From assembly GCA_030673895.1 (NCBI GenBank), contig JAUTCR010000059.1:1-64000 (forward strand): DNA of 64,000 nucleotides, read 5' to 3'. Source of the stretch: Verrucomicrobiota bacterium JB023. Its GTDB lineage: Bacteria; Verrucomicrobiota; Verrucomicrobiia; Verrucomicrobiales; Akkermansiaceae. Below the pieces are notes generated by a model. It was not told the origin of the DNA, did not search any database, and saw only the letters and a program-made list of their open reading frames with translations. Positions within the stretch are counted from its first letter, which is position 1, and every line of letters begins with the position of its first letter. The position numbers were made by a program, and so were the translations under genes. Below, one piece after another: positions 1 to 64,000 of this stretch.

Positions 1-22
1 CGACCAGATCCTCATGTAAGCC

Positions 23-412
23 CTACCAGACCCGCTTCACGCCATAGGCGTCGAAGCGGTGGTCCTTCCCCACCACACTCCAGCCTTCTGACAAAGACTG
101 GGCAATCAACATCCGGTCGAACGGATCGCCGTGATGCGGCGCGAGCTGCGTAATCAGCTTGCAATGACGGGCCTCAATCCCCTCTTGCCGCACCCCATAC
201 CGAGCCACCATTGCCGGCAGCTCGACGTCCCAGTCTTCGACCAAATGAAAGTCAAAACCAGCACGACCCAACTTCAAACCAATCTCCCAGAGCGACACCA
301 CCGAATAGCACACCGACTCCGCCTCATCCATCGCCTCCCGCGCCGCAAGAGAGAGACGAGAATCCCCCACAAACCACCACAACAACGCATGAGTATCGAG
401 CAGCAGCTTCAT
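23..412 (-). CDS. vapC: PIN-domain toxin, VapC family
   Basis: A 129-residue PIN-domain protein, the usual size of a VapC toxin. PIN proteins are Mg2+-dependent ribonucleases that usually cut tRNA or rRNA. The first catalytic acid lies in the LLLDTHALLWW motif (Asp6), the second is Glu43 in SLWEIG, and the later acids lie in GDPFDRMLIAQ and GKDHRF. The start overlaps the antitoxin stop by four bases (ATGA at 409-412), which indicates translational coupling. All catalytic positions look intact, so the toxin is probably active. The cellular target cannot be inferred from the sequence. Confidence 0.93.
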   Translation of the reverse strand: MKLLLDTHALLWWFVGDSRLSLAAREAMDEAESVCYSVVSLWEIGLKLGRAGFDFHLVEDWDVELPAMVARYGVRQEGIEARHCKLITQLAPHHGDPFDRMLIAQSLSEGWSVVGKDHRFDAYGVKRVW

Positions 413-678
413 TCCTTTTCCTCATCGGCCGAGGCAGCAAAATCGCGCCCGATCTGCTCGTCTACTTCCGGGCGACTGGTCAGATACTCCACCGCATCCT
501 CCGAGATCAATCCTCTGCCAACCCCAAAGCCATCAGACAGCTTGGGCCTGTAGGCCTCCTCCTTCACCAGCCTCACCACCGGCTTGTCCCTCCTGGCAAT
601 GATCACCTCTTCGCCAGCTTCCACCGCCGCGATGAGCTTCGATAGCTGGGTCTTGGCCTCATGAATGGTCACCGTCAT
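409..678 (-). CDS. Phd/YefM-type antitoxin partner of VapC
   Basis: An 89-residue protein beginning MTVTIHEAKTQLSKLI, the classic N-terminus of Phd/YefM antitoxins, which bind DNA through this region and block the toxin with a flexible C-terminal tail. The acidic C-terminus (SADEEKE) fits. The open frame extends upstream to 774, but the family N-terminus begins at Met 678, so that start is used. The gene is first in the pair and overlaps vapC by four bases. A 12-bp perfect palindrome lies 17 bases upstream of the start and could be its own operator. Confidence 0.92.
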   Translation of the reverse strand: MTVTIHEAKTQLSKLIAAVEAGEEVIIARRDKPVVRLVKEEAYRPKLSDGFGVGRGLISEDAVEYLTSRPEVDEQIGRDFAASADEEKE

Positions 679-695
679 CAGATTAAAATTAGTCC

Positions 696-707
696 ACTTA
701 GCTAAGT
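696..707. promoter_or_regulatory. Palindromic operator candidate for the toxin-antitoxin operon
   Basis: ACTTAGCTAAGT is a perfect 12-bp palindrome ending 17 bases before the antitoxin start, within an AT-rich stretch. Phd/YefM antitoxins repress their own operons by binding such palindromes. The site is seen in sequence; its function is inferred. Confidence 0.5.
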
Positions 708-709
708 AA

Positions 710-964
710 GTCCAACTCCAAGAGGCCATATCCTCCCCTGCCACTCCGCGTCTCCCCGTCTGCCGCCTGCACAACTTCGTCTACTGCCCGCGCCTTTTCT
801 ACCTGCAATGGGTGGAGAATCTCTGGGTCGAAAACGACGATACCGAAGTCACCCATTTCAAATTTAAGATGACCTACCGACGCATGCTCGACGTGCAAGT
901 GCGGCAACTCTGGCGCTACCTGCGTAGCGATGCCGACCGCTATCACGGCTTCACCACTCGCTAG
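710..964 (+). pseudogene. Remnant of a cas4-cas1 fusion gene with a large internal deletion
   Basis: The frame is open from 710 to the TAG at 962-964 but has no ATG or GTG at a sensible start. It reads first as the N-terminus of Cas4 (LHNFVYCPRLFYLQWVEN..., with the first Fe-S cysteine in YCPRLFY). It then jumps directly into the last 35 or so residues of Cas1 (MTYRRMLDVQVRQLWRYLR...GFTTR). In intact Cas4-Cas1 fusions, typical of subtype I-G (formerly I-U), about 450-500 residues separate these parts, so nearly all of both nuclease domains is missing. The family match is from recognised motifs. A cas2 stub follows 66 bases downstream in the expected order. Confidence 0.78.
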
Positions 965-983
965 CTAGTGACTCCGGTAGGGA

Positions 984-998
984 GGTCTCGCCGAGACC
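984..998. repeat. Short inverted repeat between cas1 and cas2 remnants
   Basis: GGTCTC-gcc-GAGACC, a perfect 6-bp stem, lies in a GC-rich stretch (GGGAGGTCTCGCCGAGACCG). It resembles small REP-like palindromes and may be a second mobile palindrome in the decayed locus. The evidence is weak on its own. Confidence 0.35.
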
Positions 999-1030
999 GC
1001 CGCCAGGATACACTCACCTACACCCAAACA

Positions 1031-1099
1031 ATGCAACGCACCCGATACATCGTCTCCTACCACATCGCTCACCCCAAGCGTCTCCTCCGGATTCATGGA
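1031..1099 (+). pseudogene. cas2 5' fragment
   Basis: The ATG at 1031 opens a frame beginning MQRTRYIVSYHIAHPKRLLR, the typical first beta-strand and helix of Cas2 (compare YLVCYDIxDPKRLRRV). Cas2 forms the structural core of the Cas1-Cas2 spacer integrase. After about 23 residues the match stops where the left arm of a 28-bp inverted repeat begins (1093), and the remaining 65 or so residues are absent. In the first strand, His replaces the usual Asp (SYHIAHP for xYDIxDP). The position directly after the cas4-cas1 remnant supports the call. Confidence 0.72.
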
Positions 1100-1198
1100 G
1101 CACCGGCGTCCCGCCGGTTTCTGCCCCCCGCAGTGCCGATAATCCTAAGAAGAAGCTATGAAAGTGCTTAAAACCGGCGGGACGCCGGTGCTCCATGA
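1093..1198. repeat. Inverted-repeat element (REP/MITE-like) truncating cas2
   Basis: The arms at 1093-1120 and 1171-1198 are perfect 28-base inverted complements (core GGAGCACCGGCGTCCCGCCG) around a 50-base spacer. There is no coding capacity, so the element is a REP pair or non-autonomous miniature element rather than an insertion sequence. It begins exactly where the cas2 match ends. A hairpin with a related core (GCACCGGCGT) forms the terminator at 11362-11391. Confidence 0.8.
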
Positions 1199-1235
1199 GT
1201 GCCCCTGAGCCGATGTGCACAGGGACTATTCAGGT

Positions 1236-2618
1236 TCAGCCGACGCGTAAGGCGTTGAGTAGCTTTTCGTGGATGCCTCCGAAGCCTCCGTTGCTGAGGA
1301 TGGCGACGAGGTCGTCTTCCTTCGCTTCGGCCGAGACCCAATCGACAATTTCTTCCACGGAGCCTAACAACCGACCGCTTCCTCCAGCCTCGTTCACTTC
1401 CTCAATCAGCTTGGGAACGTCTAACAAATCGTCTTGCGCAATCTTACCCGCCTCCAGGACGGGAGGGACGATGGCGATATCGGTACCAGCCAAGGCTTCG
1501 GCCAGATTGCCCTTGTGGGCTTCCTGACGAAGGGTATTCGAGCGGGGCTCAAGGATGATGATGAGCCGTTGTCCGGGGTAGCCCTCACGAAGTCCGGTGA
1601 TGACTTGTCCGATGGCCGTCGGGTGATGGGCAAAGTCGTCGATGACGGTAACGCCACGCTCAATACCCCGCACTTCCTGGCGGCGCTTGATACCTGCAAA
1701 GGAGGAGAGCCCTTCTTGGATCTCCTCGTCAGTGAGTCCCGCCTGTCTGGCGACGCAGATGGCCATGGCGGCATTGCGAACATTGAATTCGCCCGTCATG
1801 GGCAAGGTGAAGGGCACCTCATTGAGCTGGAAGCTCGCCTGTCCGCGAGAGTAACTGATTCCGGTGATTCGTTGGCCGCAATTCTCACCCGTGCCCACGA
1901 GCTCGATGGGACAATGGGCATCTGCTACGAGAGAGACCGTATTTGCGCAGTCCCCATTGAGGAAGGCCACGCCATTGCGAGGAACAGTGAGCAAGAGACG
2001 GCGGAAGGTGAGCAGGATCTCGTCGAGGTTGTTATAGATATCGGCGTGATCGAACTCGATGTTGTTGATGACGGCGATCTCGGGGAGATAGTGGAGGAAC
2101 TTGGAGCGCTTGTCGAAGAAGGCAGTATCGTATTCATCGCCTTCGAGAATGACAAAGTCCGACTCAGTGAACTCGGCTCCCCGCTCGAAGTTTTTCGGCA
2201 CGCCTCCGATCATGTGTCCGGGGTTGCGGTCGGCAGACTTGAAGAGCCAGGTGGTGAGGGTGCTGGTGGTCGTCTTGCCGTGCGTCCCTGAGATGACGAT
2301 GTTGCGCTTGCCACGGAGGAAGTGCTCCTTGAGCACCTCGGGCATGGACTGGTAGTTGCGCTTTTGCTCCAGGGCGGCTTCGGCTTCTTCATTACCCCGG
2401 CTGATGGCATTGCCGACGATGATGATGTCTGCGGCGGAGGGAAGGTTCTCCGCCTTGTACCCTTCGAAAAGTTCGATGCCCTCACCCTCGAGGAAGGTGG
2501 ACATGGGGGGATAGACATTGGCGTCGGAGCCGGTGACCTTATAGCCGGCACGCTGCATGGCGGCGGCCACGGAGCCCATCGCGGTCCCGCACACGCCAAT
2601 GAAGTGGAAGTGTTTCAC
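1236..2618 (-). CDS. mpl: Mpl: UDP-MurNAc:L-Ala-gamma-D-Glu-mDAP ligase
   Basis: A 460-residue Mur-ligase-family enzyme that joins the recycled tripeptide L-Ala-gamma-D-Glu-meso-DAP to UDP-MurNAc in cytoplasmic peptidoglycan recycling. The N-terminus has the nucleotide-fold motif HFIGVCGTAMGS and the Mpl-specific VTGSDANVYPPMSTFLE. The ATP-binding loop GTHGKTTT is at residues 111-118. The central NNIEFDHADIYN and the late DDFAHHPTAI motifs are typical of Mpl/MurC. Length and start fit the family. It indicates a DAP-type wall that is actively recycled. Confidence 0.95.
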   Translation of the reverse strand: MKHFHFIGVCGTAMGSVAAAMQRAGYKVTGSDANVYPPMSTFLEGEGIELFEGYKAENLPSAADIIIVGNAISRGNEEAEAALEQKRNYQSMPEVLKEHFLRGKRNIVISGTHGKTTTSTLTTWLFKSADRNPGHMIGGVPKNFERGAEFTESDFVILEGDEYDTAFFDKRSKFLHYLPEIAVINNIEFDHADIYNNLDEILLTFRRLLLTVPRNGVAFLNGDCANTVSLVADAHCPIELVGTGENCGQRITGISYSRGQASFQLNEVPFTLPMTGEFNVRNAAMAICVARQAGLTDEEIQEGLSSFAGIKRRQEVRGIERGVTVIDDFAHHPTAIGQVITGLREGYPGQRLIIILEPRSNTLRQEAHKGNLAEALAGTDIAIVPPVLEAGKIAQDDLLDVPKLIEEVNEAGGSGRLLGSVEEIVDWVSAEAKEDDLVAILSNGGFGGIHEKLLNALRVG

Positions 2619-2699
2619 GTGTCGCGAGCTTGCCGCAGCGCCCCCTCGCGGAGCAACTCCTGAGGACGTCAGCTTGACGGATGAGGTTGTGGCCGAAGG

Positions 2700-3593
2700 C
2701 TAGAAGGTGGGTGCGGCGACCATGGAGCCAGTCCGCTCGTCATTGCGGCGGCGGAGGATGCCATCGGCGATCTCGAGGATGGTCTCCTCCAGGATCAGGC
2801 GCAGGTGACTCCCCTTCCGGTAATCCGCGGGTGCGATGTGCTTGACTCGCTCGGCGTGCGCGGAGAGCTGGAAGCACTTGCGGAAGCTGCGACGGGTCTC
2901 GTCGTTGGGATTATAGACGGCAAGCGCATGCCCCCCGGTCTTCTTCATCACGGTGAAGCAGGGGACGTCGGTGGGACCATCGCCGACATACATCATGTTC
3001 TCGAAGGGGATGGGCCGCTGGTCAGGCGGCATGTGGTCGTTCACATCCTCATCGTAGCCGAGCATGCCCTTATTGATACGGAAGAGGAACTGGGTCTTCG
3101 TGGTGTGGGAGATGGTCCGTTTGGGGAAGGAGATGCGGCCATCGGCGTCTTCACCAAATTCGCAGCCGAAGATGGCCTTCACCTTCCCTTTCAAGCTACT
3201 GCCATCGAGGAGGGCCTTGAGGCCCGAGGAAATGATGTAGTGCTCCACCTTGATGCCGGCAGCCTCGTGCTCGGGGCGAAGGGTGCTGCTGAGCTCGGCG
3301 AACATGTCATCGACGCCTGGATAGTAGCTGAGCCCCTTCCCCAGCTCGTTGAGGTCCGCATTGCTCACGTTATCCATCCCGAGGTAGTCGAGGAGGCACT
3401 TCATGTAAGCCAGCTCTCCGTCCCAGGATTGCTCTTTCACGAGCGCATTGCATTTGCTCCAGAAGCTCTCCGGGGTGATGCCGAAGCGAGGAAAGAGGAC
3501 GTCGTCCTGCATGTAACTTGGACTGAGCGTCTGGTCATAATCATAGACCATCGCGATGATGTTTTGCGGGGCGGCCACGCCCCATCTAACCAT
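2700..3593 (-). CDS. HAD-superfamily phosphatase-like hydrolase
   Basis: A 297-residue haloacid-dehalogenase-fold protein. Motif I is YDYDQTLSP, with nucleophile and acid/base aspartates at 18 and 20. The C-terminal metal-binding motif IV is [13 protein letters not shown] large cap region lies between them (about residues 30-150). The exact substrate is unknown; this DYDQTL subgroup is usually annotated only as a HAD-like phosphatase. The first 14 residues precede motif I, and the internal Met15 is a possible later start. It is followed leftward by mpl after about 80 bases and may share its transcript. Confidence 0.85.
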
Positions 3594-3625
3594 CCCCTCC
3601 CCTTTCGGGCAAGCTTGCGCATCCT

Positions 3626-4495
3626 TTAGCGTAAATCGAGGAGGGCTTCGGAGAGGCTGGAGAAGCGGAATTGATAGCCTGTTTCTTCCAGCTTCTTGGG
3701 CAAGACCCGGTAGCTGGCGAGGAGAGCTTCCGCGAAGTCGCCCAAGGCGATCTTGAGTGCGAAGGGAGGCACCGGCAGCACCGCCGGCCGGCCCAAGGCG
3801 GAACCCAAGACCTTGGTGAACTCCGCATTGGTGACCGGATTCGGTCCGGTCAAATTAAGCGGACCCGAGACGTCCCCCGTCTCAAGGGCATGCGCGATTC
3901 CGCCAACAACGTCCCGGATGTGTACCCAGGGCCAGAATTGCTTGCCGCTGCCCAACCTCCCGCCAGCGCCGAGATTGAAGATGATGCGCATCCGCTTCCA
4001 GGCATCCGCACCTTGTCCCAAAACCACGCCAATCCGGCCACAGACGACGCGAACGCCCAAAGCCTCCGCCTCCTTGGCCGCGCCTTCCCACTCGATACAG
4101 AGCCGGGCGAGGTAGTCATCTCCCGCATCCTTCTCTTCGGTGAGTTCCTCCTCCCCCCGGCTCCCGTAGTAGCCTACGGCCGAGGCATTCACGAGCACCC
4201 CCGGACGCTCGCCCTCCGGCAGGGAGCGCAGGCCATCGACAACCTTACGGGTCACGCCGACCCGGCTCGCGTGAAATTTCTTCTTATTCTCCTCCGTCCA
4301 CCGCTGGGCCACCGACTCGCCCGCCACGTTGACCACCGCATCCAGCCCCGCGAAGCCATCCTCCAGCTTCCGCCACTCCCCCTCCCGACCCTCGGGGCTC
4401 CGGCTAAAGCCAATCCAAGAGTGGCCCATCTCTTCCAAAAGAGCACGCAGCTCCGTCCCCACCAATCCACTCGCGCCAACAATACCGATTCTCAT
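3626..4495 (-). CDS. TIGR01777-family NAD(P)-binding epimerase-like protein
   Basis: A 289-residue short-chain dehydrogenase/epimerase-fold protein of the YfcH/TIGR01777 family. The dinucleotide-binding motif GASGLVG is at residues 7-13. The family signatures [31 protein letters not shown] and W(E)[10 protein letters not shown] follow, and the C-terminal DUF1731-type segment ends [20 protein letters not shown]...[12 protein letters not shown]. The biochemical role of the family is unsettled, and in some bacteria it is linked to cell division. It is transcribed leftward, 32 bases before the HAD gene. Confidence 0.92.
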
Positions 4496-4509
4496 CGGTC
4501 AAACTTCGC

Positions 4510-5412
4510 TCAACTCCGCCGCCGCCGCAACCCGCAGCCGAGGCCCAGTGCGGCAAGAAGCGCTACGGAGGGCTCTGGAATCACGGTGTAGCCAATGTCA
4601 TAGAAGGACATGATGGACGTTTGGCTGAGGAATCCCGAGCCGGAGACCACGGCGCTCATGAGCTCATCGTCCAGCATCTCGCCTGCATAAAGCCCCTCCT
4701 GAACGATAGGTGAGGCATCGCTATCACCGGGGTCGGAATCGAAGCCCGCTTGATTCTCGACGGCAGGGTTATCGGTCACCTCGTTCCAATGACCATGCGG
4801 GGTGCCGCTATAGCCATCGAGCTCCACAGGGATGTAGGTGGCCTCCGAATCGAATTCCCTCTGATAGGCGGCCAACGCCGCCGCGCCGAGATATTGCCCG
4901 GGAATCCCGCCGTCGAGCGTCCGGTTGGAGTTCGCATCCTCACCATCGTTGTAAACTTGATTGTCCTCCCACAGGGTGCCGAACCCGAGAGCGTGGGCGA
5001 TCTCATGGATGACGACCACCTCGAGGATCTCCCCCGCATCGGGATGCGTATTCAAATTGACCTGCCCTTGGGTAGATAGGATAAACCTCCCATTCGAGGT
5101 ATTGGCGTCCGCTACCGGTTGGCTAAAGGCCAGAGCGGTGGGAGCCGCGGTACCGAGAAGAATACTCCCTCCGGAGGCGGGTTGCTCGAAGGCATCGACG
5201 GTCAAACTCCAGGACCGGCTCACACCATCGCGATAACCGGTGAGGATGCTGCTCCAATAGTCGACCCCGTCGTAGAACATCTGTTGCTCCATGGGAGAAT
5301 AGAGAGAGCTGGCTTGTTCGGTGAAAAACACCTCAAAGGTGATCGTCCCCTGGGCTCGGGCGTCATGGGCAGCCAGCGCGACAATGACGGAGCTAAGACA
5401 AGAAAAGCGCAT
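4510..5412 (-). CDS. Secreted PEP-CTERM zinc metalloprotease-like protein
   Basis: About 300 residues. An N-terminal signal peptide (MRFSCLSSVIVALAAHDARAQG) supports the start at 5412 rather than the first in-frame codon at 5433. The centre contains VVIHEIAHALGFGTLW, a metzincin-like HExxHxxGxG zinc site. The C-terminus has the sorting signal VIPEPSVALLAALGLG followed by RRRR, recognised by exosortase/PEP-CTERM systems that attach or release proteins at the cell surface. It is probably an extracellular or surface protease; its target is unknown. No exosortase gene lies in this window. The coding sequence begins 14 bases upstream of nothing but its own promoter region, divergent from lptD. Confidence 0.88.
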   Translation of the reverse strand: MRFSCLSSVIVALAAHDARAQGTITFEVFFTEQASSLYSPMEQQMFYDGVDYWSSILTGYRDGVSRSWSLTVDAFEQPASGGSILLGTAAPTALAFSQPVADANTSNGRFILSTQGQVNLNTHPDAGEILEVVVIHEIAHALGFGTLWEDNQVYNDGEDANSNRTLDGGIPGQYLGAAALAAYQREFDSEATYIPVELDGYSGTPHGHWNEVTDNPAVENQAGFDSDPGDSDASPIVQEGLYAGEMLDDELMSAVVSGSGFLSQTSIMSFYDIGYTVIPEPSVALLAALGLGCGLRRRRS

Positions 5413-5542
5413 CGGAATGTCAGGTTTAGGCACATCAATGCAACTTATTCAATTCATATTAATACTTTATAGAGACTAATCAACTAGAACAGACGCAAAA
5501 CGACTCTTTACCCACCCGCCTTTTCTATCGAGAATCCTCCGG

Positions 5543-8011
5543 ATGGGGACCGTCCGCCCACTGCTTCTCTTTTCCCTCGTCTCCAGTTGGTCCTTTGCCC
5601 AGTTACCAACCAATGCGCCCTTCCAGACCGTTCCCACCCAGGAAGAGCCCGAGGAGGCGGATTTGACCGAGGGCATCATCGCACCCGAGTTCGTGATGCC
5701 GAAGGACTTCACCCTCACTTGGGATGAGTTCGAGGGGCCGACCTTAATCGGAGAGGGAGCGGCTGACATCAAGGTCTCGGGGAATATTCGCGCGAAGTCG
5801 GGCAACGGAGACACCCTCCGCTCGGAAAAAGCCTCCCTGAGCCTGTCCGGCGAGGGCGGAACGGTGATCACCTTCCGCCAGAACGTCCGGATGCGTGGAG
5901 CCAATGGCATTGAGGTCTTCGCCGACCAAGCCATCCTTGATGAGAGGGAAAAGACGATCACCTTCCGGGACAAGGTGGCGGCCTATCAGGGCACCGTGGT
6001 CCACCGTGGCGATTCCGCCGTCTATCATTACGGTAAGAGCACCTTCGAGACCCGGGGCCTAAGGACAGCCTTCGCCCCGCTGCACCTGGAGGCCGGTCAG
6101 CTGGAAGCCGTCGAAGGAGCAGATGGTAAGCTCATCTACAAGGCTAGGAATGCCGGGGTCACCACCCATGATGCGGAGACCCCCAACTACTGGCTCAGAG
6201 GCGATGAAATCACGCTCATCCCTGATGAGCGTATTCGCTATGACAACATGAAGCTCTACGTGGGAGGGACGCCGATCTTTTGGCTCCCGACCCTCAGCCA
6301 CGACTTGGACGGGCAATTCAACTACCGCCCCACCGCCGGTTCCAAATCCATCTGGGGCCCCTACCTGCTGAATTCCTATACCCATCGTATCGGGGGGTTG
6401 AAGGATTCCGCCACGGGCCTTCGCAGGGATGAACCCTATGAGGCCACTTGGAATGCCGACATCTACACCTTGCGCGGCCTCGGCACCGGCCTCACCATTG
6501 AAGAGCTCGCCCGGAAGGATAACCCCAATCTCGGCTGGCTCTCTCTCTACTCCATCTACGACTTCGACCCTTCGCAAAAGAGCTCTTCCGAGCCGCGCGA
6601 TGACTTCAGCGACAATCACCGCTACAAGGTGCAGATCCGCCAGCGATTGCAGGCAGACTGGCTGCCGGGAGCCACGGGGCACCTTGATGCCAATCTCACC
6701 CTTCTCTCCGATCTCTACTATTTGGAGGACTTTGAGCCCGGCATCTACCGGACCCAGTATCAGCCGGACAATGTCATCTCGCTCACCCAGCAATGGGATG
6801 ATGCCCATCTCCTGACGGCATGGACCCGGATCCGCCTCAATGATTTCTATCAGACTGACTCCCGTTACCCGGAAGTCGCCTTGGACCAGGTTCGCCGCCC
6901 CCTCTTTGATTCCCCCATTCTCCATGAGAGCCAGAACCTCTTCGGAATCTATCGGGAAGACGTCTCCAGCCTACAGGCCGAGCAGTTGCGGGAGGAAGCA
7001 GCCAACGCTTCGGTCTCCGATGACCGGAGGGAGCAGATCGAGACCCTGCTGGATGGGGCCGGCTTTGCGCGCCTCCACACCTACCACGAGTTTTCCGTCC
7101 CACTGAAGCTGGACTCCGGCCTGCGCATTACCCCCCGGGCAGGAGCTGGCTACACGCGATACGACTCCGTCAATGGCTCGGTCGATAGCTTCTCCCGCAC
7201 CCACTATCATGCGTCTCTCGATGCGTCCTTGAAGTTCACCAAGCGATATCCCGAGTGGATGTCCAAGCAGTGGGGCCTGGACTCCGCGCTCCACGTTCTT
7301 CAACCTTACGTCACCGCCACCTTGCTCGCCACGGATGACCCGAATGGCGCCTTCTACCCCATTGACCGGCTCACCCCATCCACCCGGCCCCGAGCCCTCA
7401 CCCCCGGCCGCTTCGCCGCTCTCGACAGTCTGGCCGATTGGCAAATCCTCCGTCTCGGCATGCGCAATACCCTGCTCACGCGGCGGAATGATTCCGCACA
7501 CGAGTGGTTCACCATTGATACCTACATGGACGTCTTTGGGGAAGACCCCGAGTTCGACCGCAACGTGTCCAATCTCTACAACGACCTCCACTGGTCGCCG
7601 CTGCCGTGGTTCGACCTGACGGTGGAGACCCAGGTCCCTCTTTTCTCGGACTCAAATTTCACCGAGTTTGCCACCGGCCTCTATTTCATGGTGAACGATG
7701 ATAGCGAAATTGGCCTCAGCCACCGCTTCCTGCGCGACCATCCCATCCTCGACGATTCCAATCGCCTGGAACTTCGCTCCTATCATCGCCTCAACGAGGA
7801 GTGGGGACTGGGCACCGAGCATGTCTGGGAATTCGCCGACTCCACACTGGAATCCCAGGAATACTCTATCCATCGCAATCTCGATTCCTGGGCCTTCTCC
7901 GCCGGAGTCTACATGCGCGACAACCTCGACGAGGACGAGTATGGCTTCCAGATCGGCTTCACCCTCACCGATTTCCCCTCCGTCGCCTTGCCATTCTCTG
8001 TCGACAATTGA
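5543..8011 (+). CDS. lptD: LptD-like LPS-assembly outer-membrane protein
   Basis: An 822-residue protein with a signal peptide (cleavage near WSFAQ). An OstA/LptA-like N-terminal beta-jellyroll follows (about residues 50-220, e.g. ASLSLSGEGGTVITFRQNVRM and ANGIEVFADQAILDEREKTI). The remaining 580 or so residues are a long beta-barrel of alternating strands. LptD forms the outer-membrane translocon that inserts lipopolysaccharide, which points to a diderm LPS-bearing cell. Length fits LptD. No lptE or surA is adjacent. The gene is divergent from the PEP-CTERM protease. Confidence 0.88.
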   Translation: MGTVRPLLLFSLVSSWSFAQLPTNAPFQTVPTQEEPEEADLTEGIIAPEFVMPKDFTLTWDEFEGPTLIGEGAADIKVSGNIRAKSGNGDTLRSEKASLSLSGEGGTVITFRQNVRMRGANGIEVFADQAILDEREKTITFRDKVAAYQGTVVHRGDSAVYHYGKSTFETRGLRTAFAPLHLEAGQLEAVEGADGKLIYKARNAGVTTHDAETPNYWLRGDEITLIPDERIRYDNMKLYVGGTPIFWLPTLSHDLDGQFNYRPTAGSKSIWGPYLLNSYTHRIGGLKDSATGLRRDEPYEATWNADIYTLRGLGTGLTIEELARKDNPNLGWLSLYSIYDFDPSQKSSSEPRDDFSDNHRYKVQIRQRLQADWLPGATGHLDANLTLLSDLYYLEDFEPGIYRTQYQPDNVISLTQQWDDAHLLTAWTRIRLNDFYQTDSRYPEVALDQVRRPLFDSPILHESQNLFGIYREDVSSLQAEQLREEAANASVSDDRREQIETLLDGAGFARLHTYHEFSVPLKLDSGLRITPRAGAGYTRYDSVNGSVDSFSRTHYHASLDASLKFTKRYPEWMSKQWGLDSALHVLQPYVTATLLATDDPNGAFYPIDRLTPSTRPRALTPGRFAALDSLADWQILRLGMRNTLLTRRNDSAHEWFTIDTYMDVFGEDPEFDRNVSNLYNDLHWSPLPWFDLTVETQVPLFSDSNFTEFATGLYFMVNDDSEIGLSHRFLRDHPILDDSNRLELRSYHRLNEEWGLGTEHVWEFADSTLESQEYSIHRNLDSWAFSAGVYMRDNLDEDEYGFQIGFTLTDFPSVALPFSVDN

Positions 8012-8082
8012 CGGCAGGCAAGATTTCGAGGTTGCAAAACTCCTGATCTCCCTATCTTCACCCGAACCAAATTTTCACCAAG

Positions 8083-8724
8083 ATGCCTGACAACACCTCT
8101 CTCATCGACCACTTCAACTGGCGCTACGCGACCAAGGTCTTCGACGCCACTCGCAAAGTGAACGACGCTGACTTGGCTACTCTGGAAGAAGCTCTCCGGC
8201 TGACCCCGTCCTCGTTCGGTTTACAGCCTTGGCATTTCCTCATCGTCACCGATGAGGAAATTCGGGAAAAGCTGTTGCCCTTATCCTGGAACCAAAAACA
8301 GGTCACCGAATGCTCCCATTATTTCGTCCTCTGCACCCGCACTGATGTCGATGTGGATTACATTGACCGCTTCGTCAGCGAGATTGCCAACGACCGCGGC
8401 ACCACCATCGAGGAGCTGCAAGGCTACCGTGACGTGATGGTTGATTTCGTCTCCCGCATGCCCTCGGTGGAGAGGCTCACTTGGGCCACCCGGCAGACCT
8501 ACCTCGCCCTGCAGCGGCTGATGGACACCGCCGCCCTCTTGGAAATCGATGCCTGCCCCATGGAGGGCTTTTCCGCGCCCCAATACGATGAGGTCCTGCA
8601 ATTATCTGAAAAGAATCTCACCGCAAGCGTCTGCTGCGCAATCGGCTATCGCTCCGCTGAGGACAAATACGCTTCCTTGGCCAAGTCCCGCTTCCCCAAA
8701 GAAGAGGTCATCTCCTACCTTTGA
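8083..8724 (+). CDS. Nitroreductase-family FMN oxidoreductase (NfsB-like)
   Basis: A 213-residue nitroreductase-fold protein. The N-terminal FNWRYATKVFDATRKV supplies phosphate/FMN-binding basic residues. LRLTPSSFGLQPWHFLIVTD is the conserved FMN-binding strand-helix. DACPMEGFSAPQYDEVL near the C-terminus is the PMEGF signature of NAD(P)H-dependent nitroreductases/dihydropteridine reductases. It probably reduces nitro or quinone compounds in the cytoplasm; the physiological substrate is unknown. It sits 71 bases after lptD. Confidence 0.93.
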   Translation: MPDNTSLIDHFNWRYATKVFDATRKVNDADLATLEEALRLTPSSFGLQPWHFLIVTDEEIREKLLPLSWNQKQVTECSHYFVLCTRTDVDVDYIDRFVSEIANDRGTTIEELQGYRDVMVDFVSRMPSVERLTWATRQTYLALQRLMDTAALLEIDACPMEGFSAPQYDEVLQLSEKNLTASVCCAIGYRSAEDKYASLAKSRFPKEEVISYL

Positions 8725-8741
8725 GGCCCTTTGCTTCATCT

Positions 8742-8770
8742 CAGGAGCGGAACTCCGGGGTCCGCTCCTG
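8742..8770 (+). terminator. Hairpin after the nitroreductase gene
   Basis: A perfect 10-bp stem (CAGGAGCGGA / TCCGCTCCTG) around a 9-base loop, 17 bases after the nitroreductase stop. There is no U-run, so it may be a weak terminator or an mRNA-stabilising hairpin. Confidence 0.45.
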
Positions 8771-8849
8771 CCTCCCCGCTCATTGAGGAAGGTACAGCTT
8801 CTTCCGGGCTCAGGCTGGACCTCCCCTCTCCTCCGGCTACAACTGCCCC

Positions 8850-11327
8850 GTGCCGTCGCTCGAAAAACCATCCGAACCTCTCTCGCCAGAAGCCGCCCTG
8901 GAGAACTTCCTCACCTGGCTCCTCGAAACCGGAATCGAGCCCTACGACCATCAGGAGAATGCGATTCTGGAACTCTTCGAGGGTAAGAACGTCATCCTCA
9001 ACACTCCCACCGGGTCGGGGAAATCTCTTGTCGCCACCGCGCTGCACTACAAAGGCCTCTGCACTGGACGCACCAGCTACTACACCGTGCCGATCAAGGC
9101 TCTTGCCAATGAGAAATTCCTCTCCCTGTGCAAGACCTTCGGACCCGACCATGTCGGTCTGATCACCGGTGATGCCACCGTCAACCCCGACGCCCCCATC
9201 ATTTGCTGCACGGCGGAAATCCTCGCCAACCTCGCCCTGCGAGATGGAGACAAGGCTCCTGTCAACGATGTCATCATCGACGAATTTCACTACTACTCGG
9301 ACCATAGCCGCGGCTGGGCTTGGCAGGTCCCGCTCCTCACCCTGCCCCAATGTCGCTTCCTCCTCATGTCGGCGACCATCGGCGATCCCCAGTTCTTCAT
9401 CAAGGAACTGGAGGATCTCACTGGTGCCCCCACGGCCCTGATTCAGTCCGACCAGCGACCGGTCCCGCTCGAATTTGATTACTCGACGACCCAGCTGGAA
9501 GAGAAAATCCAGGAACTGGCTGATGCTGACAAGGCGCCCATCTATCTGGTCCACTTCACCCAATTGGCTACAGCGCGGACCGCACAAAACCTCCTCTCGC
9601 GCAACTTCTGCTCCAAGGAAGAAAAGCAGGAAATTACCAAGACTCTAGTAGATGCTGATTTTCGCTCTCCCTATGGCAAGGAGGTGGCCAAGCTGCTGCG
9701 CAATGGCATCGGCATCCACCATGCCGGCCTGCTACCCAAGTACCGCCTCTTGGTAGAGAAGCTCACGCAAAAAGGCCTTCTCAAAGTAATCTGCGGCACG
9801 GATACCCTCGGGGTCGGAGTCAACGTCCCCATCCGTACGGTCGTCTTCACCCAGCTCTGCAAATATGATGGCAAAGGCTCCCGCATTCTCCCCGTGAGGG
9901 ATTTCAAGCAGATCGCCGGACGTGCGGGCAGGAGAGGCTTCGATGATATCGGCTACGTCGTTTGCCAAGCCCCGGAGCATGTGATCGAGAACCTCAAGCT
10001 GGAAGCCAAAGCGAAGAAGGGGAAGAAGATCGTCAAGAAGACTCCTCCCGAGCGTGGCTACGTCCACTGGGATGAGCCCGCCTACCGTAAGCTCATCGCA
10101 TCGCCCCCCGAGCCCTTGCAATCATCCTTCACCGTCACGCCCTCCTTGCTCCTCCATGTGCTCTCTCGCCAGGACGAAGATGGCTGCCAGATCCTCCGCG
10201 ATCTCATCGAGCGCTCCCACGAGACCGACGCCCGCAAAAAGAAGCATCGCATCTCGGCCCGCAAACTTTTCTTCAACCTCGTGCGAGGGAAAATTCTCGA
10301 AATTGTTCCGGCCGAGCCCGCTCAAGACACCGGCCCAGGCTACTCCATCCGCCTCCACGTCGATCTCCAGCACGACTTCTCACTCAATCAAGCCCTCGCC
10401 CTTTATCTCCTCAACACCCTTCCCCAGCTTGACCAAGAGGACCCGGACTACCCGCTCCAAGTCCTCTCCCTTGTCGAATCCATCTTGGAAAACCCCGACC
10501 TCATCCTCCGCGCCCAGGTCAACCGGGCCAAGGACGAAGCGATGGCCGAAATGCGCGAGGAAGGGCTCAACTACGACCAGCGGATGGAAGAGCTCGAGAA
10601 GATCGAATACCCCAAACCGCTGGCTGACTTCATCTACGAGACTTATAATAGCTACGTCGCTCATCATCCCTACCTGAAGAGCGAAGCCATTCGCCCGAAG
10701 TCCATCGCGCGAGAAATCTACGAGAATTACAGTAGCTTCGAGGATTACATCAAGACCTACAAGCTGGAAAAATCCGAAGCCGTCCTCCTTCGTCATCTCT
10801 CGGAAGCTTACAAAGTCCTGTCCCAGACCGTCCCCCCCTCATTCAAAACTGAAGAATTGATCGAAGCCGAAGAGCATCTCGAATCGCTTGTCCGCCACAC
10901 CGACTCTTCCCTAATCGACGAATGGGAGAAGATGGGTTCCTCCGGGGATGACAAATCGACGGCACCCGAGGAGAAAAAAACCGCACCCGCTCCTACTCCG
11001 CAACGAAAGGTCTCTCCCCATCGGGCAATCTGGGACTTCTTGAAGGCCATCTCGAGACACGACTATGACTTGGCGCTCAACTTGATCAGTGCCAGCTCCA
11101 GCGACGGTCAAGCTTGGTCAGCCGCTACGCTTCGTGAGGAGTTCGCACCCTTCTTTGAAGAAGTGGATGCCCTCCGCTTGGACCCCGAGGCCCGAAATCG
11201 CAAGCAGCTTCGTCAACAGGGAGGAAGCTTGGAACAAGCCCTTCTCGATCCGTCCTCGGAGCCCGTTGCCTTCCTCCGCTTCCATCCCGCCGAGCCCTTT
11301 CCCATCTTCGATGGCTTCATCGACTGA
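8850..11327 (+). CDS. Ski2/Mtr4-like DEAD/DEAH-box RNA helicase with DUF3516 C-terminus
   Basis: An 825-residue superfamily 2 helicase with a GTG start. The motifs run in order: Q-like YDHQENAI, Walker A TPTGSGKS (about 52-59), DEFH Walker B (about 144-147), MSATIG motif III, and the C-terminal RecA motifs [18 protein letters not shown] and [10 protein letters not shown]. The last motif is diagnostic of the Ski2-like group. The long C-terminal region (about 420-825) fits DUF3516 and includes a low-complexity Ala/Pro/Lys linker near residues 695-725. It probably remodels RNA or RNA-protein complexes; the partner is unknown. Confidence 0.92.
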
Positions 11328-11361
11328 AGCCGACCCCAGCCATCGGCCACGACATCGGCAC

Positions 11362-11391
11362 AAAAAAAGCACCGGCGTTCAACCGGTGCTT
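11362..11391 (-). terminator. Rho-independent terminator of the sigma/anti-sigma/PDZ operon
   Basis: On the minus strand, AAGCACCGG-TTGAACG-CCGGTGCTT forms a perfect 9-bp stem that runs into seven U residues. It lies 31 bases after the PDZ gene stop and also sits downstream of the convergent helicase gene. Its core resembles the inverted repeat at 1093-1198. Confidence 0.85.
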
Positions 11392-11422
11392 CAGCAGTGA
11401 GAGCTGTCGAAATAGGATGGGA

Positions 11423-12376
11423 TCAACGCCCTCCGGGGAAGCCTTCCATCAGGAAATGGAGCTGATTTCCCTCTCGCTTGACGTCGAGACCTTCGATGCG
11501 CTTGCGGATTTCAGGCGCTACCGCTGCCTTGTCCTGCTCCGTGTCCCAAGGCCCCTCATGGACGATTTTTCCTTCCCGGTCCCGCACTCGCACCACTGAT
11601 TTCCCATTCCTCATGGTCATGGTGATGTCCCCTTCCGCATCGGCCCATGTGACCGAGCTTTCGGATTCGAGGCCGAGATCCATTTTCCCGATTCCTTCCG
11701 GCATCTCCTCGATGAGGTCGTGCAGCTTGAGCCCCAGACCGCGGGCTTCGATTTGCTCATCCAGCGCCTTCTTCAGCTCCTCCATCCGCTGACGGGGATC
11801 TTGGGGCAGCGCGCCTTGCGGCCACATCTTGAGTTCTCCCACCTCACCCGGCACGGGGATGGCATCAATGCCGGGAATGCCGTCAGGACGTGCCGTCAAC
11901 TTCACCGTCAAGTTTTCGCCTTCCCCTCGGCGGATGATTTCCACCGGCACCTCTTGGCCGACATGACATTGGGCCACCGCGTCCTTCAGAGCCACGGGAG
12001 AAGCGACCTTCTGCCCATCGACGGAGAGTAAAATATCGTGTGGTTGAAGACCCGCGAGATCGGCTCCGCTTCCGGGATGCACCCGGCGAACGATCAATCC
12101 TTGGTCGACTCCCAAATGCAGGGATAAGGTCTCATCCAAGGGCTCACTGCCGACTCCGAGGAAGGGCTTCTCTCCGGCGACCGGAATCGCCTCGATAATC
12201 GGCTTCTCTTCGCTCGCTTGAGGCGAGATCTCCGAGCCTATTTGCTCCTGCTTTTCGACAGGAGCCTTCTTGAGCTGATGCTCTTCTTCGTCCAGCTCGC
12301 TGGGACGCTCGACCGCAAGGGTTGGCAGCGCTCCCGCGAGGAGGAAACAAACCATTGTCGATTTCTGATTCTTCAT
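11423..12376 (-). CDS. Secreted PDZ-domain protein
   Basis: About 317 residues from Met 12376, chosen because it opens a clear signal peptide (MKNQKSTMVCFLLAGALPTLAVE); upstream in-frame codons up to 12448 are possible but less convincing. After a charged Glu/Lys-rich linker comes one PDZ domain (LGVGSEPLDETLSL...VRRVHPGSGADLAGLQPHDILLSVDG...VKLTARPD, about residues 95-185). There is no trypsin-like protease domain. The last third carries DAEGDITMTMRNGKSVVRVRD-like strands. It is third in an operon after an ECF sigma factor and its likely anti-sigma factor, so it may be a periplasmic sensor or effector of that envelope response (inference). Confidence 0.8.
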   Translation of the reverse strand: MKNQKSTMVCFLLAGALPTLAVERPSELDEEEHQLKKAPVEKQEQIGSEISPQASEEKPIIEAIPVAGEKPFLGVGSEPLDETLSLHLGVDQGLIVRRVHPGSGADLAGLQPHDILLSVDGQKVASPVALKDAVAQCHVGQEVPVEIIRRGEGENLTVKLTARPDGIPGIDAIPVPGEVGELKMWPQGALPQDPRQRMEELKKALDEQIEARGLGLKLHDLIEEMPEGIGKMDLGLESESSVTWADAEGDITMTMRNGKSVVRVRDREGKIVHEGPWDTEQDKAAVAPEIRKRIEGLDVKREGNQLHFLMEGFPGGR

Positions 12377-12448
12377 TGTGGAAATGGAGCGAATCATCCC
12401 CTGCAACTTGTCTAAGCGTTGCCGGAATATTCTTAAAACTTCTAGCAA

Positions 12449-12994
12449 TCAATAGGCCACGGGCACGACATAGTAATCGACCTTGGGTTTGCTTATCTTC
12501 AATCCCACTTCTCCCGTTCCTTTGAAATTGGCTTCCTGTTGGCTATCAACCCGGATGACTTGGTAAGGCACTCCCTGCTCGTCCGAGACGAGGACCGTCG
12601 AGACGGACCGGACATCATTGGTGGTCCCCGCTGGAGCAAAGGCCGCCTGCTTCGCGATGGGGACCTCTCCCAAATCGGAAAGCGCGACCACGCTGTCCTC
12701 GGTCTGGCCTGGGATTACAAATCCGGCAATACCGCCTAGGATCGCAACAGCCGCTGCCGCACCCCACATCGGCTTCCATTTGGGAGACGAATCGGGAGAT
12801 GACTTGGCCACCGGGCCTTGATCACGCCCCGGGAAGGCCACGACCTTGTCATCCTGGACCACCTCATCTTCCCACTTCTCCATCGCCTCAACCATCCGGC
12901 CCAAGACGTCCCCAGAAACCGGGCTTGGCGAAAATTTTCGCAATTCGTCCTCAAGAATTTTCAAATCGTCGTCCATATACCAGTGCTTATTCAA
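12449..12994 (-). CDS. Single-pass membrane anti-sigma factor candidate
   Basis: A 181-residue protein with a charged cytoplasmic N-terminus (about residues 1-75, including LEDELRKFSPSPVSGDVLGRM) and one transmembrane segment (about 76-95, MWGAAAAVAILGGIAGFVI). The periplasmic tail of about 85 residues ends DYYVVPVAY. Its start overlaps the stop of the upstream ECF sigma gene by four bases (12991-12994), the usual arrangement for a sigma/anti-sigma pair. No zinc-finger anti-sigma motif is visible, so the role rests on topology and coupling. Confidence 0.72.
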   Translation of the reverse strand: MNKHWYMDDDLKILEDELRKFSPSPVSGDVLGRMVEAMEKWEDEVVQDDKVVAFPGRDQGPVAKSSPDSSPKWKPMWGAAAAVAILGGIAGFVIPGQTEDSVVALSDLGEVPIAKQAAFAPAGTTNDVRSVSTVLVSDEQGVPYQVIRVDSQQEANFKGTGEVGLKISKPKVDYYVVPVAY

Positions 12995-13584
12995 ATATCT
13001 CCTCTGATGCGGGGGGTCGCAAGTTTCTTTCTCAATGCCTCAATACCATAGCGATACCGCGAGGCTGCCGTGTTTAACGAAATTCCCAGGATGCGGCCAA
13101 TCTCATCGAAAGTCCGCTCTCCCCAGATCTTCATCACCACCACTTCTGAGAATTTTTCCGGAAGCTCCTTGAGAGCTTGCTCGAGTAACTCCGCGCGCTC
13201 GCCCCCGTTTTCGTGCTCCTCGAACCATCCCCCGGTTTCAAATTCGCCCAGGCTCTTGGCGTCCTCCACCACGGTCTCTTCCCTCTTGCGACGGCGGTCA
13301 TCCTTCCGTCCCCGGTCGATGGCTTCCCGACGGATCTGGGTGAAGAGGAAGGGGAGCCAGGCCTCTTGGCCTCCGACGAAAGTCCCCTCGTCCACCTTAC
13401 GCGCCAGCTTCACAAGAGCCTCTTGAAGAGCGTCTTCCGCGTCTTCCTGATTCCTTGTCTGCTGGCGTGCAAAGAGCATTAGCCGGGAAGCGTGCTGCTT
13501 GAGCCACCCCCGCCAATCAAGTGCATAAGCACTCTCTGGAATTGCGTTTGCCGCTATCACGTGACTGGTTGTTTCCTCACCCAA
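12991..13584 (-). CDS. ECF-family RNA polymerase sigma factor
   Basis: A 197-residue group 4 sigma factor. Region 2 is seen in LMLFARQQTRNQEDAEDALQEALVKLAR and WLPFLFTQIRREAIDRGRKDDRRRKRE. Region 4 is EQALKELPEKFSEVVVMKIWGERTFDEIGRILGISLNTAASRYRYGIEALRKKL, a clear helix-turn-helix. The two regions are joined by an acidic linker. It heads an operon with a membrane anti-sigma candidate and a PDZ protein, which suggests control of an envelope stress regulon. The AT-rich 127 bases upstream should hold its promoter. Confidence 0.93.
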   Translation of the reverse strand: MGEETTSHVIAANAIPESAYALDWRGWLKQHASRLMLFARQQTRNQEDAEDALQEALVKLARKVDEGTFVGGQEAWLPFLFTQIRREAIDRGRKDDRRRKREETVVEDAKSLGEFETGGWFEEHENGGERAELLEQALKELPEKFSEVVVMKIWGERTFDEIGRILGISLNTAASRYRYGIEALRKKLATPRIRGDI

Positions 13585-13711
13585 AGCGTAATGGTCCTAT
13601 TGATTTTTCTAAAAAAACGTCGACCTCAACTTACCTAAAATCAAGGGCTGCTGCCGAGAAAATTCACGCCCCCCGCATCGCCCCTTCCCGCCACGCGCAA
13701 TGCGCGGCTTC

Positions 13712-14401
13712 TCAAGCGTCTTCCAACAGGGTGAGCAGCGCCACGCCCTCCACCACCTTCCAGCCGATGCGCAACTCGCCGACCTCCACCTGATATTGCC
13801 TGCCCTCTTGCCGCTGGTAAGCCGGACGCGGATCGAGCTCGATCATGCCGCGGATGAGCGCTTGCTGCTCAGCAGTCAACGCATCCCAAAGGGGCCGAAT
13901 CTCTCGGGCCACGTGCATCGCGATCCGTTCTGGCTCCTCGTTGGCAAAGCCTCCCACCGCTGAGGGAATCGACTCGACGTAAGGAATGTAAGGCCGAATA
14001 TCCACGATCGGAGTTCCATCGACAAGATCCACCCCCCGGAGGAGCAGGTTGGGAAAGACCTCCGCAATCTCACAGACGGACAAGCCCAAGCGATTAGGGC
14101 GAAAGGGAGAGCGGGTGGCAAAGACCCCCATCATCTCATTGCCTCCCAGCCGGGGAGGGCGCACGCGAAGGCGGGTCTCTCCCTCGGGGACTTGGTCAAA
14201 GACGAAGCTCACCCACAGATGGGAAAATCCCTCCAGCCCTCGTCTGGCTTCTTCTCCCGCGAATTCATCCTGAAAGCAAACCTCCCCGATCGCCTGGGCG
14301 ATCAACCCGGGCTGCCGGGGAACACCGAATTTGCTCTTCCACGGAGTTCGCGCATGAGCGATGGCCCGGATGGTGAAGTCTTCCATGCCCTCTCTTACCA
14401 T
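13712..14401 (-). CDS. trmO: TrmO-like tRNA N6-methyltransferase (t6A37 modification)
   Basis: A 229-residue TsaA/TrmO-family protein that uses SAM to methylate N6-threonylcarbamoyladenosine at tRNA position 37. The N-terminal beta-barrel shows KFGVPRQPGL, GLEGFSHLWVSFVFD, LRVRPPRLGGN and VFATRSPFRPNRLGLSVCE, the core TrmO signature (xxTRSPxRPNxIGLS). The C-terminal segment includes DIRPYIPYVES. Length matches E. coli TrmO (about 235). Met6 (14386) is an alternative start. It is divergent from larE. Confidence 0.93.
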   Translation of the reverse strand: MVREGMEDFTIRAIAHARTPWKSKFGVPRQPGLIAQAIGEVCFQDEFAGEEARRGLEGFSHLWVSFVFDQVPEGETRLRVRPPRLGGNEMMGVFATRSPFRPNRLGLSVCEIAEVFPNLLLRGVDLVDGTPIVDIRPYIPYVESIPSAVGGFANEEPERIAMHVAREIRPLWDALTAEQQALIRGMIELDPRPAYQRQEGRQYQVEVGELRIGWKVVEGVALLTLLEDA

Positions 14402-14488
14402 CAGCCTGGCGAGGTCCCGAGCCCCGGAGGCGGCAGCTTGGAAAAATTTGACGTGGTCAACCGTTTCACTTCATGGGAGATCCCTTCC

Positions 14489-15289
14489 GTGACCGAGTCC
14501 CATCGCAAGCTCAACGCTCTCCTCCGTTCCATGGACCGGGTTCTTGTCGCTTACTCTGGCGGCATCGATTCCACCTTGGTCCTGAAGCTGGCCTATGATG
14601 CCCTCGGCCCGGAAAATACGGCCGCCGCCATCGCCGTCTCTCCTTCCCTCGCCACCCACGACCTGGCCGATGCGAAAAAGGTTGCTGAACAAATTGGCGC
14701 ACCACTCCACGAGCTGGCGTCCACCGAGATTCACGACCCGAACTACACCGCCAACAATCCCGACCGGTGCTATTTCTGCAAAACAAACGTTTACGATACC
14801 CTCATCGATTTCGCCGGAAAGGAAGGCTACCGCTGGATTCTCGATGGCACGAATAAAGATGATCTCGGCGACCACCGACCCGGCCTACGCGCGGCCCGCG
14901 AGCACGGGGTCCGCTCGCCCTTGCAAGAGTGCGGCATCGGCAAGGAGGTGATCCGCGAGCTGGCCCGCGAGCTGGAGCTTTCCAATTGGAACAAGCCCGC
15001 CAATGCCTGCCTCTCCTCCCGCATCCCACATGGCTCTACCGTGACACCCGAGAAACTCGGGCAAGTGGAAAAAGCAGAGCTCATCCTCAAAACCCTGGGT
15101 TACACCGGCCACCGGGTCCGCCATCACGGGACCATCGCCCGCCTTGAGCTCCGGCCCGACGACTTAAGCCGCGCTATCGAGCAAAGAGACACGCTGCTTG
15201 AGGCTCTCCTTCCGGTCGGCTTTCGCCACATCACGGTGGACCTCGCCGGCTACCGCCAAGGCTCGATGAACCCGCGTGAGACAACGTGA
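14489..15289 (+). CDS. larE: LarE-like ATP-dependent sacrificial sulfur transferase
   Basis: About 266 residues from the GTG at 14489, chosen for a GGGAG ribosome site 9 bases upstream and the family N-terminus; the frame is open further upstream. The PP-loop AYSGGIDST has SGGIDS at residues 23-28. CYFC is at 94-97. Cys174, in NKPANACLSSRIPHGS, matches the sacrificial cysteine of LarE, which donates its sulfur when making the nickel-pincer cofactor of lactate racemase. No larA, larB or larC is present nearby, so the enzyme may serve another sulfur-transfer pathway or a distant lar locus. Confidence 0.9.
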   Translation: MTESHRKLNALLRSMDRVLVAYSGGIDSTLVLKLAYDALGPENTAAAIAVSPSLATHDLADAKKVAEQIGAPLHELASTEIHDPNYTANNPDRCYFCKTNVYDTLIDFAGKEGYRWILDGTNKDDLGDHRPGLRAAREHGVRSPLQECGIGKEVIRELARELELSNWNKPANACLSSRIPHGSTVTPEKLGQVEKAELILKTLGYTGHRVRHHGTIARLELRPDDLSRAIEQRDTLLEALLPVGFRHITVDLAGYRQGSMNPRETT

Positions 15290-15886
15290 ATGGGAAGCTG
15301 TCGATCTCCCAACCAAGTTCATTCCAATCACGGACGATTGCTCCAGCTGACTTCCGGACGACCTCTTTCCTCTCCTTGAGGATCACCAAAGATCGGTCCA
15401 TCAGACATTCGAGGGGCGTTTCCCTAGATGCGCCAGAAGTTGTTGGGTAGTTTTCAACGTGTTGACTTCCTTTCCAAGCCGTCACCGATTGGGAAAGCCC
15501 GGATGCACCTATCGATACAATTTAAAAACTCCGGATGATATGTGCAAAATTGCCGACTTTTGCAGCAATTGTGTATTTACAAAGAAAGACCTTTCCCTCC
15601 CAGCCAACGATTAAGCAGGCAGCCCTCACCTCATGATAGCAGCCTATTAAGTAGCCGTTCAACGCCCGCCGAAACGACAAAATCGACTCTTTCTAATATG
15701 ATAAAAACAAGGATATTAGGTCAATTCTGATGCCATTCCAAGGTGGCGACTTGAATTCGCCATCAACTTAGAAAAACAAGAGAACGATTGTGCCGAAAAC
15801 TTGTCTCTCGATGCAAAATTTCATCTTGACCACCACAAAGTCAGCACATTGTATTTTTATAAGTCCCCGAGCGGATTAATTGTCCT
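15290..15886. other. 597-bp gap without a convincing gene
   Basis: This AT-rich stretch (clearly lower GC than its neighbours) lies between larE and the PEP-CTERM gene. An 84-codon minus-strand frame at 15231-15485 overlaps larE and has no recognisable family or ribosome site, so it is not called. A small perfect hairpin (TGCAAAA...TTTTGCA, 15543-15564) and a promoter candidate near the right end are the only structures seen. Confidence 0.6.
15826..15854 (+). promoter_or_regulatory. Sigma-70-like promoter candidate for the PEP-CTERM gene
   Basis: TTGACC (15826-15831), a 17-base spacer and TTGTAT (15849-15854) match a housekeeping promoter with correct spacing. The expected transcription start is about 26 bases before the ATG at 15887. 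Confidence 0.4.
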
Positions 15887-16654
15887 ATGAAGAAAAACCC
15901 AGCACATAAAAAATTCCTCTCAACGGCAGTTTTATTTTCTGCCGTCGTCCAATCCCCTGCAGCAATCATCAGTTGGCAATCGTCGGTCGACATGTATCAA
16001 GGTTCAACTGTCGAAACATTTGTTACAACCCAAGGTGACGCCCTAGTCGGGTATAATGCCACGACCGATACGACTTCCGGTAACACCGCCGTGACTGTCA
16101 ATGGCGTTTCATTCACACCTCAAAATACAGGAGTTCCGCTTATCGGAACTAATGGAGTATCGATTACGATTAATGGTGGCACTGACAACGAGAACGCCTT
16201 CGGTGATGGCGAATTCACCAGCAACGCAGCCATCTTCCATCTTATCCGTGGAGGAACTTTCGGGGTCACGAGCGTGACATTCGGAGGGCTGACAATTGGT
16301 CAGGAATACTTGATTCAATCCTTCAACAATGATGCGCGGGGCTCTCGGAATAGCAACTTCATTACAGGATATGGTGACGGGACCAATTCGAGTTCACCCG
16401 TTGCTTTTTCCAGCTTGAATAATAACCCTCCGGGGCCTTCTGCTGGCGACTCCATCATTGGAACTTTCATCGCTGACTCAACCAGCCAGAGCTTTAATAT
16501 CTTCGGAACAAATGGAGGTCCTGCCGGCACTTTCAACTCGGGTAATTCGCAGTCCCAAATCAACGCCATCCAGCTTCGCGCTATTCCCGAGCCTTCCTCT
16601 GCGGCTCTTCTGGGCTTGGCAGGAGCGACACTCCTCCTCCGCCGCCGCAAATAA
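15887..16654 (+). CDS. PEP-CTERM secreted surface protein of unknown function
   Basis: A 255-residue protein with an N-terminal signal peptide (basic MKKNPAHKK, then FLSTAVLFSAVVQSPAA). It has a beta-rich Thr/Asn/Ser-rich middle without cysteine clusters and the C-terminal sorting tag IPEPSSAALLGLAGATLLLRRRK. It is probably exported and processed by an exosortase, then retained at the surface or released into the extracellular matrix. The passenger (VNGVSFTPQN...GGTFGVTSVTFGGLTIGQEY) resembles lectin-like jellyrolls but has no specific motif. It is monocistronic, with its own promoter candidate and a strong terminator. Confidence 0.85.
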   Translation: MKKNPAHKKFLSTAVLFSAVVQSPAAIISWQSSVDMYQGSTVETFVTTQGDALVGYNATTDTTSGNTAVTVNGVSFTPQNTGVPLIGTNGVSITINGGTDNENAFGDGEFTSNAAIFHLIRGGTFGVTSVTFGGLTIGQEYLIQSFNNDARGSRNSNFITGYGDGTNSSSPVAFSSLNNNPPGPSAGDSIIGTFIADSTSQSFNIFGTNGGPAGTFNSGNSQSQINAIQLRAIPEPSSAALLGLAGATLLLRRRK

Positions 16655-16686
16655 GCTTTCACCTTAAAAAACCCAACCAATCCAAC

Positions 16687-16720
16687 GAAAGGGTCGTCTC
16701 CGGACGGCCCTTTCTTTTTT
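16687..16720 (+). terminator. Rho-independent terminator after the PEP-CTERM gene
   Basis: GAAAGGGTCGTC / GACGGCCCTTTC forms a 12-bp stem (one G-T wobble) around a TCCG loop, followed by six U residues. Confidence 0.92.
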
Positions 16721-16926
16721 CCCCATCGCAAGCCGGCCTCTTCCCAGAACCCGTCACTTTCGCCCCTCGCCTCTGCTAGCTTAACAGAGTCCTAACAAAA
16801 TCCTCCGGGAAGCCCACATCGTCTTAACTCAGCCCCTGTTGATTAGAGGAGAAACCAAGGAAAGTCGGATCTCATCCGCCCTTCTGCGGATAATCCCCCC
16901 TTCCTTGGTTCCAAATCCTAGAACCA

Positions 16927-18645
16927 ATGATTATGAATCAACAAATCCACCGCCCGCCCAAGAGCGGCATTCGGGGGCCCTCCTACCCAAGATGGGCCTT
17001 TTCCCCGCTGAGCCTCCTTGCGCTAGCAGCAACAAGTCAGGCCGAGGTCGACCTTGATCTGATTGAGTCCCTTCACTCCAGTTCTATCGAGCGGATCTCA
17101 CAGGCCGAATTAAATGATCGCAACCAGCAGGATCCACTGGCGGCTTTTCTCCATGCGTTTGAGCTTGGGGATGAAATGTTCGAGGCGGACTTCTCGATCA
17201 TCGATGGCGGAGGCTCCAAGGTAGGAAATGGTGAACGCACCACCCGCGTGCCCCGAGCCGACCTCACGGGACCGGGCGAATGGGCAAATCATTTCCCAGC
17301 CCGTTCAACCGGCCCCAATGGGACGAGCTGTGCGTCCTGTCATTTTCTCCCCGTTGCAGACGGGGCAGGAGGAACCTCGTCAGACGTCCACCGGGATCCA
17401 TTTCATACAGGCGATATCAGCCAAATGATTCACCGCAACACGCCTCACCTGCACGGGATGGGCGCGGTGCAGCGTCTGGCTGAGGAAATGACCGTCGAAC
17501 TGCAGGAACAGCTCGCCACCGCGATTGTGGACTTCTCCTCCCAACGAGGCTCCACCCCCATCACGGTCAGCCTGGAAGCGAAAGGCGTGAGCTTCGGCAA
17601 GGTCATCATCAAGTCGGCCTCGACCTCAACCTCGCGGCGTTCGGGTAAGTCACGGCGGTCCAATCGCACGGAATCGACAAATGAGCGAAACCATCAAGGC
17701 CGGATGGCCCGCCCCCGCCGGCATGAGAATTCCTCGAAGGCCGCCCCATCGGGCATTGAGGTGGACTACAGTCTGTTGGAAGGAATTGACGAGGATCTCG
17801 TCGTGAAGCCAATCCAATGGAAAGGCACCTTTCCCTCGGTGCGCTCGTTCAATCTGGACGCCATGCACAATGAACTCGGCATCCAACCGAGAGAAATCCT
17901 ACCCGATGGGATGGACGGCGATGGCGACGGCTACATCGATGAAGCCTCGATTGGCGACATGACCGCGATGACCCTCTACATGGCGGCTCAACCCAGGCCA
18001 ACGACCCGGGTCGAGCTCGGTCAGTATGGCCTCGGCCCGGTGGTGCCTGCTGCGGAAGTGGCTCTCATCGATCATGGAGAGAGTGTCTTCAATGCCATTG
18101 GCTGCGCCGACTGCCACATCCCCAGCTTCACGATCAACGAACCGATCTTTAGCGAACCGAGCACCCTCTCCGACTACCGGGACGACGTCCTTCCCGGCGG
18201 ACAAGATCCTATCGCGCTCGGGCTGGATCCTTCACGGCCACTCACCTTCGACCTCACCCGCGACATTCCAGACAACAAGGTATATGACTCCAGTGGGAAT
18301 CTGGTTCGTCACCTGGGTGCCCTGGAGAGCAATGGCGAGGGTGGAGCCATCATCCGGCCCTACGGAGACCTGAAGCGTCACGACATGGGCCCGGAGATGG
18401 CAGAAGCGGTGGACGAGGCGGGCACAGGGGCCTCCGTCTTCCTCACCGAAAATCTCTGGGGAGTCGGCGTCACCCCACCCTATCTCCATGACGGACGAGC
18501 CAGTACGCTGACTGAAGCCATTCTCTGGCACGGTGGAGACGCGGCTGCATCCCGGGAGGGCTTCAAAAATGCGTCACCGCAGGATCAGGAGGCTCTTCTC
18601 GCCTTCTTGGAGAACCTCGTCATCTTCCTGCCCGACGAAGATTAG
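16927..18645 (+). CDS. Di-haem oxidoreductase (DHOR/DUF1111) with a Ser/Arg-rich insertion
   Basis: A 572-residue exported cytochrome-c-like protein with a signal peptide ending near LALAATSQA. Two haem-binding CxxCH motifs are present: CASCH (about residues 135-139) and CADCH (about 393-397). Family motifs include LHGMGAVQRLAEEM, EDLVVKPIQWKG and WGVGVTPPYLHDGRASTLTEAILWHGG. DHOR proteins are periplasmic oxidoreductases of unclear substrate, often near iron or phosphate genes. A basic Ser/Arg/Asn-rich stretch of about 45 residues (about 228-275) replaces what is normally a short loop. The terminal region is complete. Confidence 0.88.
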   Translation: MIMNQQIHRPPKSGIRGPSYPRWAFSPLSLLALAATSQAEVDLDLIESLHSSSIERISQAELNDRNQQDPLAAFLHAFELGDEMFEADFSIIDGGGSKVGNGERTTRVPRADLTGPGEWANHFPARSTGPNGTSCASCHFLPVADGAGGTSSDVHRDPFHTGDISQMIHRNTPHLHGMGAVQRLAEEMTVELQEQLATAIVDFSSQRGSTPITVSLEAKGVSFGKVIIKSASTSTSRRSGKSRRSNRTESTNERNHQGRMARPRRHENSSKAAPSGIEVDYSLLEGIDEDLVVKPIQWKGTFPSVRSFNLDAMHNELGIQPREILPDGMDGDGDGYIDEASIGDMTAMTLYMAAQPRPTTRVELGQYGLGPVVPAAEVALIDHGESVFNAIGCADCHIPSFTINEPIFSEPSTLSDYRDDVLPGGQDPIALGLDPSRPLTFDLTRDIPDNKVYDSSGNLVRHLGALESNGEGGAIIRPYGDLKRHDMGPEMAEAVDEAGTGASVFLTENLWGVGVTPPYLHDGRASTLTEAILWHGGDAAASREGFKNASPQDQEALLAFLENLVIFLPDED

Positions 18646-18668
18646 CGGGGCTTCGTATCGCCTCTGCC

Positions 18669-18695
18669 TCCGTCTCCCCGCTGAGGGGAGACGGA
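18669..18695 (+). terminator. Strong hairpin after the di-haem oxidoreductase gene
   Basis: A perfect 11-bp stem (TCCGTCTCCCC / GGGGAGACGGA) with a 5-base loop, 23 bases after the stop. The following bases are only partly T-rich (TTGTC), so it is a probable terminator. Confidence 0.65.
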
Positions 18696-18878
18696 TTGTC
18701 ACGCTCACCGCATCCATCGACCCCGGGCGAGCACGGATGCCTTGGATGCTCATTCCAGACTCCCGCCTCAGCTTGGCTCATTGATTGTTAGAAGCCGAGC
18801 GACCTTCCTGCGCGCCGATGGCTGAGCTTCCCGGATTTCCCGGAAGACAGGACGCCTCACTTGATCTAGTGTCCCATC

Positions 18879-21728
18879 ATGGACACACTTCGAACTTTCA
18901 CTACAGGTTCAGGAACGGAAGCCAAGCTTCACTCGCTACCCGCCCTCAAGGAACAAGGCTTCGCCAATCTCGACCGATTGCCCGTCTCCATCCGCATCGT
19001 TCTCGAGTCCCTCCTCCGCAATCTGGATGGCAAGAAAGTGACTCGGGAAGACATCGATAATCTGGCCAACTACGACGCCGAGAACCCCGGCAGCTACGAG
19101 ATTCCTTTCACCGTAGCCCGCATCGTTCTCCAGGATTTTACCGGAGTTCCTCTTCTCGTGGACGTCGCGGCCATGAGGGATGCGGCAGCCAAAGCCGGAG
19201 CCAATCCGGAAAAAGTCGAGCCGCTTGTTCCCGTCGACCTCGTCGTTGACCACTCGGTGCAGGTCGACTTCGCCGGCTCGCAGATGGCCCTCGACCGTAA
19301 TATGCAGATCGAGTTCATCCGCAATCGGGAGCGCTACGAGTTCTGCAAATGGGGCCAACAGGCCTTTGATACCTTCTCCGTGGTCCCTCCCGGCATCGGC
19401 ATCGTCCACCAGGTGAATCTCGAATACCTGGCTAGTGGCGTGCTCTCGAAGGACAACGTCTACTACCCCGACACGCTGGTGGGCACCGACTCCCACACCA
19501 CGATGATCAATGGCCTTGGCGTCGTCGGCTGGGGTGTGGGTGGCATCGAGGCAGAGGCCGGCATGCTTGGCCAACCCGTCACCTTTCTCGTCCCCGAGGT
19601 CGTCGGCGTCTACCTTCACGGCGAACTCGCCGAAGGAGTCACTGCGACCGACCTCACGCTGCGCATCACCGAGATGCTTCGCGCGCATGGCGTTGTCGGC
19701 AAATTCGTGGAATTCCATGGCCCCGGCGCCGTAGCGCTCTCACTCCCCGACCGAGCCACCATCGCGAACATGGCACCCGAATACGGAGCGACCATGGGAT
19801 TCTTCCCCGTCGACTCGGAGACCATCAATTACCTCCGCGGCACCGGCCGGAGCGAAGAGCTCTGCACCACAGTGGAGAACTACTTCAAGGCGCAAAACCT
19901 CTTCGGCATCCCGGGCAAGGACCAGTGTGACTACACCGACTTGTTAGAGCTGGACCTCTCAACGGTCGTCCCCGCGGTATCAGGCCCCAAACGCCCCCAG
20001 GACCGCATTGATGTCCCAGCGCTGCGAGACCGATTCAACGAACTCTTTACCACAAGCACGAATGAGGGTGGCTTCGGCCTCAGTGAATCCGACCGGGACA
20101 CGACCGTCCCGGTGAAGATGCCTGAACCAGCGGGCTACGCCGTCGGCTCATTGCTGGAGAAAGTCGATCCCGGGGGGGAGATGGAAAAAAATGAAATGAC
20201 CACCAATCGTCCAACCCCTGCCACCGTAATGGCCGAGGATGCCTTCGAACCAATCGAGACGTCGCTTCGTCATGGCGCCGTGGTCATTGCCGCTATCACT
20301 TCCTGCACGAACACCTCGAACCCCAGCGTGATGCTCGCCGCTGGCCTCGTTGCGAAGAAAGCGAACGAGAAGGGGCTCAAAGTCGCACCCTACGTGAAGA
20401 CCTCCCTTGGACCCGGTTCCCGCGTGGTCACCGATTACCTCGAGGCCACCGCTCTGCAGGATGAGCTCGACAAGCTTGGCTTCCAGACCGTGGGCTATGG
20501 TTGCACGACTTGCATTGGCAACTCCGGCCCCCTTCATCCAGCCATCGAAGGAGCCATCAAGAACGGCAACCTCGTGGCGGCCTCTGTTCTCTCGGGCAAT
20601 CGCAACTTCGAAGCCCGTATCCACGGGAACATTCGTTCAAACTTCCTGATGAGCCCTCCACTAGTCGTCGCTTACGCTCTCGCCGGTCGCGTCGATCTCG
20701 ACCTGACAACGGAACCTATCGGGAACGACTCCGAGGGGAACCCCGTCTTCCTCAAGGATATCTGGCCGAGCCAGGAAGAGATTCGCGAGCAACTGGCGTC
20801 TGCCCTCAAGCCCGAGGTCTATCAGAATCTTTACGGCGACGTCGACAACGCCAACCCCAAGTGGGGTGAAATTCAGGGCAAAACGGGAGCCACCTACGAA
20901 TGGGATAGTAGCTCAACCTACGTTCAGCTCCCTCCCTTCTTCGAAGGCTATGACGGCACCATGGCCGACATGACCGATATCATTGATGCCCGCCCGCTTG
21001 GCATCTTCGGCGACTCCGTGACCACTGACCACATCTCCCCTGCTGGAGCCATCAAGGAAGACTCTCCTGCGGGACAATATCTCCTCGAGCATGGCGTGGA
21101 GAAGGCCAGCTTCAACAGCTTCGGCAGCCGCCGGGGTAATGACCGCATCATGACCCGCGGCACCTTTGGCAATGTGCGCATCAAAAACCTGATGTGTCCC
21201 GGAAGCGAGGGAGGTTACACAGTCTACTACGGAGGCAAGCAGGTCACCGACCTCCAGCTTCCCAAAACGACCTCTACTGGCACCACGACTCATATCTTTG
21301 AGGCCTGCATGGCCTATCAGGAGGAAGGAACGCCGCTCGTTGTCATCGGAGGTGAAGACTACGGTATGGGCAGTAGCCGGGACTGGGCCGCCAAGGGCAC
21401 ACGTCTCCTCGGTGTGAAGGCTGTCGTCACCAAAAGCTTCGAGCGTATCCACCGCTCCAACCTCATCGGGATGGGGGTGCTTCCGCTCACCTTCGCCGAT
21501 GCCGCTGACTATGAGAAGATGAGAGACCTTCACGATGCCACCTTCTCCGTCACCGGTCTGAGCAACGAGATCAAGCCACGCGACGAAGTCACTCTCACTG
21601 CCAAAACCAGCGACGGTCAGACCATCTCAGTCCCGGTCATCGTCCGCTTGGATACCCCGGTGGAGATCGACTATTACCGGGCCGGCGGCATCCTGCCCTA
21701 TGTCTTGACTCAGATTCTGGAATCCTGA
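18879..21728 (+). CDS. acnA: Aconitate hydratase A
   Basis: A 949-residue aconitase/IRP-type enzyme that isomerises citrate to isocitrate in the TCA cycle. The [4Fe-4S] ligands are visible as [13 protein letters not shown] (first cysteine) and [13 protein letters not shown] (the CxxC pair). The N-terminus has [24 protein letters not shown]. The C-terminal swivel domain has [15 protein letters not shown] and [17 protein letters not shown], with the catalytic serine region. The length is slightly above E. coli AcnA (891). The gene is monocistronic, with its own terminator. Confidence 0.97.
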
Positions 21729-21760
21729 AGCTCCAGACTCCCTAACCATTCACTTTCACC

Positions 21761-21792
21761 ATCCCGACCAGGTTACCTGGCCGGGATTTTTT
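21761..21792 (+). terminator. Rho-independent terminator of acnA
   Basis: ATCCCG-a-CCAGG-TTA-CCTGG-c-CGGGAT forms a stem with one mismatch and a 3-base loop, followed by a U-run (TTTTTTC). Confidence 0.9.
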
Positions 21793-21986
21793 CTTTCAAT
21801 GGAGGCACCACCTCTTCGGGGAAGAAAGCCAATCGAGCGGGTGGCGACTGTTAGAATCTTCCCCTGTTATCGCTCACCCTCCTTTAGCTGCATGCAAGTT
21901 CCACGCGATTTTCTTACCAGAAAATTTTTTCTGCCTTTCCTCGTCGTGCAAATTACGCCATAGACCGCCTCTGCTACCACCCGCTA

Positions 21987-22430
21987 ATGCATCTTATTGT
22001 TTACACCAGCACCTACACCCACTCTGAGAAAGCCGCCCAGGACGACCTACTCGACATTTGCCGTGCAGCCAATTCTTTCAACCCAACCAGAGAAATCGCG
22101 GGAACTCTTTTCTTCCACCAAGGTCGCTTCCTTCAGGCCTTGGAGGGCACTCGGGAAAACCTTGAAGAATTGATGGCGCGAATCGAAAAAGATCCCCGCC
22201 ACCGAGACATTGTGCGAATCATCGACGAACCCATTGAGAAACGAAGCTTTGTCGACTGGCGTTTGGATGCCTTCAATGTCAGCGACGACATCCAACTCGA
22301 CCCTGAACTTTTGGAAAACTTCAAAATAACCTTCCTGGGACAAGGCCCCTTGGAAGGCCGGGTTTTTGTCGATCTCCTCAAGAAGTTCTGCGCGAACCCG
22401 ACCCTACGCGCGGCGCTCGTGTCTTGTTAG
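21987..22430 (+). CDS. Short BLUF-domain blue-light photoreceptor
   Basis: A 147-residue stand-alone BLUF (blue light using FAD) protein. The flavin-network residues are exactly placed: Tyr6 in LIVYTST, Asn32 in NSFNPTREIAGTLFF and Gln50 in GRFLQALEG. Light triggers hydrogen-bond switching between Tyr, Gln and FAD. The BLUF fold covers about residues 1-95; the remaining 50 or so residues (DPELLENFKITFLG...FVDLLKKFC) are the usual C-terminal helices of short BLUF proteins. There is no effector domain, so it should act through a protein partner. An AT-rich segment with a near-palindrome (21918-21933) lies upstream. Confidence 0.93.
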   Translation: MHLIVYTSTYTHSEKAAQDDLLDICRAANSFNPTREIAGTLFFHQGRFLQALEGTRENLEELMARIEKDPRHRDIVRIIDEPIEKRSFVDWRLDAFNVSDDIQLDPELLENFKITFLGQGPLEGRVFVDLLKKFCANPTLRAALVSC

Positions 22431-22463
22431 TAAGACCTAGCCTCCTTCAGCGCTGAAACGACA

Positions 22464-22495
22464 ACATGGCTGGGCAGAATCAGCCCTTGCCATGT
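22464..22495. terminator. Shared hairpin between convergent BLUF and rnr genes
   Basis: ACATGGC-t-GGGC-agaatca-GCCC-tt-GCCATGT forms an 11-bp interrupted stem exactly between the two convergent genes. There is no U-run on either side, so termination is inferred from position. Confidence 0.5.
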
Positions 22496-24888
22496 CAGTC
22501 TCTTTTCCGGCGGCCCTTGGGTGATTTGGACGACTTGCGAGAGGATTGCTTCGACGCGGAGCGCGGAGCCTTTTTCGAGGAGGAACGGCTCGTCCTCTTG
22601 CCCTGCCCCGACTTACCCTTGCTCCGTGAGGAGTTTCCCTTTGTCGCCCCCGCTTGCTTCTGGGAGGAGCGCTTGGTTCTGGGAGGATTCTCCAAAACCT
22701 CAGGCATCATCGCGGAGATGATGGTGAAGTCGACCCGTTGCTCGATGAAGTCCACTTTGGTGACCGCGAGCTCCACTTCCATCCCCATCTGCAAGATGAG
22801 GCCCCCCTTGGCAACGAAGGCTGATAGACCGCTATCGAAGCGCCATCCGTGCTCCGGAAGCTCCTCGAACTTGACCAGGCCCTTCTGCATGATGTCGGTG
22901 GCTTCGACGAAGATCCCCATACTGCGGACCTCTGTGATGACGCCCTCGAAGAGTGGTGGCTCATCCCACTTCCGGCTGGCTTCCAGCCATTCGAGTAGTT
23001 TGAGAGTCTTGGTCTCCTGTTCCGCGAAGCTTGAGTTCCGCTCCGTATCGGAGATGTGCATGGCGGCTTCCTTGCACTCGGGCTGCTTCATCACCCGGTC
23101 AGGGTTCTCCGGCCGGTTCTTCAGAAGGCCCTGCAAAGCCCGGTGGACGACGAGATCGGCGTAGCGACGGATCGGGCTCGTGAAGTGAGCGTAATCTGCC
23201 TTGGCCAAGCCATAATGACCTTCCGGCTCCTCGGAATACTCCGCGCGGCGCAAACTACGGAGGAGACCCAGCTTGATAGCGTGCTCCTCCGGCATGCCCT
23301 TGGCTTGATCCAGCACATCCTGGATGTGCTGACGGTTGGAGAGATCCCCGACGACGTACCCATGCACTCGGGCGTTCTCGGCAAATTCTTCCAACTTCTC
23401 AGGATCAGGATCGGCGTGCACGCGGTAGATGGCAGGCTTCTGCCGATCGCGGAGCAGCTTGGCCACCGACTCGTTGGCCGCGAGCATGAACTCTTCAACC
23501 AACTGATGGCTCTGGTTATGCTCCACTTTTGCGTAGCCGACGGCCTTCTTATTCTCGTCCAAGAGGACCTTGATCTCGTCCATCTCCAGATCGAGCGCCC
23601 CAGAGCGGAATCGGTTCTTCCGCAGGAGGGAGGCCAGCTTCCAAGCCTCCCGGATCATGGTTTCCAGCTCCAGACGGAGCTCCTTGGGATAGCGCTTGGG
23701 AGCCTTACCTCCATCGAGGACCACCTGCGCTTCCTCATAGGCAAGCTTGGCCTGACTATTGATGAGCGCATCGACAAAGACCGCTTTCTTGACCTGGCCA
23801 TTGGTATTGAAGTCGATGAGTGCGCATTTCGTCAGCCGCTCCTCATCGGGCCGAAGGGAGCAGATCCCGTTACTCAGCTCCTCCGGCAGCATGGGCAGGA
23901 CTCGATCAACGAGGTAGGTGGAATTCCCTCGCTTCCTCGCCTCCTTATCCAGCTCGCTATTGGGTTTCACGTAATGCGAGACATCGGCAATGTGGACCGC
24001 CAGTTGCCAACCGCCCTTGGTCTTCTGCACCCAGACGGCATCATCATGATCCTTCGCATCGGCGGGGTCGATGGTGATGACTAGCCGGTCTCTCCAATCC
24101 TCCCGGCGCTCGCGCTCGGTCTCGTCAATGGATTCGGAAACGGCCTCCGCTTCCGCTCTCACCCGATCGGGGAAGTCCATCTGCAAGCCATACTTGTGGA
24201 CAATGGCCAGAATATCGACTCCGGGAGCATCCGGCCAACCGATGACCTCCTTCACGCGGCCGCGGGGCACCTCCCCCTTCCGCCAATCGATGAGCTCGAC
24301 GGCGACCTTCTGTCCATTCTCAGCCTCTTCGCAAGGCTCATCCAGTTCCAGGGTGACGGGCAGGGACTCTGCATCGGGTTGCACATAGGCGAAGCCCTTC
24401 TTGAGAAAATAGGTCCCCACGACGAGGCGGTCCGAACGCTCCACAATGCGGACCACACTCCCCACCGCCTCTTCCTCGCCCCGGCGGCCCCGCTTGAGCA
24501 CGACCTTCACCTCCACCTTGTCGCCATCCATGGCGACTCCGGTTTTGTTCTCGGCGATCGAGACCCGCTTGATCTCTTCCAGATTGAAGCCGCTGGCCTC
24601 GTTCGCTGGATCCCGATCATCGGGATAGAGGGAGGCATGTCCTTTGGGAAAAATTCGGATTCGTCCGGTCAGCAAGCCCTTGCCTCCGGCTTCGGCGAGC
24701 TCGATGCGGGACTTCTTACCCGTCTTGAGCTCTCCTTCTTCAGCCAGGCGGTCAAGGAGACGACGCAGCTGGGCGCGGTCCTTGGCATCAATGCCAAGCT
24801 GGCGAGCGATCTCGCTCTTGGTGAGGGGACGCCCTCCTGGCTGTCCCAGCAGATCGATCACCTGCTTCTTCAGTTCTTCTTCTTTCAC
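22495..24888 (-). CDS. rnr: Ribonuclease R
   Basis: A 797-residue 3'-5' exoribonuclease. The domain order is: a winged-helix N-terminus (LTKSEIARQLGIDAKDRAQLRRLL), OB/cold-shock domains (FPKGHASLYPDD...VAMDGDKVEVKV), the RNB catalytic domain with the acid motif TIDPADAKDHDDAVW and SPIRRYADLVVHRAL, then an S1 domain (FEGVITEVRSMGIFVEA). A Ser/Lys/Arg-rich tail of about 55 residues follows (TSRSSSKKAPRSASK and similar). It degrades structured RNA and takes part in mRNA and rRNA quality control. It is monocistronic. Confidence 0.96.
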   Translation of the reverse strand: MKEEELKKQVIDLLGQPGGRPLTKSEIARQLGIDAKDRAQLRRLLDRLAEEGELKTGKKSRIELAEAGGKGLLTGRIRIFPKGHASLYPDDRDPANEASGFNLEEIKRVSIAENKTGVAMDGDKVEVKVVLKRGRRGEEEAVGSVVRIVERSDRLVVGTYFLKKGFAYVQPDAESLPVTLELDEPCEEAENGQKVAVELIDWRKGEVPRGRVKEVIGWPDAPGVDILAIVHKYGLQMDFPDRVRAEAEAVSESIDETERERREDWRDRLVITIDPADAKDHDDAVWVQKTKGGWQLAVHIADVSHYVKPNSELDKEARKRGNSTYLVDRVLPMLPEELSNGICSLRPDEERLTKCALIDFNTNGQVKKAVFVDALINSQAKLAYEEAQVVLDGGKAPKRYPKELRLELETMIREAWKLASLLRKNRFRSGALDLEMDEIKVLLDENKKAVGYAKVEHNQSHQLVEEFMLAANESVAKLLRDRQKPAIYRVHADPDPEKLEEFAENARVHGYVVGDLSNRQHIQDVLDQAKGMPEEHAIKLGLLRSLRRAEYSEEPEGHYGLAKADYAHFTSPIRRYADLVVHRALQGLLKNRPENPDRVMKQPECKEAAMHISDTERNSSFAEQETKTLKLLEWLEASRKWDEPPLFEGVITEVRSMGIFVEATDIMQKGLVKFEELPEHGWRFDSGLSAFVAKGGLILQMGMEVELAVTKVDFIEQRVDFTIISAMMPEVLENPPRTKRSSQKQAGATKGNSSRSKGKSGQGKRTSRSSSKKAPRSASKQSSRKSSKSPKGRRKRD

Positions 24889-25092
24889 GTTACTACTTAT
24901 TAACCTTTACAGGGGCGGCGGCAGGGATCCACCTCCGTCATGCCGAGACATGTTCCCATATCCTAAGCAAACGAGGAAAAAGGAAATGAGGGGCGATGAC
25001 TGATCGCATCCACTCAACTCGATTCATCGAATCCGCACCAGCGGTCGGACCTTTCTTTCACCGGAATGATGAAGGGCCGGAAGCGCTCTCCG

Positions 25093-26091
25093 CTAAAAAT
25101 TATCCGTGATCAATCTCACGAATCGTTCCCCTGACGCGGTGAGACTGGCAGTGGAACCGGTTCCTGTCAAACGATTCAAGGTATAGTAACGATGATTCAA
25201 CTTCGTCGGACGCACGTAAGTGACCGTTGGCTTGCTGACCTCGCGATTGCTGGGAGCAATACCGACAAGGAACCCCGAGCGAGTGCAGGCAATCTCCCAA
25301 GACTTGCTTGGCAGATCATGATTGCCGAAGCGGAGCCAGGGATAGCGCTCCACGATCGGCAGGGTACCCGCTCCCTTACGAGGCACCATGATCCGATAAT
25401 GCTGGGGCTGGCTGTGGAGATACTTGGCTAGCGAAGCACGTGGGTTCTTCTGCAGAAGCAGGTAAAATTCCGCCAGATTGAACCCCGAGAGATTGAGGCC
25501 GTTGTGATTCCCGTGCGGATTGGCAGCTCCCAGGTAGTCATTAAAGCGCTCGGAGAGCATGATATTGAGCTCCAGGTGGACGTGCGCCCGCGCGTTATTC
25601 AGACCGGCCCCAGTCGAGCCCAGACGCCCCAACGGGTCACCGGCGAGAATGGGCTGACCTGCCTTGACGGTCGTGGTCGCGAGATGGGCATAGAGTGAGT
25701 AGAACGGGCCATAGCCCCAATCGTGCCGGACCACGACATACTTGCCGTAGTTTGAGCGAGACGCGGAATCATTGGCGTAGACGACCGTGCCCGTAGCAAT
25801 CGCCTTGACCATATCAGTGGGAAGACCGCGGGCATCACGATGCATGGGACGGATATCCAGCCCCTCGTGAAAGCGGGTGTAGACCCTCCCCTCAGGAAAT
25901 TCCCGCACATTGCGCACGAAGCCCCAAGCGCCGGATTCCGGCGGTTTGTTGTTCAGGTCCGTCGGCATGTAAAAACCCGCCAAGTCACCAGTCAAGAGGC
26001 CGCGATTCTCCGTCGGGAGGCGCAGGTTGACCTGTTGTCCATAGGCCGGGCCCAAGGCCAGGATCGCAAAGAGGGCTAGGGCGCGATGCAT
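25093..26091 (-). CDS. Secreted M23-family metallopeptidase
   Basis: About 332 residues from Met 26091, where the ATG overlaps the upstream stop by one base (TGATG). It has a signal peptide MHRALALFAILALGPAYGQQ. The LytM/M23 zinc motifs are HEGLDIRP (HxxxD), SLYAHL and HVHLELN (HxH). M23 enzymes cut peptidoglycan peptide cross-bridges in the periplasm; some lose activity and act as activators, but the ligands look intact here. The C-terminal 110 or so residues (MVPRKGAGTLPIVERYPWLRFG onward) match no domain I recognise. It is translationally coupled to the upstream small secreted gene. Confidence 0.9.
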   Translation of the reverse strand: MHRALALFAILALGPAYGQQVNLRLPTENRGLLTGDLAGFYMPTDLNNKPPESGAWGFVRNVREFPEGRVYTRFHEGLDIRPMHRDARGLPTDMVKAIATGTVVYANDSASRSNYGKYVVVRHDWGYGPFYSLYAHLATTTVKAGQPILAGDPLGRLGSTGAGLNNARAHVHLELNIMLSERFNDYLGAANPHGNHNGLNLSGFNLAEFYLLLQKNPRASLAKYLHSQPQHYRIMVPRKGAGTLPIVERYPWLRFGNHDLPSKSWEIACTRSGFLVGIAPSNREVSKPTVTYVRPTKLNHRYYTLNRLTGTGSTASLTASGERFVRLITDNF

Positions 26092-26588
26092 CACTTGTCC
26101 TTCTTCTTCTGCTTCCACTCCTTGAGGCTCTCTCCGATGCGAGGCATCATCGAGTCGGCCATGGCAATCTCCTGAGCAGTCACCCCCTGCCAGATCACGA
26201 TAAAGCCATCATTGATACCTTGATCAATCTTGAGAACGTCCAAGGGACGCCCGTTGAGACGAGCGAGGAGCAGCGCCCCCTTATTCGCATTCGTTACCGA
26301 GGCCAACCGTTGCCGGCCGACATCATTCATCTGCAGGACGATCCCGTAGCTATAGCCATCCTCAGCGGGGAAGGGTCGGAAGGCGGCGACGTTATTGTGA
26401 GATATCTCAGGAGCCAAACGGAAGAACACTTGCCTGCCCGCCACCATCTCGGGCACCGCAATCTTCTTCCCCTCACCCTCTTCACCTTGCAAGTGGAAGG
26501 TGACCACCAAGGACTTCTCCTTCTTCCCTCCTGCCGTGGCAGTCAGGCAGAGAGCGAACCAAACAAAAAGCCATGTCGCGGTCTTCAT
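26091..26588 (-). CDS. Small secreted protein coupled to the M23 peptidase
   Basis: A 165-residue protein starting at Met 26588, with an AGGTGG ribosome site 5 bases before it. The signal peptide is MKTATWLFVWFALCLTATAG. The mature part contains VVTFHLQGEEGEGKKIAV, GRQVFFRLAPEISHNNVAAFRPF, and a conserved-looking LKIDQGINDGFIVIWQGVTAQEIAMADSMMPR. It ends in a basic EWKQKKKDK. No family is recognised. The stop overlaps the start of the M23 gene, so it may regulate or assist that hydrolase (inference). Confidence 0.8.
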   Translation of the reverse strand: MKTATWLFVWFALCLTATAGGKKEKSLVVTFHLQGEEGEGKKIAVPEMVAGRQVFFRLAPEISHNNVAAFRPFPAEDGYSYGIVLQMNDVGRQRLASVTNANKGALLLARLNGRPLDVLKIDQGINDGFIVIWQGVTAQEIAMADSMMPRIGESLKEWKQKKKDK

Positions 26589-26716
26589 ACCGACCACCTA
26601 AGACAGAAAACCGTGCGCCTTCAAAGAGAGAAGACCGCCATGGAGCCGATTTGCTACCGAAGGCCCCCTTCCCTTTTCGCCTTGTTTTCACCCAACCCAC
26701 CACCACTATCGGACTC

Positions 26717-27271
26717 ATGAGAAAGATCGTGTTGCTGGCTTTCCTCTCCCTACTCCCTCTCCGTGGAGAAGATTCTATGACCGAGCCTCTCGTCAAACTC
26801 CATCTGCTAGGTGATGTGCAAGAGCGAGGCGAAAAGGGAGGCTTCTGGATCGACTGGTGCGAGAACCGGCGAACAATCGAGAAATCAGCACTCATTGAGG
26901 GCGACGACGTTCGGGAGATTATCGAATCGCTAAGCAGCCACCTGCTTTCCCGCGACGCCGGCAATCTTTGCGACCATTCGCCAGCTTACGGCATCATCGC
27001 TAGAGATGAGCAAGGACGAATCCTCACAACCAGCCTCTGCTTCAGCTGCTCATCTTGGGTCCGGCCCAAACGGCGTCTCAAAATCTCGGGAGGTTATGGC
27101 ATTAATAATCCTCTTTGCCTCGTCCTCCGGAAGCATCTCGAATTACCTTCCCACGTCCTAGACAGCGCCAAGCAAGAAGCAGAAGAAGAAGCTGCCAGGG
27201 AGGCCGAGAAGCAGGAAAAGGCCGCTACCGAGGAAGCAAAAGAGGAGGGCGCATCGCCCTCCTCTCGATAA
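26717..27271 (+). CDS. Hypothetical secreted protein with charged C-terminal coiled coil
   Basis: A 184-residue protein from Met 26717. That start is preferred over the open frame to 26573 because a signal peptide (MRKIVLLAFLSLLPLRGED) follows it. The middle has four cysteines (WCENRR, NLCDH, SLCFSCSSW) in a small mixed fold. The tail QEAEEEAAREAEKQEKAA is a charged helix likely to form a coiled coil. No family is recognised. It is divergent from the M23 operon and convergent with transaldolase. Confidence 0.75.
   Translation: MRKIVLLAFLSLLPLRGEDSMTEPLVKLHLLGDVQERGEKGGFWIDWCENRRTIEKSALIEGDDVREIIESLSSHLLSRDAGNLCDHSPAYGIIARDEQGRILTTSLCFSCSSWVRPKRRLKISGGYGINNPLCLVLRKHLELPSHVLDSAKQEAEEEAAREAEKQEKAATEEAKEEGASPSSR
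27241..27265. terminator. Hairpin at the end of the secreted-protein gene
   Basis: A perfect 11-bp stem (AGAGGAGGGCG / CGCCCTCCTCT, loop CAT) ends six bases before the stop of the plus-strand gene and 32 bases before the stop of the convergent transaldolase gene. It may separate the two transcripts; there is no U-run. Confidence 0.5.
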
Positions 27272-27296
27272 TCGACACTGAGAAAAGACCTCGCTC

Positions 27297-28253
27297 TTAA
27301 AGCATGTCAGCGATCAGCTTCTCCAGCTTGACGATGTCAGCGGAGAACTTCCGGATTCCTTCAGCCGTCTTCTCGACCGCCATCGCGTCTTCATTAAACA
27401 TGAAACGGAAGGCCTTCTCATCCAAGCTCATCTGCTCGACGTCGGCAGCCTTGGCCGCTTCGACATTCAACTTCTCCTCCACGGGCTCCTCGCTGTCCTG
27501 CAGCTCTTTCAAAAGGCTCGGGGAAATCGTGAGAAGGTCACAACCGGCCAGCTCGGTGATTTGCCCTTTGTTGCGGAAAGAAGCACCCATGACCTCGGTC
27601 TCATAGCCGAACTTCTTGTAGTAGGTGTAGATGGTGCCGACGGAATCAACGCCCGGATCCTCAGCAGCCGTGTAGTCGATGCCGGTGTCCTTCTTATACC
27701 AGTCATAGATGCGGCCTACGAATGGTGAAATCAGCTGCACCTTCGCCTCTGCACAGGCCACGGCCTGGGCCAAAGAGAAGAGCAGAGTAAGATTGCAACG
27801 AATCCCCTCCTTCTCAAGTTCTTCAGCTGCCTTGATACCCTCCCAGGTGGAAGCGATCTTAATCAGCACACGCTCGCGACTGATTCCCTCCTTCTCATAA
27901 AGTGCGATCAGCTCCTTCGCCTTGGCGATGGTGCCCTCCTTATCAAAAGAGAGGCGGGCATCGGTCTCCGTGGAGACGCGGCCCGGCACGATCTTGAGAA
28001 TTTCGAGCCCGAACAGAATCAGGACCCGGTCGATGATTGCTTCTACCAGCTCATCGCCAGTTTGACCCGAGTCCTTCAGCTCGCCGACAGCCTTCTCGAC
28101 CAGGTGACGATACTCAGGCTTTCCAGCCGCTTGCAAAATCAACGACGGATTGGTCGTCGCATCCTGCGGCTGATATTCCTTCATGGACTCGAAATCACCA
28201 GTGTCCGCGACGACTTTGGTGAATTTTTTAAGTTGCTCAAGTTGGGTTGCCAT
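27297..28253 (-). CDS. tal: Transaldolase
   Basis: A 318-residue class I transaldolase of the TalA/TalB size class. It moves a dihydroxyacetone unit between sugar phosphates in the non-oxidative pentose phosphate pathway. Visible signatures are [16 protein letters not shown] (phosphate and Asp site), [12 protein letters not shown], and [20 protein letters not shown], which holds the Schiff-base lysine. [20 protein letters not shown] and [11 protein letters not shown] follow. The gene stands alone. Confidence 0.97.
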
Positions 28254-29177
28254 AACGAAGAGCGTCCTATCAGGTTGGCTGCAATGGTGAATACCGAAAT
28301 GCGAAAAAAGGGCTCCGGCGAAATTGAGACCTTCTTGAAGTTTTTAGATTTTCGACTCTCGAGAACCCCTTATTGTTAGACAGAGCAAACTATCTGTGAG
28401 ATAAGCCTTCCTTCCAGCACAAACGTCCATGAAGTCACCCGTTCCAGAACATCCCTTTTTTATCGAATCTCCTCTCCGAGAAGCCAGCCGAACAGCTTCC
28501 AGGAAAAACTCTAACTCACTCACAACGAAAAATTTAAGAACACCTCATTTTCTTACCAGCCGGAAAAAATTTGTTCACTGTTTGCTCCGCCTAGTCTTTC
28601 TCGACCACCGCTGGAGAGCTTGATAAAGGGCGAATCGACTTCGAAAAGCTATCAACTCAACCCTCCAGAGGAAACCGCTTAAGATAAGCTAATCAAAACA
28701 CGAGAAGAGCCAAAAAGATAACTTTTCATCACTTCAACTCTCTAATTTTTTAAAACCCTTTCGCCTCTTTTTTAAAATTCCTCCGAAACCTCGGGTTTTC
28801 CCAAGCGAACACGGCATCTGCCAAACACTTCCTTTTCTCGACAAAAGCTAGCGAACACTCGTTAATCCCCTCAAAAAGAAGGGGTTTTCGAGTTGGTGAA
28901 GCTCAAGATGGTTTCCATCTTCTCGAAGTAAGCCTGTTGATAAAAAGCCGTTCCGTCACGAAGCAGCTTCGCGCGAACGCAGGTGCTCAGGGACCTCTCT
29001 CGCCATTGGTTAGGTCGCTGAGGCGTGGAGATCAGCGCTCCTGGACCTTTCTCAAATTTTCTTAGAACTTGGTTGGCTGACGTCTGGCAAAGAGCGATGC
29101 TAGGCACCTTGCCCCGTTGAGTTCAAGAGGCGCAGCTCGTAGCCACCCTCAAAGGAAGAAGGGGTCAATCGATTGGC
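28254..29177. other. 924-bp gap, mostly AT-rich, without a convincing gene
   Basis: From about 28380 to 28870 the base composition is markedly more AT-rich than the genes on either side and no frame is coding-like. A short hairpin with U-run (CCCCT...AGGGG TTTT, 28867-28888) ends that part. A 78-codon minus-strand frame (28871-29107, beginning MPSIALCQTSANQVLRKFEK) follows, but I recognise no family and it has no clear ribosome site. It could be a decayed gene or a structured RNA region. Confidence 0.55.
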
Positions 29178-29813
29178 CTAAAAAGGCCAGAGGATGTTCC
29201 AGTTGGCGGCGACAATCCAGACGACCGAACTCGATAGAAGGAGACCGAAAAGGATCATGACCCCATCGCGGGCCATCAAGCCGAGAGATAGCAGCGCGAT
29301 CGTCCCCGCCGGAGCAGCCGCACCGAAGGGAACCAGTTCAAGGGGAATCATCGTCAAAGCCAGGATCCCCATCAGTGCGGAAATGATGCGGATACTCACC
29401 GGATTGGTCAGCCATGAGAGGCGTCGTGCCGACAGAGAATCGATGCGCTTGGTAAAGGGCCGCCCTTTTTCCTGCATTTTTTCAACTTTCTCCCGCGAGA
29501 CGGACAGCTTTTTGACCATATCAGGCACCCACGGATGGCTTCGACCAAAAATCATCTGGAAGGAGATCAACATGATGAGCAAACCGCAGACAGCAGGCAC
29601 TCCGGGAATTCCTGAGATGGGAGGGACCAGAGAGATGAGCGACGGCACGAGCAGCATGGGCCCGAAGCCCCGATGCTCAAATGATTCAACGAGATCGCCC
29701 ACGACCAGCTCATCCCCGTTGGCTTCGCTATCAAGGTCTTCCAAGGTGGATGTCAGTTCTTCAGGCATAAAGGAAAAGTCATTTCCCCTCTCCTTTCGCT
29801 CGAGGCGTTCCAA
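29178..29813 (-). CDS. ExoD-family membrane protein
   Basis: A 211-residue integral membrane protein of the ExoD (exopolysaccharide synthesis) family. Family features are FEHRGFGPMLLVPSLISLVPPISGIPGVPAVCGLLIMLISFQMIFGRSHPWVP in the N-terminal half, then KRIDSLSARRLSWLTN, then three hydrophobic segments (LMGILALTMIPLELVPFG, TIALLSLGLMARDGVMILFG, VVWIVAANW). ExoD was first linked to exopolysaccharide production and alkaline-pH tolerance; the biochemical role is unknown. Met16 is a possible alternative start. Confidence 0.9.
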   Translation of the reverse strand: MERLERKERGNDFSFMPEELTSTLEDLDSEANGDELVVGDLVESFEHRGFGPMLLVPSLISLVPPISGIPGVPAVCGLLIMLISFQMIFGRSHPWVPDMVKKLSVSREKVEKMQEKGRPFTKRIDSLSARRLSWLTNPVSIRIISALMGILALTMIPLELVPFGAAAPAGTIALLSLGLMARDGVMILFGLLLSSSVVWIVAANWNILWPF

Positions 29814-30008
29814 GCTGGACAGCCTACTTGCGATCAGCCAACTGCTTCACTTTGAGTTTTAGATAGATAACCGGAGCCTTCGGACGTTGGAGAGGCCATG
29901 CATTTTGCTGCTCATTTCACCGATCCGGCGTTGCAAAATGAGAGAGCCGGTCCTGCTTTGCCGAGCTTCCACTTGCAATGACTCTCCGCGCACCAAAGAG
30001 TCCGTTCC

Positions 30009-31604
30009 ATGCCTCGGTGGAAATCGACAACGACCTTAGCGGCCATCACACTCATTGCCTTGGCTCTATTGCTCGCCGTCGTCCCCTCCGGGCGTCCTCT
30101 GGCTCCGCCTCTCTTGGCTGGCGGGCTGCTCCTGCTCACGCGGTCAGCCGCTGGCTCCTTGTTCGGCGGCTCTCTGTTAGGAGCTCTTCTTGCTGCAGGA
30201 AGCTTCTGGCAAGCTCCCTCGGATTGGGTGACCCGGTATGCCTGGCCCTCGCTCACTTCGTCATGGCACGCCGCCGCAATGGGTTACACTCTCCTCCTGG
30301 CTGCCTTCGCTGCCGTGGTAGAGAGATCGGGCGCGATCTCGGCACTTCTCGCGCGGTGGACACGCTCGGCCACCAGCTCCTCCCGTTTCGAGACTTCGGT
30401 GGTTCTTCTCGGGCTGTTCTGCTTCTTCGATGGACTCGCCAATGCGCTGATGCTGGGGCGGGTGGGGCGGAAGCTTGCGGATCAATCAGGGGTCTCCCGC
30501 GAGAAGTTGGCTTATCTTGTCGACACCACGTCCTCGGCGGTAGCCTGCGTCGCCTTCATCTCCACTTGGTCCGTCGTTCAACTCTCCCTGATAGGCGAAG
30601 CTCTCTCGACAATGGATTCTCCTCCCGCAGCCTACCTCGTTTTCCTCCGCTCCATACCGCTCAATTTCTATTGCCTTCTCTCCCTTATCCTCGTCTTTCT
30701 CGCCGCGAAGTGGGGTTGGAATCCGCCTCCAATGGCTCGTGCGAAGCCGCTCTCAGCAAGCACTCACTCGACACCGGCCCGTCAAATCGCCAAGCCTTTG
30801 ACCCCCGCCTTGGGACCTCTTCTTGTCCTCCTCTTGTCGGTGCCTCTCTCGTTTTGGATTCTCGGCAATCCCGGCCGGATACTCCCCTCTTCCACTAAAG
30901 ACATCCAGCTGGCATTTTCGACCTCCAAAGGCCCGTGGGCGCTCATCCTCGCTGGCCTACTCTCGCTTTCCGGAGCCATCCTCTTCTACCCCGGAAGTCG
31001 ACGCGAAGTCTGGCCCGCCATTCTGGAAGGGATGCGCTCCATGCTGCCTGCCCTCCTCGTGCTGTTGATGGCTTGGACTCTTGGGGCGACCTTGGGGGAA
31101 CTCGGAACAGCCAAGACGCTGGCAACCCAGCTTGGCGATAACCTCGCCGCCCGGTGGCTGCCGGGTGCCACCTTCATCCTCGCTTGTCTCATCGCCTTCG
31201 CCACCGGCTCCTCTTGGGGGACGATGTCACTCTTGATTCCCATCGCGCTTGGGACCTTGCTCTCACTCGCTGCTAACCAGGATCTTCCCCCTGCTGAGCT
31301 GCAAGCCCTCCTGCCTGCCGTGACCGCAGCCGTCTTTGGAGGAGCGGTCTTTGGCGACCACGCCAGCCCCTTCAGTGACACCACCATCGTGAGCGCGATG
31401 GCTTGCGATGTCACCACCACGCGGCATGTCGCCACCCAGCTTCCCTACGCTCTGACCGCAGGAGGAATAGCGATCGCGGTCGGTTATCTGCCCACAGCAT
31501 TCGGCCTTTCAGGCTGGGCCAGTCTTTTACTCGCCACGGCCGTGCTCATCGTCATCGTGCGCTCCACCCGTCCACGCTGGGGAACGGGTGAAGCCGCTTT
31601 GTGA
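30009..31604 (+). CDS. NhaC-family Na+/H+ antiporter
   Basis: A 531-residue inner-membrane protein with about 12 hydrophobic segments. The family signature is AVFGDHASPFSDTTIVSAMACDVTTTRHVATQLPYA, together with FATGSSWGTMSLLIPIALG and FFDGLANALMLGRVGRKL. NhaC-type antiporters exchange Na+ (or malate/lactate in related members) for protons, which suits a marine or saline habitat. It is divergent from exoD and convergent with ppk2. Confidence 0.9.
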   Translation: MPRWKSTTTLAAITLIALALLLAVVPSGRPLAPPLLAGGLLLLTRSAAGSLFGGSLLGALLAAGSFWQAPSDWVTRYAWPSLTSSWHAAAMGYTLLLAAFAAVVERSGAISALLARWTRSATSSSRFETSVVLLGLFCFFDGLANALMLGRVGRKLADQSGVSREKLAYLVDTTSSAVACVAFISTWSVVQLSLIGEALSTMDSPPAAYLVFLRSIPLNFYCLLSLILVFLAAKWGWNPPPMARAKPLSASTHSTPARQIAKPLTPALGPLLVLLLSVPLSFWILGNPGRILPSSTKDIQLAFSTSKGPWALILAGLLSLSGAILFYPGSRREVWPAILEGMRSMLPALLVLLMAWTLGATLGELGTAKTLATQLGDNLAARWLPGATFILACLIAFATGSSWGTMSLLIPIALGTLLSLAANQDLPPAELQALLPAVTAAVFGGAVFGDHASPFSDTTIVSAMACDVTTTRHVATQLPYALTAGGIAIAVGYLPTAFGLSGWASLLLATAVLIVIVRSTRPRWGTGEAAL

Positions 31605-31628
31605 GAAAAATTTTGGTGAGCTCTCCGC

Positions 31629-32456
31629 TCAATCGTTGATGCGGACCTCCTCTGGATCCCATTCGTGGGGAGGGAACTTGAGGTCCAGCTTTTTCAAAGT
31701 CTCTACCATGATGCGCGCGACACAGAGGTTGCGGTACCACTTGCGGTTCGCCGGCACCACATACCAAGGCGCATAATCCGTGGACGTCTTTTCAATCACG
31801 TCCTCGTAAGTCTCCATGAAATCGTCCCATCGGGCGCGGTCCTTGAGATCATCCGGATTGAATTTCCAATGCTTGGCTGGGTTATCGAGACGCGCCTGCA
31901 ATCTTTCCCGCTGCTCATCCTTGGAGATGTGCAGGAAGATCTTCACAATCGTCGTTCCTTCTTCGGCTAACATCCGCTCGAAATCGATGACGTGCTGGTA
32001 GCGTTTTTTCCAAACCTTCTCAGGATAGATATCCTTAACCTTAACAGCAACGATATCTTCGTAATGACTTCTGTTAAAAATCGTGATATGTCCATTACGA
32101 GGCACCTCTTGGTGGATGCGCCAAAGGAAATCGTGCGCGAGTTCCTCTTCGCTCGGCTTCTTGAAGGCAACCACGTTCAGGCCCTGGGGATCGACACGTG
32201 AGAAAACGTGCTTGATGCATCCGTCCTTCCCTCCGGTGTCCATCGCTTGGATCACTACGAGAACGCGGTGCTTGTTTTGCGCATACAGCACTTTTTGCAA
32301 TCTCTGCAGCTCGTCCCGAAGGACATCGAAGGGCTGCCAAGAGTCCTCCTTATCGAGATCTTCCGCCAAGTGCTTCTCGCCTTGGTCGATGTCGTCGAGC
32401 TTTAACTTCTTCCCCTCGGGATGTCGGTAACGTGTTTCTGCTCCTCGTACAGGCAT
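31629..32456 (-). CDS. ppk2: PPK2-family polyphosphate kinase
   Basis: About 275 residues from Met 32456, which gives the family N-terminus MPVRGAETRYRHPEGKK; the frame extends to 32528 without a clear reason. The P-loop-like Walker A is VVIQAMDTGGKDGCIKHV and the lid/Walker B region is FNRSHYEDI. Later motifs include IFLHISKDEQRERLQAR, HWKFNPDDLKDRARWDDF and APWYVVPANRKWYRN. PPK2 enzymes transfer phosphate from polyphosphate to nucleotides. Sequence alone does not settle the choice of AMP, ADP or GDP acceptor. Confidence 0.93.
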   Translation of the reverse strand: MPVRGAETRYRHPEGKKLKLDDIDQGEKHLAEDLDKEDSWQPFDVLRDELQRLQKVLYAQNKHRVLVVIQAMDTGGKDGCIKHVFSRVDPQGLNVVAFKKPSEEELAHDFLWRIHQEVPRNGHITIFNRSHYEDIVAVKVKDIYPEKVWKKRYQHVIDFERMLAEEGTTIVKIFLHISKDEQRERLQARLDNPAKHWKFNPDDLKDRARWDDFMETYEDVIEKTSTDYAPWYVVPANRKWYRNLCVARIMVETLKKLDLKFPPHEWDPEEVRIND

Positions 32457-32583
32457 GTTAGATAGTCTCGCTCTCTTAGTGGGATAAGGCAAGCCACGAC
32501 TGAGCCCGACGCCGGATTTGCGCGACACAGTTCGATCCCATTTGTCTCTTTACAGAACCAAATGACCAGACTTCCAATTCCCT

Positions 32584-33198
32584 ATGGCTAAACCCAATCC
32601 CCCCCAGAAGGACCAGCGTCTCAGTGGTGCCCTGCGCAACTCCCTCTCCAAGTTCACCGGACGAGTCACCGTCAAGGATGAGAAAGAAGAAGCTCCCACT
32701 GCCCCACGACCTGCGGCACCGGCTCCGCGGCCTCCAGCCGCAGCCCCTCGCCAAGCTACTCCAGAGGCTCCTCATCGCCCGACTGCCACCCCCCCGTCCT
32801 CCCCGCCGAGTCAATCCTCCCGCCCCGCCAGCCCAAGCAAAACGCCACCTGCCAAACCCGCCCCGGCCTCTCCCCCATCAAACACCAACCGCATCGGCAA
32901 TGATGTCACGATCGAGGGCCAGCTCCGCTTCCGCGATCAGCTCAACGTCAACGGACGCATCAAGGGTGAAATCGAATCCGAAGGCACCCTCGTCATTGAG
33001 GGCGACGCCGTCATCGATGCCAACATCCGGGCCGCTTCCGTGATGGTGCAGGGCACCGTGACCGGCAACATCACCGCCCGGGACGAGATCCGGCTCGGTT
33101 CGACAGCCAAAGTCGTGGGCAATCTCACCACCGCCACCCTGCAGATGGAAGCAGGAGCCGTTTTCTCTGGCCAATCCAAGGTCGGAAAATCCTCTTAA
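32584..33198 (+). CDS. Bactofilin (polymer-forming cytoskeletal protein)
   Basis: A 204-residue bactofilin. The N-terminal 95 or so residues are a disordered Pro/Ala-rich tail. The C-terminal DUF583 right-handed beta-helix follows (about 96-204: NRIGNDVTIEGQLRFRDQL, NGRIKGEIES, VMVQGTVTGNITARDEIRLG). Bactofilins assemble nucleotide-free filaments that help to shape cells and place stalks or wall enzymes. It is divergent from ppk2 and has its own terminator. Confidence 0.95.
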   Translation: MAKPNPPQKDQRLSGALRNSLSKFTGRVTVKDEKEEAPTAPRPAAPAPRPPAAAPRQATPEAPHRPTATPPSSPPSQSSRPASPSKTPPAKPAPASPPSNTNRIGNDVTIEGQLRFRDQLNVNGRIKGEIESEGTLVIEGDAVIDANIRAASVMVQGTVTGNITARDEIRLGSTAKVVGNLTTATLQMEAGAVFSGQSKVGKSS

Positions 33199-33210
33199 GC
33201 AGGGATTTGG

Positions 33211-33247
33211 CTCCAGATCCCGCGAAAGAGGGACTGGAGGACTTTTT
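33211..33247 (+). terminator. Rho-independent terminator of the bactofilin gene
   Basis: CTCCAG-a-TCCC / GGGA-CTGGAG forms a 10-bp stem with one bulge and an 8-base loop, followed by GACTTTTT, 13 bases after the stop. Confidence 0.8.
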
Positions 33248-33290
33248 CTAGACGAATCAACGGCCGAGGGGCATTTTAGGAGAAGGCACC

Positions 33291-36158
33291 ATGCCCAGAT
33301 CCCTTATCCTCATTGCCCCGCTAGGCCTTTTGGCTGCCGTTGGTTTCTCGCTCCACCACACCAGCGAAGAGACTCCTTCTCCTCATCCGCGACCGTTCTC
33401 TGTCCCCTTAGCCGCCTGCTTTGCCCCCGGGACTCCCCAAGATTTGGTCGATGACTATGGCAATCCCAAGTCCACCAAGGACCTCAGCCCCTATTCACTT
33501 CTCTACCCGGAACTTTCGAAAGCACTCCAGCTGAGCTCCCGCTGGTCGACCACGGCGACAGATGGCTCCGGGCAAGGCACCCAAGGCAATCCCGTCACGG
33601 TAACTTGGAGCATCGTCGCTGATGGCACCAGCGCACCCGGCGATGGCACCATCTCCTTCGCTCCTAGCGATCTGCGCGCCCGCTTGGCAGAAATCTACGG
33701 AGGCAGCAGTAGCGGACCAGCCGAGGAGCAGCCCTGGTTCCCCATCTTCGCAGACGCCTTTGCCAACATTTCCACCGTCTCCGGTCTCACCCTCGTGTAT
33801 GAGCCCAATGATGACGGTGCGACGGTAACCAATGCCAATGCGGGCTCGCTAGGTGTCCGTGGTGATATCCGCATCACCGGCCGTCCCATTGACGGGGACT
33901 CCAGCACCCTCGCCTTCAATTACTACCCCAACTATGGGGACATGGTCATCGATACCGACGACTCCTACTTTGAGAACACGAGCAACAACTCCATCCGCCT
34001 CCGCAACGTCATCGAGCACGAGGTCGGCCACGGCTTGGGCTTGAATCACGTCTGTCCCATTGACGAGACCAAGCTGATGGAGCCCTTCGTGACGACGGAC
34101 TTCATCGGCGTTCAATTCGACGAGATCTATTCCCTGCAGCGGCAATACGGAGATATCTACGAAAGAACCAGTAGCGAAAAGAACAACGACACCTTCGCCA
34201 ACGCCACCCCGCTCTCCATCCCCATCGACAACTCGCTCTGGGAGCCCCCCCAATGGCTGAGCATCGATGACAACAACGATGTCGACTACTACGCAATTCC
34301 TCTGAACGCTGCCGGCCGCATCAGTGTCACCGTCACTCCTTCTCCCAATTCTTATCTTGAAGGCAGCCAGTCCGCGAATGGTGAATGCGAGGCGGGCACC
34401 CTCTTCGACGCGGCTAGCCGCCAAGACCTCGTCATCGGCATCTACGATCCTAGCTACAATCTCATCGAAGAAGTCGATGCCAATGGGATCGGACTGAGCG
34501 AGACCCTCTCGGCCAATCTAACGGCTGGGACAAATTACCTCAAAATCAGTGCGGATACGACGAACAATACGGCGCAGCTTTACAAGCTAAGCATCAATCT
34601 CGATGGAGAGGGGCCTTTACTTGAGCTCGTATCTGGCAACCTGTCCCAAGAACTTTTCAGCCAACAAAACGGTCTCGTCGATCCCTTGGAAACCGTCGTC
34701 TATGACTTCGTGGTCCAGAACGTCGGCGACCTGGCAGCCAATGACGTGCAGCTCTCCCTGGGCGAAGATCCCGCTCTCATTCCCCTTGATACCACCCGAT
34801 CGCTGGGAGACCTCGAGCCTGGCGAGTCGAGTTCATTTAGCCTCACCTTTGCCCTCGACGAGAGCTGCGGCTCCGAGGTAGCGCTGCAGCTCCTCGGGAC
34901 AGCGATCAATGCCAACCCAGTTAGCTTCTCGCTCGAGGTTCAGCTGGGTGAACCCTTCAATAACCTCCGGGAGGGCTTCGAGGACAGCGTGGACCTTCCT
35001 GCTGGCTGGCTATCGACCGTGGAGGAGGACGGCCTGGGATGGCTAATGGTGGATACCGAAGGTGACGGTGTGATTGATGCGATCAGAGCTGAAGATTCTG
35101 ATGTCAGTGGCTCGTCAGTCCTGACTTCCCCCGTCTTCGTGGCCCGGACATCCGAGTCTCAGCTCGTCTTCACGCACAACTACGATGTGGAGCGAGGGCG
35201 CGACGGCGGAGTGCTTGAGCTGTCGATCGATGGCGGAGATTGGGCCGACTGGCGAACAAGCGGAGGCACCTTCGATGAGAATGGCTACAACTCCGCCGTG
35301 CGTGGTGTCGAAAACCCCATCGGCACGCGGGCCGGATGGACCGGAGACTCTGGCGGTTCGGTCACGACCGTAGCGACCCTGCCAGAAGCTGCTATCGGGA
35401 AAAGCTGCCAACTCCGCTGGGTGCTTGGCAATGACCTCCGCAATGCCAATGAGGGATGGACCATCGAAGAAATCAACTTCACCGGAGAAGGGTGTGACGA
35501 GACGGGCCCCGTGGTCACCTTGAGCCCTCTGGATACCGAGGCTTCCGAGTTTCCCTTTGACGATTCCGCTTCCCTCCTCCTCTCAACTGTCCTCCCGGTC
35601 GCCGTCGATACTACCGTCGACCTCACCCTCAGTGGCTCCGCCGATCCACTACTCGACTACTCTGGTCTCTCGGATATTTTTATCCCCGCTTTCAGCTCCA
35701 GCGCCACTCTTGATATCCAGGCTCTGCCCGACACTCTCGTCGAAGGTGAAGAGGCTCTCACGGTCACCCTGGCCGGCTCGGAGTCCATTGAAATCACCAT
35801 CAACGATTCGCCCTACGCCATCTGGGCCGCAAGCCAATTGGGGGAGCTGCCCGCTGATCCCCTTGATGATCCTGATGCCGACTCCTTCGTCAATCTCATC
35901 GAATATGCCAACGGCACCGATCCCGTCTCCGCTGATTCAGTGCCCGCGCCCCTCGAGCTGACCTGGCTCGGGGAGTCCCTGCGGCTGGCCTTTCCCGTGG
36001 CCGCTCTTCCTGCCGACGTCGTGGTGCAACCGGAGTCCTCGTCCAATCTCGACGACTGGCATGATCACGAGGCAATTCAGGAGGACTCATTCTTTGAGTT
36101 CACCAATGACGACGCCCACCGCTTCTTCCGCCTTCGCTACGAGCTTGCCCAGCCCTGA
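33291..36158 (+). CDS. Large secreted matrixin-like (M10) metalloprotease
   Basis: A 955-residue exported protein with a signal peptide near residues 1-25. The protease domain (about 90-290) holds VIEHEVGHGLGLNH, a perfect HExxHxxGxxH zinc site. It is followed by TKLMEP, a plausible Met-turn, and a WSTTATDGSGQGTQGNP-type matrixin N-terminal strand. A pre-peptidase C-like beta-sandwich follows (about 300-450: NDTFANATPLSIPIDNS...DDNNDVDYYAIPLNAAGRISVTV). Several beta-sandwich and CalX-beta-like segments then lead to a C-terminal DPDADSFVNLIEYANGTDP stretch common in Verrucomicrobiota. It probably degrades extracellular protein. It has no PEP-CTERM tag, so it must be held or released another way. 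Confidence 0.87.
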   Translation: MPRSLILIAPLGLLAAVGFSLHHTSEETPSPHPRPFSVPLAACFAPGTPQDLVDDYGNPKSTKDLSPYSLLYPELSKALQLSSRWSTTATDGSGQGTQGNPVTVTWSIVADGTSAPGDGTISFAPSDLRARLAEIYGGSSSGPAEEQPWFPIFADAFANISTVSGLTLVYEPNDDGATVTNANAGSLGVRGDIRITGRPIDGDSSTLAFNYYPNYGDMVIDTDDSYFENTSNNSIRLRNVIEHEVGHGLGLNHVCPIDETKLMEPFVTTDFIGVQFDEIYSLQRQYGDIYERTSSEKNNDTFANATPLSIPIDNSLWEPPQWLSIDDNNDVDYYAIPLNAAGRISVTVTPSPNSYLEGSQSANGECEAGTLFDAASRQDLVIGIYDPSYNLIEEVDANGIGLSETLSANLTAGTNYLKISADTTNNTAQLYKLSINLDGEGPLLELVSGNLSQELFSQQNGLVDPLETVVYDFVVQNVGDLAANDVQLSLGEDPALIPLDTTRSLGDLEPGESSSFSLTFALDESCGSEVALQLLGTAINANPVSFSLEVQLGEPFNNLREGFEDSVDLPAGWLSTVEEDGLGWLMVDTEGDGVIDAIRAEDSDVSGSSVLTSPVFVARTSESQLVFTHNYDVERGRDGGVLELSIDGGDWADWRTSGGTFDENGYNSAVRGVENPIGTRAGWTGDSGGSVTTVATLPEAAIGKSCQLRWVLGNDLRNANEGWTIEEINFTGEGCDETGPVVTLSPLDTEASEFPFDDSASLLLSTVLPVAVDTTVDLTLSGSADPLLDYSGLSDIFIPAFSSSATLDIQALPDTLVEGEEALTVTLAGSESIEITINDSPYAIWAASQLGELPADPLDDPDADSFVNLIEYANGTDPVSADSVPAPLELTWLGESLRLAFPVAALPADVVVQPESSSNLDDWHDHEAIQEDSFFEFTNDDAHRFFRLRYELAQP

Positions 36159-36160
36159 GT

Positions 36161-36832
36161 CTAGGAGTCCTTACTTCCTCCGCTCAGCTTCCCCAGCAGC
36201 TTGGTCAATCCATCGTAGGCGGAGATGGCCTTCCGCTGATGGTTTTCACGCGCGGTGACCATAATGGCCCGGCAGCCCGTTTCACTCTTCGCAGGCAGAT
36301 GGAGAGTGCCAGGTTCGGCGCGGAGATAGTCGCCGGCCTGCAAGGTTCGTCCCGCCGTCGTCAGCTCACCGCTGACGAGGTAAACTTCCTCCGTCCCCTT
36401 GTGGGCATGCGGCAGAAAGGTAGCTCCCGGATCCGCCTCCAAGAGGATGAGAGCATGGCCAGCAGCGGGATCATCAGAGAGGGTCTTCAAGCGAATTTTT
36501 CCTCCGGGGAGAGATTGCCACTCCCCTTCATCATTTCCAATGAAGTGATAACCCTTGTTCACCTTGGGCTTCGCCTCTTCATCAATTTTCGCGAAGATCT
36601 TCTCCTTAAGCCCCGCAGGAGGCTCGACAGGCGGATGCATTGACGCGGTGATCGCGGCTGAGGCATCCTCAAATCCCTCGCTCGCGAGCAGGGCTTTCCC
36701 TAACGGGCATTCAAGGCAGTGCTCCATCCCGGCCGCATCCGCTCCATCAAGCGTGTGGGCCGCTTGGGCAGCGGTCAAGTTGGCGACGATATCTTTGGGG
36801 GAAGAATCTTCTGGCTCTTGGGTATTCATCAA
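36161..36832 (-). CDS. Cupin-containing anti-sigma factor (ChrR-like)
   Basis: A 223-residue protein 15 bases after an ECF sigma gene. The C-terminal half is a cupin: FLPHAHKGTEEVYLVSGELTTAGRTLQAGDYLRAEPGTLHLPA holds the HxHxxxxE and distant His ligands expected for bound metal. The N-terminal half is helical and has HCLECPLGKAL, a Cys pair that differs from the classical zinc-finger anti-sigma motif. ChrR holds its sigma factor inactive and releases it on singlet oxygen or peroxide stress; the same job is inferred here. Met2 (36829) is an alternative start. Confidence 0.83.
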   Translation of the reverse strand: MMNTQEPEDSSPKDIVANLTAAQAAHTLDGADAAGMEHCLECPLGKALLASEGFEDASAAITASMHPPVEPPAGLKEKIFAKIDEEAKPKVNKGYHFIGNDEGEWQSLPGGKIRLKTLSDDPAAGHALILLEADPGATFLPHAHKGTEEVYLVSGELTTAGRTLQAGDYLRAEPGTLHLPAKSETGCRAIMVTARENHQRKAISAYDGLTKLLGKLSGGSKDS

Positions 36833-36847
36833 AATAGTCCGGACGAT

Positions 36848-37486
36848 TTAACCTCCGGCATTGTCTTTCAGTAATAAACGAACGCGCTCCATGCCTCTTC
36901 GGATGCGTGATTTTATCGTACCCAACGGCTGATGTAAAAATTCTGAAATCTCGGTCTGGGTCAAACTGTGAAAATAAGCAAGCTCCAACACCCTTCTCAT
37001 GTCGTCAGGCAACGCTTTGAGAGCCTCGCGGACCTCCTCCGCCTGTTCGGAGGCGATGAGAGGTGAATCGGGCCTGGGCTCGGCATTCTCAATGAAATTC
37101 TCCTTCCCCGCATTCTCATGCAATTGCTCCCGCCGCTGGCGGGAACGCAGATGGTCGATGGCTTTATTGCGGGCAATGGTGATGAGCCAGGTCGTTGCCT
37201 TGCCCATCCCTTTGTCGTATTTCCCAGCCTTGCGCCAGATTGAGAGAAAGACCTCTTGAAGGACTTCTTCAGCTTCCGCACGGTTTTTGACAATCCCAAG
37301 AACGATGCCGAACAGTGCCGCCGAGAAGTCATCGTAGAGGAGCGAGAAAGATTCCCGACAACCGGTTCCTACGGCAGCCAATAGCGTTTCAGGGTTCTTT
37401 TCGGGGGTCATTAGCGTTGTTGCGGAACCGTCTTCTCTGGGGGCGAACTCTCCACCTGAAGCGAAGTCACCATGGATAAGCTCCAT
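36848..37486 (-). CDS. ECF-family RNA polymerase sigma factor
   Basis: About 212 residues from Met 37486; Met 37411 would give 187 residues with a more typical N-terminus, so the start is uncertain. Region 2 is CRESFSLLYDDFSAALFGIVLGIVKNRAEAEEVLQEVFLSIWRKAGKYD...KATTWLITIARNKAIDHLRSRQRR. Region 4 is LKALPDDMRRVLELAYFHSLTQTEISEFLHQPLGTIKSRIRRGMERVRLLL. It pairs with the downstream cupin anti-sigma factor, like the RpoE-ChrR (ECF11-like) systems. It lies 120 bases downstream of the TPR gene. Confidence 0.92.
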   Translation of the reverse strand: MELIHGDFASGGEFAPREDGSATTLMTPEKNPETLLAAVGTGCRESFSLLYDDFSAALFGIVLGIVKNRAEAEEVLQEVFLSIWRKAGKYDKGMGKATTWLITIARNKAIDHLRSRQRREQLHENAGKENFIENAEPRPDSPLIASEQAEEVREALKALPDDMRRVLELAYFHSLTQTEISEFLHQPLGTIKSRIRRGMERVRLLLKDNAGG

Positions 37487-37608
37487 ACGCGAGTCTTCGC
37501 ATGATGCAGACCAAAAAAAATCCCCTGAACACAGCAAATCGCTAGCTCAGAGGATCCAAGGCTCAAGCAAATCGCAAGATTGCTCTGGCGTTTTGCATCG
37601 CTAAAGAG

Positions 37609-38979
37609 TCACTCCATCTTTCCGCTGAGAATTTTTCTCGCCTTGGCTGCGAACTGTGGATGGAAGGCGGGATTGAAAGACAAGGCCTTCGCCAAGTGCT
37701 TTTTCCCCTGTGCCTCATGACCGGCTTCGAACTCAATCACCCCGATTCGGTAAAAGAGCATTGGGTCGGGGGTCTGATAAGCCATTGCCCGCTTCCCATG
37801 CAGTTGCGCGAACTTCAGGTTACCGGATTGATAGTAGCACCAGGCTAAGGCCATCTCTGAATGGATGTTAGGGAAGTTCTTCTGACACTTCTTGGCCTGC
37901 TCAAGGGCGAAATCCAACTGCTTCTCCCGATCAGCCAAAAATAGGGCAAGCTGGTGGGAGCCAAGCTCTTCATGACTATGCAGATGATCTCCGCCGTGGT
38001 GATGCACGCGATGCATCGTCAGCAGCTCCTCGGTCCGCCGTTCAGCCTCCTTGGTCTGCCCCAACATCTCATGCATCAGGACGAGGGACTCGAGAACTTC
38101 ATGATTCTTGACGATGTCATGCGCCTTCTTAAAGGAGGCCAATGCCTCCTCATACTTCTCCTCGCAGACGAGGAGACGCCCCTCGGCCAGCAACACATGG
38201 GGATTATCTGGAGCCAGCTTGAGAGCCTGCTCCACCTCCGAGCGGGCGGAGGGAAGCGCCCCTTCCTTCACATGCATTTCAGCGAGCTTGGCCCGGCACC
38301 AAGCCTCATTTTCAGGATAAGGACCACCGGCCTTAATCGCCCGATTCATGAAGACTCGCGCGGAAGGCCGATCACCGGTCAACCAGAGAAGATGAGCCGC
38401 TCGGCTAAAGGTGGAAAGATCCGCCTCGATATCCATTGCAGACTGGAAGTGAGCGAAGGCCTCATCGTAGCGACCGAGCTCGACAGCCCCGTCCCCCATC
38501 AGGTTGTAGGCATTTTTCAGTCGGGGATCGATTGCGAGAGCCTTCTCGCACCACTCTTTCCCCGCCGGGAAATCGTGATTCGAATTTGCCACCCAGCCCA
38601 TCCCCAAAAGAGCCTTGGGGTTCTCTTCCTCTAGGGCCAACGCGCGCCGATAGGCGGCTTCGGCTTCTGAGAAGTTATGGGAGGCAACGTTACGAGCCTC
38701 TTGCATGAGTCGGTCGCCCTCGCGGACCCACTCTTCCGCAGTGGTGAAGTTGGGTTGGGCTCTCTCCTCCTCTTTTATCGGCTCATGATGAGACGACGCC
38801 TCATGGGCGACAGCGCCCTGCACCATAAAGATCGAAATCAGATAGAAGATGATGGTGATGCTGAAAAAAATTAGACTCACCCCCCGGGAAAGAGGTCGGT
38901 ATTTGTCACCACTTTCAGGGTTCTCCCGTCTTGCAGGATCCGTCTTCGCTCCGCTCATTAGATTGAATCTGTTTTTCAT
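37609..38979 (-). CDS. Membrane-anchored TPR-repeat protein
   Basis: A 456-residue protein. After a positively charged N-terminus there is one hydrophobic segment (about residues 34-55, VSLIFFSITIIFYLISIFMV) that can act as a signal anchor. It is followed by at least seven TPR units (for example AEAAYRRALALEEENPKALLGMGWV, YDEAFAHFQSAMDIEADL and YEEALASFKKAHDIV). A His-rich stretch HRVHHHGGDHLHSHEELGSH (about 330-350) could bind metal. It probably scaffolds protein complexes on the outer face of the membrane. A large terminator-like hairpin ends six bases before its ATG. Confidence 0.87.
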   Translation of the reverse strand: MKNRFNLMSGAKTDPARRENPESGDKYRPLSRGVSLIFFSITIIFYLISIFMVQGAVAHEASSHHEPIKEEERAQPNFTTAEEWVREGDRLMQEARNVASHNFSEAEAAYRRALALEEENPKALLGMGWVANSNHDFPAGKEWCEKALAIDPRLKNAYNLMGDGAVELGRYDEAFAHFQSAMDIEADLSTFSRAAHLLWLTGDRPSARVFMNRAIKAGGPYPENEAWCRAKLAEMHVKEGALPSARSEVEQALKLAPDNPHVLLAEGRLLVCEEKYEEALASFKKAHDIVKNHEVLESLVLMHEMLGQTKEAERRTEELLTMHRVHHHGGDHLHSHEELGSHQLALFLADREKQLDFALEQAKKCQKNFPNIHSEMALAWCYYQSGNLKFAQLHGKRAMAYQTPDPMLFYRIGVIEFEAGHEAQGKKHLAKALSFNPAFHPQFAAKARKILSGKME

Positions 38980-38983
38980 CGTT

Positions 38984-39052
38984 AAAAAAAACCGGAGCCA
39001 GCTCGCCTAGTCATGCCCACACAAACATGTCCTGCCGCGAGCCGGTCTCCGG
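38984..39052 (-). terminator. Strong terminator/attenuator hairpin directly before the TPR gene
   Basis: On the minus strand, CCGGAG-a-CCGGCTCGC pairs with GCGAGCTGG-CTCCGG (15 bp, one bulge and one G-U pair) around a 30-base loop. It runs into eight U residues that end four bases before the TPR ATG. The position between the DUF4331 and TPR genes would end the upstream transcript or act as a leader attenuator. Confidence 0.8.
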
Positions 39053-39077
39053 CGTCTATTCGCTATTTCCTATCCTG

Positions 39078-40529
39078 TTAAGGTGCCATGCGCTGGGTCA
39101 CTGTTGTTCCCGCGTGGGGAGTGCCTAAGTAAGGGAAAACGGTGTTGTACAGCTGATCGTTCGAATCGATGTTGTCACCTACTACGGTAATCGTTTCGTA
39201 GGTAGGGCCACTGGCAATTGCTGACAGGGCAATGTCGACAACGTCATCGCCGATGCGTCGACCATTGGGCCAGCCCGCCACGTCACCACCAACCACGCTC
39301 AAGCGATTGAATCCCTCTTGCCCGGGAAGAGCAACTGGTCCTGTCGTCGTATCAACCCGGATCACATCCGGGATGAAGATGGCGGCCAAGTCAGCTCGCT
39401 CCGTCCCGACGAGAGGCTCGTCGCCTTCCACATCGCCGAAGAGGATAATGTTAATCAGAGCGGCGAGCTCAGGATTCTCCGCATAGGTGCTGAACTGAGC
39501 GTCAGTCGTCGGTGGAAGCATGTTGTAACGGTCCTTGTCCGCGAGAGCGACCAAGACCTCATTGAAAAGAGGATTAGCTAAGCGATTCACCTGCACCCAG
39601 GGACCGCTGTTCACATTGGCCCGTCCGGCATTACGGATCGTATAGCGTCGGCGGCTGACGGAGGCATAGACCCCGACTCCGGTTTGCTCTCCGAGGAGAG
39701 GATTAGTGAAGGTGTAAGTTTGGAGGCTATCGATAGGAATCTGGATAGCATAAGTCAGGACATTGAACCCCTGGAAGCCGTCCACGCCACCACCATCTTG
39801 ACCCAGGCCGTCACTCATGTCTCCGTCGTTATCAACGATGCGAGGATTGAGGAAATCGAAGATACCCGGCGTATCGGCATAGAACCCGTCCTCGCGAGGA
39901 CCAGCCCATACCACGACTCCAGAGTCGAGGGGTGAAATAGCCTCTGCGGTGAGCGGATCGAGACTATCAAAGTCCGTTGCTCCCGATACCGCGTTGCCGT
40001 CTTCATCGTTGTAACCAGGCGTGGTCAAGGCTCCGACATTCGGCGGAGGCACGAGCAGACTACTGCCAATCACAACCCCGTTTTTTCTCACGGTGTAGGT
40101 CTGGGTGTAGTTCTGCTGGGCATCACCAATGGACATGATGGGTCCGGCTGCGGTGCCCAATCCGTAGGAAAGAATGGTATTCGGATTCTTCACCGGTCCC
40201 GACACACTGGAGAAGTCGAAGTCATAGCGGTCGACGACATCACCGGTGTTCGGATTCGTGATATGGATTGTGTAATAGGCATCATCGGCAAATCGTTGCC
40301 AGATGAGTCCGTCACCAGGATCCGAGAATGGTCGGACGCTAACGAGAACGTTAAGAACCTGCTGATTGGGGTTATCATAACGGGTGCCGACGAAGGCGTA
40401 AACATCCGTCAAGTTCGCAGATGGATCCTGCTTGATGAGAGGAGCGTCACTGTGGCTTGATGCGCCAAGAGAGCTCATCCCAATCATCAGGATTCCAGCT
40501 CCGATTATTTGTTGTTTTAATTTTTTCAT
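39078..40529 (-). CDS. DUF4331-family exported protein
   Basis: A 483-residue protein with a signal peptide (MKKLKQQIIGAGILMIGMSSLGA). The DUF4331 N-terminus SSHSDAPLIKQDPSANLTDVYAF is diagnostic. The rest is beta-rich, with repeated NPNTGDVVDRYDFDF-like strands and RTDQ/ERADLAAIFIPDVIRVDT near the C-terminus. The family has no established function and often sits beside TPR and ECF sigma genes, as here. It is preceded by a PEP-CTERM gene 20 bases upstream, so the two are probably co-transcribed. Confidence 0.92.
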   Translation of the reverse strand: MKKLKQQIIGAGILMIGMSSLGASSHSDAPLIKQDPSANLTDVYAFVGTRYDNPNQQVLNVLVSVRPFSDPGDGLIWQRFADDAYYTIHITNPNTGDVVDRYDFDFSSVSGPVKNPNTILSYGLGTAAGPIMSIGDAQQNYTQTYTVRKNGVVIGSSLLVPPPNVGALTTPGYNDEDGNAVSGATDFDSLDPLTAEAISPLDSGVVVWAGPREDGFYADTPGIFDFLNPRIVDNDGDMSDGLGQDGGGVDGFQGFNVLTYAIQIPIDSLQTYTFTNPLLGEQTGVGVYASVSRRRYTIRNAGRANVNSGPWVQVNRLANPLFNEVLVALADKDRYNMLPPTTDAQFSTYAENPELAALINIILFGDVEGDEPLVGTERADLAAIFIPDVIRVDTTTGPVALPGQEGFNRLSVVGGDVAGWPNGRRIGDDVVDIALSAIASGPTYETITVVGDNIDSNDQLYNTVFPYLGTPHAGTTVTQRMAP

Positions 40530-40549
40530 AGGGAGAGTGGGCTGGGAGG

Positions 40550-41056
40550 TTAAGCTTTGCGGCGGCGGCGAAGGAGGGCGAGGCCACCGAGAGCCACGAG
40601 TGCGGCGCTAGTCGGCTCAGGAATTAAATTGACCGTAGAGGTCCCGGAGAATTCTCCGAAGGTATCAGTGAAACCCTGGAAGGATGCGAAGAAGGACGGG
40701 TCAGCCTCCGTCTGGAAAGAGAATCCAGACACAGAGCTACCCGCGACGAAGTTCGACGCTTCCGCATTCAAGTCCAGTGTTCCGAAGCCGGGATCGTAGT
40801 CGATGGTGAAGCCGACCGGACTCATTGCCGTCGAGGGCAATAGGAAGTCATTGACCGGAGCATCCGGGAAGTTGACGTTGATCAAATCGTCTGGGCAATC
40901 GTTGACGACAGTGACGTCATACTGAAAGGAGCCATCCCCGAGAGTGAGATAGTCGATATTCACCAAAACGGTTGAGGCTGATACGGTTCCTGCAGCCAGC
41001 AAGCCGAGGAAAGCGGGAGCGAGCCGCTTGGTGAGGATAGGAGGTGTGAATTTCAT
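40550..41056 (-). CDS. Small PEP-CTERM secreted protein
   Basis: A 168-residue protein with a signal peptide (TKRLAPAFLGLLAAGTVSAS), a beta-rich core, and the C-terminal tag NLIPEPTSAALVALGGLALLRRRRK for exosortase sorting. The core (DYLTLGDGSFQYDVTVVNDCPDDLINVNF...) has no recognised domain. It is probably first in the operon with the DUF4331 gene; its function is unknown, and a surface or matrix role is inferred from the tag. Confidence 0.87.
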   Translation of the reverse strand: MKFTPPILTKRLAPAFLGLLAAGTVSASTVLVNIDYLTLGDGSFQYDVTVVNDCPDDLINVNFPDAPVNDFLLPSTAMSPVGFTIDYDPGFGTLDLNAEASNFVAGSSVSGFSFQTEADPSFFASFQGFTDTFGEFSGTSTVNLIPEPTSAALVALGGLALLRRRRKA

Positions 41057-41189
41057 GGTAATTTCGGTTCGGGAGGGCTGGGTGACCAGCCACTAACCAA
41101 GCAACGAGGGCCATCGGAAGACGGATGCAGGAAACTCAATTTTTCTGGCTCAGGCTCGACAGCCAGCGGCAATTCTTTAAACCGTGCCG

Positions 41190-42497
41190 ATGCGGATCGG
41201 CCTTGCCCTAGCAATTGCTTTATCACCCAACCTCTCGTTGGCGGAGGGGGTACTGCGCCCCTACACTGGTGCGCAATCAGCAGGAAGCGCCGGAGCCCGG
41301 GCAGGAACCTCGCATGATCCTCTCGCCAACCCATTGACCAACCCGGCGGCCCTAACCCTCGGAACGGGAACCGAATGGGTGGTCTCCTCGACAACGGTGA
41401 TTGGCGACGCCACCTTCGAGCGCGCGGGCCAGAGCTATCATTTGAACGATGGCTGGGGCATCATCCCCGAGGCTGGCATCACCGGGCGCTTCGGTGAGAC
41501 GCCCGTCTGGTGGGGGCTTTCCATCTCCGCAATCAGCGCCCTTCGATCGGACTGGGGCTACCCCGATGTGGCTGGCGGCATTGGCGGAATCAATTACGGA
41601 GAAACCGGGAATGAGAGTCAATTCCTCGCCCTTGCAGGCACCTTTTCCGCCGCACTCAGGGTCAATGAGCAGCTCTCGATCGGAGCCAGCCTCTCGGCTG
41701 TTTACAGCGAGGTCGGGTTCGACGCTCCCTTTATCTTCCAGACCAATCCTGCTCTCGCTAATGCCAAGGTCGATCTGGACATGGAGACGGATGGCTGGGC
41801 TCCAGCGGTCGTGCTCGGAGTCCTCTGGCAGCCGACAAGTGCCCTCAGCTTTGGAGCTTCGGTTCGACCGGAAATTGTTCTGGAGAACGAAGGCTCCGCT
41901 AAGGCCGACTTTTCCGCGCAGCTTCCTCCTCTGGGTCTCGCCGGCACCGATCCTCTCGCCAGCTACCACGCCGAGTCCCGTAATGTTCTCCCGCTCGAGG
42001 TCGGGGCTGGTGTGACGTGGCAGGCGACAGAAAAGCTCAGCTTATCCAGCTGGCTCGCTTGGACACGATGGAGCGAGGCTTACGATGTCTTCGAGGTCAA
42101 TCTCAGTAAGGGCTCGAATGAAGCAATCAACGGGGCAATCGGCGATTCCCCTTCGGACGGCGTCCCTCTCCGGTGGAAGGATCGGTTCACCCTCTCAATC
42201 GGCGCGGAATATCAGCTTGCGGAGGAATGGGCCATCCGTGCGGGCTGGCAATGGTCGGAATCCCCTATCCCGGAAGACCTCGTCACCCCCTTGAATGCCG
42301 CGATCCTGGACCAAAGCCTTGGCCTGGGAGCCAGTTGGCAAGGCCAATCCGGCTGGTCCGTCGATCTTGCTTACAATTATGACTTCTCGACAGAAGCCCA
42401 TATCACAAACAGTGGCTACAATGCTGGCGAGTATTCCAACAGCTCAGTGGATCTCTCGGCCCACTCGGTAAGTGTGAGCCTGGGGCAACGCTTTTGA
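41190..42497 (+). CDS. FadL/OmpP1-family outer-membrane porin
   Basis: About 435 residues from the ATG at 41190 (a GTG two codons earlier is possible). A signal peptide (MRIGLALAIALSPNLSLAEG) is followed by the TodX/FadL N-terminal signature (GAQSAGSAGARAGTSHDPLANPLTNPAALT). Amphipathic strands then end in HSVSVSLGQRF with a terminal Phe, as expected for a 14-strand barrel. FadL-like porins take up hydrophobic molecules such as fatty acids or hydrocarbons. It is divergent from the PEP-CTERM/DUF4331 operon, with about 130 bases between the starts. Confidence 0.88.
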   Translation: MRIGLALAIALSPNLSLAEGVLRPYTGAQSAGSAGARAGTSHDPLANPLTNPAALTLGTGTEWVVSSTTVIGDATFERAGQSYHLNDGWGIIPEAGITGRFGETPVWWGLSISAISALRSDWGYPDVAGGIGGINYGETGNESQFLALAGTFSAALRVNEQLSIGASLSAVYSEVGFDAPFIFQTNPALANAKVDLDMETDGWAPAVVLGVLWQPTSALSFGASVRPEIVLENEGSAKADFSAQLPPLGLAGTDPLASYHAESRNVLPLEVGAGVTWQATEKLSLSSWLAWTRWSEAYDVFEVNLSKGSNEAINGAIGDSPSDGVPLRWKDRFTLSIGAEYQLAEEWAIRAGWQWSESPIPEDLVTPLNAAILDQSLGLGASWQGQSGWSVDLAYNYDFSTEAHITNSGYNAGEYSNSSVDLSAHSVSVSLGQRF

Positions 42498-42651
42498 ACC
42501 TTTTGCCAATGGCCGGCCTCTCCAGCCGTCGGGGACTTTGGCGAATTGCTGCCGCGAACAGCCGCACCTTAAAAAGCAAAGTAGCCCCCGCCCGGACCAA
42601 CGGACGGAGGCTAATGGATTGCCTGCGGAAATCAAATTTCCACAAGGAGAA

Positions 42652-45600
42652 TTAATTCGTAGCAGCTGGACCACCTTCCACTCTCAAGCGGGCGAAGAGT
42701 TTGTCTTGATCCGTTCCGCTGGTATCTAGCGTGATGACGACCATCTCGAGCGGTGCGCTCAGGCTGGTGACCATTCGGTCTCCCATCTCATTAGGAGTGA
42801 AGACAACCAAGTCGGGCGAGGTCTCAAAGATATCGCTGCCGGCCGGGACCTGCTTCACGCGAGGGTAGCTCAGCGTCAGTTCGCTGCCGTCGGCGGAGAA
42901 ACCGATAGGGTTCTCATCCTTCGCCTCGGGGTCGAGTCCCATCAACCACTCCAAGCCATTGGCAAGGCCGTCTCCCTCGGGGTCATCCTCGGGATCCCGC
43001 ATGTCAACCGGCGTGGCTTCGGTGAAGTTCTCGCTCACCCAGTCTGCATACCGGAGCACGCTCACTTCGAGAGCACCCATGTCGACTCCGCCTCCGATGG
43101 CTCGCATGAAGCCCATTCCCCGCTGATCGGTGGTCAGGCTAGCTGCTGCTGCCGCATCACCTGCGTCAACGACAGGGCTAATATCCGAAGGGCGATGAGT
43201 GGGCGTGAGGCCGCCATTATCAGCCAAGGAAGAAAGCAGCGGGTCCTCACCGACGATGTTGCCATCGACGAGGTCCACGATGCCCGATGCGCCGGACGCA
43301 TTCTCCAGTAAGCTGTTCATAGCGACCACCATTCCTGCAAGATCCGGGCCAAGTTCTGCAGAATTATCGGCAAGAACGGAATTGACCGCACCGAAGGATC
43401 CCGACGCGACGTTCGCTCCTCCACCCGTCATGGCCGAATTGCCAGCCACGGTGACGTGGAGAAGGTTCATGGTTCCGCCCTCGATCTGGATGCCTCCGCC
43501 ATTGGTTGCGGTGTTCCCGGAGAGCGTGGAGTTCGTGACAGTGGTCACGCCATTACCAGCTTGATTGTAGAGTCCTCCTCCGTCTGGCGAGTCGTTGCCG
43601 GTAATCGCCGAAGCAGAAACCGTCAGCGTGCCCGCTCCGGAGTTCCAAAGACCTCCGCCCTCGTTGGCGGCCGAGTTTCCATCGAACCATGATGTCGAGC
43701 TGACGACTTCACCATCTCCCGAGATGTGAATCGCGCCCCCGTTGCCAGGTGCTGCCGAGCCCTCTGGGCCAGCGACGTTACCCCGCATGATGGCAGTGGT
43801 GATCGTCGTTGACGTTCCGCCCGTCACTTCCAGGGCACCGCCCGCGCGATTGGCCATGTTGTTGAGAAGCATCGTGTCACTCAGCTCAAGGGTGCCGCTG
43901 GCATCGCTGAGGATACCTCCACCGCTGCCCGAGGCACCGTCCGCGACGTTGCCCGAGATGACGGAGCCTTCCTCTACGATGAGCGTTCCGCCCGCATTGA
44001 AGAGGCCTCCCCCGCCCTGGTCGGCGGCGTCTCCGCTGGCCACGTTGTTAGTCAGTGAGACTCCGGTCACAGTCATCATGCCGCTTCCATTCCAGAGGCC
44101 TCCGCCTTCTGCTGCGGCCAGGTTCCCTTCGATCATGCCTCCCATGATGGTGGCGTCTCCCGGACCCGTGATGTGGAGCGCACCCCCATTGCCCGGAGAG
44201 GCCGTGGCAGGAGATACCCCCGTATTGTTCGCCATGAAGTCAACATTGGTGAGCATCACCCCGCCATCGGCCCCGGAATTATCTTCAATGCCACCGCCCG
44301 CGCGGTTGCTGACATTCTGGGAAAAGGTCGAGTCGGTGACCGTGAGGGTACTACCGACATCGTTGAGAACACCTCCTCCGCTGCCGGCAGTGCCGTCAGC
44401 AACGTTGAGGGAAAGCATGGAGTTCTTGAGTTCGATGGCGCCTCCCGCATTGAAGAGGGCTCCTCCCCCTTGGTCGGCGGAATCGCCGCTGGCTACGTTC
44501 TCAGACAGGGTCACCCCGTCGACAACCATGAGCCCGGTCCCATTCCAAAGACCGCCACCCTCGGCAGCGGCCAGATTGCCAGAGACCTCGCCCCCGGTGA
44601 CCATGACGTTGCCCACTCCGCTGACGTGGAGACCGCCCCCATTGCCGGGAGCTGCCACCGCGGGTGAGACGCCGACGTTGTTATCATTCAGCGAGACATT
44701 GACCAAGGTGATCGCCGTTCCCTCGCTCAAGGCAGATTGATCCTCAATGCCGCCGCCGGCCCGGTTGGCCACGTTCGAGGTAATGGATGAATCCGTGACG
44801 CTCACGGTTCCATTCGTCAGGTTGAGAATTCCTCCACCACTACCCGCTGTCCCTGAGGCGACATTACCCGAGACAATGACGGATTCCTCGAGAACAAGCG
44901 TCCCGCCATTGTTGAAGAGGCCTCCGCCTCCATCGTGAAGTTCGTCCCCTTGGGCCTCGTTGTTAGAGATTGTTGTGCCGTTCACCGTCAAGGTGCCCGA
45001 GCCATTCCAGAGACCTCCGCCTTCCAGAGCCGCGATGTTGTTGCTTACCATTCCTCCTGTGAAGGTAGCGTCGCCCGGACCGGTGATATGGAGGGCTCCA
45101 CCATTACCAGGGGCAGCTACGGCAGGAGCAGTACCTGCGAGATTGCTATCCATGGTGGTGTCGGTCACCGTCAAGCCCAGGCCTTCGCCCGAGTTATCCT
45201 CGATGCCGCCGCCCGCACGATTGGCTCGGTTACTAGAGATATCGGAGCCAAAAACGGAGACGACGCCGCCAGCGTCATTGAAGATTCCGCCTCCGCTACC
45301 GGAGGCTCCGTCTGCGACATTGTCGACAATCTCAGTGGCATTGGTAATCGTTACCGTTCCACCAGCATTGAAGACACCCCCACCACCTTGGTCCGCAGCG
45401 GCACCGCTGGCGGTATTCATCTCAATCGTCACTCCGTTAATCGTCATCAAGCCGGAGCCATTCCAGAGTCCGCCGCCCTCAGAGGCCGCGACATTGCCGC
45501 TCACCAATCCACCGAGGATGAAGACGTCGCCAGGGCCGCTCACGTGGAGGGCGCCACCGCTTCCCGGTGCTCCAACCGCCGGAGTCACCCCGGCATTATT

Positions 45601-47400
45601 GTCGCTCAAGGTTGTCGCGGTCAGGCTGAGACCAATCTCTTCCCCGGAGAGACCGGAGGCTTCTTCAATCGCTCCGCCCGCCCGATTGGCGAGATTGTTA
45701 GAAAAGGTCGCTCCGGTGATCGTAGCCATCGAACCGGTCGCATTCAGCAAACCGCCTCCGCTGCCGGAGGTGCCCGTCGCGGAGTTGCGAAGAATCATCA
45801 CGGCTCCATCGGTATCGTCGATTTCGAGGACCCCTCCATTGTTGAAGATGCCACCGCCTCCGTCATCGGCCGCATCGCCGAGCGCCACATTATCTGCAAT
45901 GAGAGCGCCTCCGGTTACGGTCATCGTCGACCCGGCCTGATTCCACAGACCACCGCCCTCGCGTGCGGCCTGATTGTATCCGACGAGTCCACCGGACACC
46001 GTGATCATCGCCTCTCCAGACACATGGAAGCCGCCGCCATTCCCGGGAGCAGCCGAGCCATCAGGTCCGGCAATATTACCGTCTTCAGCTTCGTCCCCGC
46101 CCAAGAAGACATTCATGAGCGAGAGACCACCATCAACGAGCTCGATGCCACCACCTGCGCGATTGGCGACGTTGGAAGAAATCTCGACATCAGTCAGCGT
46201 GACCATGCCGTCGGTGCTGAAGATACCTCCACCACTGCCCGAGGCACCGTCGGCCACGTTATCGGCAATCGTACCGCCATCAATGGTCAAGGTGCCTCCG
46301 TTGTTGAAGACACCACCACCCCCATCATCAGCAGCAGGCCCGCTGGCCACGTTGTCCGTGATGCTCGTAAGATTGATCTCCATCAGGCCCGAGCCATTCC
46401 AGAAGGCTCCACCCTCGCGCGCCGCCACATTGGCATCAGCGCTGCAGTTAGAAATTTGCATGGAACCAGAGCCGGTGATGTGGATGGCCCCGCCATTCCC
46501 GGGAGCAGCCGTCGCCATGGGAGACACCCCCGCATTGTTCGCCGTGAAGGTGGCGCCAGTCAGCACGATATCAAAACCTTCCATGCCTCCCGACTGGTCC
46601 TCGATGGCCCCGCCGGCCCGATTAGCCACGTTACTGTCGAAGTCCGTATCGGTCACCAGAAGCTGGCCGCCGGAAGCATTGAAGATTGCGCCGCCACTAC
46701 CCGAAGGACCACTCGCGACATTGCCATCGAAGCTTGAATCGACGATTGTGACGGTTCCTCCGTTATAGAGTCCGCCTCCATCGACAGCTTCGCATCCACT
46801 GACGTCGACATTGCTCAGGGCAACGGTCTCATCACCTGCGATGAGCATGCCTCCGCCATTTCCTGACGAGAGCCCGTTGGCGAGCTCAAAATTCATTAAC
46901 TCAACCACCCGGTTACCTCCGGCAGCGGCCGAGGTATCGATGGAGATGAGACGGGTCATGCCACCACCGTCAAGGACGGCCTGCCCGACCAAGGCATCGA
47001 AAGGGACGCCGCCATCAATGACGACATCATCAGTGATCACCAGCTCGGAACCCAGCGAAATCGAGGGCGGAGCTAGTAGGAAGGAAAGAGGGTCAAATGA
47101 GATAGTATCCCCATCATCGTCCCCTCCGTCAGGTCCATTTAAATTAGCAAGAGCAATGGCCTCGCGCAGTGACAAGCCATCGCCATCTCCTTGCTCGGCA
47201 GCCAAGGTGCCTCCGTCATAAGCCTCGTCGTCGGAGGTGGTCACTTGATAGTCGACCGCATGCAGAGAGCCTGCGGAGACAAGCCCAAGAACGCCGACCA
47301 GGATAGTCCTCATGCTTGAGGGACGGCCATCGAGCCGTGCCTGTCCCGAACCGAGGCGAAGCCGGCCGGGTGAGTGAGTGTTTAGTGATTTGGTTTTCAT
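42652..47400 (-). CDS. Giant secreted beta-helix protein with seven supra-repeats
   Basis: About 1,582 residues from Met 47400; Met 47313 (MRTILVGVLGLVSAGSLHA) is the cleaner signal peptide and an equally possible start. A CSLREA-like N-terminal motif (DGLSLREAIALANLNG) is followed by seven copies of a unit of about 153 residues. Each unit carries NRAGGxxE, GNGGAxHxxG and AAxEGGGLWN coils of a right-handed parallel beta-helix. A choice-of-anchor Q stretch follows (NGGLTPTHRPSDISPVVDAGD...DQRG), then a DPEGDGLANGLEWLMGLDPE C-terminus. It is probably a surface or matrix adhesin or polysaccharide-interacting protein. There is no PEP-CTERM tag. Confidence 0.88.
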   Translation of the reverse strand: MKTKSLNTHSPGRLRLGSGQARLDGRPSSMRTILVGVLGLVSAGSLHAVDYQVTTSDDEAYDGGTLAAEQGDGDGLSLREAIALANLNGPDGGDDDGDTISFDPLSFLLAPPSISLGSELVITDDVVIDGGVPFDALVGQAVLDGGGMTRLISIDTSAAAGGNRVVELMNFELANGLSSGNGGGMLIAGDETVALSNVDVSGCEAVDGGGLYNGGTVTIVDSSFDGNVASGPSGSGGAIFNASGGQLLVTDTDFDSNVANRAGGAIEDQSGGMEGFDIVLTGATFTANNAGVSPMATAAPGNGGAIHITGSGSMQISNCSADANVAAREGGAFWNGSGLMEINLTSITDNVASGPAADDGGGGVFNNGGTLTIDGGTIADNVADGASGSGGGIFSTDGMVTLTDVEISSNVANRAGGGIELVDGGLSLMNVFLGGDEAEDGNIAGPDGSAAPGNGGGFHVSGEAMITVSGGLVGYNQAAREGGGLWNQAGSTMTVTGGALIADNVALGDAADDGGGGIFNNGGVLEIDDTDGAVMILRNSATGTSGSGGGLLNATGSMATITGATFSNNLANRAGGAIEEASGLSGEEIGLSLTATTLSDNNAGVTPAVGAPGSGGALHVSGPGDVFILGGLVSGNVAASEGGGLWNGSGLMTINGVTIEMNTASGAAADQGGGGVFNAGGTVTITNATEIVDNVADGASGSGGGIFNDAGGVVSVFGSDISSNRANRAGGGIEDNSGEGLGLTVTDTTMDSNLAGTAPAVAAPGNGGALHITGPGDATFTGGMVSNNIAALEGGGLWNGSGTLTVNGTTISNNEAQGDELHDGGGGLFNNGGTLVLEESVIVSGNVASGTAGSGGGILNLTNGTVSVTDSSITSNVANRAGGGIEDQSALSEGTAITLVNVSLNDNNVGVSPAVAAPGNGGGLHVSGVGNVMVTGGEVSGNLAAAEGGGLWNGTGLMVVDGVTLSENVASGDSADQGGGALFNAGGAIELKNSMLSLNVADGTAGSGGGVLNDVGSTLTVTDSTFSQNVSNRAGGGIEDNSGADGGVMLTNVDFMANNTGVSPATASPGNGGALHITGPGDATIMGGMIEGNLAAAEGGGLWNGSGMMTVTGVSLTNNVASGDAADQGGGGLFNAGGTLIVEEGSVISGNVADGASGSGGGILSDASGTLELSDTMLLNNMANRAGGALEVTGGTSTTITTAIMRGNVAGPEGSAAPGNGGAIHISGDGEVVSSTSWFDGNSAANEGGGLWNSGAGTLTVSASAITGNDSPDGGGLYNQAGNGVTTVTNSTLSGNTATNGGGIQIEGGTMNLLHVTVAGNSAMTGGGANVASGSFGAVNSVLADNSAELGPDLAGMVVAMNSLLENASGASGIVDLVDGNIVGEDPLLSSLADNGGLTPTHRPSDISPVVDAGDAAAAASLTTDQRGMGFMRAIGGGVDMGALEVSVLRYADWVSENFTEATPVDMRDPEDDPEGDGLANGLEWLMGLDPEAKDENPIGFSADGSELTLSYPRVKQVPAGSDIFETSPDLVVFTPNEMGDRMVTSLSAPLEMVVITLDTSGTDQDKLFARLRVEGGPAATN
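43560..46760 (-). repeat. Seven diverged tandem units of about 460 bp within the beta-helix gene
   Basis: The AAxEGG(G)xWN coil recurs near 43661, 44106, 44561, 45021, 45477, 45957 and 46417, spaced 445-480 bp apart. Each unit also carries one NRAGG and one APG(N/S)GG motif. The copies differ mainly at synonymous and surface positions, which indicates old internal duplication. Confidence 0.85.
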
Positions 47401-47798
47401 AACTTTCGGTGGTTCAGGAATAGAAAAAACCCTCAACGAGCGTTGAGGGTTCGGAGATGAGAAGAGGGATGTGCCCCGGGCTAGTCGGCCCGATAGGAAG
47501 TGTTTGCCTCGGCATTCCTGCGTTCATCATCAAAAGCAACGCCTCCCCCCAGCGACCGGATGCATGAATCTCGTTTTTCTTCTGAAATCGCTCCGTGGCC
47601 CTGTTTCTTTCGAGACCTCGCGGGCAACTGAGGAAACGAGTTGGAGAAATTCTTGAGGATCAGGTGACCCGCTCCTCCCTCAACTAGGTCCGCAAGAGTT
47701 CGCCCGCCCAACGAATCAACCTCACCGGAAAGCCCCATCCTTGCTTTCGGCGCGCTCCCCTGCTTCACTCCGCCGCCTCAAGTAATCGAGCAAAAACT
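47401..47798. other. 398-bp divergent intergenic region
   Basis: It separates the leftward beta-helix gene from rightward glycyl-tRNA synthetase. It contains the leader hairpin at 47424-47451. Just upstream on the minus strand are two small stems (a GGGC/GCCC hairpin near 47476-47493, and AGGAA...TTCCT near 47499-47524). A 95-codon minus frame (47481-47768) has no family and is not called. No T-box motif was seen upstream of the synthetase. Confidence 0.55.
47424..47451 (-). terminator. Terminator-like hairpin in the leader of the beta-helix gene
   Basis: On the minus strand, AACCCTCAACG-CT-CGTTGAGGGTT (perfect 11-bp arms) runs into six U residues, 23 bases before the ATG at 47400. No gene is transcribed leftward just upstream, so it lies in this gene's own leader and may act as an attenuator. 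Confidence 0.75.
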
Positions 47799-49394
47799 AT
47801 GGCTAATAAAGAGAACACCGACCCTGCCCGCATGGAAAAAATCGTCTCTCTCTGTAAGAGACGCGGCTTCGTGTATCAATCCGGCGAACTATACGGTGGT
47901 CTCAATGGCTGCTGGGATTACGGCCCATTGGGTGCCGAGCTGAAGCGCAACGTGAAGGAGATGTGGTGGCGCCGCAATGTCCAGGAACGCGACGACGTCC
48001 TCGGCATGGACGGAGCGATTCTTACCCTCTCCGAAATCCTGACCGCATCCGGCCACGTCGGCGGCTTCTCTGATCCAATGTGCGATTGCCTTCTTACCAA
48101 GGCACGACTGCGTGCCGACCAGATTGAGCCGCAATCCGGTACCGCCTACCACTACACCGGTGCCTCCCATGCGGAAAGCGGTTGGTCCGTCGAGCGACCC
48201 TTTTCGGTGCTCCTCAACAAGCCGAATCAGGATGAAAACAAAGCGCGGAAAACGGCGCGCGAATTCTACGCCCAGTTCCTTTCCGACAAATCGCTCTCGC
48301 CCAAGAAGCTCGAGCTGCAGGGGGAAACCACCAGCGAAGAATCGGAAACGACGCGCTACAATCCTGATAATGGCTCCCTGCTGACCGAGGCGCGTGAGTT
48401 CAACCTCATGTTCCAGACCCGTCGGGGTGCTTCGGCGGATGAGAACGACCCTTCCGCCATCACCTACCTCCGGCCCGAGACCGCGCAGACCATCTTCGTT
48501 CAATACAAGAATGTTTTGGACTCGAGCCGTATCAAGCTTCCCTTCGGTATTGCCCAGATCGGCAAGGCGTTCCGGAACGAGATCAATCCGCGCAACTTCA
48601 CATTCCGCTCCCGCGAATTCGAGCAGATGGAGATTGAGTATTTCTGCCGCCCCGAAGATGGCATGCGTCTCACCGACGAGTGGCTGGAGTCCCGCCTCTC
48701 TTGGTATGAGGAGATCGGCATCCCCCGTGAGAAGCTTCACATCCTTGATGTGCCCGATGGCGAGCGGGCCCACTACTCGAAGAAGACCTACGACATCGAG
48801 TATGAATTCCCCTTCGGCATCCAGGAGCTTGAGGGCGTGGCCTACCGGACGGATTACGACCTCGGCAAGCACAAGGAGCACTCCGGCAAACCGCTCGAGT
48901 ACTTCGATGAAGAGACGAAGGAGAAATTCATCCCCCACGTCGTTGAGCCAAGCGCGGGCTGTGACCGCACCATCCTCGCCGTCATCTGCGAGGCCTATGA
49001 TGAAGAAGACTTGACAAAGGAAGGAGGCAAGCCGGACGTGCGCACGGTGATGCGCTTCGCTCCCTCCATTGCTCCTATCAAGGCAGCCCTCTTCCCCTTG
49101 CTGAAAAAGAATGCCGAACAAGTCCGCATTGCCAAAGAGCTGCAGAAGGAACTGCAAAAATGGATGCCGGTTCAATACGATGATGGCGGAGCCGTGGGTC
49201 GCCGCTACCGTCGGCAAGATGAGGTCGGGACGCCATTCTGCATCACCGTCGACTTTGAAACCTTGGGCGAGGGCGAAGGCGATGACGCCGAAGCTCTGAA
49301 AGACACGGTCACCATCCGAGAGCGCGACTCAATGGAACAAACCCGGGTCGCCATCGACGAGGTTCTTCCCTGGCTTCTCAAGAGGATTCGATAA
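47799..49394 (+). CDS. glyQS: Glycyl-tRNA synthetase, single-chain (class II alpha2) type
   Basis: A 531-residue enzyme that charges tRNA-Gly. Features are RRGFVYQSGELYGGLNGCWDYGPLGAELK at the N-terminus, LRPETAQTIFVQY, motif 2 FRNEINPRNFTFRSREFEQMEIEYF, and motif 3 near VEPSAGCDRTILAVI. A C-terminal anticodon-binding domain (APIKAALFPLLKKNAEQVRIAKELQ) follows. This is the homodimeric form, not the alpha2beta2 GlyQ/GlyS of many Gram-negatives. It shares a bidirectional terminator with the following gene. Confidence 0.96.
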   Translation: MANKENTDPARMEKIVSLCKRRGFVYQSGELYGGLNGCWDYGPLGAELKRNVKEMWWRRNVQERDDVLGMDGAILTLSEILTASGHVGGFSDPMCDCLLTKARLRADQIEPQSGTAYHYTGASHAESGWSVERPFSVLLNKPNQDENKARKTAREFYAQFLSDKSLSPKKLELQGETTSEESETTRYNPDNGSLLTEAREFNLMFQTRRGASADENDPSAITYLRPETAQTIFVQYKNVLDSSRIKLPFGIAQIGKAFRNEINPRNFTFRSREFEQMEIEYFCRPEDGMRLTDEWLESRLSWYEEIGIPREKLHILDVPDGERAHYSKKTYDIEYEFPFGIQELEGVAYRTDYDLGKHKEHSGKPLEYFDEETKEKFIPHVVEPSAGCDRTILAVICEAYDEEDLTKEGGKPDVRTVMRFAPSIAPIKAALFPLLKKNAEQVRIAKELQKELQKWMPVQYDDGGAVGRRYRRQDEVGTPFCITVDFETLGEGEGDDAEALKDTVTIRERDSMEQTRVAIDEVLPWLLKRIR

Positions 49395-49418
49395 GTCGTT
49401 CTTCCTCTGTAATTGATC

Positions 49419-49456
49419 AAAAAAAAGCCCGCCCTAATGAGGGCGGGCTTTTTTTT
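49419..49456. terminator. Bidirectional Rho-independent terminator
   Basis: Eight A residues, the 9-bp stem GCCCGCCCT / AGGGCGGGC with an AATG loop, then eight T residues: it works on both strands for the convergent glycyl-tRNA synthetase and DUF3618 genes. Confidence 0.96.
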
Positions 49457-49467
49457 GCGAAGGGTTC

Positions 49468-50343
49468 TTACACCTCGGCAACAGTTTGTTCTGCTTGGTC
49501 GGCGGTTTCATTCACGGCGTTTTCAGCGCGCTCTTCCAAACCGGCGGGATGCATGCGGGCATCTCTCATCTTCTGACCAGCCTTCTTGACGAGGGCGTGG
49601 CTTTCATTGGCAATCTCGCGGCGGACCTGGTCGGCCTGCTCACCGAAGGCGCGGTCTTCGCGCTCGGAGCGAGGAAGGAGCAAACCAGCCAAGAGACCGG
49701 TGGCCATGGCACCCGCGCAAACAGCGAGGGGATGTTCACGACACGCCTTCTGGAAGCCTTCGTTCGTCTTACTAGAAGCATCCTTGGCGAGAGAGACACC
49801 TGAAGAATGCAATTCCTGCGTCTTCATCTTGGCGGTCTCGCCCCACTCATTTACCCGGCTGCTCGCCCGGTCGGTGGCATCTCCAACGCGTTGCGATGTG
49901 GTCGACATTGCGTCTTTGGTGGTTTCAGTGCTCTTTACCTTAAGGCCGCGGGCCTTCGAACCGATCTTCTCACGGCTTTCCTTGGAAGGAGCCCAGCTAT
50001 CAGGCCATGCTGCCGCAGTGACGCTGGCAAGGCCGAGACCGACAGCCACCGGGTGATTCTTGACGGCGTCAGCTGCCTTCTGGCCGGTGTGGCTCAAAGA
50101 CTGGCGCGCCTTATCTGGCTCAATGGCATCAATCTTCTCGTTCACCCAATCGAAGAGGCGTCCAACCATGTCGTTGGGGTCAATTCGGTCTGAGAGCTTG
50201 TCTAAGGTCGAATCCAAACGGGACCGGGTCTCTTGAATGTCGTTCTCGATAGCCTCTGGAGTCTCAGGATAAGTATTCACTGGTTCCACGGGTTTAGGAT
50301 AAGTTTCGCTGGTTTTCGGATAGGTAGTCGATGTTTCAATCAT
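49468..50343 (-). CDS. DUF3618/YqjD-like membrane-associated stress protein
   Basis: About 291 residues from Met 50343, whose ATG overlaps the upstream stop by four bases. DUF3618 is seen in EAIENDIQETRSRLDSTLDKLSDRIDP. Two NHP/EHP-plus-hydrophobic segments resemble the C-terminal anchors of YqjD-like proteins: VKNHPVAVGLGLASVTAAAWP (about 100-120) and REHPLAVCAGAMATGLLAGLLLP (about 215-235). Amphipathic Ala/Lys/Thr-rich helices join them. YqjD-like proteins sit at the inner membrane and can bind ribosomes in stationary phase; the same role is only inferred here. Confidence 0.83.
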   Translation of the reverse strand: MIETSTTYPKTSETYPKPVEPVNTYPETPEAIENDIQETRSRLDSTLDKLSDRIDPNDMVGRLFDWVNEKIDAIEPDKARQSLSHTGQKAADAVKNHPVAVGLGLASVTAAAWPDSWAPSKESREKIGSKARGLKVKSTETTKDAMSTTSQRVGDATDRASSRVNEWGETAKMKTQELHSSGVSLAKDASSKTNEGFQKACREHPLAVCAGAMATGLLAGLLLPRSEREDRAFGEQADQVRREIANESHALVKKAGQKMRDARMHPAGLEERAENAVNETADQAEQTVAEV

Positions 50344-50855
50344 GATATTTTTTCTTTCGCCCACTCTTTAGTTTCGTTGAGTTGATTCGCGGTCTTTGTG
50401 GGCTTGAGGTCGTCGCGAATCAGTTTGTCTTTAGAATATTTGAGGAGAATTCCTCCGGCCACGGTGGTGACAAGCCCCATGGTGAGGAAGCCCAGAAGAT
50501 GGGCGCTCGTCTCAGCAACTCCAAGGTTCCTGAACAAGCTGGCGCAGCCAAAGGCAAGGCCGCTGAGGAGAAGGACCAAGCCGCCTCCGATAATGACGCC
50601 TGCTGCAGCAATCATCCCGGTGTGACGTCCGAGGTCCGAAGCCTTTTTGGCCATCTCGGTCTTGGCCAGTTCCACCTCTTGGCGGACGAGATAGGTCGCG
50701 TCATCGAGAAGCGAGCCTATCAGACCCTTGATAGAAGGTGTCGAGCTGCTTCGCCGGGCGGGAGCCGGCTGAGTACGGCTGCCCTGCCCGACCGTGACCC
50801 CATCCATGCTGGGTTTGCGGTCCGAGAGAGGGACGTGATTTTGCAGCGACTTCAT
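50340..50855 (-). CDS. YqjE/DUF1469-type membrane protein (phage-holin-like family)
   Basis: A 171-residue protein. After a disordered N-terminus, IGSLLDDATYLVRQEVELAKTEMAKKASDLGRHTG is the family's amphipathic helix. Two transmembrane segments follow (MIAAAGVIIGGGLVLLLSGLAFG and LLGFLTMGLVTTVAGGILL), then a charged tail. This is the DUF1469/phage_holin_3_6 family found in E. coli YqjE, not a real phage holin. It lies between two YqjD-like genes, overlapping one by 4 bases and 2 bases from the other. Confidence 0.88.
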   Translation of the reverse strand: MKSLQNHVPLSDRKPSMDGVTVGQGSRTQPAPARRSSSTPSIKGLIGSLLDDATYLVRQEVELAKTEMAKKASDLGRHTGMIAAAGVIIGGGLVLLLSGLAFGCASLFRNLGVAETSAHLLGFLTMGLVTTVAGGILLKYSKDKLIRDDLKPTKTANQLNETKEWAKEKIS

Positions 50856-50857
50856 AA

Positions 50858-51535
50858 TTAGGCGTGTCCTTGTTGAATTTCAGCAGCGGGAGTCGTCGCC
50901 TTGAGGAAGCGACCAGCGGCGAGGCCGACAGCTGCGAGTGCTCCTACCGTAGCGACAGGATGATTGCGGACGACCTGACGAAAATCGTCGGTCAGTTCTT
51001 GAGAATCTTTGGACTCGAAGTAGTCAGCCACGCAACCCACCTTCTTGGCGAGGTAGCGGGTCCCGGATACGGTCTTCTCCGGCTGCTCTTCCTGGAGTCG
51101 GTCACTGGCGTCGTGAAGCGCTTTGCTCAGGTTACGCACCTTGTTACCCGCCAAGTCGACGGTTTTGTCGGCTTTATTTTTGACGGCCTGACCAGTTTGC
51201 CCGGCGACGTCTTTGGCCCGGGTGACGGCCACGTCTTTCACGTGCGTCGCGGCCTCTTTACTCTGCTGCTTCAGCTCATTGAGCCCTTCTTGAGCCTCCT
51301 CTTGATGAGTGTGCTCCGTGTATTCATTCAGCACGGGAGGAGTGTCGGGCTCGATTTGGCTAGGCTCGGCAAGACTCGGTCCATTGGTTGTCTGTGGATA
51401 TGTGTTATTCATAACACCTCTAGTTCCGCAAGAACCTTGCCGACAGCCTTTTTTACCACTTAAAACGTTGACGATTAATCCAATAACGAAAACAAAGGAA
51501 GCAGCAACTTCTAGCGCATTCAATGGTCTTTGCAT
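50858..51535 (-). CDS. YqjD/DUF883-like membrane protein, possibly with extra N-terminal TM segment
   Basis: About 225 residues from Met 51535, chosen for a strong GAGAGGAAGG ribosome site six bases upstream; Met 51412 (MNNTYPQTT) is a shorter alternative. The long form begins with a transmembrane helix (VAASFVFVIGLIVNVLSG). The conserved body is helical (VKDVAVTRAKDVAGQTGQAVKNKADKTVDLAG) and ends with the hallmark VRNHPVATVGALAAVGLAAGRF. It is the first gene of the three-gene stress operon. Confidence 0.78.
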   Translation of the reverse strand: MQRPLNALEVAASFVFVIGLIVNVLSGKKGCRQGSCGTRGVMNNTYPQTTNGPSLAEPSQIEPDTPPVLNEYTEHTHQEEAQEGLNELKQQSKEAATHVKDVAVTRAKDVAGQTGQAVKNKADKTVDLAGNKVRNLSKALHDASDRLQEEQPEKTVSGTRYLAKKVGCVADYFESKDSQELTDDFRQVVRNHPVATVGALAAVGLAAGRFLKATTPAAEIQQGHA

Positions 51536-51827
51536 GAGTGGCCTTCCTCTCACCTTGCGTTGTGCAGAAGAAAAGCGGACTGCGTGAACAGCCGTGGGCC
51601 ATACTCAATTTGTGGCAAGTAAGGAGCCCGGTGAAGCGGTCGTTCTGTCCCGCTATTTGACCAAAATGAGAATTCGTTCTTTCCCATTTTGAAAGCTCGG
51701 GTCGGCCCCTGCCTGTCCGAGCTGACGGACTATTGAAGAAAAATGGAAAAAACAATTTGCCACGCAAGAGTCATTGGACGAACTGACTTGCCTGCATTAA
51801 GTAGCATAACCTCTTTCACCTGAGCCG

Positions 51828-54800
51828 ATGGGAACCAAACGCCTCACCTCCTTCACGGGACATCCCAATCCAGTCAAATATGTCGGAATCGGAGCCAGCG
51901 CGGGCGGGCTCGAGGCTCTGGAAAGTTTCTTTGAGCGCCTGCCGCTAAGGACAGGGATGGCCTACTTTGTGGTTCAGCACCTCTCTCCGGATTATAAAAG
52001 CCAGATGGATGAACTCTTGGGCCGGCGCACGAAAGTGCCCATCAAGAGCGCCTGCAATGAGATGCAGGTTCAGCCGGACACCATCTACCTCCTCCCTCCC
52101 AAACGGGAGATGATCCTATCCGACGGTAAGATTTTGGTTACCGACAAAGACCGCTCTGATGGGGTCCCCCACCCCATCGACAACCTCTTCCGCTCCTTGG
52201 CTCAGGATGCGGGGCGGGACTCCGTCGCCGTCGTCCTCTCAGGCACCGGCCAAGATGGTTCTCGCGGAGCGGAGGCCATCTCCCAAGCAGGAGGAGAGGT
52301 CTTCGTCCAAGATCCAGGGACTGCCCGCTTCGACGGCATGCCTTTGGCCACCCTGCACACGGTCCCCTCCGCCCGTAGCATGGAGGTCGGGGAAATACCC
52401 GATGCTCTGCGCTCCTTGAGCAAGGCGTTGGCACCCGGAGCGGGAGGTAGCGATTCTCCTTCCCCGCCAGAGCAAGCGATCACTCCGATCGGCGAGCCAG
52501 CTCAAAAGATCTTCGATTTACTCAGGTTGGAGCATGGCATTGACTTTGCGCACTACAAGGCCTCGACGGTGAGCCGTCGGATCGAGCGTCGGGCCGATAT
52601 GAATGGTGTGGGCCTCGAGAAATACGCGGAACTCCTGCGTCACGATCCAGCCGAGCTCTCGACTCTTTACCACGACCTCTTGATCGGGGTGACCAAATTC
52701 TTCCGTGATGAGTCAGCCTTCGAGCGACTGGCCGAGGTCGCGTTCGATGACGTCTTTAAGCAGGCCGAGAACTCGGGCGAGCTCCGGGTCTGGGTCGCTG
52801 GTTGCGCCACAGGCGAGGAGGCCTACTCGCTGGCCATTCTCCTCGACGAGGAGCGAAGCCTTCGCCATTCGCCGGTAGAGATCAAAATCTTCGCCACTGA
52901 TGTCCATCGTCGTTCGCTCGAGTTTGCCAGCCGGGGTCTCTATCAGGCCGAGGCCCTCGAAAATGTGAGCAGTGACCAACTCAAACGCTGCTTCACAGAG
53001 ACTGATGAGGGCTTCCGGGTGAAGACCGAAATCCGCCGCATGGTAGTCTTTGCCCATCACAATGTCATCAAGTCCGCTCCCTTCACCCGGATGAACCTGG
53101 TGACCTGCCGTAACCTTTTAATCTATCTGCGCGCCAATGCGCAGAAGAAGGCGCTCAGCCTGTTCCACTTCGGCCTTCGATCCAGCGGCTACCTCTTCCT
53201 CGGTCCCTCGGAATCCCCCGGCGAACTCGCAGACGAATTCCAGCCAGCGGACAATCACTGGAAAATCTATCGCAAGCGCCGCGATGTGCGGCTCACTCCC
53301 GAGCCTCGGGCCCCGCTCCCCACCCTCATCACTCCTTCCCAGATGGAGAAGCAAGGCTCCTGGGACTCAATGCACAAGGAACCAGAACTGATCAGTGTCT
53401 ATGACCAACTCCTGAATCAGTACATGCCAGCTAGCGTGCTGGTGGATGAGGCCTTCAACCTGGTCCACATCTTCCCCGGTGCGGAGCGCTACCTGAATCA
53501 TCAGGCAGGTCGCCCCTCGACAAAGGTCGTCGAGCTGCTCAAGGACGACCTCCGCCCTACCATTAACGCCGCTCTCCAGCACACTTTGCGGAAGGGTGAG
53601 GACGTGTCTTACCTCGAGATCCCGGTTAAGCTGGATGATCAAAGGCTTCTGCTCGATCTCCACATCACCGCCGTCGAGGGAGGCCGCCGCACCCCGCTCC
53701 ACTACCTCCTCACCTTCGAGGAAAAAACCCGGCAGGAAGCACACGACGAAAAGCTCAAGGAGCGCAAGGCAATCAAATTCTCGGATGCGACCAAGGCCCA
53801 TGTGGATGCGCTCGAGCAAGAGCTCCGCTACACCCGGGAGAATCTGCAAGCGACCATTGAAGAACTGGAGACATCCAACGAGGAACTTCAAGCCACTAAC
53901 GAAGAGCTGGTCGCCAGCAACGAGGAGCTGCAAAGCGCTAATGAGGAACTCCACTCCGTCAACGAGGAGCTCCATTCCGTCAATGCGGAGCATCAGCGAA
54001 AGATCGACGAGCTCAGCGAAATGACCTCCGACATGGAGCACCTGCTGGCCAGCACTGACATGGGCGTCATCTTCCTCGATAACGATCTGACCATCCGCAA
54101 GTTCACTCCGCGGGTGACCCAGATCTTCAATTTGATGCCGCAGGATATCGGACGCAGCATCTCCCATTTTGCCCACTCCCTCTTGACCTCAAACCTTGTC
54201 ACCGAGGCCGGCGAGGTTCTCCAAAACGGGAAAGCACTCGAAAGCGAATGCTTCGACCGACATGGTAATGCCTACCTCAAGCGCATTCTCCCCTATCGCC
54301 GAAATCAGGAGGTTGAAGGCGTGGTGCTCACTTTCGTCGAGATCACCCAGGTCAAAGAAGCCCTTGTGCAGGCGCACCGACTCTCCCAGATCATCGCCCA
54401 CACCACCGACTTCGTGGGAACAGCCAATCAACGGATGGAGGTTACCTACCTGAACCCGGCGGCAAGAGAGCTCACCGGAGTGGCTCCGGAGGAACCCGAG
54501 AGCTCCCTTGCGGTCGCCGATTTCCATGAACCCCTCGCCTTGGCCAAAGTCCGTGACTCTCTGTCTGGCCTAGAACCCGGCGAGGTCCTTCATTTGGAGA
54601 ATCAGCTGAAATCACGTTCGGGAGAGATCATCCCCGTTTCTCAAGTCGTGGGCGCCTGTGGCAATGACGAAACCGGTGAAGTCGACTTCTTCTTCACCAT
54701 CGCGCGGGACGAGCGGGAAAAGGTCAAGCGTCAGCAGCAGCTCACCTTCCTCGCCGAGACCTTGCGCATCGCGCTTAACAGCCTCCCCGAACTGGCGGTG

Positions 54801-55760
54801 GTCTTCGGGCAAGATGGAGAAATGAAATTCTCCAACGCAGCCTTCGAGAAGCTCCAGAATTCCGGCGACGACGCAACAAGACTCATTGACCAACTTCGCC
54901 AAGTTGCGATCCGTTCCTTCGATCAAGAAAAAGTCATCCTTCCCCAAGAACTGCAAGGCGAATTCCCCGTGGAGAACGGTGAGCGCCGCTGCATCTACAG
55001 CATTCGCAGCCGAATGCTGGGGAGTAAGAAATCGGGGCGCACCGGGGTGTTGTTCATTTTGCGGGATCAGACTGACCTGAACGAGCTGCGGGAATCGAAG
55101 AGCACCATGCTCGATGCCGTCAGTCACGAACTCAAAAGTCCCTTGGCCTCCATTGCCATGCTCACCCCCCTGCTCAAAGAGGCTGGTGCGACCATGCCCA
55201 CCGAACAACGGGAGGAGATGTTCGATTCGCTGGAGGCTGACGTCAGCAGGCTCTCGCGTTCCATCCATGGCCTCATCGACCTTTCGCGGCTCGACCACAC
55301 CGAGGGAATCGACCGGGAGGAAGCCGATGTCTCCCTCCTGCTGAGCGAGGCGGCAAGGAATCATGCCACCGCAGCCAACCTGAAAGGGGTCTCCATCAAT
55401 GTTGATAGCGCCATGAATTTCACTTGGCCGATGGATCGGTTGCGCATGATCACCGTTGTCTCGAACCTCATCTCCAACGCGATCAAGTATTCGCCCGAAG
55501 GCGAGGAGGTTTCAGTCAAGAGTCATTGCGAGGAGGACGAGCTCATCATCGACGTCTCTGACAAAGGCCCCGGTATCCCAACCGGCAAAGAAGAACAAAT
55601 TTTTGAGAGGTTCCACCGGGAGGATCGCTCGACAAAGACAGGCTCGGGGCTCGGGCTTCATATTGCGAGACGCTTCGCCGAAAGCCACGGGGGATCCCTT
55701 CGCGCCTCCAATAATGAGCAAGGCGCCCTATTCCGCGTTCGGATTCCGCGAGAAAGTTAG
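51828..55760 (+). CDS. CheB-CheR-PAS-histidine kinase fusion protein
   Basis: A 1,310-residue hybrid. The CheB methylesterase domain (about 14-200) has the full triad Ser24 (GIGASAGG), His51 (QHLSP) and Asp143 (GTGQDGSRG). The CheR methyltransferase domain (about 215-490) has KASTVSRRIERR and WVAGCATGEEAYSLAI for SAM. A long coiled coil with NEELQ/NEELH repeats (about 660-720) leads to two PAS-like domains. The kinase follows, with phospho-acceptor His1100 (SHELKSP) and ATP-binding NAIKYSP, GPGIP and GSGLGLHIA. There is no receiver domain and no che operon nearby, so the output partner is unknown. It is divergent from the YqjD-like operon. Confidence 0.93.
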   Translation: MGTKRLTSFTGHPNPVKYVGIGASAGGLEALESFFERLPLRTGMAYFVVQHLSPDYKSQMDELLGRRTKVPIKSACNEMQVQPDTIYLLPPKREMILSDGKILVTDKDRSDGVPHPIDNLFRSLAQDAGRDSVAVVLSGTGQDGSRGAEAISQAGGEVFVQDPGTARFDGMPLATLHTVPSARSMEVGEIPDALRSLSKALAPGAGGSDSPSPPEQAITPIGEPAQKIFDLLRLEHGIDFAHYKASTVSRRIERRADMNGVGLEKYAELLRHDPAELSTLYHDLLIGVTKFFRDESAFERLAEVAFDDVFKQAENSGELRVWVAGCATGEEAYSLAILLDEERSLRHSPVEIKIFATDVHRRSLEFASRGLYQAEALENVSSDQLKRCFTETDEGFRVKTEIRRMVVFAHHNVIKSAPFTRMNLVTCRNLLIYLRANAQKKALSLFHFGLRSSGYLFLGPSESPGELADEFQPADNHWKIYRKRRDVRLTPEPRAPLPTLITPSQMEKQGSWDSMHKEPELISVYDQLLNQYMPASVLVDEAFNLVHIFPGAERYLNHQAGRPSTKVVELLKDDLRPTINAALQHTLRKGEDVSYLEIPVKLDDQRLLLDLHITAVEGGRRTPLHYLLTFEEKTRQEAHDEKLKERKAIKFSDATKAHVDALEQELRYTRENLQATIEELETSNEELQATNEELVASNEELQSANEELHSVNEELHSVNAEHQRKIDELSEMTSDMEHLLASTDMGVIFLDNDLTIRKFTPRVTQIFNLMPQDIGRSISHFAHSLLTSNLVTEAGEVLQNGKALESECFDRHGNAYLKRILPYRRNQEVEGVVLTFVEITQVKEALVQAHRLSQIIAHTTDFVGTANQRMEVTYLNPAARELTGVAPEEPESSLAVADFHEPLALAKVRDSLSGLEPGEVLHLENQLKSRSGEIIPVSQVVGACGNDETGEVDFFFTIARDEREKVKRQQQLTFLAETLRIALNSLPELAVVFGQDGEMKFSNAAFEKLQNSGDDATRLIDQLRQVAIRSFDQEKVILPQELQGEFPVENGERRCIYSIRSRMLGSKKSGRTGVLFILRDQTDLNELRESKSTMLDAVSHELKSPLASIAMLTPLLKEAGATMPTEQREEMFDSLEADVSRLSRSIHGLIDLSRLDHTEGIDREEADVSLLLSEAARNHATAANLKGVSINVDSAMNFTWPMDRLRMITVVSNLISNAIKYSPEGEEVSVKSHCEEDELIIDVSDKGPGIPTGKEEQIFERFHREDRSTKTGSGLGLHIARRFAESHGGSLRASNNEQGALFRVRIPRES

Positions 55761-55968
55761 AAATCTGACACTTCTCTGAGTGAAGAAAGGGTGAGCCTTC
55801 CGAAAAAAAGGAGAGCCTTCAAGGCGAAGAAACGAATCGTTCTAACATTCTAACCAGGCTACTCTCCCAGGCTAGGCCACCTTCGCATCCCTATCAGATC
55901 GCTATCCAAGAGACGGCGTTGCCCCAACGGGAACCAGACGCAGAGCGCACTCTTTATAAAAAAGAGGC

Positions 55969-56035
55969 CGCTGCCCTAAAAGGACCGATCCGGTACAACG
56001 CAAAACCGTCCAATCCTTTTTAGAGCAGCGTTTTT
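55969..56035 (+). terminator. Long interrupted hairpin with U-run
   Basis: CGCTGC-c-CTAAAAGGA pairs with TCCTTTTTAG-a-GCAGCG (one mismatch, one bulge) around a 28-base inner region containing a further CGGT/ACCG pairing, followed by five U residues. A TATAAA box at 55955 lies just upstream, so this could also be a small RNA with its own terminator. Confidence 0.65.
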
Positions 56036-56220
56036 CTTCTCTTATTTAGGAAATCAACCAATTTGATTTAGTTAAAATCCTCTTCAAATGATTTATTTCA
56101 CCGCTAACTGCCCGTCACAGGTAATCAGCTGAATACAAATTACACAAGATTACAGAATCTTCATGTCATTCTTTCTAGAGCTGACCTCTTGCTTGAGCTG
56201 TTTTCGGCTTCGATTCAAGG

Positions 56221-56239
56221 AGCTGGAAACCAGCTTTTT
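56221..56239 (+). terminator. Small intrinsic terminator
   Basis: AGCTGG-AAA-CCAGCT (6-bp perfect stem, 3-base loop) followed by four U residues, with no gene ending just upstream. Confidence 0.6.
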
Positions 56240-56248
56240 GAAAGGAAA

Positions 56249-56304
56249 CCCGCGCATCATTCAGGACTGAATTCCCCCCTTCAGTATCCCTTGTGATGCG
56301 CGGG
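56249..56304. other. Structured stem-loop, candidate small RNA or leader element
   Basis: A perfect 11-bp closing stem (CCCGCGCATCA / TGATGCGCGGG) encloses a second stem (ACTGA / TCAGT). It lies 160 bases upstream of the XRE regulator start. The structure is seen in sequence; no known RNA family was recognised. Confidence 0.45.
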
Positions 56305-56463
56305 TGAAGGAATTAAACACGAGCGGATGACCACTGCAAGCGAATTTTCGCTAAAATTTTTATTGGAAGTTCTCCTAACAAATTCGTTAAAGTTCCGAAT
56401 CTTCTTCCTATTCCCAGTGACGAGCCTGCCTCGCTTATCGTGAAATACTGAAACTGATTCCCC

Positions 56464-57972
56464 ATGTCGACAACGCACCGTCACGGCACGAACCCTACAC
56501 TTTCCGAGACTAACATTCGTTACATCCTCGGCCTCAAACTTCGACAATTTCGCCGCGCGCGTCAGATGTCGCTCAAGCAATTGTCGAAAGCGTCAGGCCT
56601 ATCAGTGTCTTACCTCAATGAAATTGAGAAAGGCAAGAAGTTTCCAAAGCCAAACAAATCCATTGAGCTAGCCCGGGTTCTGGGCGTCTCCTACGACGAC
56701 CTGCATTCCCTTCAACTGAGGGGAAACCTGGCTCCCCTGTCCCGCTTTCTGACTCATCCGTTTTTTCAGCGTTTTCCGATTGAGCAGTTCGGCATCAGTC
56801 CTTCCAACCTCCTGGATTCGATGTCGACGCATCCCACCCGGTTCGCCACCTTGGTGCATACGCTGGTTCGGATCGCCCGACGGTATGATCTCGACCATGA
56901 GGAATTGAGTCGGGCCGCCCTTCGCTCCCATATTGAGCTTCACCGAAATTATTTTGCCAATCTGGAGCGGGCTTCCGACCAGTATCGCAAGGAGATGGGC
57001 TGGCCTGCGGGGCGGACACCGCCTTGGGACGAGCTGGCCGCGCATTTGGAGAAAAAGCATGGCTGCAAGGTGAATCTCTCTGCCATGGCGAGCGAGCCAG
57101 CGCTCGAGTCGGTCCCGGAACTCTTTAAGCCGGGCAAGAAGCCGGTGCTCTTTCTCAATCCGGCGCTCGACCCTGCCAGGCGGGCCTTTTATCTCTCCCG
57201 TGAGATTGCCTTCCAGATCACCGGGCTCAGACGAAAGGACACCATTGAGGCGCCTATTCCGGGCTCTTTTTCCCCCCCGCTTGAGGATTATCACGCCTCT
57301 TACCTGGCGGGCTGCCTCCTCATCGACCGCAAACCCTTTCTCCGGCAGATTGAGCAAGCCCTTGCGGCCAAGACCTTTGACCCCGCCATCTTCACCGGGT
57401 GGATGGCGCAGTATCAGGTAACGCCCAGTGTGCTGATGAATCGGCTATGCCAGCTCTTGCCACGCTTCTCCGGCCTGGAGAACCTGTTTCTCGTCCGCAT
57501 TGACCGCGGCACCGGTCCCTTCAACTACCAGATCGGCCGCGAGATCCACCTCTCGCAAACCCATGCCGCGCAAGCATGGGGCAGCGATGAACATTATTGC
57601 CGTCGCTGGACACCTATCCGCTTGCTGAAGGAGCTTGCCTCCGATCGTTCACTGGCCCCACACATCCGCATTTCACGCCTCACCTTCGTCGATACTGAGC
57701 AAGAGTATCTCACCACCTCGATTGCCTACCGGAATCCGCTCCGGGGAGGCATGCTCTCGAGCGTCGTGCTCGGGCTGGTGATGGACCAGAGACTCAAGCG
57801 CTACACACGCATGTGGGACCATAAGGATATCGAATGCGTCCAAGTCGGCGAAACCTGCGAACGATGCGCCCTAAAAAATTGCGATGAGCGCGCGGCACCT
57901 CCGACCGTTCTTGATGCGGCCGAGATTCGGAAGAACACCGAGGACGCCTCCCTGCGGCTGCTCACTGGCTGA
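56464..57972 (+). CDS. ScfR-like XRE-family transcriptional regulator
   Basis: A 502-residue regulator. The N-terminal HTH_XRE (about 20-77) is LKLRQFRRARQMSLKQLSKASGLSVSYLNEIEKGKKFPK. The middle corresponds to the ImmA/IrrE-like domain of short-chain fatty-acyl regulators (RamB/ScfR family), but the zinc-protease HExxH is replaced by SREIAFQI. The C-terminal DUF2083-type region has a Cys cluster (CVQVGETCERCALKNCDERAAPP). Relatives control glyoxylate, propionate or acetate metabolism in response to acyl-CoA. That role is inferred; no target gene is adjacent. Confidence 0.87.
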   Translation: MSTTHRHGTNPTLSETNIRYILGLKLRQFRRARQMSLKQLSKASGLSVSYLNEIEKGKKFPKPNKSIELARVLGVSYDDLHSLQLRGNLAPLSRFLTHPFFQRFPIEQFGISPSNLLDSMSTHPTRFATLVHTLVRIARRYDLDHEELSRAALRSHIELHRNYFANLERASDQYRKEMGWPAGRTPPWDELAAHLEKKHGCKVNLSAMASEPALESVPELFKPGKKPVLFLNPALDPARRAFYLSREIAFQITGLRRKDTIEAPIPGSFSPPLEDYHASYLAGCLLIDRKPFLRQIEQALAAKTFDPAIFTGWMAQYQVTPSVLMNRLCQLLPRFSGLENLFLVRIDRGTGPFNYQIGREIHLSQTHAAQAWGSDEHYCRRWTPIRLLKELASDRSLAPHIRISRLTFVDTEQEYLTTSIAYRNPLRGGMLSSVVLGLVMDQRLKRYTRMWDHKDIECVQVGETCERCALKNCDERAAPPTVLDAAEIRKNTEDASLRLLTG

Positions 57973-57989
57973 GTGCTGCCTCCAAAGGC

Positions 57990-60900
57990 TCACACCTCGG
58001 TGGCGTTCAGCCAACGGAAGGAGACGACCTTGAGACGTCGCCCCCATCGGGAATCAGCTGTTGGGACATCGGAGTCAGATCCCCCTTCATTGGTCGCCAA
58101 GGGCTCTGGTGTCCGCTGAATCACGGCTTCGCACCAGGCTTGGGCAATCACCTTGCCCGTCTTGTCGACGGAATCTCCATAGGCTCTCACCACGAAGCTA
58201 TCCGACCGCGCAGTGAGAACGGGTCCCAATACTTGCAAAACGTCAGCCTGAGTCAGGAAGGTTGTGGCACCCCAAGCTTTACTTTCCGGCTTCAGATCCT
58301 GTTCGATGAGAGTGGCATCCTCGATGTTGTCCGGATGGGAATAATCCTTGACCGCGAGTTCCTTATCCAGCGGATAGGAAGAGGAGAATGCGGCATTGAG
58401 CCCGGCCTTATCAATCGCCGCTTGCAGGGCTCCCTTCTCTCCCGTTTCGTCAGGGCGAAGACGACGATTAACGAAGTCGCTCAAGGAGAGAAAAGGTCCC
58501 CTCAAGCGCACTTCCTCAACGATGGCCTCTGCCAAAGCTTCCACCTCTGGTTCGGTCAGCAGCCGGGTACCGGTCCAGGCGACCTCTTCGTCCGCCCAAT
58601 CTTCACCTAACCAATTTCCGCCCGGAGCATTGAGAAAGCGAGGAAACAGACTCCCCTCGGGCAGCTCGTCATCCAAGCCTCTCGTGGACGCGAGTAAAGC
58701 CTTCCAGGCCTCCACACTGGTGGAATTCACATTGAAAGCCCCCTCGAGATAGAGGCTCGATGCTGCTTCATCGTAGTCGGTCACCTTCTCTTCGGTCGCT
58801 CCACTGGTGGTAATGAATCGACCATTCGGCAGAGGCGTGCCCGACTCGACAAGCTCCTTCCGCTCCTCTGCGTCGCCCGAGGAGAGAAAGAAGTGATCCC
58901 AGAGCGTGTGGTTCACTTCGAAGCTCAAGTCATAAACGAGGGGCTCTTCTTCGGGCCAATCCTGCAGGATGGCCCGCCCGAATCGGGCCCATTCATCGTC
59001 CGTGGCGGAACGATCGGAATCATTTGACCATCCGATGGCAGCCGGACTCCAACCAAAATGAGCAGTCTCCGCCGGAGCAGGTACGGTCGAAGCCATCCCC
59101 TCCCGGCCCAAGCGAGGATCGCAGAGTGAGTTCCCAACCGCATAAGCCGGATGCCAAGAGAAATCGGTCAGCTTGGTATGCTGAAACTGTGCGAGGGAGA
59201 GAACACCCGTCTCCTCCCGGGGAACGGCGAATAGGATATTCTTCTCCCGGAAGTCCGGGTCCTGGGGAGTCCCGAACGGGTTGCCGCGATATTTGCCATC
59301 AATGAGCTGCGGCTGTTGAGCCGTCCAGCCGAGAGTTTCCTCATCATAGAGGTCACGAGTGTAGTTGCCGAACAGCCAAGGCCCGCTGGCGGTGCCGTCG
59401 CCCTTATCCCCCCCCACATTCTCCCATGGAGTGCGGATGGCATAAGCTGCTCTCGGATTCCAATTCGCCAAGGGAGCGGTTTCCAAGACCCCAAGGCCTC
59501 CGCTGCCGCCCATGCCCTCGACGACGCCCTCATTGGACAGATGCTCCTGGAACCACCGCAGGCGGAAGCCTTCCCGGGTTCTCACATCGGGCGCGGTTTC
59601 GAGGACAGGATCCTCCAAATCCGTCTCTTCGACGGTCATCACCTTATTCTCGCTCCAAGCAACCCTTGGCTCCTTGCCTGCACCATACTGCAGGGAGCAG
59701 GAGACCAAAGCGAGCTGGGGAAGGTCGTCAAACTCGTAAATCGATAATGAATCCACCTCGGTAGCATCCTTCCAAATCATTCGGGAGTCATCGGCTTGAT
59801 TATTAATCTCCCGGCTCAACCAAGTCGGCGGAGCATACCAATAGTTGATCAGCTTATAGTTGAACCCCGAGCCAGTGTCGTCCTCGTCAAATTCGCTCGA
59901 TGAGATGTAGAAGTTTCGCGAGGGGTCGGGTGCCTTCTCCGCCGTGAGCAAGTTATTGGTCACGTCCCCGCTATGATATTCACGCGCATTATCGGGTGAA
60001 AAAACATAACACTCACCAGCACCCAGCGTTTCTTCTGGGAGCATGAAGTAATACATTCCCGTATAAGGATCGTTGTAGTTATCGCTGTCGATAATGGACT
60101 CAAAGGGCTTGGGGGGACTAGAGCGCGTTCCCCCTCCCCAGCTGATCCACTGGGCCTTACCCCGCAGGCCGGGGAAATACTCGATTGTGGTGTGAAAGTC
60201 GTTCCGCGTGTTCAATTGCATCATCATCACGCTCTGGGGAATCGTGATATCGACGTCATAAGGATTCCAAAGGACAACCCGCGGCCACATATGGGTCCGA
60301 ATATTATACTTCTTCGCAAAACCGGGCGGATTGGGATGATAGGAAATGGTCGAATACATTGACCCCTCGACAAGCACCGGCACCAGATCGGTCTCCAGGC
60401 GCCCAGTCAAAGCGGTGGGCTGATTATTCGCGAAGGCCATCCGCGAGCCAGTGATCAGAACTGGATCGGTCTCGACCAGTGGAGCTTCAGCAGCGCGTTG
60501 CTCCTCCTTGAAGTCTCCCGCGGAATTCACCCAATCCTTTAAAATCCCAAAACGGGGAGCCGTCTCCGCGAAAGGGTTGTTTTGTTCGCTCCTTTCTTTC
60601 GAAAAATCCCAGCCAACCAAAGGATCTAAATCCTTAAGATCGATTGTCGACCCTCCCTCTTCACCAGATGAGTCTCCCAACAGATAAGCTGAAAGGTCTT
60701 TCTTCAGCCCTCCATCCCTGACATCGGCCAAGACCCCTCTGGAATAATGCGTCACATCGTGGAAGAGAGGCTTGAACCAGTCTTCTCCGGCCAGCAACTC
60801 GATCGACTTCCCCGTGACCATGCGGCTCTTCTCATCAGCCAACCAATGCGGAGCCGTTTCGTTTCCTAACAAGGTCTCATCCACCTCTTGGGAGGCCATC

Positions 60901-61622
60901 AGGCGATAGTATCCTCCATCGGCAGGATCTTCCGGTGAGGGCTTTTTGTCCTCATAGGCATTCACGACGGCGACATTGGCGCGAGCATTGAGGTCCCCCA
61001 CCCAGTATCCAAAGCGTCCCGCCCCCTCCTCGGAGTTCACCGGCACCAAAGGCACGCGGACGCTGTCACTGGCGAAGCGGTCCGGCATCACCGATCCCTC
61101 GCCCACCACGGTGACCATGGAGGAGGAGACGGCATCCGTCGGCTCGCTGAGCAACGCTCCTCGCGCGGCGCGCCCTCCCTCGTTCCCACTCACCAGATAG
61201 GTCAACGCGGCTTCTCCTGCCTGCCAATTCGCCTCGAGCCGTCCGTCTTGCAGGCCTCCGTTCTCGTCGCGAAAATACCATGAGCTTCCGTCATCCTTGG
61301 TCGTCCTCCAGACGCCAAGCCAATGCTGATGCGTCGCCATGGTCTCATCATCAAGGATTGAGCCAGGCGCACAAACCCGCTGGTCCGGCCCCATAAAGCG
61401 CTGCAGCTCACCGATGGCCAGCATCAGGGCCAGACGGGCGTTCCCGCGAGCCTCGGCTTGGTTGTCATTGAGCGCGGCCGATCTCACCTCGACTGTCGAG
61501 AGGGTCAGCAGCCCGATAGCGATCAGCGACAGCAGGGCAGACATCATGATCGCCACCAACATGGCGAAGCCAGACCGGCTGCGGCGGAGAGGGAATGAAT
61601 CGGACTGGGGGCGGACAGTCAT
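57990..61622 (-). CDS. Verru_Chthon cassette protein A
   Basis: A 1,210-residue protein. The N-terminus carries a pseudopilin-like hydrophobic segment after basic residues (RRSRSGFAMLVAIMMSALLSLIAIGLLTLSTVEVRSAA). The long remainder is rich in Trp/Asp/Gly and strand-like segments and matches the protein A of the Verru_Chthon cassette (TIGR02600), seen only in Verrucomicrobiota. Pseudopilin-like genes B, C and D normally follow; none is present here on either side. The role is unknown, perhaps in type II secretion or pili. Confidence 0.85.
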   Translation of the reverse strand: MTVRPQSDSFPLRRSRSGFAMLVAIMMSALLSLIAIGLLTLSTVEVRSAALNDNQAEARGNARLALMLAIGELQRFMGPDQRVCAPGSILDDETMATHQHWLGVWRTTKDDGSSWYFRDENGGLQDGRLEANWQAGEAALTYLVSGNEGGRAARGALLSEPTDAVSSSMVTVVGEGSVMPDRFASDSVRVPLVPVNSEEGAGRFGYWVGDLNARANVAVVNAYEDKKPSPEDPADGGYYRLMASQEVDETLLGNETAPHWLADEKSRMVTGKSIELLAGEDWFKPLFHDVTHYSRGVLADVRDGGLKKDLSAYLLGDSSGEEGGSTIDLKDLDPLVGWDFSKERSEQNNPFAETAPRFGILKDWVNSAGDFKEEQRAAEAPLVETDPVLITGSRMAFANNQPTALTGRLETDLVPVLVEGSMYSTISYHPNPPGFAKKYNIRTHMWPRVVLWNPYDVDITIPQSVMMMQLNTRNDFHTTIEYFPGLRGKAQWISWGGGTRSSPPKPFESIIDSDNYNDPYTGMYYFMLPEETLGAGECYVFSPDNAREYHSGDVTNNLLTAEKAPDPSRNFYISSSEFDEDDTGSGFNYKLINYWYAPPTWLSREINNQADDSRMIWKDATEVDSLSIYEFDDLPQLALVSCSLQYGAGKEPRVAWSENKVMTVEETDLEDPVLETAPDVRTREGFRLRWFQEHLSNEGVVEGMGGSGGLGVLETAPLANWNPRAAYAIRTPWENVGGDKGDGTASGPWLFGNYTRDLYDEETLGWTAQQPQLIDGKYRGNPFGTPQDPDFREKNILFAVPREETGVLSLAQFQHTKLTDFSWHPAYAVGNSLCDPRLGREGMASTVPAPAETAHFGWSPAAIGWSNDSDRSATDDEWARFGRAILQDWPEEEPLVYDLSFEVNHTLWDHFFLSSGDAEERKELVESGTPLPNGRFITTSGATEEKVTDYDEAASSLYLEGAFNVNSTSVEAWKALLASTRGLDDELPEGSLFPRFLNAPGGNWLGEDWADEEVAWTGTRLLTEPEVEALAEAIVEEVRLRGPFLSLSDFVNRRLRPDETGEKGALQAAIDKAGLNAAFSSSYPLDKELAVKDYSHPDNIEDATLIEQDLKPESKAWGATTFLTQADVLQVLGPVLTARSDSFVVRAYGDSVDKTGKVIAQAWCEAVIQRTPEPLATNEGGSDSDVPTADSRWGRRLKVVSFRWLNATEV

Positions 61623-61759
61623 TTCCTAAAGTGATACTACGTTACGAGAATACAAATGCAATACACAGTTAGTTACCTTGCTTCTGACGATGCAACCTTT
61701 ATTGCGAGACAAAAGCGCAAGATTTGTTCCAAAAGTTCAGCCAACTTCATTTCTTCCCT

Positions 61760-62419
61760 TCAGCGTAGGAGACGGGGCCGCGGAGCGACAAACGAGGTCA
61801 GGAACAGGCCCACGATAAAGCCGCCCAAATGAGCGCCGAAGGCCGTCCCCGTGTGGCCTCCGTAAACTCCGCTAATATCGAGAAAAAACCCCACACCGGC
61901 TAGGATTGCCAGATTGAGCGGAGCGACAGGATGAGACATGGGCCACACGAAGGGGTCGGGCAGGCGCCAGCGGACCGCGAGCCCGAGGTAGGCCCCTTCC
62001 AATCCCATCACCGCGCCCGATATCCCGAGCGAAGGCACGGGACTCCCCCATCGCATGGCCACGTCGCCCATCGCACCCGCTACCGCGGTGAGAGCCACGA
62101 TAGCCATCATCCACCGACTCCCGAGCAGCTCCCGGATCAACGCGGCGAAGATCCAGAAGAAGAAAAGGTTCCCTCCCAGATGAATCGGATCGGCATGGAG
62201 CAGAGGCCCGGTCAGCAGCGTGATGAAGACGGATAGCCGGGAAAAGGAGTAGTCACCGGATGTCACCCACTCCCAAGCAACCGCAATCCGATTAGGAAAG
62301 GTGGAGAAATGAACCAGAAAATTGTCGCTCAAAAACTGGGCCACGTGAACCAACACGAGGCCCACCATGATGGCGATAACCGCGATGTTACTGCGAGCGA
62401 CTGAGGACGAGCCTTCCAT
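61760..62419 (-). CDS. Rhomboid-family intramembrane serine protease
   Basis: About 219 residues from Met 62419 (the frame starts at 62452). It has six hydrophobic segments. The catalytic serine lies in LGISGAVMG (GxSG) and the catalytic histidine in AFGAHLGGFIVG. HADPIHLGGNLFFFWIF is the conserved L1/TM2 region with HxxxN. The start lies 42 bases after the pdxH stop, so the two genes probably share a transcript. The substrate is unknown. Confidence 0.92.
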   Translation of the reverse strand: MEGSSSVARSNIAVIAIMVGLVLVHVAQFLSDNFLVHFSTFPNRIAVAWEWVTSGDYSFSRLSVFITLLTGPLLHADPIHLGGNLFFFWIFAALIRELLGSRWMMAIVALTAVAGAMGDVAMRWGSPVPSLGISGAVMGLEGAYLGLAVRWRLPDPFVWPMSHPVAPLNLAILAGVGFFLDISGVYGGHTGTAFGAHLGGFIVGLFLTSFVAPRPRLLR

Positions 62420-62461
62420 TGCGCCAACTTGCCCCAGACCACCGCGCGACACAAGGGGCGC

Positions 62462-63121
62462 TCAAGGACTGAGGCGTTCAATCTGCCAGCGGCCTTCCTC
62501 AGTCTGCTGATATCGCAAGCGATCGTGGAGGCGCGATTCCCGGCCCTGCCAGAACTCCACGCTCGTCGGGACGAGAAGGTAGCCGCCCCAAAACTCCGGA
62601 ACCGGCACGCCGGATTCCTCGGGAAATTGTGCAAGGAGCGCCTTTTCGCGATCGACGAGAACCTCACGACCATCAATCGCCTCAGACTGCCGCTCGGACA
62701 CCCAGGCCCCGATTTGGGATCCATAGGGACGCGTCCGGAAGTAGTCCGCAGTCTCCTCGCGGGATGTTTTCTCGACGAAGCCTGTGATATTGACCTGGCG
62801 CTCCAATTCGCGCCAGAGAAAGGAGAGAGCAGCCTTGGGGTTGCCCTCCAGATCGTTCCCTTTCTGCGAGCGATAATTGGTGAAGAACCGGAACCCTCTC
62901 TCGTCCAACCCCTTGAGAAGAACAGTCCTCACACTTGGCTGACCCTCCTGATCGACCGTGGCCAAGGTCATGGCATTGGGCTCGACCAATCCGTGCCCGA
63001 TCGCCTCTTCCATCCAGGCCTGAAATTGGTCGATGGGACTCGCCTGAAGATCCCCGACCTCAAGTCCGCCGCGGGTGTAATTTTGCCGTAGGGCGGCGAT
63101 ATCTGTTTTCTCCCTGTTCAT
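62462..63121 (-). CDS. pdxH: Pyridoxamine/pyridoxine 5'-phosphate oxidase
   Basis: A 219-residue FMN enzyme from Met 63121 (the frame opens at 63181). It oxidises PNP or PMP to PLP in vitamin B6 salvage and synthesis. Signatures are LRQNYTRGGL (substrate binding), NAMTLATVDQEGQPSVRTVLLKGLDERGFRFFTNYRSQKG (FMN fold), RPYGSQIGAWVSERQSE, and the C-terminal dimerisation motif FWQGRESRLHDRLRYQ...RLSP. Upstream of rhomboid. Confidence 0.96.
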   Translation of the reverse strand: MNREKTDIAALRQNYTRGGLEVGDLQASPIDQFQAWMEEAIGHGLVEPNAMTLATVDQEGQPSVRTVLLKGLDERGFRFFTNYRSQKGNDLEGNPKAALSFLWRELERQVNITGFVEKTSREETADYFRTRPYGSQIGAWVSERQSEAIDGREVLVDREKALLAQFPEESGVPVPEFWGGYLLVPTSVEFWQGRESRLHDRLRYQQTEEGRWQIERLSP

Positions 63122-63242
63122 GGGGCTCAAGCAAGCCTTCAGCCCGCCTGGTGGCAAGCGCGAAGCATTTCCCGCAAACAATTGGCCAAGAACTGCTCAC
63201 TCGACTTCTTGACAGCGCCCATTCCCCCCGGAAACTGGCGCC

Positions 63243-64000
63243 GTGACTTTCCCCGACTCCCTCCTCTTTGGCGTGGCGAATGCCGACCATCAAGTTGAGG
63301 CCTACGATCCTGACCATCCCGACGTCTGGGACCTCTGGGAAAAGACCCAAAAGCTGACGCCACGGAAGCGAGCCGCCGACTTCTGGCATCGCTACCCGGA
63401 GGACCTCGAGCGCGCTGCCTCCCTCGGTTGCAAGATCTTCCGCTTCTCCATCTCCTGGGCCCGGGTGCAGGAGGCCGATGGCTCTTGGAATATCGAGGCG
63501 CTCGATCATTACCGCAAAATCGCCGAGCAAATCCGCTCCCACGGCATGAAGGTCATGGTGACCCTCGTCCACTTCACGTGGCCGGTTTGGCTGGAACGGG
63601 AGGGCGGCCTCATCGCCTCCACCTTTCCCGACCGGTTCGCCGCCTATGCGAAGAAGGTCGCCACCCATCTCGGAGACCTCGTCGATTACTGGGTCAGCTT
63701 CAATGAGCCGACCCAGCTCGTTTACGGCTTCATCAAACCTTGGTGGCAGAACCGCTATTACATGCCCCCCGGTCTCCCTGCCGGTTCAGGTGCCTCTGGT
63801 GAGGCGGAGGCTCTGGGCAAGCTGATTCCCAATCTCTTCCTCGCCCACACCCGGGCCCGGGTGTGCATTAAGGAGCTACGTCCCGAGGCCAAGGTCGGGG
63901 TCAATCCACTCGTCACGGGATTCCCTCCCTGGCTCCAGAACTTTCTCGACAATCAACTGCGCAGGGAATGGCTCCTCCGCGCGATGTATCGCTTCAGCAT
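63243..64000 (+). CDS. Glycoside hydrolase family 1 beta-glycosidase, 3' end outside window
   Basis: A GTG start at 63243 opens a frame running off the right edge (252 codons seen; full members are about 400-480). The N-terminus FPDSLLFGVANADHQVEA matches GH1 (FPxxFxxGxAtaxxQxEG). FRFSISWARVQ and VTLVHFTWPVWLEREGG (substrate-binding His) follow. WVSFNEP holds the acid/base glutamate of the conserved NEP. The nucleophile motif lies beyond the window. It probably acts on small beta-glycosides in the cytoplasm. Confidence 0.9.
   Translation, partial: MTFPDSLLFGVANADHQVEAYDPDHPDVWDLWEKTQKLTPRKRAADFWHRYPEDLERAASLGCKIFRFSISWARVQEADGSWNIEALDHYRKIAEQIRSHGMKVMVTLVHFTWPVWLEREGGLIASTFPDRFAAYAKKVATHLGDLVDYWVSFNEPTQLVYGFIKPWWQNRYYMPPGLPAGSGASGEAEALGKLIPNLFLAHTRARVCIKELRPEAKVGVNPLVTGFPPWLQNFLDNQLRREWLLRAMYRFS

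Follow-up and report, generated by a model that had tools for sequence, protein, structure and literature searches.

Probable remains of a type V-B CRISPR-Cas locus around an intact Phd-VapC pair in a Verrucomicrobiota genome

Results

Organization of the locus

The window considered here is a stretch of 64,000 nucleotides from the genome of Verrucomicrobiota bacterium JB023 (contig JAUTCR010000059.1, positions 1 to 64,000). At its start lie, in this order, the tail of a cas12b gene, an intact phd-vapC pair, a gutted cas4-1, a cas2 stub, a REPIN-like element and a mpl gene (Table 1). No V-B locus was found beside the mpl orthologues of three genomes of the same genus (G001, G002 and G003), whose flank is free of cas genes. 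In G188, which belongs to another genus, mpl does have a V-B locus upstream, though some 750 bp distant; within this genus we recovered no relative with an intact V-B locus at the exact mpl site.

Table 1. Features at the start of the window
Feature	Position	Strand	Remarks
Last cas12b codons, D-Q-I-L-M-stop	1..19	+	contig begins inside them
vapC toxin, PIN domain, intact frame	23..412	-	Pfam PF01850 E 2.4e-12
phd/yefM antitoxin, intact frame	409..678	-	Pfam PF02604 E 1.4e-11
Probable lost start codon of cas4-1, ATA	728..730	+	inferred
cas4-1 5' remnant, Cas4 N-terminus (LPVCRLHNFVYCPRLFYLQWVENLWVENDDT)	728..844	+	profile and alignment of relatives
Deletion junction GATACC (Asp-Thr)	839..844	+	codon alignment of relatives
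cas4-1 3' remnant, Cas1 C-terminus to native stop	839..964	+	further 2-codon deletion, His-Pro-Gln-Phe to His-Phe
cas2 5' remnant, 21 codons, MQRTRYIVSYHIAHPKRLLRI	1031..1093	+	catalytic Asp to His at 1061-1063
REPIN-like element, 106 bp	1093..1198	+	two inverted 28-nt REP arms, 50-nt spacer; truncates cas2
mpl-type Mur ligase	1236..2618	-	intact; three Mur ligase domains; outer flank of relic

The cas4-1 remnant

The frame at 710-964 is open, encodes VQLQEAISSPATPRLPVCRLHNFVYCPRLFYLQWVENLWVENDDTEVTHFKFKMTYRRMLDVQVRQLWRYLRSDADRYHGFTTR and ends at a stop; it contains no ATG, GTG or TTG before the Cas4 motif. In its portion from 728 to 964, the first ~38 codons of a Cas4-Cas1 fusion run straight into the last ~42. 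Accordingly, residues 15-46 align to positions 2-33 of the Cas4g/Cas1g model NF049935 (NCBIfam, 546 positions) and residues 45-84 to its C-terminal end, with a whole-protein E-value of 5.9e-16, while PADLOC Cas1g (E 4e-11) and the solved Cas4-Cas1 fusion PDB 7mi4 (E 3.6e-12, both ends aligned) are also matched. The Cas4-Cas1 signal is far beyond chance, and these profile, structure-database and PADLOC matches at both ends of the fusion bear out the original prediction of a decayed adaptation module made of a Cas4-Cas1 fusion and Cas2. The expectation that gene callers would miss such a relic was likewise sound, given the missing start codon; profile scans that apply family cut-offs would overlook it too, at 58 bits against a cut-off of 560.

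The start of the gene is probably an ATA in place of ATG at 728: its distance to the PV(R)RLHN motif is within one codon of that in the relatives. In the remnant an Arg of this motif, PVRRLHN and otherwise invariant, has become Cys. The Asp-Thr encoded at the junction has two counterparts in the relatives, one in the NxDT of the Cas4 part and one in the LDTEV of the Cas1 part; in G119 both are spelled GATACC. Just after the main junction two codons (Pro-Gln in G003) are missing.

Comparison of the Cas1 tail with G003 revealed 17 synonymous and five nonsynonymous codon changes. This excess indicates that most of the divergence arose while the gene still worked and that the deletion is younger than most of it. 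That two indels are in frame and that no stop interrupts the 84 codons is mildly unusual for a pseudogene and counts against a relic. An open frame after two indels, with mostly synonymous changes relative to G003, could also be read as a mini-protein that selection maintains for its function, such as a small regulator that binds Cas1. We consider this very improbable, as the frame has no start codon and has lost the conserved Arg, the Cas1 tail comes without the active site and the Cas4 part without the nuclease motifs, no V-B partner was found, and an excess of synonymous changes is expected anyway if decay is recent.

The cas2 stub and the REPIN-like element

Taken by itself, the match of 1031-1093 to the Cas2 profiles is weak (Cas2g, E 0.038). 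However, over 50 bp its DNA shares 82% identity with the cas2 of a genome of the same genus, and it follows the cas1 tail, as a cas2 should; both support the Cas2 assignment. Thus, the arrangement of cas2 next to cas4-1 typical of type V-B is present, as a stub of 21 codons. The Asp of the Cas2 SYDI motif is catalytic, and it is this motif in which the change from Asp to His falls.

The similarity to Cas2 runs up to the left arm of a perfect inverted repeat with arms of 28 nt (1093-1120 and 1171-1198) and ends there; the 106-bp inverted repeat folds into a long hairpin (z-score -10). Since the arms are dispersed, with further copies in several other parts of the genome, and since they flank a gene for a REP-associated transposase, we describe the 106-bp element as REPIN-like; it displays the REPIN feature of two inverted REPs that share sequence with the REPs flanking a RAYT gene. 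We also asked whether the 28-nt arms could be CRISPR repeats and ruled this out, as they are a dispersed REP. The original prediction held up for the internal deletion, for the repeat element at the Cas2 break and for the want of an intact copy in the genome.

A REP-associated tyrosine transposase lies in frame inside leuS (G000:C66, about 5862-9068; L040 363-3569) with a score of 86.6 bits, above the family cut-off, in an open frame of 1068 aa; the REPs on its flanks belong to the family of those in the window's element. A second REP-associated transposase (G000:C35; L039 16672-18456) scores 72.5 bits, below the cut-off of 80, and lies in frame inside an adenosine-deaminase-like frame, beside the CARF protein and the Cas1 of another CRISPR locus.

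Subtype of the remnant

The fusion of V-B systems is closely related to that of type I-G (PMC9419969), and the fragments had been ascribed to the latter (I-G, or I-U). In favor of such an assignment, the best NCBIfam model carries the name cas4g_cas1g and I-G systems occur in the same order. Nevertheless, the remnants share 54-79% identity with V-B proteins and only 37-56% with I-G proteins, and in a tree from a full-length alignment the fossil groups with G003 and the V-B sequences of G119 and G115 (support 95). On this full-length alignment a placement of the fossil among the I-G sequences is rejected (delta lnL 47.7, AU p 1.3e-5). Both ends of a Cas4-Cas1 fusion of the V-B branch are therefore present by identity and by tree placement.

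The genomic contexts of the relatives are in line with this. Across 195 genomes of the family, a search recovered full-length fusions with this level of identity to the fragments, and 10 close relatives among them all belong to genomes with a Cas12b. Profile scans identified two of the Cas12b proteins (NF033949, E 4.7e-159 and 4.5e-219), and the rest were found by Cas12b similarity. In the family relatives the neighbor of cas4-1 is a single protein, with ~1,350-1,565 codons of open frame. Conversely, fusions from elsewhere in the order adjoin Csb1, Csb2, Cas3g or Cas8g (two loci scanned) and are true I-G. The I-G effectors Csb1/Cas7g and Csx17/Cas8g were not found in the window's genome; I-G control loci do match the NCBIfam models. 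Searches for Cas7g and Csx17 likewise returned nothing in two family relatives, a first hint of another effector. Taken with the flanking cas12b end and the V-B-type arrangement of the toxin-antitoxin pair, the tree and the missing csb1 and csx17 leave an origin as an I-G adaptation module scarcely credible.

The toxin-antitoxin pair and the end of cas12b

The phd and vapC frames overlap by 4 bp, in what their Pfam matches predict to be a type II toxin-antitoxin arrangement. In G119 the gap between cas4-1 and cas12b holds a phd and a vapC on the opposite strand, and in G176 a phd-vapC pair stands just before cas4-1, again on the opposite strand, where the G176 contig ends. The window's VapC is 54% identical to that of G119, located between cas12b and cas4-1, and its Phd shares 56% identity with the Phd that neighbors cas4-1 in both G119 and G176; moreover, the window aligns with G119 from the end of cas12b through vapC and phd into cas4-1. 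Because two relatives have the same pair at the same place, we take Phd-VapC to be an original part of the V-B locus that outlived it. The toxin-antitoxin pair adjoining the relic had been noted before, as VapBC left adjacent; it is instead Phd-VapC, and part of the locus rather than a chance neighbor. A search of plasmids returned mainly hits to the toxin-antitoxin genes.

The first bases of the window resemble the end of cas12b in G119, with 17 of 22 identical; on either strand of 15 kb of that locus, no other ungapped placement matches as well. The distance from the cas12b stop to the vapC stop is 3 bp in the window and 4 bp in G119. Endings of the type D-[DE]-I-P-M-stop recur in the Cas12b proteins of relatives; G119 has D-E-I-P-I-stop and others D-D-I-P-M-stop. 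Since the contig starts inside cas12b, loss of this gene is no more than likely, and the case rests on its absence from the assembly: two Cas12b queries returned no match worth naming elsewhere in the genome, which is 97.5% complete. An alternative is that only the adaptation half is dead and that cas12b and an array survive beyond the contig end, as a V-B system that can only interfere and whose spacer memory is frozen. The start of the contig in the last cas12b codons, with the upstream sequence outside it, leaves room for such a system; yet a unique stretch of 4 kb should normally have assembled, the window's first 32 bases have no second copy in the assembly, and G003 likewise has no cas12b detectable by similarity search. 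On balance, we deem it unlikely, though a more serious contender than the other alternatives, and favor the disruption or loss of cas12b.

Array, tracrRNA and the other CRISPR locus of the genome

G003, recorded as an uncultured Roseibacillus sp., indicates what may have lain downstream. Its contig C150 (L038 7435-9390) carries a Cas1 without the Cas4 part, an intact cas2 and a six-repeat array, and at about 7984-8009 an opposite-strand anti-repeat (26 bp, 81%) that scores above 200 shuffles, as would be expected of a V-B tracrRNA. The repeat of the G003 type is absent from the window's genome at up to three mismatches, and the stretch between cas2 and mpl (961-1240) holds no relic of a CRISPR repeat above shuffles. 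With the array and tracrRNA region absent, the locus is a remnant and not a working member of type V-B.

The only match to the Cas4-Cas1 fusion elsewhere in the genome is the Cas1 of another locus. Contig C35 encodes this kind of second CRISPR locus, with a Cas1, a TIGR02710 CARF protein and an array of 28 repeats. The earlier notion of CRISPR loss thus applies to the V-B-type module, which did decay, but not to the genome, which is not CRISPR-free. It also means that the host still had CRISPR, and it may have been able to do without V-B.

Proposed course of decay

All told, the start of the window very probably represents what is left of a type V-B (Cas12b) CRISPR-Cas locus, with a Phd-VapC pair still intact inside it. 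Its decay is recent and of a kind already known; the newer point is the recurrence of toxin-antitoxin modules inside V-B loci. We envisage an ancestral locus with cas12b, an opposite-strand phd-vapC, cas4-1 and cas2, probably followed by an array. A deletion between two GATACC copies would have removed ~470 codons of cas4-1, a mechanism that we infer from the junction; as Asp-Thr is encoded in the same phase by both copies, the reading frame would have been kept automatically. Other lesions would have removed two codons and altered the start codon, the conserved Cas4 Arg and the catalytic Asp of Cas2. Insertion of the REPIN, a deletion, or both may have taken the remainder of cas2; the region with the array and tracrRNA, as far as mpl, would have been lost as well. 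With these lesions, spacer acquisition from the V-B locus must be dead. The toxin-antitoxin pair in the middle stayed intact. Two of the surviving cas pieces are exactly the edges that touch it, and addiction to the pair may have kept deletions from crossing it, thereby preserving short cas edges on both sides.

Toxin-antitoxin modules in other V-B loci

Scanning genome contigs with the V-B fusion alignment recovered 14 further loci with Cas12b. In three of them the joint between cas12b and cas4-1 is occupied by other modules: HicA-HicB in L093 (8982-10001), PemK-like and ParE-like toxins with putative partners in L095 (8418-10001), and a nucleotidyltransferase-HepT pair in L097 (5155-7111). 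Beside the insert the 5' end of cas4 is duplicated in L093 (98 bp, 95%) and L095 (65 bp, 97%). The same joint holds a YhcG-type nuclease in L103 (2692-3789) and a 23S rRNA intervening-sequence protein in L092 (9380-9688).

Toxin-antitoxin modules are found in 5 of 24 V-B loci (including G119 and G176); of ~55 I-G loci, at least 2 have them (Fisher p 0.024). The comparison is crude, with the I-G count drawn from the 25 commonest of 44 families and some I-G ORFs omitted, so that the excess is suggestive only. The literature that we found, to which most subscription journals do not belong, does not describe this pattern. It is possible, and we offer this only tentatively, that V-B loci of this group recurrently host unrelated toxin-antitoxin modules (Phd-VapC, HicAB, PemK plus ParE-like, nucleotidyltransferase-HepT) in the cas12b/cas4-1 joint as addiction guards, and that the guard survives decay and preserves the cas edges it touches.

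Comparison with known systems

The locus shares with type V-B loci (Cas12b, fused Cas4/1, Cas2) the gene order and orientation, the level of fragment identity given above and the end of cas12b just upstream; it differs in its gutted cas4-1, its cas2 stub and in having no array or tracrRNA region left. With type I-G (Cas4-Cas1 fusion, Csb1, Csb2, Cas8g, Cas3g) it has in common a related fusion, but its sequence is more distant, none of the tested effectors is present and the tree rejects the placement. Damage to a V-B adaptation gene in a natural host has a precedent in Alicyclobacillus acidoterrestris, whose native Cas4/1 is N-terminally altered (PMC9419969); there the mutation truncates only the N-terminus, whereas here erosion of the module is near-complete. 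The locus offers a well-resolved case of the death of a class 2 CRISPR locus, in terms of the parts lost, the kind of deletion and the survivors. Like the REPIN/RAYT elements (PMC3116915, PMC3733652), the repeat at the cas2 break consists of paired inverted REPs, with REPs of the same family flanking a RAYT gene in this genome; unlike them, it is low in copy number and its 106-bp form occurs once.

Finally, the CreTA guards of CRISPR (PMC9458426, PMC10097628) invite comparison. There an RNA toxin is repressed by the CRISPR effector; here the pair is a protein Phd-VapC with its own antitoxin and is not known to depend on Cas12b. In both, a toxin-antitoxin system is nested in a CRISPR-cas locus and could penalize loss of that locus. 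The locus suggests a testable pattern, namely that protein toxin-antitoxin modules lodged in Cas12b loci may stabilize these loci or simply exploit them.

Follow-up and report, generated by a model that had tools for sequence, protein, structure and literature searches.

A probable ECF sigma factor-controlled DUF4331 envelope module with a proposed role in transition-metal capture

DUF4331 has, as its Pfam name indicates, no known function, and the term had no match in the literature that we searched. In the window, the 64,000-nt stretch of contig JAUTCR010000059.1 of Verrucomicrobiota bacterium JB023 analyzed here, a DUF4331 gene lies in one direction with genes for a PEP-CTERM protein, a TPR protein, an ECF sigma factor, and a cupin, and a FadL gene is divergent. 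What does an exported DUF4331 protein do in this company, and what controls it? The evidence assembled below argues for a module that probably captures a metal ion in the envelope.

The gene block and its recurrence across phyla

The positions originally predicted for the six genes were borne out by the open reading frames and profile matches (Table 1). For the sigma factor, the listed ORF (36848–37537) starts with TTG at 37537, and the ATG at 37411 is the likelier start. The PF14224 match of the DUF4331 protein scored above the Pfam gathering threshold and spanned model positions 1–421 of 421, and no Pfam domain other than DUF4331 was found in the protein. The PEP-CTERM sorting signal exceeded the NCBIfam cut-off (TIGR02595, 22.4 bits versus 16) and fell below that of the Pfam model (19.4 versus 20.7). 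The TPR protein, initially described as a His-rich membrane protein, is indeed His-rich (8 His in 20 residues); however, its single hydrophobic signal-type segment, which ends AVA/HEASSHH, fits an exported protein better than a membrane one.

Table 1. Features of the DUF4331 block and of the second promoter site in the window
Feature	Position	Strand	Basis
ChrR-type cupin, putative anti-sigma factor	36161–36832	-	Pfam Cupin_7, 59.7 bits (cut-off 27)
ECF sigma factor, 187 aa from likely ATG	36848–37411	-	Sigma70_r2/r4
Exported TPR protein, His-rich loop at residues 323–342	37609–38979	-	
DUF4331 protein, predicted mature N terminus Ser24-Ser25-His26	39078–40529	-	PF14224, 273.7 bits (cut-off 27)
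Small surface protein of PEP-CTERM type, encoded first in the operon	40550–41056	-	TIGR02595 and homologues in loci L024 and L026
Predicted ECF promoter TGCATCC-N16-CGTT of the PEP-CTERM/DUF4331 operon	41103–41129	-	
Divergent FadL/OMPP1 outer-membrane channel	41184–42497	+	PF03349, 122.1 bits (cut-off 29.7)
Second predicted ECF promoter TGCATCC-N16-CGTT	47538–47564	-	
Candidate sigma-dependent small RNA or leader, ~105 nt, with an 11-pair terminator (47452–47427) at its end	47427–47531	-	

DUF4331 occurs in Verrucomicrobiota, Planctomycetota, Pseudomonadota, Actinomycetota, Bacteroidota, Acidobacteriota, and others. We compared the best 80 of 513 DUF4331 relatives, which, being ranked by likeness to the window, do not sample the family at random; alignment A3 was built from 55 of these 80 (omitted were L050 and L103, which had internal stops, and others with frame doubts or redundancy), and alignment A6 from 39. 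Among these best 80 of 513, a TPR gene lay within 5 kb of DUF4331 in 58 loci from several phyla, and in 55 of those 58 it was on the same strand and within 300 bp. An ECF sigma gene (29/80) and a ChrR-type cupin (18/80) were found within the same 5-kb distance, an RskA-type anti-sigma factor was present at 6/80, and a nickel/copper-type partner (HupE/UreJ-2, NicO, or DUF4198) lay within 5 kb in 39/80. Counted singly, the partners were HupE/UreJ-2 (26/80), DUF4198 (10/80), NicO (4/80), and TonB receptors (8/80), and five loci of this best-ranked set had no scored partner. Public annotations show similar arrangements; for example, on plasmids from Marinobacter, Lichenicola, and a Comamonadaceae bacterium, DUF4331 is accompanied by HupE/UreJ and by a protein labeled TPR or hypothetical, and a Streptomyces annotation reads DUF4331-TPR-NicO.

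Thus, the company that DUF4331 keeps with TPR and sigma/anti-sigma genes extends well beyond the host genome, and the conserved linkage that a neighborhood analysis was expected to reveal was found, in permuted orders and in other phyla. Because two further genomes of the genus show the window's gene order (loci L024/L048, with L048 from Roseibacillus persicicus, and L026), chance does not account for the block. These results indicate that it is a genuine bacterial module with wide conservation.

The exported histidine and the metal-type partners

A signal-peptidase-type site, inferred from the residues at -3 and -1, directly preceded Xxx-Xxx-His (offset 0) in 106 of 111 DUF4331 proteins, a count that measures the position of the His and not its conservation, since the motif was required for entry. 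Duplicates were merged in this test, and five proteins offered no usable motif, as the N terminus (four) or HxxAP (one) was missing. With such a site before Xxx-Xxx-His, the mature window protein would begin with Ser-Ser-His, a predicted ATCUN copper/nickel motif with a free N terminus and His at position 3. Two AF2 models of DUF4331 were of good quality (pLDDT 84.7 for the window protein and 80.5 for the other) but showed disordered N-terminal residues. A Foldseek search with these models gave no match at E ≤ 0.001, and the sole match in a PDB sequence search (E 0.7) was no relative; VIA-align returned only immunoglobulin-like sandwiches (Z ≤ 6.5), which we treated as uninformative for the fold.

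The partners carry a comparable feature, with a His at position 1 after a signal-type site in 22/26 HupE, 9/10 DUF4198, and 2/4 NicO proteins. A His1 start was considered for the TPR protein as well and set aside, because it held in only a minority (8 of 62 TPR rows under a permissive rule, and the window protein by eye). According to the available part of a 2025 description of anglerases (PMC12537917), these comprise HupE/UreJ-2 with an N-terminal His1 metal-capture domain, together with DUF4198 and DUF6702; the N-terminal domain of HupE/UreJ-2 binds Cu and Ni, and DUF4198 binds Ni. DUF4198 genes also appear in papers on iron limitation, as far as the available portions of those papers go. 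Of the 42 loci with searched genomes, 18 had HupE/UreJ-2 beside DUF4331; given the 62 HupE/UreJ-2 matches there, about 0.1 would be expected. The window block contains no permease gene; the host genome has one HupE/UreJ-2 gene, on another contig, and it encodes a Ni superoxide dismutase. A urease was not found. Judged by its neighbors and the exposed N-terminal His, DUF4331 probably captures nickel or copper.

The sigma factor and a shared promoter motif

The best solved relatives of the window sigma factor were M. tuberculosis SigK (4nqw, E 9.5e-29) and then R. sphaeroides RpoE (2q1z, E 7.9e-21). We claim no single ECF group, because the sigma factors adjoining DUF4331 formed no single tight clade.

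An initial scan for textbook ECF motifs detected no promoter before the operon, and a word search was not significant alone against mononucleotide shuffles (the top word occurred in 9 of 17 loci, and shuffles reached as many as 10). Within the word-search sequences, a two-part motif, TGCATCC-N16-CGT(T/A), was first spotted by eye, and the real test is therefore given by the spacing and scrambled-word controls, which were run on all 80 loci (the best 80 of 513), including some that had suggested the motif. These loci held 25 copies at spacing 16, versus 0–3 at each of 22 other spacings and a mean of 0.6 (maximum 5) for scrambled -35 words. Eighteen of the 25 precede module genes, divergent sigma genes included, and the other 7 did not do so under the rule used. 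In the window, one copy precedes the PEP-CTERM/DUF4331 operon, and a second, at a distance of 6.4 kb, precedes a structured RNA that ends in a terminator. A sigma motif sought upstream of both 41056 and 41190 was found as a shared ECF-type promoter at the former and was absent before FadL (41184/41190). The eight loci with other exact sites examined in the host genome (looser spacing or TGAATCC included) lay inside or overlapping ORFs, and a genus-wide search gave counts barely above control. Genome-wide one-mismatch matches (91 versus 44 for a reversed control) were set aside as mostly noise. By comparison among loci, TGCATCC-N16-CGTT is the predicted promoter of the operon, presumably used by the adjoining sigma factor. 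Very probably, the module thus has a sigma factor of its own that turns on the DUF4331 gene.

The RNA at the second site is a candidate sigma-dependent small RNA or leader. The fold of 47531–47415 has an energy of -42 kcal/mol (z -4.09). The RNA was not found as such in 57 relatives, had no Rfam match, and its only match beyond its own genome in the 58 genomes searched (E 2.3e-4) fell in apparent coding sequence.

Proposed mechanism, alternatives, and comparison with known systems

We moderately favor an ECF-controlled DUF4331 envelope module for transition-metal capture. Speaking against it are the lack of a permease gene in the block, the disordered N termini and uninformative fold matches of the AF2 models, the Rhodobacterales loci described below, the appearance of DUF4198 in work on iron limitation, the missing urease, and the five loci with no scored partner. 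The cytoplasmic cupin-type anti-sigma factor would hold the sigma factor, which, once freed, would transcribe the PEP-CTERM/DUF4331/TPR/sigma/cupin operon from TGCATCC-N16-CGTT; because the sigma gene lies inside its own target operon, the system would be self-amplifying. DUF4331 would be exported, and cleavage by signal peptidase would leave Ser-Ser-His as a free ATCUN-type chelator; in the envelope, the protein may thereby capture Ni(II), Cu(II), or a similar ion. As a scaffold or relay, the TPR protein, which is exported and in this lineage rich in His, could pass the metal to a HupE/UreJ-2 or NicO permease. Many relatives have such a permease gene adjacent to the module, and the host genome has one at another site. 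FadL here, and a TonB receptor in others, might provide the outer-membrane route. For DUF4331, this would supply a regulator, a promoter motif, and a concrete hypothesis that can be tested quickly, namely a metal site at Ser-Ser-His.

The block was originally suggested to serve a regulated envelope process, perhaps one that responds to oxidative stress through the metal-binding cupin. In such a system, the cupin anti-sigma factor would sense singlet oxygen or peroxide like ChrR, and DUF4331 and the TPR protein would repair or protect the envelope. His142, His144, Glu148, and His178 of the window cupin align with the ChrR metal ligands His141, His143, Glu147, and His177 (as listed in the available part of PMC6852236), and in 23 aligned cupins each His position is His in 23/23 and the acidic position is Glu in 19 and Asp in 4. 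Because these ligands are conserved, oxidant sensing keeps some plausibility, and the resemblance of the promoter to that of Shewanella RpoE2-ChrR and the rank of RpoE as second-best solved relative speak for it. However, the ZAS zinc site of the ChrR anti-sigma domain (His6, His31, Cys35, and Cys38) is reduced in a few close relatives to a trace resembling HCxxC and is missing in the other rows of aligned cupins, and the window cupin scored 36.9 bits against a cut-off of 124.5 for the ChrR subfamily TIGR02451. Furthermore, the recurrent neighbor clusters scanned around DUF4331 held no oxidant-defense gene, although an Adhaeribacter plasmid locus has one catalase-family gene; the recurrent partners (HupE/UreJ-2, NicO, DUF4198, and TonB receptors) point to metal handling, and the RskA-type anti-sigma factors at 6/80 of the best-ranked loci also weigh against an oxidative-stress role, which we regard as unlikely.

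Detoxification, in which the module would sequester and expel excess Ni, Co, or Cu instead of acquiring it, is somewhat unlikely. NicO families include exporters, and NicO-type permeases stand at 4/80 of the best-ranked loci; metal-resistance ECF factors also exist, such as CnrH, whose type (4cxf) is a weak relative of the window sigma factor (E 4.5e-8). Against this, the TonB receptors at 8/80 of the same loci suggest import, and the available part of PMC12537917 presents HupE as a transporter for nickel uptake. It is quite improbable that Ser-Ser-His is structural or binds a partner, with DUF4331 a surface or adhesion protein and the metal neighbors supplying something else. Four Rhodobacterales plasmid loci with DUF4331 beside type II secretion genes (no HupE or TPR annotated near) and the PEP-CTERM partner suggest a surface role, and conservation runs past the His (SHxDAP); however, even relatives with ~26–34% identity have the motif at a constant position relative to the cleavage site, which internal structural conservation alone would not require.

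Beyond metal capture in this host, we suggest, more tentatively, that DUF4331 founds unrecognized, phylum-spanning envelope metal-capture modules, in which an exported protein with an ATCUN N terminus and a TPR partner would feed interchangeable HupE/UreJ-2, NicO, or DUF4198 systems. In many lineages, an ECF sigma factor belonging to the module would control it through a TGCATCC-N16-CGTW promoter, which here may also drive a small RNA. Among known systems, SigK-RskA (ECF19) provides the best solved relative of the window sigma factor, and RskA_C anti-sigma factors stand in for the cupin at some DUF4331 loci, whereas the window anti-sigma factor is a soluble cupin protein. RpoE-ChrR (ECF11; Rhodobacter, Shewanella, and Vibrio) shares the pairing of an ECF sigma factor with a cupin anti-sigma factor, the cupin metal ligands, and related -35/-10 elements with a 16-nt spacer (reference promoter of Shewanella RpoE2-ChrR, TGATC(C)-N16-CGTA; PMC4336711). 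It differs in that the window cupin is without the ZAS zinc motif, the -35 element is TGCATCC here and TGATCC there, and the predicted targets here are the DUF4331 module. Cupin anti-sigma factors of the ChrR type, familiar as oxidant sensors, are hereby connected with probable metal acquisition. As far as the available part of their description extends, anglerases resemble DUF4331 in being exported with a conserved His at the predicted mature N terminus and in the shared neighborhoods with HupE/UreJ-2 and DUF4198. In contrast, DUF4331 is a separate family that is unfused to a permease, carries its His at position 3 and not 1, and is tied to ECF sigma control.

Conservation of the DUF4331 neighborhood

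The six genes of the block (cupin, ECF sigma factor, TPR, DUF4331, PEP-CTERM, and FadL) belong to the families named in the original prediction. The PEP-CTERM gene is the first of the operon, and the sigma factor gene probably starts at ATG 37411, not TTG 37537. The TPR protein had been described as a membrane protein; its family assignment stood, but it appears to be exported, since its signal segment ends in AVA|HEASSHH. Its His-rich loop comprises residues 323–342.

For the locus survey, one genome per species was scanned and the best 80 of 513 loci were kept, with a bias towards relatives of the window. These loci came from Verrucomicrobiota, Planctomycetota, Armatimonadota, Gamma-, Beta-, and Deltaproteobacteria, Acidobacteria, Gemmatimonadetes, Fibrobacteres, and others. 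Partners were scored within 5 kb around DUF4331; in 42 of the 80 loci, the sequence extended 4 kb or more to each side. Among these best 80 of 513 (counts for the 42 well-flanked loci in parentheses), DUF4331 was accompanied by a TPR gene in 58/80 (34/42), an ECF sigma factor in 29/80 (22/42), a cupin in 18/80 (14/42), a sigma factor plus a cupin or RskA-type anti-sigma factor in 24/80 (18/42), HupE/UreJ-2 in 26/80 (13/42), DUF4198 in 10/80 (5/42), a TonB receptor in 8/80 (4/42), NicO in 4/80 (2/42), and FadL in 4/80 (4/42); no scored partner was present in 5/80 (2/42). In 55 of the 58 TPR-bearing loci, the TPR gene lay on the same strand within 300 bp of DUF4331. HupE/UreJ-2 had 62 matches in 42 of the surveyed genomes (approximately 239 Mb searched), and it occurred at DUF4331 in 18/42 loci from these genomes, against approximately 0.1 matches expected by chance. 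The linkage of DUF4331 is strong, in agreement with the repeated company of sigma factor and TPR genes proposed earlier.

In two genomes of the same genus (L024 and L026), the gene order of the block was kept, including the divergent FadL gene. In other genera, the sigma factor and cupin genes were divergent (L028), downstream (L030), or upstream (L031 and L034). The nearest sigma factor gene was upstream on the same strand in 13 cases, upstream and divergent in 11, downstream on the same strand in 6, and otherwise placed in 1; therefore, its association with DUF4331 survives rearrangement. Two tandem DUF4331 genes, together with TPR and sigma factor genes, were seen in L029 and L031. In Planctomycetota loci including L060, L065, L067, and L073, DUF4331 was followed by DUF4198 and no TPR gene was found nearby, as if DUF4198 stood in for the TPR/permease part.

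Annotated plasmids also carry DUF4331: with a TPR or hypothetical protein and HupE/UreJ in Marinobacter, a Comamonadaceae bacterium, and Lichenicola; with TPR and a nickel transporter in Streptomyces; with TPR in Miltoncostaea and Adhaeribacter, the latter also having TonB receptors; and with a sigma factor and RskA-type anti-sigma factor in Pseudoalteromonas.

Predicted promoter motif and putative anti-sigma partner

The upstream regions of three close orthologues shared common blocks. The motif TGCATCC-N16-CGTT/CGTA was spotted by eye in a wider upstream set and then tested on the best 80 of 513 loci (1.016 Mb), in which 25 copies were found, compared with 0–3 at each of 22 other spacings (range 8 to 30) and a mean of 0.6 (maximum 5) for 60 scrambled −35 words. 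Eighteen of the 25 copies were directly upstream of a gene of the module: the one that opens the DUF4331 operon (PEP-CTERM, DUF4331, or TPR), a sigma factor gene on the strand opposite to DUF4331 (L061, L071, L074, and L084), or a TonB receptor gene in a gammaproteobacterium (L122). Roseibacillus persicicus had the variant TGAATCC-N17-CGTT. Because the motif has an ECF promoter form and is close to the Shewanella RpoE2–ChrR promoter given in PMC4336711 (TGATCC-N16-CGTA), it is very probably recognized by the linked sigma factors, whose own expression would then be under their control as well. Reverse-orientation copies, preceded by an A/T-rich stretch, occurred approximately 15–220 bases before TPR or DUF4331 in L107, L108, L109, L112, and L127 (mostly Opitutia).

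The promoter search suggested earlier located the motif before the window operon. An exact spacing-16 search of the whole genome yielded three sites: this one, a second perfect copy, and one inside an ORF. The 105-nt stretch after the second copy folded far better than shuffled sequences (z −4.09 for 117 nt) and ended in an 11-pair terminator. Just downstream of the terminator, a giant choice-of-anchor Q protein has its start codon. The fold and terminator would be explained by a small RNA under sigma control or by an attenuated leader; the stretch was not conserved in the relatives searched. The giant ORF (1594 aa) consists of long near-repeats with the choice-of-anchor Q domain at the end, and long open frames also occur on its antisense strand.

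Motif sites and adjoining features in the window
Feature	Positions	Strand	Remark
Motif before operon	41129-41103		exact spacing 16
Second motif copy	47564-47538	(-)	perfect; exact genome search
Motif-to-terminator span	47564-47427	(-)	candidate RNA or attenuator
Choice-of-anchor Q ORF	42652-47400	(-)	ATG 47400

Four residues bind zinc in the ChrR cupin described in PMC6852236; at the aligned positions, the window cupin has His142, His144, Glu148, and His178. Across 23 aligned cupins, the three His residues were conserved in 23/23 and Glu148 in 19/23 (4 Asp); the zinc site of the ChrR anti-sigma domain was not kept in them. An RskA-type anti-sigma factor was found in 6/80 loci (best 80 of 513); therefore, the sensor differs between loci, and the sigma factor is the steadier part of the regulation. 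Either an oxidant or the metal itself could be the signal read by the cupin.

DUF4331 amino-terminus and predicted metal capture

Directly before Xxx-Xxx-His, position −3 was a small residue and position −1 was Ala or Gly in 106 of 111 distinct DUF4331 proteins (95%), whereas the same pattern at any other offset (−10 to +10) reached at most 42%. Of these 106 predicted mature proteins, 91 start with Ser-Ser-His and 15 with Ala-Ser-His; among them are proteins of Actinomycetota, Bacteroidota, and Alphaproteobacteria with approximately 26–34% identity to the window protein. His as the third residue of a free amino-terminus constitutes the ATCUN motif, which binds copper and nickel. The partners have a related arrangement, but with His at position 1: under a permissive rule, His1 followed a signal-type site in 22/26 HupE/UreJ-2, 9/10 DUF4198, and 2/4 NicO proteins. 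In a 2025 study (PMC12537917), DUF4198 was shown to bind nickel, and the extracytoplasmic domain of HupE/UreJ-2 to bind copper and nickel via His1; DUF4331 is not named in the portions of that study consulted, and a search for the term in the paper library used here found no match.

In the proposed mechanism, the freed sigma factor would drive transcription of the operon, DUF4331 would be exported and capture nickel, copper, or a similar ion through its amino-terminus, the TPR protein would act as a relay or scaffold, and a HupE/UreJ-2 or NicO permease would take up the ion. The linkage, the promoter, the position of the amino-terminal motif, and the cupin ligands are evident from sequence; signal-peptide cleavage, metal binding, transport direction, and the inducing signal are inferred. 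The original prediction suggested a possible response to oxidative stress; we consider, with moderate confidence, metal capture the likelier role of the block. Two points weaken the latter. The window block lacks a permease gene; the sole HupE/UreJ-2 gene of this genome, whose product likewise appears to have His right behind a signal-type site, is on another contig. Furthermore, a type II secretion gene set adjoins DUF4331 in Rhodobacterales plasmid loci (L139, L144, L145, and L147; Sulfitobacter, Marinovum, and Paracoccus), where DUF4331 may be a secretion substrate. A hypothetical protein of approximately 70 aa also adjoins it in L144, L145, and L147. The genome encodes a nickel superoxide dismutase, and a genome search found no urease.

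Defining features of anglerases (HupE/UreJ-2 proteins with an amino-terminal His1 metal-capture domain) and of ECF11 (RpoE–ChrR) systems were tested and found to be lacking here; DUF4331 is therefore filed as a family of its own, separate from both.
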